A stretch of DNA of 48,332 bases from a virus. Positions 1-48,332 of the stretch are shown piece by piece; position 1 is the stretch's first letter; each line of letters opens with the position of its first letter. The translations under genes were made by a program, and so were the position numbers. The notes under the pieces are model-generated. The model did no database searches and was not told the DNA's origin. It saw only the letters and a program-made list of their open reading frames with translations. Location of the stretch: the IMG/VR virus record IMGVR_UViG_3300034198_018550, positions 1-48,332 of that record; one strand, written 5' to 3'.

Positions 1-1340
1 GCGAATGGGTTAGCAACAAGACCATAACGGGTCTTAAAGCCAATCTTAGGCTGGAAGGAGTTCTCACCAACGGCACGAACCATTTGGAGAGGAACGTATG
101 GGCAATAGAACAGACCTGCGTCATAAGGTGAAGAACCCTTATAACCAACAACGTAATACTGGTTGCCACCGGTAGGAGCAGCATTAGCAGAGGTCAGGTT
201 TGCAGAATATGGGTCGATGTATACTCTGTACTTACCTTGCAGAACACCAGCGAAGGTGTTGCCAGTGTCATCAACGTTCAGGTTTGCGTTGAGTGCTGGG
301 GTGTAATCGAGAACACCAGCCATGGTCAGTGCTGAAGCAACGTCAGCAGAGCACAGGATGATGTTGCCCTTTCCTCTACGAGTTCTTTGTGCGATTCTGT
401 TAGCATCGCGCTCGATTTGGAACAGGAGACCCTTGAACTTCTCAACAGACCAACGACCGTTTGAGTCAACGTCCAGGTCAAAAATACCAGCAGTAGCGGT
501 ATTCTCAACAGCACCTTGCTCAGCAACCTTGTAGATGGTTCTGATGACTTCACGGTTGATTTCAGCAAGAATCTCAGTTGACAGAATGTTTGCCAACTCA
601 GCTTCTGCATTCAGACCGTGGATTGCCTTAAGGTCCTGAGCAAGCTCAAGCGAGTACTCAGCCTTCAGTGCGCGTGACTTTGCAGTAACGGTGACTTTCT
701 CAATCGAGAAAGCCATCTGGTTGAATGCATTGTTGCCGCTGTCCAGTTCTTCAGCAGTCTGAGTGGTCATTCCCTGACCAACATCATATGCAGTTGAAGA
801 AGCAGAAGATACTGGGTTCAGAACAGCAGGGTTGTCACCCGACTGTGAAGTAGTACCCATACCAGCGAGAACATCGGTGAAACCACCGGTCTCATCGAAT
901 CCTGAATCCTGACCAGAGAATGCAGAATCTGCTTCGTTGAAGAATGCTTCTGTACCGTTCTGGTTGGTGTACTTAGAACGCATTGCGAAGATGAGTCCAG
1001 TAGGACCGCTCATTGGTTGAACACCTGCGAGGTCATAAGCGACCAGGTTAGGCATTGAGCGTCTGATCAGAGAGATCAGAACAGGGTCGAAACCAGCAAC
1101 AGGTGCGCCAGCTGAACCAGAGAAACCAGCATTGCCAGTTCCGCTTGGATCAGTGTTGACGGTTGGTTGCTCAAACAGCATACCGCCTCTTTCGAAGGAG
1201 GTTTGCTCTCTAAGGAATTTTTCTTGGTTTTCCAGCAGGACAGCGGTTACAGCTCTTCTGTGCGAATCTTTGATTGGATCAAGACCCTCATAATTGAGGA
1301 GAGGAGCCCACTTTTCCTGCAGATGCTCGGAATGGAACAT
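1..1340 (-). CDS. 23: Major capsid protein gp23 (3' end beyond window)
   Basis: The minus strand is open from an ATG at 1338-1340 to the left edge, giving about 446 residues without a stop. The translation begins MFHSEHLQEKWAPLLNYEG and includes MPNLVAYDLAGVQPMSGPTG and, near the edge, KTRYGLVANPF. These are strongly like gp23 of T4-type cyanophages, the protein that forms the hexamers of the capsid shell and is normally trimmed by the gp21 protease during prohead maturation. An AAAGG stretch lies about a dozen bases before the ATG. The gene follows gp22 directly, the T4 order 20-21-22-23. The C-terminus is outside the window, so full length and stop cannot be judged. Confidence 0.97.
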   Translation of the reverse strand, partial: MFHSEHLQEKWAPLLNYEGLDPIKDSHRRAVTAVLLENQEKFLREQTSFERGGMLFEQPTVNTDPSGTGNAGFSGSAGAPVAGFDPVLISLIRRSMPNLVAYDLAGVQPMSGPTGLIFAMRSKYTNQNGTEAFFNEADSAFSGQDSGFDETGGFTDVLAGMGTTSQSGDNPAVLNPVSSASSTAYDVGQGMTTQTAEELDSGNNAFNQMAFSIEKVTVTAKSRALKAEYSLELAQDLKAIHGLNAEAELANILSTEILAEINREVIRTIYKVAEQGAVENTATAGIFDLDVDSNGRWSVEKFKGLLFQIERDANRIAQRTRRGKGNIILCSADVASALTMAGVLDYTPALNANLNVDDTGNTFAGVLQGKYRVYIDPYSANLTSANAAPTGGNQYYVVGYKGSSPYDAGLFYCPYVPLQMVRAVGENSFQPKIGFKTRYGLVANPF

Positions 1341-1372
1341 TTGCGTTTACCTTTGTTGTGTGGATGTTTTGT

Positions 1373-1392
1373 TTGAATTATATTAAATTCAA
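1373..1392 (-). other. AT-rich hairpin between gp22 stop and gp23
   Basis: Bases 1373-1379 (TTGAATT) and 1386-1392 (AATTCAA) form a perfect 7-bp inverted repeat with a 6-base loop, starting at the base after the gp22 stop codon. The gap holds no exact late-promoter octamer for gp23, although TATAAT occurs on the minus strand at 1377-1382. The hairpin is too weak, and lacks the U-run, to be a convincing terminator. It might be an RNA processing or stability element in front of the most highly expressed gene. That role is inference. Confidence 0.3.
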
Positions 1393-2502
1393 TTATTTGC
1401 TAAATGCAGAAAGTGTCTTAAGATAAGCAGACATGGATCCTGAAATATTATCAGGAGTTACATCTACACCTTCTGACAGAGTTTCGGTCTTAGCAGATTG
1501 TGCTGTAGGCTTAATGGAGAAATATGACTCCTTAAGCATTTCCAGCTTTTCACGATATTCTTCTTCACTTTCAAACTCAACACTTTCGGCAAGTGAAGCG
1601 AGTTTCTCTTTCTGAGTCTGTGCAAGACCTTCAGAGACTTGATCTAAGATTCCTTCAGCAACCGACTCTGCGAGACGCTTGTTTAGGGAAACGTTTTTCT
1701 CAATTTGCTCGTTGAGTTTTGTCTCCATTTCATCAAGTTTTTCTACCATGCTCTCAAGAACATCATATTTATCTTCAGGGATTGATACATAATGTGCTTC
1801 AAAAAGTTCCTTCATTCCTGAGAGGAATGATTCGGTCATTTCGGTCTTAAGACCGGTTTCAACAGCGAGTGCGTTCTCTTGGAACCACTCATCAGCAACG
1901 TACTCCAAATAGGAGTCAACGCGCTGTGCAAGTGCTTCTTTTACTTCCTCTACTTCTTCAGCGAGGGCAGCAGCATATGCTTGCTCAAGTTCTTCTTTAA
2001 TACCAGCAACCTTTGCATTGATTGCGGTTTCGAAGATTGTTCTTGCTTTCTCTTGGAACTCCTCAGAAAGCTCTTCGCCAGCAAGAAGTGCATTAACATC
2101 TTCTTCGATGTCATACTCAGCAACTTCTTCCTCAAGATCTTCCTCTTCACCTTCTTCAAGATCTTCCCCTTCTACCTCTTCTTCCTCAGAGATGATTTCT
2201 TCGTCTTCAATCTCTTCTTCTTCCTTCATGGACTTCATTGGGTCAGCAGCAGATGCGCCCTTATTTACAATATCCTTAACTTGCTTGAGAGTTCCACCAG
2301 GGGTCTTCAGCTTTGCCGAATCATCATCTACTTTATAATTATCTGGTGTAGGTCCACCAAGATCTTCCCAACTACCAGTTTGACCTGGTGTTACTCCAGA
2401 AAGTGAAGGCATGGGATCTGCTGCTTTCGCGCCAGCGTTGACAGCAGTCTTGGATTGCTTAGTGCCTACTTCCATTTCTTGTAAATTGTTACCACGAGAC
2501 AT
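1393..2502 (-). CDS. 22: Prohead core scaffolding protein gp22
   Basis: This 369-residue, very acidic, helix-rich protein sits between the gp21 protease and gp23 major capsid genes, exactly where T4 places its prohead scaffold. gp22 forms the internal core on which gp23 assembles and is later degraded by gp21. A Glu-run region spans about residues 93-135. From about residue 140 to 320 the sequence is long amphipathic helix with heptad-like spacing, typical of a scaffold. It is about 100 residues longer than T4 gp22 (269). The extra N-terminal part holds a short duplication: VNAGAKAADPM near residue 21 and VNKGASAADPM near residue 80. A late promoter lies at 2539-2546. Identity rests on position and composition as well as similarity. 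Confidence 0.9.
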   Translation of the reverse strand: MSRGNNLQEMEVGTKQSKTAVNAGAKAADPMPSLSGVTPGQTGSWEDLGGPTPDNYKVDDDSAKLKTPGGTLKQVKDIVNKGASAADPMKSMKEEEEIEDEEIISEEEEVEGEDLEEGEEEDLEEEVAEYDIEEDVNALLAGEELSEEFQEKARTIFETAINAKVAGIKEELEQAYAAALAEEVEEVKEALAQRVDSYLEYVADEWFQENALAVETGLKTEMTESFLSGMKELFEAHYVSIPEDKYDVLESMVEKLDEMETKLNEQIEKNVSLNKRLAESVAEGILDQVSEGLAQTQKEKLASLAESVEFESEEEYREKLEMLKESYFSIKPTAQSAKTETLSEGVDVTPDNISGSMSAYLKTLSAFSK

Positions 2503-2538
2503 TTGAACTCTCCGATTTTCCTGTTTGAAATCTATATT

Positions 2539-2546
2539 TATTTATA
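2539..2546 (-). promoter_or_regulatory. T4-type late promoter before gp22
   Basis: The minus strand reads TATAAATA, the exact T4 late -10 consensus recognised through the sigma factor gp55. It lies 37-44 bases upstream of the gp22 ATG in the 63-base gap after gp21. There is no sigma70-like -35, as expected for a late promoter. Confidence 0.7.
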
Positions 2547-2565
2547 AATTAAGATATTTAATAAA

Positions 2566-3216
2566 TCAAAGGTTATTTAGGAAATCATTGAACAGATTTA
2601 ATTTCTGTTCCTCAAGTCTTCTTTGATCAACTAAAGTATTGATGCGCTTTTGTGTTTGACGTGCTTGCTTTTCACGCAAAATTGATCCTTCCCAAACCCA
2701 CTCTTTACCTTCCATGATTCCCTGAACAAAAGCATCAGGTGCAGAAGGATCGGCAACAATATCAGCTGCAGTTGCAAGCATGAAATCTTCGCCAACTTCC
2801 ATGTAACCATCACGATGTCTAGATACTGAACCAATACCACGAGAAGAAACTCCGAGAGTTACTCCTTCTTTCAGAAGTGACTCTGCAATCTTACCCATAG
2901 GGGTAGAAAGAATCTGTGCTTTACCAATAAAATTGTTTCCTTCTTGTGTCAAAGAAATAATTTTATGGGAAACACGATCAAGGTTTACTGTTGGTCCATC
3001 TGGATGACCTAACTCTCCAAGAGCACGACCCTTATCAATATAAGAATCGCTGTATCTCTTAACCTCACGCTCCATTACAGATCTACGATATACTCTACCG
3101 TTGCGATTCTGTTGTTCGGTTTGGAGGAAAGGACCTTGAATGTAAAGAGTTTTTTTACCGTTTACTGTTTCGGTAATAACTTCTACTGATTCAATTTCTT
3201 CTGTGATAAGTTTCAT
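2566..3216 (-). CDS. 21: Prohead core protein protease gp21
   Basis: This 216-residue serine protease digests the scaffold and trims capsid proteins in the prohead. Visible catalytic candidates are His71 in GELGHPDG, Ser124/Ser125 in LGVSSRG, and an Asp in ADIVADPSAP near residue 156. These match the T4 gp21 (family S80) pattern. I chose the ATG at 3214-3216 (MKLITEEIESVEV) instead of an in-frame ATG at 3285, because the longer form would run 68 bases into the upstream gene and its extra residues look like read-through of another frame. The upstream gene stops at 3218, leaving a one-base gap, so translational coupling is likely. Length is close to T4 gp21 (212). Confidence 0.95.
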   Translation of the reverse strand: MKLITEEIESVEVITETVNGKKTLYIQGPFLQTEQQNRNGRVYRRSVMEREVKRYSDSYIDKGRALGELGHPDGPTVNLDRVSHKIISLTQEGNNFIGKAQILSTPMGKIAESLLKEGVTLGVSSRGIGSVSRHRDGYMEVGEDFMLATAADIVADPSAPDAFVQGIMEGKEWVWEGSILREKQARQTQKRINTLVDQRRLEEQKLNLFNDFLNNL

Positions 3217-3217
3217 T

Positions 3218-3769
3218 TTAGGCGTTTCCTGCGATTTGAACTTGTTGGAAGTGAATTGTACCTGAACCAGTTCCAAGTGCTGCAACTTTGAAAGAACTTC
3301 TCAGTTCAGCCCATGGAGAAGCAAAGGTGTCAGTTACTGATGAAGAGTTATGATCTATCGTAACTCTTGTTCCAAAGTATCCACTCACATTAGTTGAATT
3401 ATCAATTGCAGTAATAATTTTATGAGTGAAATTAAAGTTTGATTGTCCAGTGACTGTCAAAGAAACAGCATCACCAACGGCAAATTGCGAACCAGTTCCC
3501 TCAGGGAAATTTACAATTGTGCTAGTTCCTGTGGTAATACCAATAACTCTTTGCGAAGTTGGTCTACCAATAGAAAGAACTTCAACACCACCCGAGGGAA
3601 TGTAATAATTTTGTGCAGTTGCTGTAGGATTAGTTCCAATTGCAACGTGTGCAGAAGAACCAACAGCAACAAATCTTACAAATTCAGATTGGTGAGTAGC
3701 TGCAGCAGATTGTGCAGAAGTTCCACTAATAGTAAATGATGAATTTACCCCTACGGTATTATGCGCCAT
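3218..3769 (-). CDS. Probable virion protein of unknown function (183 aa)
   Basis: This Ser/Thr/Gly/Val-rich protein of 183 residues is predicted to be almost entirely beta strand, has no obvious membrane segment and has few charged residues. It starts MAHNTVGVNSSFTISGTSAQ and ends with FKVAALGTGSGTIHFQQVQI. It lies between the 52-residue gene and gp21, inside the head-gene block, and has a perfect late promoter at 3795-3802. A structural or head-decoration role is plausible by context and composition. T4 has no counterpart at this position and I cannot assign a specific function. Confidence 0.75.
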   Translation of the reverse strand: MAHNTVGVNSSFTISGTSAQSAAATHQSEFVRFVAVGSSAHVAIGTNPTATAQNYYIPSGGVEVLSIGRPTSQRVIGITTGTSTIVNFPEGTGSQFAVGDAVSLTVTGQSNFNFTHKIITAIDNSTNVSGYFGTRVTIDHNSSSVTDTFASPWAELRSSFKVAALGTGSGTIHFQQVQIAGNA

Positions 3770-3794
3770 TATTTTTTAAATACACTTTAATAGT

Positions 3795-3802
3795 TATTTA
3801 TA
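3795..3802 (-). promoter_or_regulatory. T4-type late promoter before the 183-aa virion gene
   Basis: The minus strand reads TATAAATA 26-33 bases before the ATG at 3769. It lies in the short gap between this gene and the 52-residue gene. The octamer is part of a 12-base palindrome, so the plus strand also shows TATAAATA at 3799-3806. No plus-strand gene follows, so I read it as a minus-strand promoter. Confidence 0.7.
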
Positions 3803-3809
3803 AATACTC

Positions 3810-3968
3810 TCAATCTTCAGCGGTTTCAGCATCAAATACTGTAGTTGAAACCATTGGTCTGAGAGCATCAATTCTTTCTGCAGACTTCGTAAAGAGTAGT
3901 TCTTTGATCTTGTCACTAATCTGTGATGGGGATTCATCAGTAACAATCATATCTAAAAGTTCTTCCAT
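3810..3968 (-). CDS. Small acidic protein in the T4 gene 67/68 position (52 aa)
   Basis: This short gene encodes 52 residues, beginning MEELLDMIVTDESPSQISDK and ending FDAETAED. It has an amphipathic helix in the first half and an acidic tail. It lies between gp20 and the genes leading to gp21. In T4 the same interval holds genes 67 and 68, small prohead core proteins, so a core or assembly role is suggested by position. I see no clear sequence identity to T4 gp67 or gp68. A perfect late promoter overlaps the gp20 stop 28 bases upstream. The gene has a proper start, fills the gap neatly and shows coding-like composition. Confidence 0.7.
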   Translation of the reverse strand: MEELLDMIVTDESPSQISDKIKELLFTKSAERIDALRPMVSTTVFDAETAED

Positions 3969-3995
3969 TTTAATCCATAAATGATTAACTAGGAG

Positions 3996-4003
3996 TATTT
4001 ATA
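3996..4003 (-). promoter_or_regulatory. T4-type late promoter overlapping the gp20 stop
   Basis: The minus strand reads TATAAATA. Its internal TAA (3999-4001) is also the gp20 stop codon. It lies 28-35 bases before the 52-residue gene. Confidence 0.65.
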
Positions 4004-5669
4004 TCTCCCCACCCTTAGGCAATTCTGGTGCTTCTACCGACCTTTCTTGTGATCCCAAATCTGGTTCCATAACTGGAGCGCCGAGATCCATTTGTGCAGA
4101 TTGATCTAAGGGTGCTCCAGTTTCTGGATCGACTGGAGCATTTGGATCTGGAATAATTCCAGATTCAATTTCCTTTTTAATCAACTTATCCTGCTCAAGA
4201 ATTTCTTCATCAGTCTGACGAAGAATCTTACGTCTTACATAATCTTGTGAGAAGTACTTGCCGACAAATGGTTCTGCTGTTGCAACCATACCAAGTCTTT
4301 CATTCATTAACTCGGAATCTTTAAGTTCCGCAAAATGATTATCATATAAGAAATCATACTGAATGTGCTCGCTCATAACTTCCCAATCTTCGGGAGTAAT
4401 GATATTTTTTAGAATCAATTGTGTTCTCAACATATCATTAAACATATTTGAGAATCTCTTTCTCAGACGACCAACAAACTTAGTGAACTTGAGTTCGTCT
4501 CTTAAGATTTCTGATGAACGACCAAGATTAAATCCACCCTCTCCATCCATTCTTGATGGTGGAACATTTAAGGCTCTGTATAATTTCTTCTTAAAATATT
4601 CAATATCAGTAATTTCTCCAAGATTTTGACCACCAGGAAGTGTGGTGATTTCTGTTCCTCTACCACCTTCCCTTCTAGGGAGCCAGAAATCCTCAAGCAT
4701 TGCCATGTATTTTTTGTCATCGCGGATTTCACCTGTGTTTGCATCATACACAAGTTTATTGCGATATCTCATCATAACATCACGAAGATATTGCTCAGCT
4801 TTTACCTTAGGGAGATTACCAACATCAATGTAGAAAATTCTACGCTCTGGGGCACGAGACAATCTATAAATGACAAGAGAATCCTCAATCATTCTCAGTT
4901 GATTAAGTGCTTTAATTGCTTTATGGAGATATGAAAGTGTATGACCTTTATTTCTATCTACAAGACCAGATGTGCAATAAGTGATTGCATCTTTTGCAAT
5001 TTTAATCCCCTGACTTGCACCTGTCTGAGCTGGATTTGACGAAGGATAAATTGATCTGGGATTGTAGATAAAGTATTCTTCAAGTTCGGGGAACTCATAA
5101 TCCATAGGATTATCTGTTGTAATCCTCTGAATGGATGATAATCTATCTTCTGGTTTCTTTTTTTGTTGCCTAACATAGCGCATTTTCGATGCATCTATGT
5201 AGCGAAGTTCTTGAATACCTTCTTGAGGGTTCTTTAAATCAATAATTTTGTGGTAGTATAATCTACCATCTACATACCAGTTTCTATAGATTTCGTGAGA
5301 TTTTTTATCAAAATCTAGGAGATCTAAAATATATTTAAATTCTGATCTAATCTTCTTCTTAATACCATCACTTGCATTCAAATTATCTAAATCAATTTGA
5401 ATTGGAGTATCGTTTGTATCAGAAACAATCGCTTCATTTACAATATCTTCAATGGCACTATCCACCTCTGGATGAAGAGCCATTTCTCTATATCTTTTGA
5501 TTAATTCAAATTCTGTTCTATATACACCTTCAAGATCAACATATGATCCAAAAAACCCACTGCTTGCATAATGGTCAACCCCGTCCTCATCGTTAGGAGG
5601 AACGGGGGAAACCGCAGTGGGTGCTAATGGTTCAGTATCCTCAATAGAGAATCCAAATAATTTTGCCAT
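3999..5669 (-). CDS. 20: Portal vertex protein gp20
   Basis: The 556-residue protein is the head portal: a dodecameric ring through which DNA is packaged and ejected, which also nucleates head assembly. Diagnostic stretches are YYHKIIDLKNPQEGIQELRY, RAPERRIFYIDVGNLPKVKA near residue 270, and DGEGGFNLGRSSEILRDELK near residue 370, all typical of T4-family gp20 (T4 is 524 residues). The C-terminus is acidic and proline-rich (PDPNAPVDPETGAPLD). It follows gp19 as in T4. Upstream the minus strand carries an AATAAATA late-type element at 5700-5707. No strong Shine-Dalgarno lies close to the ATG. Confidence 0.98.
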   Translation of the reverse strand: MAKLFGFSIEDTEPLAPTAVSPVPPNDEDGVDHYASSGFFGSYVDLEGVYRTEFELIKRYREMALHPEVDSAIEDIVNEAIVSDTNDTPIQIDLDNLNASDGIKKKIRSEFKYILDLLDFDKKSHEIYRNWYVDGRLYYHKIIDLKNPQEGIQELRYIDASKMRYVRQQKKKPEDRLSSIQRITTDNPMDYEFPELEEYFIYNPRSIYPSSNPAQTGASQGIKIAKDAITYCTSGLVDRNKGHTLSYLHKAIKALNQLRMIEDSLVIYRLSRAPERRIFYIDVGNLPKVKAEQYLRDVMMRYRNKLVYDANTGEIRDDKKYMAMLEDFWLPRREGGRGTEITTLPGGQNLGEITDIEYFKKKLYRALNVPPSRMDGEGGFNLGRSSEILRDELKFTKFVGRLRKRFSNMFNDMLRTQLILKNIITPEDWEVMSEHIQYDFLYDNHFAELKDSELMNERLGMVATAEPFVGKYFSQDYVRRKILRQTDEEILEQDKLIKKEIESGIIPDPNAPVDPETGAPLDQSAQMDLGAPVMEPDLGSQERSVEAPELPKGGEI

Positions 5670-5699
5670 AATTTATTGTTTTAAGTTTGTTCCTTAGAC

Positions 5700-5707
5700 T
5701 ATTTATT
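5700..5707 (-). promoter_or_regulatory. Late-promoter-like element before gp20
   Basis: The minus strand reads AATAAATA, one base from the T4 late consensus, 31-38 bases before the gp20 ATG. The gp19 stop codon TAA (5706-5708) shares its first two bases. Confidence 0.5.
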
Positions 5708-6305
5708 AACCGTTTGGACCACCTGCTCCAACGATATTAAATGATTGAACTTGGAATTCAACTGTAAATTCCTCAATCGTGTCTGAAGAATCATAAGAAA
5801 GATCAATTTGAGATACGTTGGTTGGGAAAATATCAATGAATTCATACTCGGCAAGAACGGAATTGGCACCTCCGCTATTGTCTCTACTGTTAGGTGTAGA
5901 ACCTCTTCCCAACTGGAATACTCTTGCTGTCGCCATGTATGCACTTGGATCAGTTGCACCAAGATTGAGATCAAGACTTGCAATTTGATTAGACCACTCT
6001 TCAAATGCTCTTCTCAGAATAAAGTCTTCATCATTAATGACAGTTACTGTCCAAGTATCAATTGTTCTATCTCCAGCAACTTTAAAAGTTCTTCCACGGA
6101 AAGGAACATCAATTGATGCGATATTTTGCGCTGGAAGAGCTGCTGCTTTACACATGAACTGGAACTTGTCAGAATCGAATGTTGGAAGATCGAATCCGAG
6201 TTCATTAAGTGTCATTTCAACCACAAATAGATTGGGGCGAGCACCGCCCCCAATCAGTGCTGATTTAAACTGAGAGATTGTTTTGTTTTCTCTGGTTGTT
6301 GCCAT
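5706..6305 (-). CDS. 19: Tail tube protein gp19
   Basis: The 199-residue protein polymerises into the inner tube of the contractile tail. Diagnostic stretches are RPNLFVVEMTLNELGFDLP near the N-terminus, and GRTFKVAGDRTIDTWTVTV followed by INDEDF, which closely resemble T4 gp19 (163 residues). The extra length lies mainly in the second half and in the Gly-rich C-terminus (FNIVGAGGPNG). A strong AGGAGG Shine-Dalgarno lies at about the usual distance before the ATG, fitting a high-copy tail protein. The gene follows gp18, separated by a 35-base gap. Confidence 0.97.
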   Translation of the reverse strand: MATTRENKTISQFKSALIGGGARPNLFVVEMTLNELGFDLPTFDSDKFQFMCKAAALPAQNIASIDVPFRGRTFKVAGDRTIDTWTVTVINDEDFILRRAFEEWSNQIASLDLNLGATDPSAYMATARVFQLGRGSTPNSRDNSGGANSVLAEYEFIDIFPTNVSQIDLSYDSSDTIEEFTVEFQVQSFNIVGAGGPNG

Positions 6306-6340
6306 TGTTAAGTCCTCCTTTTGTTATTTAGATAATATAA

Positions 6341-8560
6341 TTAAACTCTACCAACTACTTCTTCAAAGCTTACACCAGTACGTGTAGCAACGAAAGTAAG
6401 AGTTACATAGTTAATTGACTTAGCTGGTTTCAGGAAGATGTCAGCTCTAAATTCATTATTGTCAATAACATCAGGAGTATTGTTTGTAGTGTCGCAAACA
6501 ACGAAGAATCCATACAGACCTCTCTTAGCCTGAACATCGCGGAGATAAGGTTCAACAATGTTTCTGAAGTTTGCTCTTGTCAGTTCATCGTTCAGTTCAA
6601 AGAGTTGTGCTTCCGCTGCTCTTTGAAGTGCTTGCTCAATTGTGAGGAACAAGCGACGAACGTTGATTCTGTCAAACGCTGAAGCATATCCAAGTGCAGT
6701 CTTATCACCAAAGAGAATCGTTCCAACTCCTGGTTGAGTAATAATTGAGTTGACTCTTGCAGGATAGAGTTTGTCTCTCTGTGCCTTGCTTGGGTTGTAA
6801 GCAAGTTTAACTGCGTTATTAATAACACCTCTTTGCTGACCAGCAGGTGAGAACCAAGGATATGCAACGATATTTGTTCTTGTCATCAATCCAGCAATGT
6901 CTCCATTGCAAGGAATGTAACGGAACTTATTGTTGAATCTATCGTAGGTATACTTGTAACCACTGTCAAAGACTGCATAAGATGAAGAACTCAGTGAACT
7001 GAAGTAATCAATCAAATTATTCGTTTGAGTTGTTGTGTTAGTGATTCCAATCAGATCTGCTCTATGTGGTCCAATGCAAGCAACACAATCTTTTCTTGCT
7101 TCTGCAAGAGAAATCAGGTAGTTTGCTTTTGCTTGTGAATCTGATTTTGCATCAAAACCAGGACCCATGATCAGGTAATCTACTTCTTCTTCATCTTTAT
7201 TTGAGAACAAACCATATGAGGTGATCAGATCTCCAAGAGCTGGTTTCATTCCACCATTAGCAGAGTAGTCAACACCACCGCTAAGAGTGTAGGTAGTATT
7301 TCCGATTCCGCTGTAAGTTACTCCCTGAGCATTCTGTCCCCAGAGTCCGTCACCAATAGAAATTGGAGTGAATGATTGTGATTTAACACCGGAATAAGTA
7401 GTGAATCCAGTTGCTACTGGTTTTGTTCCCCAATATCCATCAACTGCGTTAGATGGATTACCACCAGCGTAGACATTTGGTGAGAAGTCTGCCAAATAAC
7501 CTTCATACCAGATTTTTTGTGGAGCATTTACGTTAGAGATTGCATCGAGTGCTTTAGAAACACTGATATGCTTCTCAAGAACGTTTCCACGAACTCCAGA
7601 GATTGATCCAGTATCGTCTACAACAACAATATGGAGAGCATCATTCTTACCTTGTGCATCAAGTGAATACTTGTTGGTTACTGGCTTCGGTGCAATTTCC
7701 TTCCAGTAAATAACTGTATTCGTTAAACCTAAAGTTTGCTGATCATACCAGTCTTGAACTGTTGCTGGAGTGTAAGGAGTAACTGCTGAAACTCCAGTAT
7801 TAATTCCAGAGCTATTTACAAAGTACAGACTTGATGAAGTTGTGTATGAGAAGAGTTCAGAACCCTCCGCATAATCAATTTTTGTTTCTGTACCTGCTGA
7901 AGATACTCTAGAAACAACCTTAACTTCGATTGTGCTTGCAGCGTTAGTAGCGTCTGTAGTAACACCAGTGATAATACCCTTCAAGTAACCATTGAAGAGT
8001 GTGGTTGTTCCAGAACCTGCAAGAACAGCATTAGTGATTGCAGCAGTGACACCAGCACCGATTGTTGCACCAGCTGCTGAAAGATTAGTAGTAGCAATAC
8101 CAACAATTTGGTCTGCTTTGTCATCAATCAAGCAAACTTTCAGACTATTTGCCCAAGATCCTGGGTTCTTAGCAGCAAATGTAAAATCAGTTGCTTCTGA
8201 ATGATTGTTGATATAATCGTCGTAATTGTCAACTCTTAATGCAGTTGTATAAGCGATTCCAACACCTGCGTTTGCGTTGTTGAGGGTTGATCCTCCAGTT
8301 CTTACAACTTTAAGGACGCCACCGTATGAAAGGAAGGATGAAGCACTCATCCAATACTCATACTGTGCATCTGTTGAGAGTGGCTTACCAAAAACGTTGA
8401 TGAGATCTGATTCGTTGGTAATATCAATTGGTTCGTCAACAGGTCCGAGTGGAAAAGGTCCAGCAATCGCACCGATATTATCTAAAACATTATCAACTCT
8501 CCCTACTGTTAAATCAACCTCTCTGACGAGTACACCAGGAGATAATTGAGGAGTCGCCAT
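6341..8560 (-). CDS. 18: Contractile tail sheath protein gp18
   Basis: This 739-residue protein forms the contracting outer sheath around the gp19 tube. The N-terminus (MATPQLSPGVLVREVDLTVG) and the C-terminal half, with YPWFSPAGQQRGVINNAVKL and FDRINVRRLFLTIEQAL, are standard sheath signatures. T4 gp18 is 659 residues. The additional length is in the variable middle, rich in Thr/Ser/Gly (about residues 150-330), expected to be surface-exposed. GGAG lies before the ATG and a late-type promoter at 8597-8604. Order 17-18-19-20 is as in T4, except for the small zinc-finger gene just upstream. Confidence 0.98.
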   Translation of the reverse strand: MATPQLSPGVLVREVDLTVGRVDNVLDNIGAIAGPFPLGPVDEPIDITNESDLINVFGKPLSTDAQYEYWMSASSFLSYGGVLKVVRTGGSTLNNANAGVGIAYTTALRVDNYDDYINNHSEATDFTFAAKNPGSWANSLKVCLIDDKADQIVGIATTNLSAAGATIGAGVTAAITNAVLAGSGTTTLFNGYLKGIITGVTTDATNAASTIEVKVVSRVSSAGTETKIDYAEGSELFSYTTSSSLYFVNSSGINTGVSAVTPYTPATVQDWYDQQTLGLTNTVIYWKEIAPKPVTNKYSLDAQGKNDALHIVVVDDTGSISGVRGNVLEKHISVSKALDAISNVNAPQKIWYEGYLADFSPNVYAGGNPSNAVDGYWGTKPVATGFTTYSGVKSQSFTPISIGDGLWGQNAQGVTYSGIGNTTYTLSGGVDYSANGGMKPALGDLITSYGLFSNKDEEEVDYLIMGPGFDAKSDSQAKANYLISLAEARKDCVACIGPHRADLIGITNTTTQTNNLIDYFSSLSSSSYAVFDSGYKYTYDRFNNKFRYIPCNGDIAGLMTRTNIVAYPWFSPAGQQRGVINNAVKLAYNPSKAQRDKLYPARVNSIITQPGVGTILFGDKTALGYASAFDRINVRRLFLTIEQALQRAAEAQLFELNDELTRANFRNIVEPYLRDVQAKRGLYGFFVVCDTTNNTPDVIDNNEFRADIFLKPAKSINYVTLTFVATRTGVSFEEVVGRV

Positions 8561-8596
8561 GTTTTTCTCCGTAAAATTCTCAGTTTATCTACAAAA

Positions 8597-8604
8597 TATT
8601 TATT
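8597..8604 (-). promoter_or_regulatory. Late-promoter-like element before gp18
   Basis: The minus strand reads AATAAATA 37-44 bases before the gp18 ATG, in the 84-base gap after the zinc-finger gene. It differs from the T4 late consensus at the first base only. Confidence 0.55.
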
Positions 8605-8644
8605 AAAAAGTTACTTTTCGCAGGGGAAACATGACGTGAACACC

Positions 8645-8875
8645 CTACCAGTCAGGATATTCCCATTTACCGAAGATATTGGTCTGCATTCTACTAATAA
8701 CAACTCTTTTTATAGTACAATCTTTACACTCATATGAATATGAGGAAGCCACTGCTCCTCTATTTTTTCTTGTTCTATAAAAACCATCTACTAGATTTTT
8801 AGTTTCTCCACACACTCTACATTTCCTATCATTTAATAACAGATGTCCAAGATTAATCTGCTTGTCTATATCCAT
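8645..8875 (-). CDS. Small zinc-finger protein between gp17 and gp18 (76 aa)
   Basis: The product has two Cys pairs: CRVCGETKNL, then, about 30 residues on, YSYECKDCTIKRV. This CxxC...CxxC arrangement is a treble-clef or zinc-ribbon type knuckle seen in many small phage proteins and in front of HNH nucleases. No HNH catalytic motif follows here, so I do not call it a nuclease. I chose the ATG at 8873-8875, which overlaps the gp17 stop as TAATG and is typical of coupled genes. An in-frame ATG at 8890 would overlap gp17 by 16 bases. T4 has no gene here. A DNA- or RNA-binding accessory role is possible but unproven. Confidence 0.7.
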   Translation of the reverse strand: MDIDKQINLGHLLLNDRKCRVCGETKNLVDGFYRTRKNRGAVASSYSYECKDCTIKRVVISRMQTNIFGKWEYPDW

Positions 8876-10521
8876 TATTGATATTCCCACATGTATGCCA
8901 TATCTCCATACTCATCAGTAAACCACCTATCTCCATCAACATCTACAAAACTACTAGAATCTAAACCATCAACAATGAATCCAAATGGAGACATATCTTG
9001 CTCTATCTGATTCTTTTGTTCCTCATATAATCTCTTTCTAATGTCTTGATCTGTGAGTTCTTTAAAATAATCTTGTGCAACTAACCATGCATAAATGACC
9101 AAACACATTGCTAGGTCATCATTACAACCTTCTTCAGCTTCAAACGAATTATGTTTTGAAATAAAGGTAGTTAATTCTGAGATTATCTCATAATCTTTAA
9201 AGAGAAGTTTATCACTCTCAATCATGGTCTTGAGATTAAGTGATCCTACTTTCTTCACAGTTTTTGACATCTTAACGCCAAGTTGAGTTTTCTTTCCAGA
9301 AAATCCCTGACCAACAATTTGTCCTGCTCTACCACGCATAGAGCACATGAGAACATTTTGGTATTCGAGATCGTAGTGGAGTAAAGATGCTACTTGATCA
9401 CCAATATCATTAACCTCACATAAGATATAAGCAGCATTATAATTTTTTGCTACTTCGTATATAATATTTGGAAACAACATTGGTTTGATTTCGTTGTTTC
9501 TATATTTTGCAACTACCTTGTGTGGAAAAGATGTTATATCTACAACAACAAAGGCGGAGTAGTCTTCACTCACACCTCTAGCAACGTCAACTGTAATTAC
9601 ATAATCATGTCCCTCAAGAGAATTTTCATAAACATCCAAACCAGCATTTCTTTGTATTGGGTTTTCATAAACAAAACTTTTAAGTTTGCTGGGCGCAATT
9701 AGAGTATCAACCGATCCTAAGAATTCGCACTCAAACTCAATCTTAAATTGTTGCTCTGAGGTGTTTGCTATTGTCTGCTTTTTCCATTCCTCATCTCTTC
9801 CAGGAACTTCAGACCAATGAACGTCAGTTGGTACATATTCATTTCTACCTTTTTCAGCATCATGCCACATTCGGTAGAAATGATTCATACCATGTGGAGT
9901 TGAAACAATAATTACTTTCGTGCTTTTACCAGAAGTAATAGTAGGATAAACAGATGCAAAGAAGGAATCTGCGATATGGTTTGGGACGAAAGCGAATTCG
10001 TCCAAGAAGAGGATATTGAAAGACATGCCTCGGACAGCACTCGCAGACGTAGAAGCAGCCAGAATCTTTGATCCATTTTCTAATTCAATATTACCTTTGT
10101 TCCATGATATAATACCTTGCTGCATCCATTTTGGTAGGTTTTCATATGCAGTTGCTAATCTACTTAACAATTCCCTAGCAGTTGCTGCTTTGTTTGCAAG
10201 AATACCAATATTTACACTATCATTAAAAATGAGATAGTGGAGAAGATAAGAAACCACAGTTGTAGATTTACCTGTCTGACGTGGCATCTTACAGATATTA
10301 AATCTATTAGTATGGAAGTTATTGATCAGTTTCTCTTGAAAGTGATATGGATGGAACTGTGTTAGTCCTTCATCCAGGGAAACAATTTTGATATAATTGT
10401 TGGCAAAATAAACAGGATCATCTTTACATTTTACAAACTCAAGAATTTGTTCTTGTGTAAATTCAATCGCAGTATTTGCTTTCTTTAGATTAGGATTACC
10501 AAGATATACACTATCAGTCAT
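8875..10521 (-). CDS. 17: Terminase large subunit gp17
   Basis: The 548-residue packaging motor and headful nuclease docks on the portal. The N-terminal ATPase shows Walker A PRQTGKST (residues 80-87) and Walker B LFLDEF (171-176). The C-terminal RNase H-like nuclease has acidic residues in the expected places: Asp312 in VITVDVARG, Glu369 in YILCEVNDIGD and Asp469 in CNDDLAMCLV. These correspond to the T4 catalytic D401/E458/D542 set. It is shorter than T4 gp17 (610), mainly at the termini. The start is 5 bases after the stop of the 424-residue gene. In T4, gp16 lies directly upstream of gp17. Here five other genes intervene. Confidence 0.98.
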   Translation of the reverse strand: MTDSVYLGNPNLKKANTAIEFTQEQILEFVKCKDDPVYFANNYIKIVSLDEGLTQFHPYHFQEKLINNFHTNRFNICKMPRQTGKSTTVVSYLLHYLIFNDSVNIGILANKAATARELLSRLATAYENLPKWMQQGIISWNKGNIELENGSKILAASTSASAVRGMSFNILFLDEFAFVPNHIADSFFASVYPTITSGKSTKVIIVSTPHGMNHFYRMWHDAEKGRNEYVPTDVHWSEVPGRDEEWKKQTIANTSEQQFKIEFECEFLGSVDTLIAPSKLKSFVYENPIQRNAGLDVYENSLEGHDYVITVDVARGVSEDYSAFVVVDITSFPHKVVAKYRNNEIKPMLFPNIIYEVAKNYNAAYILCEVNDIGDQVASLLHYDLEYQNVLMCSMRGRAGQIVGQGFSGKKTQLGVKMSKTVKKVGSLNLKTMIESDKLLFKDYEIISELTTFISKHNSFEAEEGCNDDLAMCLVIYAWLVAQDYFKELTDQDIRKRLYEEQKNQIEQDMSPFGFIVDGLDSSSFVDVDGDRWFTDEYGDMAYMWEYQ

Positions 10522-10526
10522 AAAAA

Positions 10527-11801
10527 CTACCTTTGTTCAATCCAGTTCAATACTGCAAGTGCTGCTTTGTTGCTATTTGGAGATGCACAAGCAAGTGTAT
10601 AAGTATCGCTGATTGTTCCAATACCACTTCTACCCAACTGAAGTGCTGCCTTATCATCAATATTAATCAATGCTGCACCACCCCCAACAACAAATCCATT
10701 TAACAAAGTAGTTCCGCCAGTCGTTGCAGTTTGCGTAATATTGTATTGCATAAAGGAGTTTGGGTCTGGATGATCTACCCAAGTTCCACCCGTATTTGTT
10801 GCATTCTCAAGAAGTTTCCAATATACATTTGTATTATCATTCGTTGCTGCCTGTAGAGATCTCAAAAGCATCACTGCAGATAATTCATCAGATTTTAAAC
10901 GAATACTTACAATAGGATAAAATGTGTTTGCAGATGTCATCGTTGTCCCCGTAATGGGATTTGCGATACTTACAAGAGTTCCAAGTTTCTCTGGTTCTCC
11001 TTCCTGAATAAGAGAATTAGAACCTTGATAAAGATAGTGAGTTCCCGCAACACCAGTTACATTTTCAATCTCAAGACGAATGGGAAGGAATGGAGTAGAA
11101 CACCATACTTTATCTTGAATATTTGAATTATCAAAAGTATGACTTTTAATTGTTTCACCTTTCATTAACCAATTAAAATCTACTGTTCCTGCACCATACC
11201 ACTCATAATTAATAGAAATCATCTGTTGTTTTGTTGGGTCTGCGACTACACCAGACCAACCATTACCATCAAACTTTTCACCATTCCAATCATCTCTACT
11301 AACTCTTACTTCTGTAGTAATACCTGATGTTGAAGTGCGAATTACATAAGAATATGTCCCTCCGTCATCCTCAAAATAAGCACCATTATAATCATCAAAC
11401 AATCCAAATCTTCTGCGAATACCTACCTTTGGTTGTTCTAACCGAACTGCAAACGCCAATGTTGCTGGTCTTCCAGGAATGTATCTCATTACATTCTTGG
11501 TCTGTCTGATGACTTTACTTCCTGCAGTAGAACCAACTTGCATGATTACATTACTAGCAGAAACATTATGAGTTGCAGTTCCAACTCCAACGATTCTCTC
11601 ATCCCAAACATCAGTTTCTTTACCATACTGAAAAGTATTAAAGAATACTGTTTGAAAAGGAGCAACTTTTAGTCTGTTATTGTTGGAAAACTGAGGCCTC
11701 CAGTCCGTTTGGTTTCCCCAATGATCTGCTATATTAAAAACCTCAAAAAGACTTCTTTCTTGATTTAGAAAGTCTTGTTCAACTTTATTCCACTGTGCCA
11801 T
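10527..11801 (-). CDS. Probable virion structural protein (424 aa)
   Basis: This 424-residue, Trp/Tyr/Asn-rich, beta-predicted protein starts MAQWNKVEQDFLNQERSLFE. Its core includes RYIPGRPATLAFAVRLEQ and RRRFGLFDDYNGAYFEDDGG, which resemble a receptor-binding or lectin-like beta sandwich in composition. I cannot name a family. There is no signal peptide or membrane segment. It is tightly packed between the 102-residue gene (3-base gap) and gp17 (5-base gap), so it is almost certainly in the late operon. A structural or appendage role is the best inference. I recall similar proteins as unassigned structural proteins in marine myoviruses, but this is memory, not a search result. Confidence 0.75.
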   Translation of the reverse strand: MAQWNKVEQDFLNQERSLFEVFNIADHWGNQTDWRPQFSNNNRLKVAPFQTVFFNTFQYGKETDVWDERIVGVGTATHNVSASNVIMQVGSTAGSKVIRQTKNVMRYIPGRPATLAFAVRLEQPKVGIRRRFGLFDDYNGAYFEDDGGTYSYVIRTSTSGITTEVRVSRDDWNGEKFDGNGWSGVVADPTKQQMISINYEWYGAGTVDFNWLMKGETIKSHTFDNSNIQDKVWCSTPFLPIRLEIENVTGVAGTHYLYQGSNSLIQEGEPEKLGTLVSIANPITGTTMTSANTFYPIVSIRLKSDELSAVMLLRSLQAATNDNTNVYWKLLENATNTGGTWVDHPDPNSFMQYNITQTATTGGTTLLNGFVVGGGAALINIDDKAALQLGRSGIGTISDTYTLACASPNSNKAALAVLNWIEQR

Positions 11802-11804
11802 TAA

Positions 11805-12113
11805 TTATTCACTCCAACTCAATCTTTCTGGTTGATATCTTTGTACGTTTTTGATTCTAGAAGTGTTTTGCTGAGAAGGATAAATGTTATGAACTATCGC
11901 TCCTGGATACTCTCCCTGAATTTGTTCTGCAAGTTTATTTTTAGAGAGCATACTACCCTCCACTTCTAAACGATAGATCTTCCCTTCCCAAACAATATCG
12001 GCAAAGAATGACTCTTGTGTTTGTTCTGGTTGAGAAGAACCTACATTTAGAGTACCATTAAAATCACCATTAATAGTGATACTTTCTGATAAAAATTCTT
12101 TGAATGATTTCAT
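11805..12113 (-). CDS. Putative capsid-targeted internal protein (102 aa)
   Basis: The N-terminus MKSFKEFLSESITI closely matches the capsid-targeting sequence of T4 internal proteins (IPI-III and Alt begin MKTYQEFIAE). The LSE at residues 8-10 fits the gp21 cleavage consensus (Leu/Ile-x-Glu). After this leader the rest forms a small alpha/beta domain with DIVWEGKIYRLEV and a later EYPGAIVHNIYPS. The same domain recurs near the C-terminus of the neighbouring 656-residue protein (WRGKYYGIKMFF and KVYPGSKVNSYY). I infer a protein loaded into the prohead and possibly injected with the DNA. The function of the folded domain is unknown. It starts two bases from the stop of the 656-residue gene. Confidence 0.7.
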   Translation of the reverse strand: MKSFKEFLSESITINGDFNGTLNVGSSQPEQTQESFFADIVWEGKIYRLEVEGSMLSKNKLAEQIQGEYPGAIVHNIYPSQQNTSRIKNVQRYQPERLSWSE

Positions 12114-12114
12114 T

Positions 12115-14085
12115 TTAGTTACAGTTCCAACGACGAAGGGCTTTGTTGATTCTTGAATCTGGATCTCTTGAAGTTTCTGCAGAAGTCAATCTCTTCTTCA
12201 TACCTTTCATTCTGCTACAGAATGATTTGCGACGTGCTGCTCTTTTTCCTTCGGGATTCTTTTCAGTAACCGCAGTTTGAAGTTTTGAACCTGGATTCTC
12301 ACGACGATATGCATCAACTGCTTTTTGACTCAAACCGTCAGTCTTATCTTGACGATTAACTTTTTGCCAATCTTCTATTTGCAAAAACTGTTCACCTGGT
12401 TTGATATCGGAGATATAGTATGAATTGACTTTAGAACCTGGATATACCTTTTCAATTTGATCCTGAACTTCTTTTCTACTTGGTTTAGTAACCTGTGGGA
12501 AGAACATCTTAATTCCGTAGTACTTACCTCTCCAAGTAAGAGTTACTAAAATGATATTTCCCGTTTTTGAAGGAATGCGAACCGCTTCCTCTACTTTTTT
12601 AATTGGATCTGGTTTAATCAGATCAATTACTTCTGCAAAGGTATTTCCATTTGCGTCCTCAATCGTCTCTTCTTTTTTAACACAGTTTGGATATCTTTTA
12701 CCAAACATAGTCTTCATACCTTTCTTTTCATACCCAGGCCAACATTTTTCATCAAGTTCTAATTCTTCCTTCTTAGTCTTATTGCCCCAATTTGCAGCAC
12801 CAACTTTGCGACACTTTACAAGTGCTCCAGATGCATATGCAGATGGCCAAACTTTATAACGCGACTTTACTTTTGAATAGCAAGCATCTTTTTCACCCGC
12901 TGCTTCTTCAATATCAATTTCATCACCAACTTCAATATTGTTCTCTTCAAACCAACCCCTATTTACTTCCAAAGCGCAGATGACTTCTCCATCAGAAGAG
13001 ACCGGAGTTTCATTGAATGGTTCTAATTCCTTGATACTCTCAATAATCCCCTCTTCATTAATAAAAGCAATATCAAGGGGAATTCTAGTTTCGGTCATAT
13101 GGAAAGATTGCTTAGCAACCTCATCAAAGATAAACAGCATTCCACTATTTTGTTCGAGACTCTCTCTAAACATCAATCCGAGATTGAAGTCTCTAATATT
13201 TGTTGGAATCTCAATATGTAATGGAAGAATAGTATATTCTACTTTCATTTCTCCACTATCTACATAATCCGCAGCAGAATCGAGATAATCTGCTGCTTTA
13301 GTGATCTTTGACTGTACCCATGCTTCAACTTCACCCTCACCCTTCTTCATTTTCTTTCTAAGTCTCTTTGCAGCATCCATTACTGTAGAAAGCTGTGAAC
13401 GAGCCATGGAATATTCATGATCTTTTAAAGATGCTTCAGAAAAACCCTTAACAGTCATTTTGTCCCACATTTCAGGACCATATGAGCACTCACCTCTTGT
13501 TTCCATCTTTTTGCATTTAGTGCAATAACGGACTTCTTCTTTTGCTTCTGTTTTCACGTTAATTGCTGCTCCTTTTCTTTCTGGATTTGGATCTTTACGA
13601 TTCTTGCGACGGAATGCTGCTTCTTCTTCGCCCTTATCAAGATCGCGCTTCATTTTACTTGAACCGCACTTTGGTTTGGTTGTTTGTCCTGGTTGTTTTG
13701 CACAGGGTTTTCCTGCGTATTTACCACCCAACTGAACCCAACCAGGGGTGCCATCAGAAGCGCGACTCTTAGTAAACCAGTCATGCAGAGAATCATCACC
13801 ACTCTTCGTCTCTTCGTAGGCGAGACCTCTTTTAGTATGTTTAAGTTCACCTTTTTGCTTCGCAATTAATTTTTTAGATAAAGCACCTACATCAACACCT
13901 GTTGGATTTTCATCTGGAGTTTTCTTTTTGGGATTATCATAAACATCTACATCCCCATCAGCATCCCGATCAACATATTGAACTGTTGAGTGATGGACCA
14001 ACTGCTTTAGGTCTAGATTGGGATCCAACTGATGTTGTTTTCCTTTTAGATGAGGTGTTTTATGAGAAAACTTTTGGTATTTCAT
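12115..14085 (-). CDS. Mosaic Cys-rich basic protein with DUF192 domain (656 aa)
   Basis: Several modules are visible in order. An EF-hand-like loop DRDADGDVDVYD is at residues 39-50. A Trp/Cys module with DWFTKSRASDGTPGWVQLGG (about 92-145) resembles DUF5872. A CxxC zinc knuckle, YCTKCKKMETRGEC, lies near 190-205. Next is a helical domain with DHEYSMARSQLSTVMDAAKR (about 220-275). A DUF192 domain (about 280-395) has GLMFRESLEQNSGMLFIFDE and TRIPLDIAFINEEG. A second Cys module, CYSKVKSRYKVWPSAYASGA, is near 405-440, followed by CWPGYEKKG. A WxGK domain shared with the 102-residue protein (about 510-585) and an Arg/Lys-rich Cys tail complete it. The ATG overlaps the 51-residue gene as ATGA. 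Neither enzyme activity nor virion location is shown. An internal-head protein is one possibility. Confidence 0.8.
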   Translation of the reverse strand: MKYQKFSHKTPHLKGKQHQLDPNLDLKQLVHHSTVQYVDRDADGDVDVYDNPKKKTPDENPTGVDVGALSKKLIAKQKGELKHTKRGLAYEETKSGDDSLHDWFTKSRASDGTPGWVQLGGKYAGKPCAKQPGQTTKPKCGSSKMKRDLDKGEEEAAFRRKNRKDPNPERKGAAINVKTEAKEEVRYCTKCKKMETRGECSYGPEMWDKMTVKGFSEASLKDHEYSMARSQLSTVMDAAKRLRKKMKKGEGEVEAWVQSKITKAADYLDSAADYVDSGEMKVEYTILPLHIEIPTNIRDFNLGLMFRESLEQNSGMLFIFDEVAKQSFHMTETRIPLDIAFINEEGIIESIKELEPFNETPVSSDGEVICALEVNRGWFEENNIEVGDEIDIEEAAGEKDACYSKVKSRYKVWPSAYASGALVKCRKVGAANWGNKTKKEELELDEKCWPGYEKKGMKTMFGKRYPNCVKKEETIEDANGNTFAEVIDLIKPDPIKKVEEAVRIPSKTGNIILVTLTWRGKYYGIKMFFPQVTKPSRKEVQDQIEKVYPGSKVNSYYISDIKPGEQFLQIEDWQKVNRQDKTDGLSQKAVDAYRRENPGSKLQTAVTEKNPEGKRAARRKSFCSRMKGMKKRLTSAETSRDPDSRINKALRRWNCN

Positions 14086-14237
14086 TCAACTGATTTTGAT
14101 TTAGTTTCTTCACCTTTTGCTCTTTTTCTTCTCGCTGCACAATGAGCACGTTGAGAAAAACCTTTTGGGTTTGAGCAATCAATACTCTTTTTATATTTAT
14201 TACTCCACTCTTCTTGAAACTGCTTAAAAGTTTTCAT
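14082..14237 (-). CDS. Small basic Cys protein with capsid-targeting-like N-terminus (51 aa)
   Basis: The 51-residue product starts MKTFKQFQEEWSNKYKKS, which resembles the T4 capsid-targeting pattern MK-x-aromatic-x-E/Q-F, though less exactly than the 102-residue neighbour. The second half (DCSNPKGFSQRAHCAARRKR) is strongly basic with two Cys and resembles basic Cys modules in the adjacent 656-residue protein. Both ends overlap neighbours as ATGA: its start overlaps the stop of the 732-residue gene and its stop overlaps the start of the 656-residue gene. Tight translational coupling is therefore likely. A nucleic-acid-binding protein packaged in the head is plausible but not demonstrated. Confidence 0.7.
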   Translation of the reverse strand: MKTFKQFQEEWSNKYKKSIDCSNPKGFSQRAHCAARRKRAKGEETKSKSVE

Positions 14238-16432
14238 ACTTCTATTGCAGTAAAAACAACTTTGAAAGTAGTATCACTGGCAAATGCTGGATGACCAAGT
14301 AGACGTAATGCTCCACCACTAATATCTGTTGAGAATGTTGCAATTCCTATCGGTTGATTGATGGTTCCATATTCAGTCATGTATGTAGTTGATCCATCAT
14401 GAATTACATTGATGGTAGTCATATTATAGTTTGTTCCTTCTGTTACTTGAACTTGATAATTGACTGATCTGTAGATTGAAGCACTTATAGACATAACAAC
14501 TGCTGGACCTAATCCAGATGTTGTTAAAATGCCAGACTGAATATCACCTGCAATCAATTCTAAGTTTGATGCAGATACTGGGGCAAAAGTAAATTCGCTT
14601 GTTGATGCGTTATATCTTAAAAATCTACCATCACCCAGATTTGTGCTGTCAACATCACTCAAGCCAACAAGAGTTGAAGATCCACCACTTAAAGCAGTGC
14701 TTGCAATTCCAACCCAGTTAGTTCCATTAAAAATTAAAAGTTTGTTTTGACCTGTACTTTCATCAAAACTAACATCAGCAAGATCCTTTACAAATCCAGC
14801 ACCGCCACCACCGATGCTTGCAAGTTGCATCTGGACCCTATTAATAAAAATTCTATAGTGGTCCTGTAAGTCTTTAAGAGTTACATAATCTTTGTTTAGT
14901 GGAGTTAGTGGATCTGAATTTTTTGTTGAAGGTGGATCTGTAAGATCTTCTGTTAAGAGTTTTTTCTCGTCAAACTTTTCTAAAATTGATTCTAGGTGAG
15001 AAATTTTCTCCAAAAGTTGGTTATTTTTCTTCTCAATATCATCAATTTTAATTTTTGATAGAGTTTCTTTTAGAGTATTCTTTGCATCTTGAATATGCTT
15101 TTCATTTCTAACAAAGTTAATCTCTAAGTCTTTTACTTTGTCTAAAATATTCTGCTCAAAATACCCAACTTCATTTTTCAGAATATCATAGTATTTTGTT
15201 GTACTAATATCCAAATTACTTTGAAGATCACTAACATCTTTAGTCAGATTTTCTTCTAAGTTCGTTATTTTTTCCGAAAAGATGTCAAGTCTATCTGAAT
15301 ACTTTTCGAGTTTTTTATTCTCACTTATCTCTCTATTTTTAAAATCCTTATATAAGTTCTCATATGTATTTGATATAGAAGATATTTGATTTTTTGATTC
15401 AGATATAAAAGATTCTATCTCAGAGATTTTAGAATTTAAAGTCTCATCAATAGTATCTTTTTCCAGATTTACTTTTTTTTCTAAATCTAAAACAGTCTGA
15501 TTGACCTTTAAAATATTATTTTCAATATTTTCAGTCAGTCTCTTAATATCATTTTCATTCTTAAGAGAAGACTCTACTAGTATATTTCTATACTTTGGAA
15601 TTTCTGAATTTATAAAATTATCTAACTGTTCCTTTATATCATTAATTCTAGATTGATGGTTCGATTCAATCTCCTTGTGCAAAGTTTCAATATAGTTTTT
15701 TGATTCGGATAATCTTTTCTCTGTTTTTGATTCCGTTTCTGCAAAAAACTTTTTATATTTTGGTAATTCTTTCTTTAGTGTATAATTTAGTTTATCTTCT
15801 ATTGAAGAAATATTTTCTTTAATTTCAAAAAGACTATTTTGGTTTATACCATGGACAGTCTCTGTAATTGATAAAAGTTTATGTGATATTTCGTCATTAA
15901 TTCTTTCTACTTCAAGATCTAATGATTTTTTGTAATCAAGAAACCTTTCATCAATTCTAATTTCTGACTGAGATACGGAACTCTTGATCTTTGGAGCTTC
16001 TACACTTAAAAAATCTTCAATTATTTCTGATAATGCTGTAAACTCTTCCTTAATATCTAAAAGAGTCTTCGAATTCAAATATTTTATATTATTCTGTACA
16101 TTTTTTATAGATTCTTCAACAAAAAATAATTGAGACACCATAGCATTATCAAGATCTTCTCTCTTGATGCAACTATCAATTTCTTCCTTTAGTAAGTCTA
16201 TGCCCTGAGATAGATCATCTATCCTTTCAATGCTTGACTTGAATCCATCAATATTATTAGTAAATTCGGTTAGTGACTGTATATTACTTAGATTGTATTT
16301 GAAGACATCAAATGCTTCTGTTAATTTTTCTATCTTTTCTGGAGCTGCAGAATTTAACTCCTCATTAACAACGTCAAGAGAATTTTTAGAACTAATATCA
16401 TTAAAAAATTCTGAGGGTTTTCTTAGTGGCAC
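14234..16432 (-). CDS. Long coiled-coil fibre-like structural protein (732 aa)
   Basis: Residues about 1-510 are almost continuous charged helix with heptad spacing (Lys/Glu/Ile/Leu/Asn-rich), predicted to be a long, probably trimeric, coiled coil. A Gly run (IGGGGAGF) then leads into a compact beta C-terminus with LIFNGTNWVGIAS and LSDVDSTNLGDGRFLRYN, followed by a terminal beta domain with VIHDGSTTYMTEYG (near residue 680). That terminal domain is related to three copies in the gp7-like protein. The layout resembles a fibritin-like whisker or a tail fibre, but I see no specific fibritin similarity. The start is GTG at 16430-16432 (first residues MPLRKPSEFFND). A late-type promoter lies at 16463-16470. 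The gene starts the insert between gp16 and gp17. Confidence 0.8.
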   Translation of the reverse strand: MPLRKPSEFFNDISSKNSLDVVNEELNSAAPEKIEKLTEAFDVFKYNLSNIQSLTEFTNNIDGFKSSIERIDDLSQGIDLLKEEIDSCIKREDLDNAMVSQLFFVEESIKNVQNNIKYLNSKTLLDIKEEFTALSEIIEDFLSVEAPKIKSSVSQSEIRIDERFLDYKKSLDLEVERINDEISHKLLSITETVHGINQNSLFEIKENISSIEDKLNYTLKKELPKYKKFFAETESKTEKRLSESKNYIETLHKEIESNHQSRINDIKEQLDNFINSEIPKYRNILVESSLKNENDIKRLTENIENNILKVNQTVLDLEKKVNLEKDTIDETLNSKISEIESFISESKNQISSISNTYENLYKDFKNREISENKKLEKYSDRLDIFSEKITNLEENLTKDVSDLQSNLDISTTKYYDILKNEVGYFEQNILDKVKDLEINFVRNEKHIQDAKNTLKETLSKIKIDDIEKKNNQLLEKISHLESILEKFDEKKLLTEDLTDPPSTKNSDPLTPLNKDYVTLKDLQDHYRIFINRVQMQLASIGGGGAGFVKDLADVSFDESTGQNKLLIFNGTNWVGIASTALSGGSSTLVGLSDVDSTNLGDGRFLRYNASTSEFTFAPVSASNLELIAGDIQSGILTTSGLGPAVVMSISASIYRSVNYQVQVTEGTNYNMTTINVIHDGSTTYMTEYGTINQPIGIATFSTDISGGALRLLGHPAFASDTTFKVVFTAIEV

Positions 16433-16462
16433 CTACTATTACTCCATATCCATCTGTAGTAG

Positions 16463-16470
16463 TATTTATT
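16463..16470 (-). promoter_or_regulatory. Late-promoter-like element before the coiled-coil gene
   Basis: The minus strand reads AATAAATA 31-38 bases before the GTG start at 16432, in the gap after gp16. It would let the insert between gp16 and gp17, and gp17 itself, be expressed as a separate late unit. Confidence 0.5.
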
Positions 16471-16481
16471 TTACAATGAAT

Positions 16482-16913
16482 TTATTCTTTATCCAAATTA
16501 CTATTTTTTAGAAGTTTAGCCAATTCTGCTGTAGATCCAACAAAAAGAGCGTTTGTTACATTTGATGGACCCCTTACTTGCTTTTCTTCTTCAACATCTT
16601 TCAGTTTTTTCTGAAGATCCATTAATTTATCTGTAGCGTCTGCGACATTTTTGATCAGTTGTCCAGCAACCTCATATGCCCTTGGCATTTCACTTTCTTG
16701 AGCAAGTTCAAGAATACCATTGATTGCCTCTTGACCCTTTTCAATTAAACTGTACAAATTACCTCTTGTATATTCATAGTCTTTTTTAATATCTTCTACC
16801 GAAGATTTTATATTTTCAATTTTTTCAATGGGATTCTCTGGTTCTTTAGATACTACTTCCCCATCAACATTAAATGCTTCATTCAGATCGTCAAATTTCT
16901 TTGTCATTTTCAT
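16482..16913 (-). CDS. 16: Terminase small subunit gp16
   Basis: The 143-residue helical protein corresponds to T4 gp16 (164 residues), the DNA-recognition and regulatory partner of gp17. Central stretches DYEYTRGNLYSLIEKGQEAI and ESEMPRAYEVAGQLIKNVAD match the T4 pattern (DYGVVRRNM and SPRHMEVFATLM). The C-terminal NVTNALFVGSTAELAKLLKN matches T4 NATVFMGSPTELMDEI. The ATG at 16911-16913 overlaps the gp15 stop as ATGA. A second ATG two codons later is possible. Unlike T4, gp17 does not follow directly. Confidence 0.93.
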   Translation of the reverse strand: MKMTKKFDDLNEAFNVDGEVVSKEPENPIEKIENIKSSVEDIKKDYEYTRGNLYSLIEKGQEAINGILELAQESEMPRAYEVAGQLIKNVADATDKLMDLQKKLKDVEEEKQVRGPSNVTNALFVGSTAELAKLLKNSNLDKE

Positions 16914-17911
16914 ACCGTACTGCCACTAAATCCAAAATCATCACCTTCTTCAACTAAAGCATTATCCTCTGTCGTAATTGATTTAATTTCCGCACCTCTT
17001 AAGTGAGATGTGATTGTTGTTCCGTCTTTACCTCTTTCAACTGTCAATACATTACCATTTTTAGACTTGACATAAACTTCCTCACCTTCAATGTCCAGAT
17101 ATGTTTTTGCTGCGATAGAACTTCCATCATCAACAGTTAGTAATGTATCTGTTGTTGTTATATCTTTTGAAAGATTTGTAACAACTGTTCCTGTATAATT
17201 CTTGATCGCTCTTGGAGTCGCTGTGAATACAACTTCCCTCGTTGTATTTGTAAGATCTGTTCCAGTAATATAGCTGACTTTTGCAGATTTGATAATATCT
17301 TTCGTTGCACTGATGACAGGTCCAAATAGATATGTTTTTGCAGTGAATCTTAAGGTATAAAGAAGAACTCTTCTTGTAGAAAAGTCACCCTCATAGTCAT
17401 CCTGCATTGTAATATTTTCTAATACTATAGGAATGTCTCTTTTTTCATTAATCTCTTCGACTAATTCCACCGTCAAATTATATGATGGTTGAAAATATGG
17501 TAAAATCTGCTCAACAATTTGCAAAGCATCATCATTTAATTTTGTCATAATGCTCAGTTCAAACTGCATATTATAAGGAACTGGCATATATGCTTTTTTA
17601 GTTTCTGATCCATCATTTGGATCTTTTACTGTGAATGTTTGAGTTGTTGAAACTTTTCTTGCTGGATCATAAGTTAATCCAGTAAATTCAAATGACATTC
17701 TTGGTAATGTCAAAGATGTTGGTTTATTTAAATCTGGAGATTGGTTTAATCTTGCTAAAAACTTCTGAGTCGGACCATAAGCCAAAGGAACCTTAATAAC
17801 ACTTACAACCTGATCTGAGGAATCGGTGTGTTTTATTGAAATATTATTAAAAAGGGTGCCAAATGATATGACAGTTCTTCTTAATATTTCGTTGTAAAAA
17901 TACTCAAACAT
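16910..17911 (-). CDS. 15: Tail sheath terminator/stabiliser gp15
   Basis: The 333-residue protein caps the tail sheath and tube and joins tail to head. N-terminal MFEYFYNEILRRTVISFGTL, then MQFELSIMTKLNDDALQIVE and QILPYFQPSYNLTV, are clear T4 gp15 signatures (T4 is 272 residues). After about residue 245 it carries an added module (TDTLLTVDDGSSIAAKTYLD, then VERGKDGTTITSHLRGAEI). This is a common phage beta module rather than part of the core fold, and it accounts for the extra length. A late-type promoter overlaps the gp14 stop upstream, and the gene is coupled to gp16. Confidence 0.95.
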   Translation of the reverse strand: MFEYFYNEILRRTVISFGTLFNNISIKHTDSSDQVVSVIKVPLAYGPTQKFLARLNQSPDLNKPTSLTLPRMSFEFTGLTYDPARKVSTTQTFTVKDPNDGSETKKAYMPVPYNMQFELSIMTKLNDDALQIVEQILPYFQPSYNLTVELVEEINEKRDIPIVLENITMQDDYEGDFSTRRVLLYTLRFTAKTYLFGPVISATKDIIKSAKVSYITGTDLTNTTREVVFTATPRAIKNYTGTVVTNLSKDITTTDTLLTVDDGSSIAAKTYLDIEGEEVYVKSKNGNVLTVERGKDGTTITSHLRGAEIKSITTEDNALVEEGDDFGFSGSTV

Positions 17912-17951
17912 GGTTAGATCCCTTTATAATATTATTAATACTTATAAATGT

Positions 17952-17959
17952 TATTTATG
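17952..17959 (-). promoter_or_regulatory. Late-promoter-like element overlapping the gp14 stop
   Basis: The minus strand reads CATAAATA. Its internal TAA (17955-17957) is the gp14 stop codon. It lies 41-48 bases before the gp15 ATG. Confidence 0.5.
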
Positions 17960-19415
17960 GAGTCCCAAAAGGATTACCTTCAGAAAAGTCTATAATCAAA
18001 TCTGCCTCAATTTCTATTTCAGAATTACTTGAGAACCCATCACTTGGAGGATTCAAATCTATTACTCTCAATTGATGTGATGCTGCAGATGCTGCTCCAA
18101 TTATAGATTCTCCAATCTGGAAAGATCCAGTAACTGATGCAACTTCAAGTTGATTTGTAGATGAGTTCCATGACCTTACTTTTGCCGTTGTTCCACTGAT
18201 AGATCCAGTTACAGTCTCATTAAATATAAAGTCTCCTGTGGAATTCATAGATGGAGAAGCGATCGTAATTGTGGGCGCTATACTATACCCAAGACCTGCA
18301 TTAGTAACTCTAATCGCAGTTATTGTTCCAGCCGCACTTACAATCGCTGTTGCTACAGCAGATTGTGTTGCAATACCACTTAAGAATACTTCGTTAGTAA
18401 ATGTAACTTGAGGTGCAGATGTATATCCAGCACCAGCATTTGTAACCGTTATGATGCCAACAACACCATCTCCAATCGTTGCTGTGGCAGCAGCCCCTGC
18501 TCCTCCACCACCGATGAACCTAATGTTAGGTGCAACTGTATATCCTGCGCCTGGATTGATTATGTCAGCTCTCTGAACTGATTGTGCGCTTGGATTTACA
18601 TTATCGGTACATACAACTATTCCAGAAATCATTACTGCTGTTGCTATTCCAGTTATTCCGCCAGATGGTGCTGAAGATATACCAACCGTAGGAATAGATG
18701 AGTATCCACCACCCCTATTCGTAATGGTAATAAGTCTAATACCACCCGAGGTAATAATACCAGACACTGCTGATGCAGTTACTCCAGTACCGACAAGAGT
18801 AAGGGTCTGCGTATTTCCTAGAATTGTTGAAATTCCATCTTCTGTCTGTCCGATTGTTCCTGAACCATCAGAAATACCTCCAATTAAAATATCATCAATT
18901 TCAGATACACCAGTATCAATAACTTCATCTTCATATATAAAGAGTTCACATTTCAGTTGATAAACATAATTTTTTTGGAGTTGATAGAAAGGTTTTTCGT
19001 GCTCAACAAATTTTACTTCAAATAATCTATCACCTAAAGGAAAATATACAAGATCTCCTTCTTTTGGTCTTTTTGTCAGTTTTACATTTGCCTCATTTTT
19101 CATTAGAGGTGAAATGTAAGTTTCAAATCTTTCTCTAGAAATAGTCAGTGTTACTTCTTGGGTTTGTTGAATGCCAAATTTTGATAATATGGTAGTATTA
19201 TCTCCATACCCTTCAAAATTTTCCAAATATGCTTCAAGTGGATACGCATCATCAAACATAGACTGTACTACTTCTTTTAATACAGTTTTTTCAGTTAAGT
19301 ATTTTCTTGGCAAATAATGAATTTCAACACCATACATTCTCAACTGTTCGTTGATCAGATCTTGAATTAAATTTTGCTCTGATTTAGAACCTTGTTGAAA
19401 AAATGGATTAAGCAT
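17955..19415 (-). CDS. 14: Neck protein gp14 with a large repeat insertion
   Basis: Residues 1-170 carry the T4 gp14 signature, with SEQNLIQDLINEQLRMYGVE and IHYLPRKYLTEKTVLKEV. The C-terminus, ending DFSEGNPFGTP, is also like gp14. gp14 with gp13 makes the neck that completes the head and joins it to the tail. The protein is 486 residues, against 256 in T4. The extra part, about residues 195-400, is a run of Gly-rich beta modules (NRGGGYSSIPTVGIS, NPGAGYTVAPNIRF, NAGAGYTSAPQVTF, NAGLGYSIAPTITI), followed by a GESIIG-type module. The same modules recur in gp8, the gp7-like protein and the 2505-residue protein. The start lies 5 bases after the gp13 stop. Confidence 0.93.
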   Translation of the reverse strand: MLNPFFQQGSKSEQNLIQDLINEQLRMYGVEIHYLPRKYLTEKTVLKEVVQSMFDDAYPLEAYLENFEGYGDNTTILSKFGIQQTQEVTLTISRERFETYISPLMKNEANVKLTKRPKEGDLVYFPLGDRLFEVKFVEHEKPFYQLQKNYVYQLKCELFIYEDEVIDTGVSEIDDILIGGISDGSGTIGQTEDGISTILGNTQTLTLVGTGVTASAVSGIITSGGIRLITITNRGGGYSSIPTVGISSAPSGGITGIATAVMISGIVVCTDNVNPSAQSVQRADIINPGAGYTVAPNIRFIGGGGAGAAATATIGDGVVGIITVTNAGAGYTSAPQVTFTNEVFLSGIATQSAVATAIVSAAGTITAIRVTNAGLGYSIAPTITIASPSMNSTGDFIFNETVTGSISGTTAKVRSWNSSTNQLEVASVTGSFQIGESIIGAASAASHQLRVIDLNPPSDGFSSNSEIEIEADLIIDFSEGNPFGTP

Positions 19416-19419
19416 ATTT

Positions 19420-20262
19420 TTAACCGATCATGTCTAAAGGTGGAAGTTCATAAGTAGACATCATTTTCTCAGAAATTGCGTCTAATTCTTTCTGAGCATC
19501 ATCGTAAATTTGTCTTCCATTTAACTCAACACCACCTGGAAGTTTTACACCTTGGAATTTAATCAGATTTTGTCCCCACTGCTTTTTGATTAGTGATGTT
19601 AAATACTTCTTCAAAAAAGAATCGTTCCAAACTCTTGAGTAATCATTTGGATCCAAAGCTCTATAACAATCAATAATAACATAGTCTCCTACCTGAACAC
19701 TTCCCCAGTCAATATCTAAGTATAGTCTATCTTGTCTTTGATTAAATCTTATTTGCTTTTGAGTCGTCAGCAAAAAGTCCAAATCTTCCAAATACGTTTT
19801 GGTCATTGCATATGTTAAGATCTCAGTAGATCCCCAATAGTAAATATCGTTCAAGAACAACTGATATTTAACACTAAACATATTATTAGTTGTTGTATTG
19901 CTGCCATCAAAATGATAAATTTTTGTTATTCCAATAACTGAAGGTGGGATTTGTAGAAAATTACTGTTTTCTTTATAAGAAAATGTTGTAGAAACTCCAG
20001 CAATTGTAGCTGATGCTGTAGTCGTTACAATACCTGCACTTGTATCATTAGGTGCTCTTCCTCTATCAATATCTTCCTGCGTTAATTGGTATTTTAAAAA
20101 TACTTGACCAACACCATCAAAATGTCTCTCCTGAAAATATTGAATAGCATCATCCACAAGATCCTCGATTTGCTCATCAGCAACGTTGATCTCTAAAACT
20201 GGAGCTCCCAGCTGTCTTTTACAATAATTTATTAATTCAGACCTACTTGATGGTTGTGCCAT
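19420..20262 (-). CDS. 13: Neck protein gp13
   Basis: The 280-residue protein matches T4 gp13 (309 residues), the portal-proximal neck protein. The N-terminal NYCKRQLGAPVLEINVADEQ resembles T4 ILRRLGAPIINVELTPDQ. The C-terminal KFQGVKLPGGVELNGRQIYD resembles T4 RHQGMMLPGGVTIDGQRL. The late-type promoter CATAAATA at 20284-20291 is just upstream and overlaps the preceding stop. It is followed directly by gp14, as in T4. Confidence 0.95.
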   Translation of the reverse strand: MAQPSSRSELINYCKRQLGAPVLEINVADEQIEDLVDDAIQYFQERHFDGVGQVFLKYQLTQEDIDRGRAPNDTSAGIVTTTASATIAGVSTTFSYKENSNFLQIPPSVIGITKIYHFDGSNTTTNNMFSVKYQLFLNDIYYWGSTEILTYAMTKTYLEDLDFLLTTQKQIRFNQRQDRLYLDIDWGSVQVGDYVIIDCYRALDPNDYSRVWNDSFLKKYLTSLIKKQWGQNLIKFQGVKLPGGVELNGRQIYDDAQKELDAISEKMMSTYELPPLDMIG

Positions 20263-20283
20263 TTACCAATATTCCCCTAAGTG

Positions 20284-20291
20284 TATTTATG
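20284..20291 (-). promoter_or_regulatory. Late-promoter-like element before gp13
   Basis: The minus strand reads CATAAATA. Its TAA (20287-20289) is also the stop codon of the 129-residue gene. It lies 22-29 bases before the gp13 ATG. Confidence 0.5.
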
Positions 20292-20676
20292 CTGGGGCTG
20301 AAGAGATGCCTGGGAGAACTAATATATTACCGTTTGTTATATTATAAACTGTCGATCCAGAACTCACTAATACATTATAGACGTATCTACCTTCAGCAAG
20401 ATTTCTTGTTGCAGTTGATCCTAAAGAAATTTCGAATTTACCTCCAGCTGCACTTGTAAATCCCACGTTAAAAGTTGCTATTGGGTATAAACTGGACCCA
20501 ATAGAAACACTTTTTGCCATTTGTGCGGATCCTGTGTATCCACTAAAATTGAAAGCAGAACTTGATGTATTAACTACATTAAATTTTGCTTTGAAATCTG
20601 ATCCAGTATTGATAGTAAAATTAGATCCAACTGGTACTCCAGAGTCGGGATCAAAAGTAATATTTCTACTTGGCAT
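20287..20676 (-). CDS. Probable baseplate/neck-associated beta-sandwich protein (129 aa)
   Basis: The 129-residue protein is predicted to be nearly all beta. It includes DFKAKFNVVNTSSSAFNFSG, ATFNVGFTSAAGGKFEISLG and EGRYVYNVLVSSGSTVYNIT. This pattern of a modified field, a limiting value and a Y-V-Y-N-V strand followed by a terminal strand (NGNILVLPGIS) is reminiscent of the Ig-like N-terminal domain of phage baseplate upper proteins (BppU type). That is resemblance by eye, not a proven match. It overlaps the 65-residue gene by 11 bases and leads into gp13, so it is part of the tail and neck operon. Confidence 0.7.
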   Translation of the reverse strand: MPSRNITFDPDSGVPVGSNFTINTGSDFKAKFNVVNTSSSAFNFSGYTGSAQMAKSVSIGSSLYPIATFNVGFTSAAGGKFEISLGSTATRNLAEGRYVYNVLVSSGSTVYNITNGNILVLPGISSAPA

Positions 20677-20863
20677 CAGAAACTCCTAATTGTGCTAAAT
20701 TTGAAACAACTTCTTGCTGTTTTAAATAAAGTTTATAGTAACATTTAGCAATTAACTTTGCCGTCTCAACATCATCTATACTATCTATCTCAGAAGAAAC
20801 TTTGAAATACTCAAAACTTTTACTGAGATTTTCTAGTTCAATTTTGTCTGGATCCATTTCCAT
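20666..20863 (-). CDS. Small acidic helical protein (65 aa)
   Basis: A 65-residue protein starting MEMDPDKIELENLSKSFEYF, predicted mostly helical and acidic at its N-terminus, with a tyrosine-rich middle (KCYYKLYLKQQEVV). The gene overlaps both neighbours by short stretches: the stop of the 79-residue gene and the start of the 129-residue gene. That fits a coupled late operon. A second start two codons in (MDPDK) is possible. No family is recognised. Position suggests a structural or assembly factor of the baseplate or neck region. Confidence 0.65.
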   Translation of the reverse strand: MEMDPDKIELENLSKSFEYFKVSSEIDSIDDVETAKLIAKCYYKLYLKQQEVVSNLAQLGVSDAK

Positions 20864-21077
20864 TTAATAACTCCCTTAGCAAGAATTTTATTTCATCAAT
20901 ATCACTCTTCATACTAGCAACTTCTTGCTCAATACTCTGTACCTTTTGATTCTTTTCGTTTTTTGCTGCACGTCTTGCAACATATTGTTCGTAGTCCAAT
21001 TTATTAACATTTAATATTGAATTTGTTTGAGGGTCTCTTGCAAGATCTGCATGACCCTCTACACCATATCTTTCCAT
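20838..21077 (-). CDS. Small conserved phage protein with C-terminal coiled coil (79 aa)
   Basis: The product starts MERYGVEGHADLARDPQTNS and contains DYEQYVARRAAKNEKNQK, then a heptad-rich helix (EQEVASMKSDIDEIKFLLRE). I recall the ERYGVEGHADLARD stretch as recurrent in T4-like cyanophages at this position, function unknown. I chose the ATG at 21075-21077, one base after the stop of the 2505-residue gene. An in-frame ATG at 21092 would overlap that gene by 14 bases. The GHADL...RDPQT part may be a binding loop. Confidence 0.7.
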   Translation of the reverse strand: MERYGVEGHADLARDPQTNSILNVNKLDYEQYVARRAAKNEKNQKVQSIEQEVASMKSDIDEIKFLLRELLNGNGSRQN

Positions 21078-21078
21078 A

Positions 21079-24000
21079 TCAAGCAAGTGCAATTACTCTA
21101 AGATCCTTAATTCTAGGTACGTATACTTGACTTGTTGAAGTCAATATAATCTTCACACGATATGCTCTAAAGTCTGGTAAATCATCTGCTGTAAAGGTAT
21201 ACTCCTTAAATTCAGTTGATACTGGACTGAATCCATATGTATTTGTCTTTGGAACAAATATATCAGACTCTCCATTATTATTTGAAGAATCAATAATGCG
21301 ACCCCTAGTGTCAAGATTAGAGTATCCTGGGAAAGGAACGAAAATTGGATTTGCACCAGCTTCATTTGCAACATAGTAGAATGCTCGAATATCACATTTT
21401 GAACTAATGTGAGCAGCCACAAGAACCTTAAGTGAAGATGCTGAGTTTTCTAAGACAATTTCCTTAGAAATATATTGACATGCTGTTGGATCAGTGGCAA
21501 TTTCATTAACTCTTCCATCAGTCGCATAATCCTGAATTACATCATTAACTCTATTTGAAGTAAGAATCACACTTGTTCTTTGACCATCAATGACAGGTGA
21601 AACGCGACTATCAACTGTTCCCATGAATATTCTCATATTCATGGATTTTGATCCTGGAATATTTGCGAGTTGATTGTCCTCATTAACTTTGGAAGCAATC
21701 ATTCTTGGTGAATCAAGATAATTGGTTTCATTTAAAGTAATTGATTCAAATCCATTATCAATATATGGAATTTCATTTCCATTAATGCTTCTAGATGTAA
21801 TAGTTCTCAATTCACCAGTAATATTTGTTCCACGAACAGTTACGTTTTGAACAATAGGTGTGACTATTTCAAATGGCATGTTTTGTGTTGCCTTCACATT
21901 ATATCCACCAGCAGATTTTGTTTGATTGATATAAAGAGAGGGGAATCCACTATCATCGCTTCTATCATCGTTGTCAATATCAAGTGCTCCCATGTTCAAC
22001 TTAATGTGATAAGAGTCGAATGCAATTGGATTAGAAATTGTTACGTCATTTAGATCATGTGTCTTATTAATTCTTGCAAGATTAACTCCTCCAAGTTCAT
22101 ATTTGTAAACTGGCGTTCCAACTGGGTATGTAATTGGATTCGTTCCTCTTACAATATTTCCGCCAATTGTATTTCCAGAAACTGAAGTGTATTCTATAAT
22201 TTCATTACCAATCAACAAATATCCAATATTTGTTGTACCAACTCCAACATTTTCAAACGTTGAGAAGTTTACTGCACTATCTACTGTAATTCCACCAGTT
22301 GCTGTAGCATCATATTCTGCAGTAAGTTTTGTTGGTTTAATATCTGGGAGAACACCAGAAATGTTTACCAAATTATCTGAGAAGTACATTCCATGGTTCT
22401 GATGATTTACTTTAATATGCAAACCATCGTTTACAACATTTATTGAAGAAAGTGTGACATTTCCGCCAGTAGATGCATTTAAAGTTGTAGTTACACCAGA
22501 ATTGTTGGTGTATTGCATCGTGTAACCTGCACCAGTAATGAAATTACCTTGTACATTATCCAGAATTAACTGGTTTGTATTTGCAATTGAAACAACTGTT
22601 AATCTGGCATTTCTACCAACAGAACTTACTCCAATTGTGCTTATTCCAAGAACATCACCAACTTGATATCCTGATCCACCACTTGTAATGCTCGCTGCAC
22701 TTGCAACACCATTGGAAATAGTTACTTGAGCAATAGCACCTGTGCCACTACCAGTGATAGTGGTTAGATTTACACCACTAAATGTAGCAATTCCGTCAGT
22801 TGGTGTATAACCAATTCCTGCAGTAGATACTGTAAGAGCGCCTGTCGCAATAGATCCAGCAAGACCAACTAGATTACCAGTAGCATTTGTTCCAAGTTGT
22901 GAGAAGGTATTTCCAATAGCATATCCATTATCAACTACTGTTGATCCCAATCCAACTCTAATTCTTCTTGACTTGAGCTCTAGAGAATCTGGTAAAAGTG
23001 TTGCAACTTGACCATTGCCTTCTCTAAGTTCTGGATTATAGAATTCTACGGAACCAGAATCGAGGAAATCTGCTCTATAAATTGTGAATTTGAGATCTTC
23101 CCACTGACTTGCTTCCCAAGTTGAAGCATTTTGTGACTTGAAGAGAGATCCAAGGTATGGTTGGTTTGATATAAATGTATCAGTTAATAGATCATTCTCA
23201 CCAATTCTTGAGATGTAAACACTATACTTAGTTGAGTTTGATGCTAAGCATATTGCATATTCTTTTCCACCTTCAAGATAAACTGGTGCTTTGAATTCAA
23301 ATGTTGTTGCAACAGATCCATCTGCCGAGGTTATAATCTGATCTGGATCTAATACAATTTCTGTAAATGGAAGGATTTTTTGAGTTGGGAATCCATTTTC
23401 CATCGTTCTCAACTGGAAAACGACTGGAATATCCATGTCATCTTTAGACTGGAAGAACACATCACACTTAGTTACGAATACTCCAGTTTCATCTTCAATT
23501 AAGAATGACTGTGCAAGCGGGTCATACCAACCAACAACAACATCTCTACGAGTATCTGAAAGAACAGTAGATCCTACAACTTGAGTTCCAAGAGATCTAT
23601 TAACATTTCTTTCTTGGAACTCTTGTTTGTTCTCAACTCTTGCATTCCTAATAGAAATAATATTCTCTTGTACAGTTTCTAAAGTGCCTGCAGCAGTATA
23701 AGTTTCTTCTGCAATTGTTGTGGCAAGATCTTGATTATTCTGATCATCATTGACAAGAATAAATGTCTTTGTTCCCGTTTCAAATCTTGGGTGATTGATG
23801 TTATTTGGATTTGGAATAAAGAAACTGCCGATTAATGATGCAGAAAGATCAGAAACCAGTCTTACGTTCGTAATTGTTGCACGAGCACCACTAGTTTCAC
23901 CAATAAGAGTCATATCTGTTTCAACATAACCACCATACTGACCTTGCTCTTGTTGAGAGAGTGATAATGTATCAACGTTCAGTATTGATGATGTTGAAGA

Positions 24001-27000
24001 GTATGCTGCAGATAATGGTTGTCTAGTGTATGGGTTTTCACGGAAAACTGAGGATGGAGTATCGTAAGATCCTTCTCTATGATTTGGTTGAGCAGCTCTG
24101 AATGTTATTCTTGGAGCAGTATCGGTTAAATCTGCACCTAAACCTGTTCTAATAGTTCTACCAATAATATTTTCACCAACCTGGAATGTTCCAGAAATCA
24201 TGGAAATTTCAAGAAGTTTTGGTACGCAATATCTTGTAACATTAACTCCATCAAAGAATGCATACATTTGTGTAAGAGGCTTGAGTCTCTTACTTACAAA
24301 TTCAACGTTACGAGATCTCATGAATGGGATGATGTCCCTACTTACAACTCTATCACCTACAGATTCTCTATCAAATTGTTCTGTTACAACTGTTCTGGTT
24401 CCAGTTCTGGACTCTACTCCAAGTTGAATTGTTTCTCTAAGAGTATCTTGAATTACTCTTGTTCCAGTGCTTTCAATCCATCTCGCTGGGTTTGAAGATG
24501 GATCTCCGTTGGGCCATCCACCAACACTTCTTCTACCGAAGTTATTATTTTCAGTTCTTGTTGAAGTAGATTGTCTAGTTTCTGTACCAGTCCAATTAGT
24601 TTGCCAAGATCCCCAGATGATAGGACCAAATCCAGTTTGTGGATCAACACCCTCAGTTCTAGCTAAGTCATTGATCGTTTGTGCATAATTTCCTTCAGTT
24701 TCGATAATCTTAGCTTCAAGTCTAGTTGTATCAACCCAAGTATCTGAGGATGGTGTTAATTCAAGAGTACCTTGCCAGAAACTAATAAGGAAAGGAGTTA
24801 CACTTTCAGCTCTAGTTGCGAATGTCTGCTTGATGTATTCAACTTCTGCATAATCTAAAGTAATAACATCATTTGATCTTCTTACATTTGTTCCTTCAAT
24901 AGGAGTAAATGCCAAATCATCTGCTGGATTTGTATTTACTACAGGACCAAAAATCAAATCAACTGAACTTGTATAGTGTCTTGGACGAAGTTCTTTGTTT
25001 TGTCTATCAATACTGTTCTTAATTGGAGCACCATTCTCCTGTGTCAAGAATGAAGAGAAATTGTCAACTAAGAATCCAGACTTAAATCTGTTCAAACCAT
25101 CTGCATCTGGAACAAATAAGTTTGCTGTATTTGTTTCAAGTAAGGATAGTGATGTATAATATTCAAGATTTCTTATTCTATTCTCAAGTTGCTTAATATC
25201 AACCATTCTATATCTCTTGTGCTCCAAGAAATCAATGGATGCTTGAGATGGAGAATATAAGTATGGCGAAAGTTTGATTGTAGCGATTTCTAGTGCTTCA
25301 TCAACTGGTACTGGTTTTTCTGGTTTTTCTGCAGGTACTCCATACTTAACTTGGAAAACACCTTCCTTTGTGAGGAAAATTCTATCAATTCTTGGAAGAT
25401 AGAAGGAGAAAGTAGTTAAAATACTCTCATCAGACGCTAATACATTGGTTGCAGAATTTCCAGATGCATTAAATGTTCTGCCATTAAACTCTAGAGGAGA
25501 TGCAGCACCCTCAGAAACTGAATATTGGGAAACTCTTGGTCTTATATCTAAGATATCGGTATTTCTGAATCCATTTACAGAGTGAATTTCTTTGATATAA
25601 TCAAAGGTTCTATAAGATTCTGTTGTGGTGAGATCGCCATCATCTGTTGAATCGAAATAACCATTAGAAAAATAAATTTTAAGTTTCTTAGAAGGCTCTT
25701 CAGAATTTGATTTTCTCTTTATAGTTCCATAGTCATAGAAAGTTTCTTCTTGACCATTCGTAAAGCTATAATTGGGTGAAATTTCAAAACTTGGAGCAGA
25801 AAGTGTTGTAACTACTGCTTGAGCGTTTGATTCTTGGAAAATTACAGTCTCACCCTCTTTGAAAGAAATATCATTTTTGTATATAAATGATATTTGCGAA
25901 TCTGAGAGTCTTTCAGCATAAATCGCAACAGCCCCGCTAGTTTGACCGATTAAAAGTTCACCAACAACAAGTCCTAAGGTAGTTGTTGATGATGTTGTAA
26001 TAGATGAGAGAACTACTGTTGGTGCAGATGGATTGGAAGTATCTGCGGACTCATAAATTCCATGAATTTCAATAACATCTGGAACGTTAAGAGAAATTAT
26101 TTCGTCTTGAACTCTGGTTCCAAATGGATAATTGCCAAAAGTTAATCCATCATTGAGAGTCGTTGCTCCAATTCCAGATCCTTCATATTTCGATTTATCA
26201 ATTACTATTGAATTTACTCTGTTTTTGATCTTTGATTTTGATGTTGGGTTTATTTTTCTTAAGGTTGCTATAAGAGTAGCACCAGTATCATTATCCCCAA
26301 GATTTAAAATCTGTAGTTGGCTGCTTCCAACTAAGAATGACATTCTATCGGAAGTCAAAAGTTCTGTAGAACCATCAGATCTAATCAAAGTATATCTTTC
26401 ATCATCAAATGGTAAGAAAGTCTCATTTGTTCCTGCAACAACAGGTGTTGAAAGTTGACCAGAAGAGATATTGACGGTAAATGTCTTTCTAATTGTCAGA
26501 GAAGCACTTGTTAAATCAACTGAAGCAATATTATTCTTTGGAAGTTTTGTATATAAAGTATTATCTGAGGATGATTTAAGCTTTGTAGATAATACTTTAA
26601 AGTCTGTTGCGTTATAGGATACAGTTGGAAGCGTGCCGTTTGCAACTCCAGCAACATCTGCAACTCCCTCAATTGTTATTGTAGAAGATCCTACGCTTAC
26701 AACTTTTGCAAGAATCGGATCTTGTGAAGTTGAAAGATCGCTATATTGAACTACACTACCAATCTTAGCAAAAGATCCTGGGAATAATAAATTGGCACTT
26801 GTTACTGTGCTTACTCCACCAGATTCTGCTGTTATTGATGCAATACCAACATTAAAAGATGTGGATTGAATTACATCCGCACTAAAGGTATTGACTCCAA
26901 CGACGCCATTATTCGTTCCGAAAACGGATTTGACATCTGAAATACTATAAGAAGTGATTGCAATAGCAATTCTTCCGTTTTCAATTCCATCAAAAATAAG

Positions 27001-28596
27001 TGACTCATTTAGAACAAAATTTCCTTCAGTTTCATAAAGTGTCAGTACAGAACCATTGGATACTGATGAAACTAAGAAGGCTGAAGCACCGCTATTAGCA
27101 CCCTTAACAAAAGTAGGAACACTCAGTGTTATTGGTGCATTGAGTGTTATATTTGTGTATGTTTGTACATCAAATAGTGAAATGTCCCATTGATTTAAAT
27201 TAGAATTTGAGGTATTATATGAACCAGATTCAAGTCTGGAATCATAAACCCTAGCTACTCCAATTTCTGTGCCAGGTACAGTAGTAGAAGATACACCAAG
27301 TCTACTATCTCTTAAACTTAAAACATATGTATTTCCAACACCGATTGTTGGGGCACCATATACTCTGTTTAAGGTTACTGTTGGTCCCGTATTATAAATT
27401 ATTTCCTGATCTTCAATAGTTTTAGTAGTTCTTGGCTTTTCTGCGTCGATAAATGTCGGCTCTATAAGTTCTACGTCATATCCACGAACGAATGCTCTAC
27501 CTGGAGAAATTTTATAAACTCCTAAATTATTTGATGGAGTAGATCCTCCATAAGTAAATTGACCTGGTTGGAATAATCCTCTACTTCCAACCCCATCATC
27601 TAAAGAGTTTAAGAAACTAACATCAAATGGCTTTACATAATAATCACCAGACTCTGCATAAGTTCTTTTTGCCAGAGTGTCTCTAATATCTAAGTATCCA
27701 GGACCACCACCAAGATCACCGCGATCAACCTTTGACTTAATTTTTCCATTAATTATTGTAGAAAGTTCTACAAAATTATCATCATCAAAATCAGTGAGTG
27801 ATTTTTTAAATAGTCTTACTGAAATTTTTAATCTATCTGCTCCTGGTGCAGAATAGTTATTAAATCCTTGAGAATTATCATTAAGAGTTTCATCAAGATC
27901 TGCTGTTATAATTTCTTCTGTTACTGAAAGACCAACTCTATAATTAGGATTAGTTCCGTACTGATCTAATAATAGAGTTTCTTTATTAACATTAACAAAA
28001 TTTCCACGAATGAAGTAAACTCCATTATCAATTTGGAATGCTGATCCAGTTGCAGACGCTCCTGAAGCAATTGTCAATGCAAATGGACTTCCTGCAGAAA
28101 TTGCGGTATTTCCCAGAAGTCCAGATTGGATTGTTTGATTGCAAATTAATTCTTCGCCATCAGAAAAAATCTGAGTTGAATTATTTTCAGTGCTTGAATT
28201 TAAATAATTGATATAAAGAGTTAGATTCCCTCTTTCGGAATCTTGAGGAAGAAGAACTTTGTCTACGTATGCACTTACCCCAGAAGTTTGCCCAGTAATT
28301 TTTGATCCTACAAGTTGATCAGCATATGCTGAAACAGGCACTCCAAGATAAGTATTGCTTAATTGAACACAATAATATAACTGAGTATATCCAATATTTC
28401 CTGGAATTACTTTAGCACCTTCTTTAAAAAAGTGCTGACCAAATCTTTCGATTTGATTTTGAAGTATTGATTGTAGTCCCGTTAATTCCCTGGCTTGTAC
28501 AGGATAACCAGGTTTAAAAAGAACTCTATGATAGTCATTAGCTGGATCAAAGTCATCAAAATATGGTGCTACGTTGAGATTCGTTTTCTGTGGCAT
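21079..28596 (-). CDS. Giant virion structural protein, DUF4815-like (2505 aa)
   Basis: The N-terminus FDDFDPANDYHRVLFKPGYP continuing VQARELTGLQSILQNQIERF is typical of DUF4815-type phage structural proteins, often tail-fibre or baseplate components. A second conserved block near residues 1380-1450 contains FMRSRNVEFVSKRLKPLTQM. A third, near 1690-1860, contains PLAQSFLIEDETGVFVTKCD and LFKSQNASTWEASQWEDLKF. Between and after these are Gly/Ser-rich beta modules (GGSGYQVGDVLGIS, LLIGNEIIEYTSVSGNTIGG) shared with gp14, gp8 and the gp7-like protein. It fills the place of T4 genes 9-12 between gp8 and gp13. I see no clear similarity to a single T4 protein. A baseplate-associated fibre or wedge extension is the best guess. 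Confidence 0.85.
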   Translation of the reverse strand: MPQKTNLNVAPYFDDFDPANDYHRVLFKPGYPVQARELTGLQSILQNQIERFGQHFFKEGAKVIPGNIGYTQLYYCVQLSNTYLGVPVSAYADQLVGSKITGQTSGVSAYVDKVLLPQDSERGNLTLYINYLNSSTENNSTQIFSDGEELICNQTIQSGLLGNTAISAGSPFALTIASGASATGSAFQIDNGVYFIRGNFVNVNKETLLLDQYGTNPNYRVGLSVTEEIITADLDETLNDNSQGFNNYSAPGADRLKISVRLFKKSLTDFDDDNFVELSTIINGKIKSKVDRGDLGGGPGYLDIRDTLAKRTYAESGDYYVKPFDVSFLNSLDDGVGSRGLFQPGQFTYGGSTPSNNLGVYKISPGRAFVRGYDVELIEPTFIDAEKPRTTKTIEDQEIIYNTGPTVTLNRVYGAPTIGVGNTYVLSLRDSRLGVSSTTVPGTEIGVARVYDSRLESGSYNTSNSNLNQWDISLFDVQTYTNITLNAPITLSVPTFVKGANSGASAFLVSSVSNGSVLTLYETEGNFVLNESLIFDGIENGRIAIAITSYSISDVKSVFGTNNGVVGVNTFSADVIQSTSFNVGIASITAESGGVSTVTSANLLFPGSFAKIGSVVQYSDLSTSQDPILAKVVSVGSSTITIEGVADVAGVANGTLPTVSYNATDFKVLSTKLKSSSDNTLYTKLPKNNIASVDLTSASLTIRKTFTVNISSGQLSTPVVAGTNETFLPFDDERYTLIRSDGSTELLTSDRMSFLVGSSQLQILNLGDNDTGATLIATLRKINPTSKSKIKNRVNSIVIDKSKYEGSGIGATTLNDGLTFGNYPFGTRVQDEIISLNVPDVIEIHGIYESADTSNPSAPTVVLSSITTSSTTTLGLVVGELLIGQTSGAVAIYAERLSDSQISFIYKNDISFKEGETVIFQESNAQAVVTTLSAPSFEISPNYSFTNGQEETFYDYGTIKRKSNSEEPSKKLKIYFSNGYFDSTDDGDLTTTESYRTFDYIKEIHSVNGFRNTDILDIRPRVSQYSVSEGAASPLEFNGRTFNASGNSATNVLASDESILTTFSFYLPRIDRIFLTKEGVFQVKYGVPAEKPEKPVPVDEALEIATIKLSPYLYSPSQASIDFLEHKRYRMVDIKQLENRIRNLEYYTSLSLLETNTANLFVPDADGLNRFKSGFLVDNFSSFLTQENGAPIKNSIDRQNKELRPRHYTSSVDLIFGPVVNTNPADDLAFTPIEGTNVRRSNDVITLDYAEVEYIKQTFATRAESVTPFLISFWQGTLELTPSSDTWVDTTRLEAKIIETEGNYAQTINDLARTEGVDPQTGFGPIIWGSWQTNWTGTETRQSTSTRTENNNFGRRSVGGWPNGDPSSNPARWIESTGTRVIQDTLRETIQLGVESRTGTRTVVTEQFDRESVGDRVVSRDIIPFMRSRNVEFVSKRLKPLTQMYAFFDGVNVTRYCVPKLLEISMISGTFQVGENIIGRTIRTGLGADLTDTAPRITFRAAQPNHREGSYDTPSSVFRENPYTRQPLSAAYSSTSSILNVDTLSLSQQEQGQYGGYVETDMTLIGETSGARATITNVRLVSDLSASLIGSFFIPNPNNINHPRFETGTKTFILVNDDQNNQDLATTIAEETYTAAGTLETVQENIISIRNARVENKQEFQERNVNRSLGTQVVGSTVLSDTRRDVVVGWYDPLAQSFLIEDETGVFVTKCDVFFQSKDDMDIPVVFQLRTMENGFPTQKILPFTEIVLDPDQIITSADGSVATTFEFKAPVYLEGGKEYAICLASNSTKYSVYISRIGENDLLTDTFISNQPYLGSLFKSQNASTWEASQWEDLKFTIYRADFLDSGSVEFYNPELREGNGQVATLLPDSLELKSRRIRVGLGSTVVDNGYAIGNTFSQLGTNATGNLVGLAGSIATGALTVSTAGIGYTPTDGIATFSGVNLTTITGSGTGAIAQVTISNGVASAASITSGGSGYQVGDVLGISTIGVSSVGRNARLTVVSIANTNQLILDNVQGNFITGAGYTMQYTNNSGVTTTLNASTGGNVTLSSINVVNDGLHIKVNHQNHGMYFSDNLVNISGVLPDIKPTKLTAEYDATATGGITVDSAVNFSTFENVGVGTTNIGYLLIGNEIIEYTSVSGNTIGGNIVRGTNPITYPVGTPVYKYELGGVNLARINKTHDLNDVTISNPIAFDSYHIKLNMGALDIDNDDRSDDSGFPSLYINQTKSAGGYNVKATQNMPFEIVTPIVQNVTVRGTNITGELRTITSRSINGNEIPYIDNGFESITLNETNYLDSPRMIASKVNEDNQLANIPGSKSMNMRIFMGTVDSRVSPVIDGQRTSVILTSNRVNDVIQDYATDGRVNEIATDPTACQYISKEIVLENSASSLKVLVAAHISSKCDIRAFYYVANEAGANPIFVPFPGYSNLDTRGRIIDSSNNNGESDIFVPKTNTYGFSPVSTEFKEYTFTADDLPDFRAYRVKIILTSTSQVYVPRIKDLRVIALA

Positions 28597-28602
28597 AATT
28601 CT

Positions 28603-30147
28603 TTAGAACTGCAAAATGACTTTAATATCTTCTTTTTGATTAGATGACCTGGTTATCGCTGGTCTATTGTCAACATAAATTATGTTTCCAGCGTGCTTAC
28701 TTACTTCAGGATTAGCAACACCATTAGTGAAGGTCTGACCAAGATAATATGTTCTATTATTTATTACGGTAGAGACACCTGTAAAGGAAGTACTGATTGA
28801 TAAATTGACCGATCCACCTGTAATTGACAGACTACCACCTGTTGAAGGTGATGCAGTAAATTCGGTCAAATTAAATCCATAAGTTGGATTTGTTTGTGCT
28901 GTACCATCAGTATTAAATCCCGAAACGGATCTATCTTGCCAATATTTCAAAACTCCTGTTGTTTGATCATAATTAACAACTCTTCCTACTGCTGTTACTC
29001 CAGTTGAAACGGTTTGAGTAATATATGCATCAGCAGTAAATGATGCACTACTATATCCAGTACCAGTCAGTCTCAAAGCAGAAACTGCACTAACTTTATC
29101 AGAAGTTAAAACTGAACTAGATCCAAACTGCTTTGGATTTTGAACAACTCCTATTCTTGCAATTTGATTTCCAGTTATAAAGTCTGGATTTTCATTATCA
29201 TTTTCTATTCTGGAGTACATTAAAACATTAAATGCACCAAGTTCCCTATAGATATCTGCACCATGACCTCCTTGAGGACTCATTATTACATCAAATGTTG
29301 GTCTTGTGCTGCCAGTTGGAACCCCACCCGCAACTAAATCTACATTACCGTATGTATATCCAGAACCTTGATTTGAAATTATAATATTATCAACTTTTTG
29401 ATCAGCGCCAATAACTATAGTACATTCAGCACCACTTCCATCTCCCTTAATAGGAACTCTTGTATATGTTGTATTTGCAGTCCCAATACCAGCACCTCTA
29501 TTTGTAATAGTTACAATCTTGATAGATCCATCAACTGCATTGTCTCTTACCGCAGCATTATCAGTACCAGTTGTCCAGTCGGATGGAACTGGCATATAAT
29601 CTGATGTTTCAAATTTTACAACTTCACTTGGCTTGATAGTATACAAATATTTCCAAATATATCCATCTCCACTGGTCCCTGCCGATCTTGGCTCTAAATC
29701 AGTAAAAGTTGGTTCATCAAGAGATGGTCTGCCATTTGGATTATCAGGATCAGTTCCATTCTGGAGACAAATATAAACCCTATAATCGCTATTTAAAACA
29801 AAATATGATGCGGAGTATAAATTCGTAGCACCAGAAACTCTAGCAGTATTAGATCTACTGTAATCATGTCTATACATGTCATAGGTAGTTCCAGAAGACC
29901 ATAATCTTTTTGGAACTACTTGTCTTACATCTGAAGAATTAATCTTCTTCAGTGCAATCATTGTATCCCAATAGTCATTCTCTTGACTAAAGTTGTCTTT
30001 TGGTGATGGGGGAGTTGTATTCCAATCAGATTGATAATCAGTTGGATTTGGTAATCCTATGAAAGAATAATATGCATTTACACCCACGTCAGAAACAAAG
30101 TTTTTTGCATTTAATATTCTAATTTGATCAGTTATAATTGCAGCCAT
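28603..30147 (-). CDS. 8: Baseplate wedge protein gp8 with inserted beta modules
   Basis: T4 gp8 signatures are present. These include SGDGYIWKYLYTIKPSEVVK with SDYMPVP (T4 GDGYVWEYLFEIPPDV with YIVVPWP), and at the C-terminus HAGNIIYVDNRPAITRSSNQ then EDIKVILQF (T4 GEMIYMENRPPIIMAMDQ then EEINILFTF). VVPKRLWSSGTTYDMYRHDY aligns with the T4 IPRRDWG region. gp8 is a wedge component contacting gp7, gp6 and gp10. At 514 residues it is longer than T4 gp8 (334). Extra Gly-rich modules (NRGAGIG, NQGSGYTYGNVDLVAGG) lie around residues 210-290 and 350-470. It follows the gp7-like gene as in T4, with late-type elements at 30162-30173. Confidence 0.9.
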   Translation of the reverse strand: MAAIITDQIRILNAKNFVSDVGVNAYYSFIGLPNPTDYQSDWNTTPPSPKDNFSQENDYWDTMIALKKINSSDVRQVVPKRLWSSGTTYDMYRHDYSRSNTARVSGATNLYSASYFVLNSDYRVYICLQNGTDPDNPNGRPSLDEPTFTDLEPRSAGTSGDGYIWKYLYTIKPSEVVKFETSDYMPVPSDWTTGTDNAAVRDNAVDGSIKIVTITNRGAGIGTANTTYTRVPIKGDGSGAECTIVIGADQKVDNIIISNQGSGYTYGNVDLVAGGVPTGSTRPTFDVIMSPQGGHGADIYRELGAFNVLMYSRIENDNENPDFITGNQIARIGVVQNPKQFGSSSVLTSDKVSAVSALRLTGTGYSSASFTADAYITQTVSTGVTAVGRVVNYDQTTGVLKYWQDRSVSGFNTDGTAQTNPTYGFNLTEFTASPSTGGSLSITGGSVNLSISTSFTGVSTVINNRTYYLGQTFTNGVANPEVSKHAGNIIYVDNRPAITRSSNQKEDIKVILQF

Positions 30148-30161
30148 TTTGACGGAGTTTT

Positions 30162-30173
30162 TATTTATTTATT
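30162..30173 (-). promoter_or_regulatory. Tandem late-promoter-like elements before gp8
   Basis: Two overlapping AATAAATA octamers on the minus strand (30162-30169 and 30166-30173) lie 15-26 bases before the gp8 ATG, after the stop of the gp7-like gene. The implied leader would be very short, so expression might also depend on upstream transcripts. Confidence 0.45.
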
Positions 30174-30178
30174 AGCCA

Positions 30179-33100
30179 TTAGTTGAGATAGTTTTTAAAT
30201 TTCAGGGGTTCAAATCTTTGTACTATCATAGAAGTAGTTATACCACTGACTCCATTTGATGTATATGCAGTATAAGAGTTGATTCCAGTTCTATCAGAAA
30301 TCACAATTTTACCCCAACTATATTCACCGAAGTATCCAGAAGTAGACATTCCACTATAAACAAAGTTGTCAGTTACTCTTACAAAAACTCTCTTAACAAT
30401 TGATGTTCCAATACCAACGCCACCAGAAGATATTCCTGTAGGTGCAAGTATAGTCTCATAACTATCAACGTAGTAAACATTGTCTACGAAAGATGTTCCA
30501 ATTCCAACAATAGATCCTGATGTAGACAGAGAAGTTACTGCGGATCCAATATTAGTATTTGAAACAACGAAATAATCACCTGTTGATATTCCACTTATAG
30601 TAACTGCCGCACCAACAACACTAGAATCTCTCATGTAAGAGTTCAATGGAATGTATAGGTCAAAAATTAATTTGGGTTGCAAACTAATAGTGGTAGTTCC
30701 GAATCCAACAATAACTCCAAAATCGCCGGTATATGATACAACATCATTCTCCTCGTCAACAAATGCTGGAGGTGAAATGAGAACCACTGGTGGATTTGTA
30801 GTTGTATATCCAGTTCCAGCATTTACCAAGTTAATTTGAGAAACTGTTCCACCTACACTAATGGCTGCTGTTGCAGTTGCTGTAGTTCCAAAACCAACAG
30901 ACTGTAAAGTACCTCCGATCGAAACAGAAGGTGTAGTCGAATATCCTAATCCACCAGTTGAAATTTTAACTAGAGAAATTGTTCCAGCAGCAGAAACAAC
31001 TGCCGTCGCAGCAGCAGAAATTTTCTCATCTTGTGAGATAAATTTGACTTTATTTTGGAAAGTCAGTGATATATCATTTTCATTTTGTGGATTAAAGAAT
31101 GGTCTTACACTATTGACATATATTTCTGTCGATCCAACACCAACAGAATTGATAATATATGCAAATGGATTAATTACTGATTCATAGAGTTCTCTGTCCT
31201 TACCAATTTCCTTTTCATTGATAATTTTATCCTCAGTCTGTCTGCACCAAACAACTGGTCTAAGTAATGATTCATCTTCAGTGTTTCCTGGTCCAAAATA
31301 TGGTATTGTTGAAGTAATATCAGTAGAATCGACACTTGTAACAGTTCTTGGATCTTCTTGAAGAATAGAAGTTTGTCCAGAATCACTATCATAGCCAACA
31401 ATCAGTTCATCACCAACTTTGACAGTTTCGATAATATTTCTGAATACAACATCAGTGTCGCCACTTCCTTTATAGAAGAGGATCTTGCACTTATCACCAT
31501 CTTTTGGTGCTTCACTAAACGTTATGATGCTTCCTCCAGTAAATGTATATCCCTTTCCTGGAACTTGGAGAATATCATTGACAAATATGAGTAGTACATC
31601 CTGAACATTTATCTTGGATCCTCTAGAAGATCTAATTGAAACCAAATTACCAGATACTCTCAGTGGGAAAGTGGTTGTTGATCCATCAAATAATTCTTCA
31701 ATATTATCTAAAACTTGAAGTTCTCCTATGGACCATCCTGTGAATTCATCAGTAAATGTATTTTGAATAGTGACCTTAAATTCTGAGAATGGTTTTGATG
31801 GATCTGTTGGAATTCCAGTCGAACCTCCGACAGGAACTGTCAGAATTTCGCCAATACCATATCCTTTACCAGTGTTTTGAATTTCGAAGTTAATAACACT
31901 AGATCCTTGACCAACAACAACACTAATAGATGCGCCAGTACCAAATCCAGATACAGATGAAGAACTATATTCTAGAGCGATATTATCATACGAAAGAGGA
32001 GAATCAAAAACAACAACTGGTGGATTGGATGAAGTGTATCCAGCACCAGGATTTGTTATAGCGACACTTACAATATTACCATTACTTATGGTTGCAGTGC
32101 CAATAAACTCTAAGTTTGGTACTCCAGTGCTACTTGTTTGAACAGCAACTCTTACGCTTGTTTGAACACCAGATCTGTATCCAGAACCACTATTACCAAT
32201 ACTGATAGATGAGATTGTTCCTAAACCAGAAACAATAGCAGTTCCTCCAGCAGCAACTAATGGTTGATATCCAAATCCTTCCGTCGATCCAACAGAAATG
32301 ATTACGCCACCTAAAGGTAGATTTGTAGTATTTGGATCAGAAGCAGTTGATGTTGCAGTTCCAGTAAATGTTATTGAAGTAATTCCCGTATTTTCTACAA
32401 GATTATAATCATAAGAAATACCGGGACCTTGGAAAACATCATTTATCAAAATAATTGCATTTTCGGTGGAAATTCCAGAAACATCCAATCCATTCGACTT
32501 CAGAGTGAAATCTCTTCTGTCGCCATCAAATCCTGCAGATATATCGTCAAAGATATAATTTTTATAATATGTTTCATTCGTTGTGTTTACTACACCAGAA
32601 CGAAGGAAAGTTCTTCCTTGGAAACTTGAACTGGTTGATATACCAGTCCAATCTCTTTCATCTGGTGGATTTGTACTTGTTCCAAGAGGAGTATTTCCAT
32701 ATGGAGCTTCGACAAAATTGAGTGTATTATCTACAATATTATAATTACCAATTACCTTAGTAACTAAGGTTCCTGTTGAATATCCTGCAAGAGGTGTTCC
32801 TAACCAATTTCTACGAACTCTAACATAATTTGTACTTCCAATTCCAACTCCTTCAACTTTTACAATTTCATTTCCAATCTTGAGTAAATCAGATCCAAAA
32901 ATAGAGTTTATTCCTGTTAATTTAACTATATCATCGGTCGTGAAAAGATGATCGGCAAGATTACTTGTAACTGCAGTAGATACAACTGGAGATTGAATAA
33001 TATTATCCAAAGCAATCAGAACTTTGGCATTCTGATTTGTAGCAACGAATCTGTGAGATGTGCCTATTCCAACACTAGTGAGGTCTAAAGTCTCTGGGAC

Positions 33101-36100
33101 AACTTTCAGAGCATTTTCTGCAGTAGATGCAAGTTTGATACTATCATCATTAACCTTAACGACAAAGACATTTTCAGGAAGTCTATCGGTGCTTCCAATA
33201 CCAGTAAATGTAGTTGTACCAATTCCAATAGCCATCGTTGATCCAGCTCCTGGATTAACGTATCTAACGCTTTCTCCACTTACAAAGAAGTGATTTGGTA
33301 TTCTAATCGTATTACTGGAAATATTAACGATTGAAGATGCTCCACCAACAAACTCTCTAGCAAATATTGGATCATTTTTATGAGTTAATTCAAAAGATCT
33401 CTTAATTGATCTGTCAGTTCCTTCATAGAAACCAAATCCAGTTCTTATTGTTGCATTATTGAAGCTAATTTCATCTCTAGTGTCATCCTGTATTCTCAAA
33501 GCGTTCATGTAAACATTTACAGAAGCATCAATATTTGCTACTGGGGTAAAGACAAGTTCAACTGTTCCTATACCAGAAGATGCTCCAATCAATCTAGATC
33601 CAATTGTTCCGAGACCCGATACGGTTTCGATGATTCCAAATTCACTATCATAAGTGTCTCCAGTTCCAGAAGAGGCAATGTAATCGTCTACAACAAATAC
33701 CTCAGACATTTGATATCTTCCATTTGTTGTATCAGAAACCTGAACGACAAAATATGCTGCATCATAGTCATCATTATAACTACCAATTGTGTGAATTCCT
33801 GGAGTAACAGAAGAAGAAATTGATGTGGTTCTACCCTCAAGTTTTGCATGTTTTAGATCAACAGTTCCTATTCCACTAACACCTTCGCTACTAATTGCAA
33901 CCTGGATAGTGTTGATTGTTACGGCAACTCCTACATTTGGTATAAAGTCAACCAATAAGTCAGATCCAGAAAGATATGGATAATATGTTCCAAATCCAGA
34001 TATTCCAAAGAATCCTGGGTTTGTTGTTATTTGTCCATAGTCGGTAAAATAAACATCAGTTCCATCATGGATTATATTCAATTCGTCAAATTCATATTCA
34101 TTTCCAGTGCCAGTAATTTCAATAAGAGCTTTTACTGATCTATATGTGGATCCAATAGAAATAATAGTAGTTGATGCTACTCCAATTGCTTGATTGCTGG
34201 AGGTCTGAATATCGACAACACCACCAATACTTGTTGTACCAACTGCAAGGAGATTATCATCTAAATTGTATGATATAACAGCAAGTTGGTAATCATTTAC
34301 AGTAAATCTTGTTGGATAGAAAAGTAACTGTCCATCAGATCCAGAAATCGTAAAGTCAAAAGATCCCAGATCATATACAGTTTCAGTCCTTCCGTATTGG
34401 TTAATGTATGCAAATGTTCCATCATGAACAAGAGTAATTGCCATCAACTGTCTCTGAGCAGTAAAACGAATATCTCTGATGTATGCAAAATACTTTTGTG
34501 CTCTTACATTTGACAGATTAAAAGTGTTTACAATGCTAAATGCAGTAGATCTTGGATTGCTATTAAACTGACTACCCAAATCATCAATTGATAAAACTCT
34601 GTTTCCAAAAGATTCGAAATAATCAGTCAAAACTCTACTTGAGAAAATGATTTCATCTGATATAATTGTAGATCCTTGAGTCAGAGAGTTTTCTGTGACA
34701 AGATCAAAGTCATAAACGCAATTCAAGTTTGCAATAGAAATTAAGTCCCCAATGACTTCAAAAGAAGTCAGATCTGTTGTAACCCCAACTGTCAACGAAT
34801 TTCTATTCGAATCTGCCAGAGAGGATTCCATCTGATAATCAGAGAATTTTACAAATCCTGCAGAGTGATTTAATGCACTGACTGCATCATTCCAAGTGTC
34901 AAATGAAACTTTGGATTTGATTGAGTATGAGAAGTTTTGATAGTAGAAACTATCCTGAACTCTCTGCGTATTATCATTTAAGAATCCTGAATTTGAATTC
35001 CATCCAGATATTACTTTAGAGAAAGGATCTAAGATAAAATCAGAATCAAAAGAGGTAATTGATGATGCAATACCTTCAGTTAATGAAGATTCTCCAATAA
35101 TTTTTTCATTAGTTTTAAATTCTTGACTTGTAGAGATTTTTAAAATACCAGTATTATTATCCCAATCTTCAACAATTCCAGTAGAAGAATTTGAATTAAC
35201 AACCTCTCCTTGAATAAAGTCATTTGGTTGAAGTTCAATATTAAACGTTGGGAAGTATTTTTCTGGAATAATTCTTCCAGAAGAGTTATTAGAATCAAAT
35301 GTACCTGGATATTCACCAGGACTAATATAGTCTGTTAAGTTGTAAGTAACTGATCCAATTCCACCAAGATTTTGATCTACAGCAGTTATAGTAAAGAGTT
35401 GATAATCATAAGCAGATGAATTGTATCCCTTAGCAGTTGAACCAACTCCTACGCTTACATTCTCAATCAAAACCCTATCATTGACATTGAATGGGAAAGA
35501 ACCAATTGTGCTAAATCCTACCGATAAAATTACGGTTACATCATTAGTTGTAGTATTGAATCCTACTGAACTTATTCCTACACCATTTGAATTTTGAATT
35601 GGCAATAATGTCGGTTTAGTGTTGCTAATTCCAAAGGTGTTCTTTAAAATTTCAACTTTAGAGTTTCCTAACTGATACTTTAAGTCAATATCATCTATTA
35701 ATTCATTGGTCTTACCATCAAAAACTAGAAGTTTTGGTGCAGATGTATATCCTCTACCAAATGAAGAAATACCGACAGATCTTAAGGATGTTAATGATTC
35801 TATTTTTACAATTTGTGGTAAAGATGTGCTTGGTCTTAAAGTTTTATCTGCTGGGAAGTCAAATCCAATATCATTAATTTTTGTTCTAGAGATTTTTCCA
35901 ATATTGGTACTTGATGCTTCTAAAATAGCTCCCGAACCAATTCCAGTCACAATTGAAGATATTCCAGGAACAGAATAGTAATTTGTACCCTTATCCTTAA
36001 TCTCAATATTTGTTATTGTTCCATATGCATCAACAGAATCAGTCTCATAAGACAATGCTGCATTTGAAGTTGTGTATGATGATATTTCTGGAGTTTGTGG

Positions 36101-39100
36101 TAAGGAGAATGTAAATGTGCCAGTAGATGCAATGGATATAAGTTGCCTTCCATTGTAAAGACTATCTCTAATATTAATTTGATTATTTGATAGTACTGTG
36201 TCATCAATGTTTATTTCTGACTTCTCTGTTGGCAGAGCACTTTCTTGTACTGGATCCAATTTATAGTAAAGTTTTGTTGGAATTTGATCATTAATTAATA
36301 AAGTGATTTTAGCGCCACTATCAATACCAACTCTACCAGATCTCTGAACATTAAAAGTTTTTCCAAGTTCATCTTTGTAGAATGGTTTTGTATAATTTTC
36401 ATCAACATAGAAATTAAATTCAAATGCAGAATATTGTGTTGCTTGATTGATATATGAAAGTGATGAATCAGAAAGGTCAAAGATTAATGAAGAATTTCCA
36501 TATACTGTAATCTGTGGATTGATTAAAGAAATAGTTCCACTAGATGTACTTGCAATTCCAACAATAGATGGTTTTGAACTAACAGAATCATAATAAGTAT
36601 TTGATAATTTGAAAGTGTCAGAATCAACTTTTACAATATAATATATCGCATTATCCTGTAGTCCTTGTGCTGGATTTGTTGATGTATGAATTACTTTATT
36701 TCCACTTTCATATCCATGATTAATTATGGTAATGGAATTTGATAATGTGTTAATTCCAGAAGAAGTGAAAGATTTTGGATTAACCAATAATTTTCTATTG
36801 TAATCACTATATGCAATGGTATAAGTTGTTGATATTGATGGACTTACATCAACATATACATTATTTTCTGATTGCAATCCGTGAGTCTGTGCAGTAGAAA
36901 CTGTCACAAGATTTCTTGTAATAGTTCCTGTAATTGCTTGATAGTTTGTTGTAAAGCTGTGATACTCTCCTGTGCCTATTCCAGTAAACGCCATCAGTGT
37001 TGCGCTTGCAACAGTTGATGCAATACCGACAAAGGTTCCTGTAGTTCCTAATCCAACTCTTACTGTAGATAAACCAATTAAATCATTTGAAATCTTAGCA
37101 ACAAAGACTGCTTGTTGATCGGATAATGTAGTACCAATACCAACACCATTCTCTAATACTACAAGACCGCTTCCATTATTTGGTGAGTATGTTAATTGAT
37201 CACCAGTTTCCAATCCATGATTTCTTATGTAAATTGATTTTGTTGGGATGAATATTTGAGAAATACCAGTTCCTGGATTTGACAGGAAGAGTGTAGATCC
37301 AATACCAACTCCAGATGTTGAACCTAAACCAACAGATTCTGATGGGTTAAAGTAAATTTCTTTATTTTGTTTAAATTCATATGAAGTATTAAACCCAGCA
37401 TTAATGGTGAGTCTTCTGGAATTTTCATACAAAACTGTAGTTACAGAATGAGATGATCCTACAGTACCATCAACACCTCTAATAACTCTAATTCTGGAAT
37501 ATTCTGGTTCTACATTTAATACTCGTACTTTTTCTGTGCCAATACCAAGAATGTCATTTTCTCTTATTCTTGATGGTTCTAAATTACCAGATACTTTAAA
37601 GTAAGTTACTATACCGGTTGAAGCAATTGATCCAATTCCAGATGAAGTTGTTCCTACTCCAGCAACTGCTAAGGTGTTTGTTCCAACTCCTGCTAAATAA
37701 ACTCCACTAATTTTTGAAGAAGTTGTAGAAAGTCCAGATATTGATACAAAATCACCATCTTTAAAATTATGAGGATTGGTGCAAACTAAAGTATAGTTGC
37801 CCTTATCATCAGATGGATAAATTTCTACATTAGTGATTGAACTAGTTGCAACACTAATACTATTAACAGATTTTCCTAAAACTCTTGATACTCTAGCTGA
37901 AGCTCCATTTCCTTGGGTGCCAGTATTATCAAAAACGATCGTATCATTTACTTTATAGTTATTTCCACCAGTAATGATGCCAATGTTTTCAACGCCACCA
38001 GGACGAACTGCAGTAACGTCAGCAGATTGATCTAAGTTATTCGGTATGTTCAAATATTCATATGTTACAGTACCATCAATTAAATTGTAGGAACTTGTAT
38101 TTCTTAGCCAATTTGTTTGATTTAAATCAATATTATCTTGGTTTGATCTATAATCAAAGTTAAACTTATTTGGCAGTGACTTAAATTTGTTTCCAATCAA
38201 GTAAGGGAATGCAGGTCTCTTATATCCAACAAAAGGACCTGAAGAATCTACTGCAGATTCAAAGCTTGCGAAATAAGCATAAGTTCCATTTGGATATTCT
38301 GGTGTTACACAAAATCTTCCATTATTTTCATCAAGAACTGTTTCATCACTAACTTTTGTGTAGGTATAATCTTCTACGAAGAATCCTTCTGGGAAATTAG
38401 AAATAGATGGTCTACCTTCTTTTAGATTTAACTTATATCCAGACTTCAATTGAGTTACTACACCACCCGATCTCGTGGTATATCCATATGGTCCATAAAT
38501 TGGATTTCCATCATACGCCCAACCTATAATTGGTGAGTGATTGAATGCAGAAACTTCTAAGTTATTAACTTTTGGGAGGTCTTTTTCGGAGAAAAGAGTA
38601 TTTCCCTCTTGATCTACAGAATAACTTATCTCTCTAAGTTTTCTTGGTGCATATATGTGAGAATATTGTAACTGATAGTCCTCATTTAATCCCAGAGAGA
38701 TGAATCCATCATCTCCTGTAAAATTGATAAAATTCTTACCAAATAAGTTTATTGTCCATTTTTGTATTTTTGCTCTAAATTCTGCTCCTCTACCTGGGAA
38801 AAGAACTGATATTGAAGTATTCTGTTGAGAATAACCGCCGCCAGATTCTACTACTTTAACTGAAGTTATAAGACCATTATTTAAAACTGGAGTAATAACT
38901 GCTCCAGCACCATCTCCGGTAATGATTAAATCCGGTGGAGAATTATACTTTTTACCTGGATTTAAAACGATTACCTCAGTAATTTTTCCATTTTCTACCA
39001 CAGGTGCAAGTTGAGCATCTTGACCCGAAATCAACGAAATTTGTGGTTGTTTATCTAAGTTAATTATCTCAGAAGAACCATAACCAACACCTTGATTAGA

Positions 39101-42100
39101 AAGATGAATGGAAGATATTGATCCTCTAAAAATTGGTTGAACTCTTGCCTCAAAAGTTTCTGAACCAACTGAAGATATTCCAATTTTACCAGATACTGTT
39201 ACTGTAATATCTTGATAATTGAATGAATGAGTGCCAACCCCAACTGAAATTAGGTCAACATATTGATTTGTTTTATAATAGAAGTCTTGAGATACTGAAC
39301 CAGTCCCTATTTGAGATAATCTAAAATTATTTGCATCAATTCTTGTCAGATAATATTCAGATCCACTTGATAATCCTCCAATAGGCGTTCCTTCTGAAGT
39401 ATATTTTACTATTTCTCCAGAATTATACCCATGGTTTGTAATTGTAATCTGATTATATGAAGTGCTTACTCCAGCAGTTGTACAGGTTCTTTGCTTATTT
39501 TCATATCCAGAACCAGACGAGACTATATTAATTGATGAAAGTACATATTTTTTGTTAATTGATTTAAAGGAATGCTTACCGACACCAGTAGATGTGAGAT
39601 CAACTGCATTAATGCGAGCAATAGCATCTCCCTTTGTTCTATGTAATTTTATAACCTGATCAGTCTCAATGGAAACATAATATACTGAATTTGTTGATAT
39701 TCCACCAACCCCTGCCTGAGAAAATGTTTGGTATAAAACTTCTTCAGCGTCTCTAAACTTATGATAAGTTCCAAACCCAATTGTATTAGAAGTTATATCA
39801 ACCCCTGCATTTGTTGAAGAATCCTCCGAATTAAACAAAACGGAGTGATCTATCAATTTCATGTTTGGAGAAGCAACAGCTCCCGATCCATTTCCTCCAG
39901 ATATTTTAATAGTAGGTGTTTCAATATAATCGAATCCAGAATCCAGAACTCTTATTCTCTGAAGTGATCCAGAAACTGCTGCATAACCAGTTGCACCTAC
40001 TCCAATAGAATCTGATATATTAACTAATGGTGGATTGATTACATCATAATCACTACCAGGTGAAGTAACTTCAATTTCATCTAATTTACCATAGTAAACA
40101 ACATCAGATGACTTATAATTTCTAATTTCAACTCCATTTATTAATATGCCAGTAAATCCTGGATTTGTTTCATTAACAGTTCCATCATCAACTGGTTCTG
40201 AGATTTCTCTAAGAATTTTTTGACTTTGTAATGATTTAAATCTAAAATCATATGGTTGAATAATATTATTTGTTACAGGAGTTTCTCCACTTAAAGAAAC
40301 AAATCTATCATTGTAAAGATCTGTTCTGCTTCTTGCAAGTTTAATTGTGGTAGAATTAACTCTTCTTACAAAATACAGACCTTCATCAAAAAGTGAAGAT
40401 TTTGTTGTAACAACAGTAGTTAATTCTGAACCAACAAAGGTTTGAGTTAATACTTTTTCTGGAATGTAGTAAATTGCATCCCCAGTATAAAATCCATGAT
40501 CTGAATTTGTCGTAATTTTAAATTCAGACCCAGAGAAGGTTCCGGAAAAAGTTATAGATCTATCTGTAGTGTTTAGTGGTTGCCCATCATAGAATGGCAA
40601 AGATGTAGAAGCAACTAATAATTTGTCCTGGTAATTATAAACATTCTGGACATTGGATCCATATGTACTAATTTTTGGATAATTATTTGAAAGAGCCCTC
40701 TGCAAGTTCTTTCTTATACTATAAGAAATAGAGACATTCAATTCACCCTGACCTTTTACTACGAAAGTATCAGATGAAGTAATTTCTATAATTTTTGTTG
40801 TTCTTTCTGCTCCATCTCCAATGATTGTAGCAGAATCTCCAATTCTAAATGGATGATTCTTTGTAAGTTTTACTCTGTAAGTTTTATCAGTATTATCAAT
40901 TAAAGTTAAACTTTCTATTTGGAAAATGGGTGAAATATTTAAAATCCAATTTTTGGATTTGAAATCTGACTTATTTGATCCTAGGGTTTTGATTCTTACT
41001 GTATCATTTGGTGCATAGTAATATGCATTTTGATCATAATTCAGAGAATTCAGAACTGAAAGAATTTTTACTTTTATAGTTTCATCTTGATTGGAAAAAG
41101 ATTGTCCATAAGCATAGGTATTGATGCCAACATTTTCAGCATTGGGAATTGTTCCGGTTATGTTTTCACAACCATAAAACTGTGTTAATGATTTTGATGT
41201 ATAGGATACTATTCCGGAAGAGGAATCACTATAAACTACAGAAAGCTCTCCTGAATTTGGAAAACCAACAGTAGAATCTACATCAAGTATTGTTGATCCA
41301 GAAGAAACTTGATTAATTACTTTTGTTTTTGGATGGATGGAAAATGATCCATAGACTGAACCATCTACATCAAGGTCTCTATCATATCCAGAGTCAATAC
41401 TTAACTTATAGTATGTTTGACCTAATTTAGAAACAATTCTCTCAACTTTTGTTACAGGAGCATATGCTCTGGTAATAGTATTACCATATTCATCTTGGAA
41501 CAATGTTGAATCAGTGAGATCCATAGGATCTCCATCTAAAGCTTCAACAACAAAATCATTTGTTATTCTATACTGACCATTAGATGGAGTAAAGAGAAAA
41601 TCTCTTGGCTTTATGATTTTTACATCTTCGTTATATAAAGCCTTGAATAAAATTTCAAAAGAACGATCTGTACCTCTAGTTAGATAAAAATCTTTAGCTT
41701 GCTTAATAAAAAGATTTTGATTTAATTGAGATGTAAGATCCCTTTCGTTAAGTCCTGGTAGAAACTGATTTTTTGTCTTTGATAGAAATTCCTTTAAGAA
41801 GAGAATACTTAAATTCTCTATTGTTGCTCCAGATGTGTGCTCAGCAGCAGAAGTGGAGCTAAAGACCAATTCTTCTGGATTTGCATCTTGTGTATATGAT
41901 GATATGCCAGAAAATCCTCTAACACATCCTGTAAATGATGAGGAAGTTTTCCCTGTATATGTGATTATTTCATCATTAATTTTTAAAATACCATATGCAT
42001 CAGGAAATCCGCTTGTTCCTGATGGTGATTGTACTAAATCAACCGAAATAGTAGTATCAAACTCTGTAATATCAGAGTTTAAAATAACAGATTCTACAAG

Positions 42101-42286
42101 ATTTGTAGTTTCATCTAACTTAATATACCTATCAATATTCTGAATTAAATCGACAGGAGCTCCTTGAAACTCCTGAGCAATATAATACTGCTTCAGAAAT
42201 TCTGAAATTAATGGAAACTCTTCCCTGATGTAGGCAGGAAGTTGGTTCTGAACGATGTTATTAAGTTTAATTCTCTGTTCTGTCAT
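30179..42286 (-). CDS. 7: Giant gp7-like baseplate wedge protein (4035 aa)
   Basis: This 12.1-kb gene lies between gp6 and gp8, the place of T4 gene 7. Residues about 1-240 resemble the C-terminal part of T4 gp7: FPLISEFLKQYYIAQEF and FYLTRGTDRSFEILFKALYN (T4 FYSTKGIEASYKFLFKVLYN). Unlike T4, this region is at the N-terminus and is followed by about 3800 residues of beta-rich modules. Visible modules include G-x-G-Y-x-x-x-P repeats, NHG-x-x-S/T-G modules, GE-x-I-x-G modules, an YHYH-like domain (about 1215-1370; WAYDGNPIYGPYGY and TPEYPNGTYAYFAS), and three HDG-type domains (about 2610-2880). T4 gp7 has 1032 residues. Wedge membership is inferred from the N-terminal match and position. The rest may be a fibre or adhesin. 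Confidence 0.85.
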   Translation of the reverse strand: MTEQRIKLNNIVQNQLPAYIREEFPLISEFLKQYYIAQEFQGAPVDLIQNIDRYIKLDETTNLVESVILNSDITEFDTTISVDLVQSPSGTSGFPDAYGILKINDEIITYTGKTSSSFTGCVRGFSGISSYTQDANPEELVFSSTSAAEHTSGATIENLSILFLKEFLSKTKNQFLPGLNERDLTSQLNQNLFIKQAKDFYLTRGTDRSFEILFKALYNEDVKIIKPRDFLFTPSNGQYRITNDFVVEALDGDPMDLTDSTLFQDEYGNTITRAYAPVTKVERIVSKLGQTYYKLSIDSGYDRDLDVDGSVYGSFSIHPKTKVINQVSSGSTILDVDSTVGFPNSGELSVVYSDSSSGIVSYTSKSLTQFYGCENITGTIPNAENVGINTYAYGQSFSNQDETIKVKILSVLNSLNYDQNAYYYAPNDTVRIKTLGSNKSDFKSKNWILNISPIFQIESLTLIDNTDKTYRVKLTKNHPFRIGDSATIIGDGAERTTKIIEITSSDTFVVKGQGELNVSISYSIRKNLQRALSNNYPKISTYGSNVQNVYNYQDKLLVASTSLPFYDGQPLNTTDRSITFSGTFSGSEFKITTNSDHGFYTGDAIYYIPEKVLTQTFVGSELTTVVTTKSSLFDEGLYFVRRVNSTTIKLARSRTDLYNDRFVSLSGETPVTNNIIQPYDFRFKSLQSQKILREISEPVDDGTVNETNPGFTGILINGVEIRNYKSSDVVYYGKLDEIEVTSPGSDYDVINPPLVNISDSIGVGATGYAAVSGSLQRIRVLDSGFDYIETPTIKISGGNGSGAVASPNMKLIDHSVLFNSEDSSTNAGVDITSNTIGFGTYHKFRDAEEVLYQTFSQAGVGGISTNSVYYVSIETDQVIKLHRTKGDAIARINAVDLTSTGVGKHSFKSINKKYVLSSINIVSSGSGYENKQRTCTTAGVSTSYNQITITNHGYNSGEIVKYTSEGTPIGGLSSGSEYYLTRIDANNFRLSQIGTGSVSQDFYYKTNQYVDLISVGVGTHSFNYQDITVTVSGKIGISSVGSETFEARVQPIFRGSISSIHLSNQGVGYGSSEIINLDKQPQISLISGQDAQLAPVVENGKITEVIVLNPGKKYNSPPDLIITGDGAGAVITPVLNNGLITSVKVVESGGGYSQQNTSISVLFPGRGAEFRAKIQKWTINLFGKNFINFTGDDGFISLGLNEDYQLQYSHIYAPRKLREISYSVDQEGNTLFSEKDLPKVNNLEVSAFNHSPIIGWAYDGNPIYGPYGYTTRSGGVVTQLKSGYKLNLKEGRPSISNFPEGFFVEDYTYTKVSDETVLDENNGRFCVTPEYPNGTYAYFASFESAVDSSGPFVGYKRPAFPYLIGNKFKSLPNKFNFDYRSNQDNIDLNQTNWLRNTSSYNLIDGTVTYEYLNIPNNLDQSADVTAVRPGGVENIGIITGGNNYKVNDTIVFDNTGTQGNGASARVSRVLGKSVNSISVATSSITNVEIYPSDDKGNYTLVCTNPHNFKDGDFVSISGLSTTSSKISGVYLAGVGTNTLAVAGVGTTSSGIGSIASTGIVTYFKVSGNLEPSRIRENDILGIGTEKVRVLNVEPEYSRIRVIRGVDGTVGSSHSVTTVLYENSRRLTINAGFNTSYEFKQNKEIYFNPSESVGLGSTSGVGIGSTLFLSNPGTGISQIFIPTKSIYIRNHGLETGDQLTYSPNNGSGLVVLENGVGIGTTLSDQQAVFVAKISNDLIGLSTVRVGLGTTGTFVGIASTVASATLMAFTGIGTGEYHSFTTNYQAITGTITRNLVTVSTAQTHGLQSENNVYVDVSPSISTTYTIAYSDYNRKLLVNPKSFTSSGINTLSNSITIINHGYESGNKVIHTSTNPAQGLQDNAIYYIVKVDSDTFKLSNTYYDSVSSKPSIVGIASTSSGTISLINPQITVYGNSSLIFDLSDSSLSYINQATQYSAFEFNFYVDENYTKPFYKDELGKTFNVQRSGRVGIDSGAKITLLINDQIPTKLYYKLDPVQESALPTEKSEINIDDTVLSNNQINIRDSLYNGRQLISIASTGTFTFSLPQTPEISSYTTSNAALSYETDSVDAYGTITNIEIKDKGTNYYSVPGISSIVTGIGSGAILEASSTNIGKISRTKINDIGFDFPADKTLRPSTSLPQIVKIESLTSLRSVGISSFGRGYTSAPKLLVFDGKTNELIDDIDLKYQLGNSKVEILKNTFGISNTKPTLLPIQNSNGVGISSVGFNTTTNDVTVILSVGFSTIGSFPFNVNDRVLIENVSVGVGSTAKGYNSSAYDYQLFTITAVDQNLGGIGSVTYNLTDYISPGEYPGTFDSNNSSGRIIPEKYFPTFNIELQPNDFIQGEVVNSNSSTGIVEDWDNNTGILKISTSQEFKTNEKIIGESSLTEGIASSITSFDSDFILDPFSKVISGWNSNSGFLNDNTQRVQDSFYYQNFSYSIKSKVSFDTWNDAVSALNHSAGFVKFSDYQMESSLADSNRNSLTVGVTTDLTSFEVIGDLISIANLNCVYDFDLVTENSLTQGSTIISDEIIFSSRVLTDYFESFGNRVLSIDDLGSQFNSNPRSTAFSIVNTFNLSNVRAQKYFAYIRDIRFTAQRQLMAITLVHDGTFAYINQYGRTETVYDLGSFDFTISGSDGQLLFYPTRFTVNDYQLAVISYNLDDNLLAVGTTSIGGVVDIQTSSNQAIGVASTTIISIGSTYRSVKALIEITGTGNEYEFDELNIIHDGTDVYFTDYGQITTNPGFFGISGFGTYYPYLSGSDLLVDFIPNVGVAVTINTIQVAISSEGVSGIGTVDLKHAKLEGRTTSISSSVTPGIHTIGSYNDDYDAAYFVVQVSDTTNGRYQMSEVFVVDDYIASSGTGDTYDSEFGIIETVSGLGTIGSRLIGASSGIGTVELVFTPVANIDASVNVYMNALRIQDDTRDEISFNNATIRTGFGFYEGTDRSIKRSFELTHKNDPIFAREFVGGASSIVNISSNTIRIPNHFFVSGESVRYVNPGAGSTMAIGIGTTTFTGIGSTDRLPENVFVVKVNDDSIKLASTAENALKVVPETLDLTSVGIGTSHRFVATNQNAKVLIALDNIIQSPVVSTAVTSNLADHLFTTDDIVKLTGINSIFGSDLLKIGNEIVKVEGVGIGSTNYVRVRRNWLGTPLAGYSTGTLVTKVIGNYNIVDNTLNFVEAPYGNTPLGTSTNPPDERDWTGISTSSSFQGRTFLRSGVVNTTNETYYKNYIFDDISAGFDGDRRDFTLKSNGLDVSGISTENAIILINDVFQGPGISYDYNLVENTGITSITFTGTATSTASDPNTTNLPLGGVIISVGSTEGFGYQPLVAAGGTAIVSGLGTISSISIGNSGSGYRSGVQTSVRVAVQTSSTGVPNLEFIGTATISNGNIVSVAITNPGAGYTSSNPPVVVFDSPLSYDNIALEYSSSSVSGFGTGASISVVVGQGSSVINFEIQNTGKGYGIGEILTVPVGGSTGIPTDPSKPFSEFKVTIQNTFTDEFTGWSIGELQVLDNIEELFDGSTTTFPLRVSGNLVSIRSSRGSKINVQDVLLIFVNDILQVPGKGYTFTGGSIITFSEAPKDGDKCKILFYKGSGDTDVVFRNIIETVKVGDELIVGYDSDSGQTSILQEDPRTVTSVDSTDITSTIPYFGPGNTEDESLLRPVVWCRQTEDKIINEKEIGKDRELYESVINPFAYIINSVGVGSTEIYVNSVRPFFNPQNENDISLTFQNKVKFISQDEKISAAATAVVSAAGTISLVKISTGGLGYSTTPSVSIGGTLQSVGFGTTATATAAISVGGTVSQINLVNAGTGYTTTNPPVVLISPPAFVDEENDVVSYTGDFGVIVGFGTTTISLQPKLIFDLYIPLNSYMRDSSVVGAAVTISGISTGDYFVVSNTNIGSAVTSLSTSGSIVGIGTSFVDNVYYVDSYETILAPTGISSGGVGIGTSIVKRVFVRVTDNFVYSGMSTSGYFGEYSWGKIVISDRTGINSYTAYTSNGVSGITTSMIVQRFEPLKFKNYLN

Positions 42287-42332
42287 TATTATTTTAGTTT
42301 CTTAGTACGATGAACCGAAGCGTTTCCGAAGT

Positions 42333-44318
42333 TTATATATTAGTTATGGTGGTAGAAATAGTCGTACTTCCACTCACGATTTGGGGAGTTGGTCTAACCA
42401 AGGCACCATTCACATAACTTGAAGAAGATATGTAATTTGATGCCGAAGGATCCAATCCGGATGAAATATTATCAACCACCATATCAAAAACACTATTATT
42501 AATATCTAGTTGCAAATATAAATCCTGTAATCCAACTACATCATTTGAACGTGGAGTAGCAGAAATTTCAATGATCGTCTGACCATCTTTAACTTTTCCT
42601 CCAATTACACTGACCGGATTTAAGGTTATAATTCCTCTCTTATAATCAATATTTCCTACGTTTCTTCTTAGAATGGTTGCACTTGTAGAGTTCGCTGATG
42701 GAACAGTAAAGAAGAAAATATTACCAGTTTCTCCGTCCGTGTTTGGTACATCAGAAAGATAAACAGGTTGGGCAATTCCATTTACAAGGAATGCTGATGA
42801 TTTAATGTTATATCCATTAGCACTGTTAATATGGAATTCATTTCCAAACCCAATTTGATACTCTGAGAAGGCATTCAGAACAACTCTGAGGTCCCTTCTC
42901 ATCTGTATTGTCGTAATGTTGGAAGTCACAGACTCATGACTATCATCAATTATTTTTAAAAATTTACTATACTTAAATCTAGCACCATACTTATTCAGTT
43001 CTGTAGAATCTGCATACTTATTTGCATTTGACTGAACTATTGAAGAAACATAGTCAGCATTAGGTGCTAAGTTTGTATTGTAGTATACTTTTGAATTTGA
43101 TTCAATATACAAATATTTCAGATCTAAGATTTCTGGGACTATCCCTGCAACAGAATATTTCTTCAATCTTAACTTGATGTTTTCTTTCGTAAGATTTGGT
43201 AAGAAATCCCCAGTTCTTGGTTTAATGCTGATGAAAACTTTACCATATTGTGGAGGCACCAATTCTTCTCCACCAAACACTGAGATAGACTCTGTTTCTG
43301 GATATATTCTCGCTGGAATCAGAGTTTCGTAATCATCAGCAGTAAGTGCTCTATTCTGGGATGCATAGATTCTTGGTGCATACTTCTTAATAGATTCAAC
43401 GGATTCAATGCTCTCTCCCCCTGTAGCGATCAGTCCAGTGGTTACAGCAGAGATGCCAGAGGTTATTGTCGAAGTAACAGAGTTTCTTGTATAAGTCAGC
43501 CTTCCTGCAAATGAAAACTGACTTACACCATTAGCAGAATCTCCATCAGAAACAATATAATCTGCTGTTATATAATTTCCTTCTTCTAGTGCTTTTCCGA
43601 AAATGTCATCTCCAAAAATTAATTCATATCTTTCATCTTCAATCTCTTGTAAGAAATATACTCTAGAATCAGATAAAACTTGGAATAAACTATCTTGAAG
43701 ACTATACTTAGTGCCTGTAGTAGAATCTTCGTTGCTTTTTACAACTACGCTGATAAGAGCAGTATCTATTCCAGAGTTTGGAAGAATGAATCTTTGATTT
43801 GGTATTCTTGAACTATATGTAAAGTTAGATGAAAGTAATGATCCTTGGTAAACAGAAATATCATTAAAACTAGCAATTCCATCTATAACAGGAACACTAA
43901 TGTCCTCTAAAATGGAAAATACAAATGACTGGCCACCAAAACTACCTGATGAAGTTACTACAGGACCTTTCTTAAGTGTAATTGTTGATGGTAATGGACT
44001 AATATTGAAAACAGTAGCATCTACAAAGAAACTAATAGATGCGGTTGCTGCTTTTCTTGATCTAGGAATATATCCAATGTTTCTTGCAAGTGCAACTACA
44101 TTCTCTCTGAGCGTCGCACTATCAATAAAAACCTCATTTGCAACCATGTTTGCATTATATGAGGTAATATAGGTATTATATGCCAAAACATCAAGTATCG
44201 TTGAGAGGTTAGATCCCTCAAAATCATAATCAGTAAAGTTAGAATTCGCTTTTAAGTAGTCTCTGAGCGTTGTCTTAACCTGGTTGAAATCCAGGTTAGC
44301 GAAGTTTGCTAATGGCAT
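42333..44318 (-). CDS. 6: Baseplate wedge protein gp6
   Basis: The 661-residue protein has almost exactly the length of T4 gp6 (660). Its N-terminal region FEGSNLSTILDVLAYNTYIT, then NMVANEVFIDSATLRENVVA, matches the T4 LAYNTHYNAIYANFIANEMF region. gp6 forms the iris-like ring of the baseplate and triggers sheath contraction with gp25 and gp53. The C-terminus is Ser/Thr-rich with a repeated strand pattern. The start lies 2 bases after the gp25 stop. gp6 followed by a gp7-like gene and gp8 is the T4 wedge order. Confidence 0.95.
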   Translation of the reverse strand: MPLANFANLDFNQVKTTLRDYLKANSNFTDYDFEGSNLSTILDVLAYNTYITSYNANMVANEVFIDSATLRENVVALARNIGYIPRSRKAATASISFFVDATVFNISPLPSTITLKKGPVVTSSGSFGGQSFVFSILEDISVPVIDGIASFNDISVYQGSLLSSNFTYSSRIPNQRFILPNSGIDTALISVVVKSNEDSTTGTKYSLQDSLFQVLSDSRVYFLQEIEDERYELIFGDDIFGKALEEGNYITADYIVSDGDSANGVSQFSFAGRLTYTRNSVTSTITSGISAVTTGLIATGGESIESVESIKKYAPRIYASQNRALTADDYETLIPARIYPETESISVFGGEELVPPQYGKVFISIKPRTGDFLPNLTKENIKLRLKKYSVAGIVPEILDLKYLYIESNSKVYYNTNLAPNADYVSSIVQSNANKYADSTELNKYGARFKYSKFLKIIDDSHESVTSNITTIQMRRDLRVVLNAFSEYQIGFGNEFHINSANGYNIKSSAFLVNGIAQPVYLSDVPNTDGETGNIFFFTVPSANSTSATILRRNVGNIDYKRGIITLNPVSVIGGKVKDGQTIIEISATPRSNDVVGLQDLYLQLDINNSVFDMVVDNISSGLDPSASNYISSSSYVNGALVRPTPQIVSGSTTISTTITNI

Positions 44319-44320
44319 TT

Positions 44321-44722
44321 TTACCTAGATGGTTGCAAAACAAATTGTAATTCTTGTATAGGAACGTCAGCACCGATAATTTCATATACAATAACAACAT
44401 CATATGCATTATTATCAAAATCTGGATATGAATCTACAGAAATCAATCTCACTCTTGGTTCGTAATTATTGATTGATTGTCTAATTTCATCTGTAATGAT
44501 TGAAGCAGAAATGTCGTCAACGTTCTCAAATAACGTTCTAGAGATTCTAGACCCGAAATCTTCATCAAAAAACTTTTCTCCAGGAAGGGTAAAGACAATA
44601 TTTCTTACTGAACGAGCAATCGCATTCTCATTCTTAAGCGCAATTAGATCATTATTCAGAGGATTAGTCTGAAAAGTCATACTAATGTCTTTGAAACCTT
44701 GACTTACCCTTTCTAGAGGCAT
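44321..44722 (-). CDS. 25: Baseplate wedge protein gp25
   Basis: The 133-residue protein matches the gp25/gpW lysozyme-like family (T4 gp25 is 132 residues). Characteristic parts are NIVFTLPGEKFFDEDFGSRI and the C-terminal VIVYEIIGADVPIQELQFVL. gp25 forms part of the inner baseplate and nucleates the sheath. Despite its family name it has no demonstrated enzymatic role in T4. A late-type element at 44743-44750 lies just upstream and gp6 follows at once, so the wedge module 25-6-7-8 is one transcription unit. Confidence 0.95.
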   Translation of the reverse strand: MPLERVSQGFKDISMTFQTNPLNNDLIALKNENAIARSVRNIVFTLPGEKFFDEDFGSRISRTLFENVDDISASIITDEIRQSINNYEPRVRLISVDSYPDFDNNAYDVVIVYEIIGADVPIQELQFVLQPSR

Positions 44723-44742
44723 TGAATATTATAATTCTAACT

Positions 44743-44750
44743 TATTTATT
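44743..44750 (-). promoter_or_regulatory. Late-promoter-like element before gp25
   Basis: The minus strand reads AATAAATA 21-28 bases before the gp25 ATG. The preceding TAA stop codon (44749-44751) shares two bases with it, the same arrangement as at gp19/gp20. Confidence 0.5.
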
Positions 44751-45003
44751 ACCCTTTTATGGATCCGTAGGTTGGTTCTGTACCATAATCCCAATCATCA
44801 TAATCTTCATCATTGCGAATTTTTTCATGAATTTCGTTTTGATGATAAAAATCATGCTTTTTGGGGGTCATATTGTCATGATTAATCTCACGAAGCATCT
44901 TTTGCTTCTGAATTTTGCCTTCCCAACCGTATTCGGACGATAAAAATTGAGTTCCCCACTCATTTTTCATGAAATTTTCGTCTTTATCGACTTGTTTGGT
45001 CAT
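44749..45003 (-). CDS. Hydrophilic protein of unknown function (84 aa)
   Basis: This very hydrophilic 84-residue protein contains KNEWGTQFLSSEYGWEGKIQ and an acidic aromatic tail (RNDEDYDDWDYGTEPTYGS). No hydrophobic core, membrane segment or known domain is apparent, so it may be partly disordered. The ATG at 45001-45003 has an AGGAG Shine-Dalgarno about eight bases upstream, which favours it over the in-frame ATG at 44970. The start lies 20 bases inside the upstream gene. Being directly upstream of gp25, it is probably co-expressed with late genes. I recall similar small proteins in cyanophages but cannot name a function. Confidence 0.7.
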   Translation of the reverse strand: MTKQVDKDENFMKNEWGTQFLSSEYGWEGKIQKQKMLREINHDNMTPKKHDFYHQNEIHEKIRNDEDYDDWDYGTEPTYGSIKG

Positions 45004-45679
45004 TTTTTTGCTCCTGATTTATTAAATCAGAACTTTTTACGGGGTTGCTATCCCGAATTTCTGTAACTTCATACATAAAATCATCAGATGTTTCGATTTT
45101 ACGACGGTTTTCTACGGAATATTCGGTCAAATCAATTTCATACCCTGGATTTTTAGTAATTCTGTTCTTTGTCCATGCATCATCATACCATAGTATCTTA
45201 TTATTGGGATAGGCATAGAAATTTCCATTATCCATCTTAAAGAAATGAGCACATTTATGCTCTGGAGTCTCACTGAAATTCGTATTCAGAGTAGATTTTG
45301 ACTCCCATGACCAATCAAGAGTGAAAAGATATGTTCCTTCGTTCTTTTCTCCTCTGTAATTAATCAATTGAGCCCGTAAGTTTGCCATTCTTGAACGAAC
45401 TTGAACATCAATATAAGGTGAGAAGCAATCCCACCACATACACTCTTCTAACTCAGGAACTGGTGCATCTGGTTTCCAACAGAACGCATGAATGGGTCTA
45501 CGAGTCCAATTCACCCCGTTCTCTAGAAACGCCTCAAAGAGGGGTACGTGCTTCTCTAAGGACGCTACGGAGTGTACATCGCATAAAGTAACCTCTCCAT
45601 GACCTTTTTTATGATTATAGAGAAATTCGTTACGAATGTAACAAGTGATTGTAGGCAGATTGTGATTTAAATATGACAT
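44984..45679 (-). CDS. Conserved cyanophage protein of unknown function (231 aa)
   Basis: The 231-residue protein starts MSYLNHNLPTITCYIRNEFL and is rich in Trp, His and Cys. It includes MWWDCFSPYIDVQVRSRMAN, LFTLDWSWESKSTLNTNFSE and MDNGNFYAYPNNKILWYDDA. The NFSETPEHKCAHFF and NGNFYAYPNNK stretches look like a conserved family core that I recall from T4-like cyanophages. No catalytic motif is recognised. I use the ATG at 45677-45679. An in-frame TTG three codons earlier (45688) is possible but has no better ribosome site. The C-terminal 20 residues are polar and overlap the next gene. The strong terminator just upstream separates it from the small-gene cluster. Confidence 0.75.
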   Translation of the reverse strand: MSYLNHNLPTITCYIRNEFLYNHKKGHGEVTLCDVHSVASLEKHVPLFEAFLENGVNWTRRPIHAFCWKPDAPVPELEECMWWDCFSPYIDVQVRSRMANLRAQLINYRGEKNEGTYLFTLDWSWESKSTLNTNFSETPEHKCAHFFKMDNGNFYAYPNNKILWYDDAWTKNRITKNPGYEIDLTEYSVENRRKIETSDDFMYEVTEIRDSNPVKSSDLINQEQKNDQTSR

Positions 45680-45692
45680 AATACTCAATAAA

Positions 45693-45716
45693 AAAGCAGG
45701 AATTGCTTCCTGCTTT
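45693..45716 (-). terminator. Rho-independent terminator after the 44-aa gene
   Basis: Bases 45693-45702 and 45707-45716 form a perfect 10-bp inverted repeat (AAAGCAGGAA / TTCCTGCTTT) with a 4-base loop. On the minus strand the stem is followed by a run of T (TTTTTT). It lies about 10 bases beyond the stop of the 44-residue gene and before the start of the 231-residue gene, so it should end transcription of the 47.2-45.7 kb cluster. The symmetric A and T flanks would allow weaker function on the plus strand, where I see no gene. Confidence 0.85.
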
Positions 45717-45726
45717 ATCTATATTA

Positions 45727-45861
45727 TTAACCTTTACCTTGTCCACGATAACGCTTCTTGCGACCATTACGAGAGGTCGCACTTAGAAGAGTCCTTGCTG
45801 AGCGTCCTTGACGAGTTTTCTTAGGTGCTCCAGGTTGAAAAACATTACCCTTAAGTGCCAT
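45727..45861 (-). CDS. Very basic small protein (44 aa)
   Basis: The 44-residue product starts MALKGNVFQPGAPKKTRQGR and ends RNGRKKRYRGQGKG. About a third of residues are Lys or Arg, and it has no acidic residue, so it resembles nucleic-acid-binding or ribosomal-protein tails. A very strong GGAGG Shine-Dalgarno precedes the ATG, inside the end of the 53-residue gene (11-base overlap), and a terminator follows at once. High expression and tight RNA or DNA binding are plausible. I recall similar short basic proteins in cyanophages as conserved hypotheticals. Function unknown. Confidence 0.75.
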   Translation of the reverse strand: MALKGNVFQPGAPKKTRQGRSARTLLSATSRNGRKKRYRGQGKG

Positions 45862-46012
45862 TTGAAATTTCCTCCAATTCAATTAAATTAACATCAATAT
45901 CTTCTTCCGAGAAAAAGCGTTCGGAGAAGTCTTGTAGGACCTCAACACATTCTTCATGAGTGAGGTCCGAATAAATTTTACGCCCTTTATAAAGTACGTT
46001 AAATTTTCTCAT
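45851..46012 (-). CDS. Small conserved protein of unknown function (53 aa)
   Basis: The 53-residue protein starts MRKFNVLYKGRKIYSDLTHE and continues with an acidic helix (ECVEVLQDFSERFFSEEDID). A predicted beta hairpin followed by a helix suggests a small compact fold. Its ATG overlaps the stop of the glycosyltransferase-like gene by one base, and its 3' end overlaps the start of the 44-residue gene by 11 bases. Such coupling points to a shared transcript and perhaps a shared pathway. No functional motif is seen. Confidence 0.7.
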   Translation of the reverse strand: MRKFNVLYKGRKIYSDLTHEECVEVLQDFSERFFSEEDIDVNLIELEEISNGT

Positions 46013-46779
46013 CAGATAATACGAGTTTTTTCATGTCCAACACGAATCCGAGGATCGCACCAGATTTCAAAGCCCGCTTCCTTAGCATCCAGACAGAATG
46101 AAACATCCTCACCACACATATCCTGAACATTACCAGATTCAAAGACTTGCATCTTCGGAGCAAACCAAGGATACTCAAGATTCTCAAAGACACCCTTCTT
46201 AATCAGTACCCATCCAAAACCTGTATAGTCTACTGTGAAAGGCTTTCTACGCTTCTGAATGGAATCAACGGTTTCATGATTCATCACTCCACCATTCTTA
46301 CGGAAATCATCTTCCTCTAACCAGTGTGCGACAGAAGTTGTGTGTCCATCTTCTGTAGCATACCAACCAGCAGTGATCTCACGTTCTGTTCCATCTTCAC
46401 TCAGAGAAAGATCACAGAGTTGCCAGAACTTGTTTGTGTCAAAGACAATATCCGAGTCAATCCAAAGTTGATAATCATATTCCAGTTTACCATCCCAAGG
46501 AATTTGCTTCGGACCACGAAGAACATTTGCACCCAAACACTTACAACGTGCAAAGTTTACCATAGATGAATAGTCTTGAGAAATCTGAATACTCATACCA
46601 TTCTGTACCATATCAAAGCACAGTTGTACAAAGTTCTTCAGAAAAATAAAAGAGCATCCACGTCCAGGAAGACAGAAGACAATACTCTTTCCACGCATTC
46701 TTTGTTTGATTGCATCAATGTCCCATTCTACTTCTTTTGGTTTGGGAGCATTTGCTTTTACTGTGAATCCTTTTGCCAT
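46012..46779 (-). CDS. Putative glycosyltransferase (GT-A-like, 255 aa)
   Basis: Features of a GT-A fold transferase are visible. There is a first strand KSIVFCLPGRGCS (31-43), then a DSD metal-binding DxD-type motif in YDYQLWIDSDIVF (108-110). An acceptor-side aromatic region DYTGFGWVLIKKGVF lies near 184-198. A CGEDVSFCLDAKEAGFEIWC block (222-241) is followed by RVGHEKT, with His249 as a possible metal ligand. These resemble family 2-like glycosyltransferases. The substrate is unknown; phage DNA bases, virion proteins or host surface glycans are all possible. A TTGACA-N18-TAAAAT promoter lies just upstream at 46804-46833. The downstream 53-residue gene is coupled by TGATG. Confidence 0.75.
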   Translation of the reverse strand: MAKGFTVKANAPKPKEVEWDIDAIKQRMRGKSIVFCLPGRGCSFIFLKNFVQLCFDMVQNGMSIQISQDYSSMVNFARCKCLGANVLRGPKQIPWDGKLEYDYQLWIDSDIVFDTNKFWQLCDLSLSEDGTEREITAGWYATEDGHTTSVAHWLEEDDFRKNGGVMNHETVDSIQKRRKPFTVDYTGFGWVLIKKGVFENLEYPWFAPKMQVFESGNVQDMCGEDVSFCLDAKEAGFEIWCDPRIRVGHEKTRII

Positions 46780-46803
46780 AAGTCGAAATAACCTTCAGTT
46801 CAA

Positions 46804-46833
46804 ATTTTAACAGTCTATATATGCTTTTGTCAA
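46804..46833 (-). promoter_or_regulatory. Sigma70-like promoter before the glycosyltransferase gene
   Basis: On the minus strand TTGACA (46828-46833) and TAAAAT (46804-46809) are separated by 18 bases. The -10 ends 24 bases before the ATG at 46779. This host-type promoter contrasts with the T4-type late octamers elsewhere and suggests early or middle expression. The -35 overlaps the stop of the 74-residue gene. Confidence 0.55.
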
Positions 46834-47054
46834 TATGAATCAGACCCTGGTGGCTCTGCAGATAATCCTCCTACTCCATTGATTTTAGGTGGAAGTTCTA
46901 TGAAACTTAAATCTTCTTTTCTATATTCGGTTTTCATTATCCCCACCAAGTGATTCAAAGTGTCCCATTTGATATTAAAATCATCCTCTTTGAGAGAATG
47001 AAATAAACACTTATCCTTTGCGTAGATATGATATACCTTCTCCTTTGGGGTCAT
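46830..47054 (-). CDS. Conserved small protein of unknown function (74 aa)
   Basis: The 74-residue protein begins MTPKEKVYHIYAKDKCLFHS and includes WDTLNHLVGIMKTEYRKEDL, then a Pro/Gly-rich tail (ELPPKINGVGGLSAEPPGSD). The N-terminal part looks like a compact helical domain, and the KVYHIYAKDKCLFHSLKEDD stretch is one I recall from T4-like cyanophages. It has a strong GGAGGAAAT ribosome site. It lies between the 47-residue membrane protein and the glycosyltransferase-like gene. No catalytic motif is apparent. Confidence 0.75.
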   Translation of the reverse strand: MTPKEKVYHIYAKDKCLFHSLKEDDFNIKWDTLNHLVGIMKTEYRKEDLSFIELPPKINGVGGLSAEPPGSDSY

Positions 47055-47086
47055 GAAAATTTCCTCCGGAATTTTTTGTCAACTTT

Positions 47087-47230
47087 TTATTTTGTTACAG
47101 CATTATATATCAGAACTAAACAAAAACCAACAGCAACAAAAAAAGGACGTGGATGACGAATCATCCAGCCCGCTAATACTACCTTCCAGAAATTCCAATA
47201 TGGGGACCTTCGAGGGTATTGATGGTTCAT
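47087..47230 (-). CDS. Small membrane protein (47 aa)
   Basis: The 47-residue product begins MNHQYPRRSPYWNFWKVVLA and ends with a hydrophobic stretch (FFVAVGFCLVLIYNAV, about residues 30-45) long enough for one membrane span. A shorter hydrophobic segment (VVLAGWM) precedes a basic-aromatic stretch RHPRP. The Arg-rich N-terminus would stay in the cytoplasm. GGAAG lies about six bases before the ATG. It is the first clear gene after the strong promoter and structured leader at 47271-47410. A role at the host membrane (lysis timing, superinfection exclusion or envelope modification) is possible, with no direct evidence. Confidence 0.65.
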   Translation of the reverse strand: MNHQYPRRSPYWNFWKVVLAGWMIRHPRPFFVAVGFCLVLIYNAVTK

Positions 47231-47270
47231 CCTACTTCCGGAAAAATTTTTTGAGATTGATATAATACTC

Positions 47271-47359
47271 GCGTTTTGTCACCTCTGTAGGTTAGGGTAG
47301 TTAGGGGTTTTTATATACGCAACGCCCGCAGGACGCTATAACCCCCGACCGCAAAACGC
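47271..47359 (-). ncRNA. Predicted structured leader RNA or small RNA
   Basis: The minus-strand transcript would form nested helices. The outer one is 8 bp: GCGTTTTG (47359-47352) with CAAAACGC (47278-47271). The next pairs GGGG (47345-47342) with CCCC (47307-47304) and TTATA (47341-47337) with TATAA (47315-47311), with an AAA bulge. An inner 6-bp hairpin joins 47336-47331 to 47327-47322 with loop TGC, including two G-U pairs. It lies just downstream of a consensus promoter and about 40 bases before the 47-residue gene. No convincing coding region lies inside it. It could be a regulatory leader or a free small RNA. The pairing is by hand; no folding energy was computed. Confidence 0.35.
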
Positions 47360-47381
47360 TGTCATCACGACTATACTGTCA

Positions 47382-47410
47382 ATCATAACATAAGCGGTCC
47401 TCAGTGTCAA
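47382..47410 (-). promoter_or_regulatory. Strong consensus sigma70-type promoter
   Basis: The minus strand has TTGACA (47405-47410), a 17-base spacer and TATGAT (47382-47387), with TG one base before the -10 (extended -10). This is the best bacterial promoter in the window. Transcription should begin near 47375 and run through the predicted structured leader into the 47-residue gene. The -35 sits inside an inverted repeat (47394-47421). Confidence 0.75.
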
Positions 47411-47421
47411 CCAAGGACCGC
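47394..47421. repeat. 8-bp inverted repeat around the -35 element
   Basis: GCGGTCCT (47394-47401) and AGGACCGC (47414-47421) are perfect inverted copies 12 bases apart. The loop contains the -35 hexamer of the strong promoter, and one arm lies in the spacer. It could be an operator for a dimeric repressor, or a hairpin ending transcription from the 42-residue gene, whose stop is only 10 bases away. No T-run follows, so a standard terminator is less likely. Confidence 0.5.
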
Positions 47422-47431
47422 ACAGTTACTG

Positions 47432-47560
47432 TCAGAACTCAATAGGATCTGCGGTGGGTTCGTTGATACTTTCATCAGCGACGAGAGTATCAAGAATCTG
47501 CAGAAGTTCGTCACCAGTATTAGCGCGACCCAGCAGAGAAAGCATCACAGTCTTGGACAT
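47432..47560 (-). CDS. Small protein of unknown function (42 aa)
   Basis: The 42-residue product starts MSKTVMLSLLGRANTGDELL and continues QILDTLVADESINEPTADPI. The first half is an amphipathic helix pair, the rest an acidic Pro-containing tail. I recall similar short proteins in marine picocyanobacteria and their phages, function unknown. There is no clear Shine-Dalgarno, which is common in cyanobacterial genes. An AGTATAA element lies on the minus strand at 47600-47606, about 40 bases upstream. An inverted repeat follows its stop. Confidence 0.65.
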   Translation of the reverse strand: MSKTVMLSLLGRANTGDELLQILDTLVADESINEPTADPIEF

Positions 47561-47633
47561 GATTAAGAAGAAAAGTGTAGTAAACTGTTGGTGCCTAGTT
47601 TATACTCATGCGACAGGAGTGAGTGTTACTGAC

Positions 47634-47882
47634 TCACAGATCTTCGATCATGTCGTTGAGTTCGTGGAAGTTCAACATATCACTGCTAAATGATACTCCG
47701 TCAGGCGTCTTAGTGATCAGTCCTTCGATGGAATCTACGAAGTCCTGATAATCATCACAACGACGGGCGATGTCATATAGTCCCTCATCATTTTGAATCC
47801 AGAGACTTACATTCCAGGTCTCATAATTCGTCCAACCGTTATAGGTGGTGTCGGTGATGTTGGTCTGGTAAGTAACAGTCAT
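47634..47882 (-). CDS. TNYETWNV-type small protein (82 aa)
   Basis: The central stretch NGWTNYETWNVSLWIQNDEG is a distinctive signature of small proteins shared by cyanobacteria, their phages and some other bacteria (DUF7249-like; function unknown). The rest is acidic with predicted helices (LYDIARRCDDYQDFVDSIEG) and a C-terminal helix (FHELNDMIEDL). There is no membrane segment or catalytic motif. An AGTATAA element at 47899-47905 on the minus strand, about 17 bases before the ATG, may be its -10. This gene is one reason for suggesting a cyanobacterial host. Confidence 0.75.
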   Translation of the reverse strand: MTVTYQTNITDTTYNGWTNYETWNVSLWIQNDEGLYDIARRCDDYQDFVDSIEGLITKTPDGVSFSSDMLNFHELNDMIEDL

Positions 47883-47945
47883 TGATCGTTGGTTGTGCTT
47901 ATACTAGAGGGACACTTTGCTCATGCCCCCTTTCATTAACTCAGG

Positions 47946-48134
47946 TCAGACTTGAGTAACAAAATTGGTGCCACTTGTGCGGTTAGTGCGACAACGATTA
48001 CCTTTCGTTTGTGTCATCACCAGATCAGACTTACGGGGTTTCGCTGTCTCTAACCGTGTCACCTTAACTTTACCCTGAACCTCTGCAATCATCAGATCAA
48101 TAGATGACATTTGAGCGTATTCAGTAGCAGTCAT
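47946..48134 (-). CDS. Small basic protein of unknown function (62 aa)
   Basis: The 62-residue product starts MTATEYAQMSSIDLMIAEVQ, an amphipathic helix, and then turns basic and Thr/Arg-rich (TQTKGNRCRTNRTSGTNFVT). Two Met codons lie near the N-terminus and the first is used here. No Shine-Dalgarno is seen. TATAAT occurs on the minus strand at 48160-48165, about 26 bases upstream, without a recognisable -35. No family is recognised. It sits in a row of similarly small, compositionally host-like genes. Confidence 0.5.
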   Translation of the reverse strand: MTATEYAQMSSIDLMIAEVQGKVKVTRLETAKPRKSDLVMTQTKGNRCRTNRTSGTNFVTQV

Positions 48135-48159
48135 TTAAGGTGTCTGTGTGTATAAGAGT

Positions 48160-48165
48160 ATTATA
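48160..48165 (-). promoter_or_regulatory. Possible -10 element (TATAAT)
   Basis: Perfect TATAAT on the minus strand, 26 bases before the start of the 62-residue gene, overlapping the stop of the 26-residue micro-ORF. No -35 is present at 16-18 bases, so it would need an activator, or it may be chance. Confidence 0.3.
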
Positions 48166-48241
48166 GTGCATCCAGAGGCACCCAGAGCATCCCCTGTGCC
48201 AGTTCTTCAAGTGTCCTCTGTGGATTATAGTTATTTTTCAT
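48161..48241 (-). CDS. Micro-ORF of 26 aa
   Basis: A 26-residue frame starts MKNNYNPQRTLEELAQGMLW and ends VPLDAL. Its ATG lies inside the last codons of the edge gene (ATGAAAAATAA overlap), a translational-coupling arrangement. The TLEELAQGMLWVPLDAL part is well ordered amphipathic sequence, not random-looking, and I recall similar short stretches in marine cyanobacteria. At this length chance cannot be excluded, so I give moderate confidence. Function unknown. Confidence 0.45.
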   Translation of the reverse strand: MKNNYNPQRTLEELAQGMLWVPLDAL

Positions 48242-48332
48242 AATCCACAGTTTTATCTGCGTCATCCCAAGTTTGAACTTCGTAAGTCATTTCTTCTCCC
48301 AAAAAGGGTTTCATTTCAATCCACTCATACAA
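48231..48332 (-). CDS. C-terminal end of a gene cut by the window edge
   Basis: The frame is open from the right edge to a TAA at 48231-48233 and encodes 33 residues ending MTYEVQTWDDADKTVDYEK. The true start is probably outside the window. Internal Met codons exist, one preceded by GGGAGAAGAA, which would give only 19 residues. The protein is acidic at its end. No function can be assigned from the fragment. Confidence 0.5.
   Translation of the reverse strand: MYEWIEMKPFLGEEMTYEVQTWDDADKTVDYEK

Follow-up and report, generated by a model that had tools for sequence, protein, structure and literature searches.

A T4-type capsid-targeting leader predicted on a small conserved cyanophage protein and present on virion-associated cyanophage enzymes

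Capsid-targeting leaders of T4 and the P0001 gene

The closest described systems are the internal proteins IPI, IPII and IPIII of phage T4, together with the T4 head protein Alt. The leader of IPIII acts in targeting mainly through residues 4 and 7 and in processing through residues 8 and 10, and the T4 prohead protease gp21 cuts after L/I-x-E (PMC9026906). IPII and IPIII both start with MKTYQEFIAE, and IPI, which starts MKTFKEFTST..., fits only the targeting half. Alt, a large ADP-ribosyltransferase, has an N-terminal propeptide that is cut by gp21 (PMC9026906), as we predict for the protein described below, but its start MELITELFDE is different. In cyanomyoviruses several packaged enzymes (NMNAT, kinases and SAM hydrolase) are already known from virion proteomics, and the accessible portions of those papers do not mention a targeting leader. 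A search of the freely readable literature found no paper applying the T4 capsid-targeting leader to cyanophages.

The gene analyzed here, P0001, is located at 11805-12113 on the minus strand of the window, by which we mean the whole 48 kb virus record (48,332 nucleotides). It encodes a predicted precursor of 102 residues, whose sequence opens MKSFKEFLSESITI... and whose N-terminal part reads MKSFKEFLSESITINGDFNGTLNV. The protein is a full-length member of phrog_1742 (E 1e-41), a conserved family of unknown function, and a Pfam search with it gave no family. The relatives belong to T4-like cyanophages, most of them Synechococcus phages: matches were found in 135 of 50,697 phage records, the nearest being S-CAM9, S-8S56 and S-SKS1. 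S-RIM2 and S-RIM8 have homologues as well. The Syn33 homologue is annotated as hypothetical; the adjacent cluster GC 119 is tied by a note to an S-SM1 protein, a note that the homologue lacks.

P0001 is found inside a late head/tail cluster, all on one strand, with the order gp13-gp14-gp15-gp16, a 732-aa ORF, a 51-aa ORF, a 656-aa ORF, P0001, phrog_1645, gp17-gp18-gp19-gp20, gp21 and gp22, whereas the T4 internal proteins are encoded among early-region genes. The next gene downstream (10527-11801, minus) encodes a 424-aa virion structural protein of phrog_1645, whose counterpart _190 in S-SZBM1 was detected by mass spectrometry. The predicted cleavage enzyme is also encoded in the window, as the first-pass annotation had stated: a gp21 prohead protease (2566-3216, minus; phrog_207, E 2e-82) with an ATG start at MKLITEE.... 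It is accompanied by the predicted docking partner, a head scaffold of the gp22 type (1393-2502, minus; phrog_237, E 9e-115). The late-promoter word CTAAATA does not adjoin the P0001 gene, which neither supports nor contradicts a late expression within an operon. The 732-aa ORF (14234-16432), with a GTG start, has a long coiled-coil-like N-terminal part, and its C-terminal half gives tail-fibre-like matches.

The leader MKSFKEFLSE (12084-12113, minus) is followed directly by SITI, and the predicted gp21 cut is placed between positions 12084 and 12083. It contains F4, F7, L8 and E10, which are all the residues tied by T4 mutagenesis to targeting or processing. P0001 therefore shares with the T4 internal proteins aromatic residues at 4 and 7, a hydrophobic residue at 8 and E10, and like them it is small and comes from a phage of the gp21 and gp22 head type. 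The first-pass annotation had compared MKSFKEFLSE to a T4 leader common to the internal proteins and Alt; the comparison holds for IPII and IPIII and partly for IPI, while Alt has to be removed as a carrier in view of its own start. That LSE at residues 8-10 fits the gp21 rule was borne out, with E10 invariant in the family.

An alignment of 34 family members shows no variation at M1, K2, F7 and E10; F or Y occupies position 4, and L, M or I position 8, the M of some homologues falling outside the strict L/I rule. These leader positions are kept even in the remotest of the 34, which share only some 39-43% identity with P0001. Every IMG/VR homologue examined has the leader, but the leader was among the search patterns, so this is not independent evidence. 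Nothing beyond the leader resembles IPI, IPII or IPIII. The mature protein would be acidic (pI about 5.1), in contrast to the basic T4 proteins, and the residue after the cut (P1') is S, whereas it is mostly A in NMNAT and in the T4 internal proteins, which counts against the explanation that we prefer below. P0001 is a candidate cargo protein. On the basis of these comparisons we take its leader to be a genuine T4-type capsid-targeting sequence, a known kind of signal.

Occurrence of the leader outside the P0001 family

For quantification of the leader pattern we used a rule built from the functional positions, M[KRQN]x[FYW]xx[FYW][LIVMF]xE, which is based on T4 but was widened (Q/N at position 2, LIVMF at position 8) once cyanophage examples were known. 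Applied to 100 kb of T4, it matches 2 of 925 methionines, exactly IPII and IPIII. In a sample consisting of the complete S-SCSM1, S-SZBM1 and S-CREM2 genomes, 150 kb of S-CAM9 and the window, it matches 9 of 1,561 ORF starts against 0.04 expected by shuffling residues 2-21, and none of the 4,288 internal methionines in the same sample. Of 20 cyanophage records, 18 contain matches to a degenerate DNA version of the rule, 36 in all, and the reversed pattern gave none in the same 20. Most of these records were chosen because they contain a relative of P0001 or of NMNAT, and the 36 matches include both families, but the zero control is unaffected. It is clear from these results that the leader occurs non-randomly and is a real signal, and conservation specific to one family is ruled out as its cause, the leader being common to unrelated proteins.

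When the leader was sought on other genes of the same phage, as had been proposed, a second one, overlooked in the first-pass annotation, was found. This 51-aa gene (14237-14082, minus) encodes MKTFKQFQEE-WSNKYKKSIDCSNPKGFSQRAHC..., a protein that is strongly basic beyond its leader (pI about 10); its QEE site is without L/I, making cleavage there less sure. The gene is separate and small in many relatives, and in other relatives its basic segment opens the large DUF6321 protein as MGWSEKYKKSIDC, without the leader. The separation of the 51-aa and 656-aa ORFs recurs in many independent contigs, which rules out a frameshift or an assembly error as its source. Several tiny proteins also start with the leader, and so does a SAM-lyase-like protein, for which PF23780 is just below the cut-off in contig L283 and clearly above it in S-CREM2 gp6. 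Judged from these gene arrangements, the leader is modular.

Other carriers were seen as well. One is a 66-aa protein (contig L287, 1330-1530, minus) that starts with the leader MKSFQEFLSE and scores above the cut-off for PF01355, the high-potential iron-sulfur protein (HiPIP) family. Two further proteins (L267, 1813-2463, and L285, 1501-1965) have the leaders MKTFSEFIAEA and MKTFQEFIAEA, which are nearly those of T4 IPII and IPIII themselves. In the protein with MKTFQEFIAEA, residues 1-26 match phrog_2667, annotated as 'internal head protein' (E 0.006). By eye the motifs of both look ADP-ribosyltransferase-like, and neither matches a Pfam family. Roughly 35 residues with the pattern AxxxGLxxDGHGxWYDxxGxxVAxTxxGxLxFY follow the leader directly in an otherwise unrelated NMNAT, APH-like kinase and Cas9-annotated protein, and in NMNAT this segment matches phrog_3561. 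Its carriers are S-CREM2 gp12 and gp14 (L177, 7704-10313 and 10579-12846), S-SCSM1_91 (L169, 38819-40048) and an ORF in L273 (1093-1530), and it could serve as a second module for packaging.

The leader was compared with the published virion proteomes of three cyanophages. In S-CREM2 all four annotated proteins that carry the rule are listed as virion proteins (PMC10665884, Table 3): the SAM lyase gp6 (MKDFDSFLEE), the APH-like kinase gp14 (MKRFDAFLTE, GTG start), gp136 (MQTFSMFFSE) and the cytidylyltransferase gp154 (MKNFSSFLTE). The same list includes gp13 (MKDLHSFLTE) and the Cas9-annotated gp12, where RFASFMAEA stands slightly inside the protein. In S-SCSM1 the NMNAT SSCSM1_91 (MKSFLQFLKE) is a virion protein (PMC9602691); here the virion proteins were taken from the labels in GenBank record MK867354.2, in which 48 CDS are so labelled by our own count, against 45 stated in that paper. 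In S-SZBM1 the cytidylyltransferase _140 was detected, with a leader one residue shorter (MRFRQFIIEA), and the DUF6321 protein _192, with the leader MKTFKQYITE, is absent from the virion list (PMC9146016, Table 1). With the strict rule, 5 of the 8 rule-bearing proteins of the three phages were detected versus 1.5 expected (P = 0.008), and for S-CREM2 alone 4 of 4 (P = 0.003); since the test rests on eight proteins and the rule was widened post hoc, these P values are indicative only. The S-CREM2 authors state that contamination could not be excluded for enzymes in cyanophage virions (PMC10665884).

The NMNAT/cytidylyltransferase family (phrog_395; S-SCSM1_91, S-SZBM1_140, S-CREM2 gp154) is present in the same phages with a leader practically identical to that of P0001 (MKSFLQFLKEA, MKNFSSFLTEA) followed by a different protein. 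Unlike P0001, this enzyme has been found repeatedly in virions, in S-SCSM1, S-SZBM1 and S-CREM2, and a cytidylyltransferase has been found in S-SM1. The leader thus precedes a repeatedly detected virion enzyme. As an independent check we used 80 contigs found by the catalytic part of NMNAT without its leader. The full leader is present at a possible start codon in 72 of them; most of the remainder carry a close variant (for example MKSLLQFLSEA), while in two the contig ends before the start. The major capsid protein of S-SCSM1 reads SFLAE/A near residue 58, where T4 gp23 has SFLTE/A (the slash marks the cleavage point, a putative one in S-SCSM1), which suggests from sequence that the cyanophage protease retains the T4 specificity. 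The coincidence of the leader with virion-associated cyanophage enzymes is of more interest than P0001 alone.

Predicted fate and folded domain of P0001

Above we described a leader with the functional residues of T4 IPIII (F4, F7, L8, E10) kept in the P0001 family, the gp21 and gp22 genes in the window, the enrichment of the rule, rule-bearing virion proteins, the NMNAT leader and the S-SCSM1 capsid site. For these reasons the best explanation, to which we give roughly an even chance, is that a genuine leader docks P0001 on the scaffold, that gp21 cuts after LSE10 and that the product is kept in the head. Residues 1-10, amphipathic and including F4 and F7, would be the short segment that docks on the gp22-type scaffold during assembly of the prohead core. 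Cleavage would then release a 92-residue protein beginning SITI..., with a flexible linker and a ββαβ domain, present inside the head in low copy number, and the mature protein may leave the head with the DNA. These steps of docking, cleavage, retention and ejection we infer for P0001 itself.

AlphaFold2 models, built on window and contig sequences only, are consistent with such an architecture. Two models agree on a folded ββαβ core at residues 34-80 (11874-12014, minus; pLDDT 74-89 in blocks), joined to the leader by a low-confidence linker at residues 9-32. A domain related to this core lies at about 12349-12552, within the 656-aa DUF192/DUF6321 protein encoded next to P0001 (12115-14085, minus), and S-CAM9 gp160 has one at its N-terminus. 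Because of this related domain the simplest guess is that the DUF6321 protein and P0001 share a partner in the head. In the 656-aa protein of the head gene cluster the DUF192 domain (E 5e-26) is situated between the P0001-like domain and basic segments.

The reading of the first-pass annotation, of a protein loaded into the prohead, trimmed and perhaps injected, is partly supported: in its favor is a leader that is T4-like, conserved and shared with virion proteins; against it, P0001 homologues are missing from two proteomes. Neither SSCSM1_30 of S-SCSM1 (MKTFKQFMSE) nor _191 of S-SZBM1 is among the virion proteins labelled in the GenBank record of the former (PMC9602691) or listed for the latter (PMC9146016, Table 1), although both proteomes do list NMNAT and proteins of 61-112 aa and P0001 gives ordinary tryptic peptides. 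S-CREM1 has a homologue as well, but only 14 proteins were detected in that phage. The non-detection may fit a small, possibly low-copy protein and does not prove that it is absent, but P0001 can be regarded neither as an established virion protein nor as an abundant one.

The same non-detection would be expected if P0001 were consumed as a prohead-core protein or assembly cofactor, imported by its leader and then degraded or expelled at maturation like T4 gp67, gp68 and gp22. Such a fate, which we consider unlikely but the most serious competitor, would also agree with the position of the gene in the head cluster, with the related domain in the adjacent DUF6321 protein, and with a further L-x-E (LAE63) in the core helix, whose E63 is nearly always kept. 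T4 core proteins, on the other hand, have many cleavage sites and acidic helices, whereas the P0001 core looks stably folded in the models and has a single fitting internal site, and low copy number may be all that the non-detection means. The best reading at present is a probably cleavable leader on a small protein with a predicted ββαβ fold that serves either as low-copy internal cargo or as a consumed component of the prohead core.

It is less probable still that the leader is an N-terminal helix unrelated to the T4 signal and kept for some other function, such as binding to a tail or packaging protein, and that P0001 never enters the prohead. Short motifs can converge, and the mass spectrometry results would agree with this too, but the ten-residue pattern starts unrelated proteins, several of them in virions, it is absent at internal methionines, and in the models the leader is tied to the core only through the low-confidence stretch.

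The fold gave one lead to a function. With either model, the top PDB match in Foldseek was T7 Gp2, an inhibitor of the host RNA polymerase with a small ββαβ fold (prob 0.99, TM 0.65-0.66 on the target, E 0.15-0.16), the RNAP-interacting YkzG was among the next PDB matches, and several T7-like RNAP inhibitors were among the viral structure library matches. The profile-profile comparison does not support homology (hhalign against the Gp2 profile, probability 0.2-0.3%), nor do pairwise shuffles against three Gp2 members (z -1.4, 4.6 and -1.0) or a PDB sequence search. R56 and R58, in strand 3, are essential in T7 Gp2 (PMC3541766). A by-eye alignment on GxxVxxVxP places N76 and Y78 of P0001 opposite these two RNA-polymerase-binding arginines. 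The Gp2-like fold is therefore a lead only, resting on a weak match. It is very improbable, despite these fold matches, that P0001 travels in the virion and, once ejected, binds the RNA polymerase of the host in Gp2 fashion as infection begins, in a role like that of T4 Alt, since chance matches at such E values are expected for a small domain, no profile or sequence relation was found and the essential arginines are replaced.

Implications for cyanophage cargo

The widest view would be that cyanophages run a T4-type targeting and cleavage system loading a wide and exchangeable cargo, and that the Gp2-like domain of an ejected P0001 acts on host transcription; we hold this to be a long shot. 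If it were true, the cargo would comprise NMNAT, SAM lyase, kinase and possibly the HiPIP and ADP-ribosyltransferase-like proteins, and P0001 would act in the first minutes of infection as the cyanophage counterpart, in role, of T4 Alt. Apart from that view, a leader that tracks virion association would provide a physical reason for the packaging of enzymes, and it permits the listing of candidate cargo of an abundant group of marine viruses, including proteins that proteomics may have missed.
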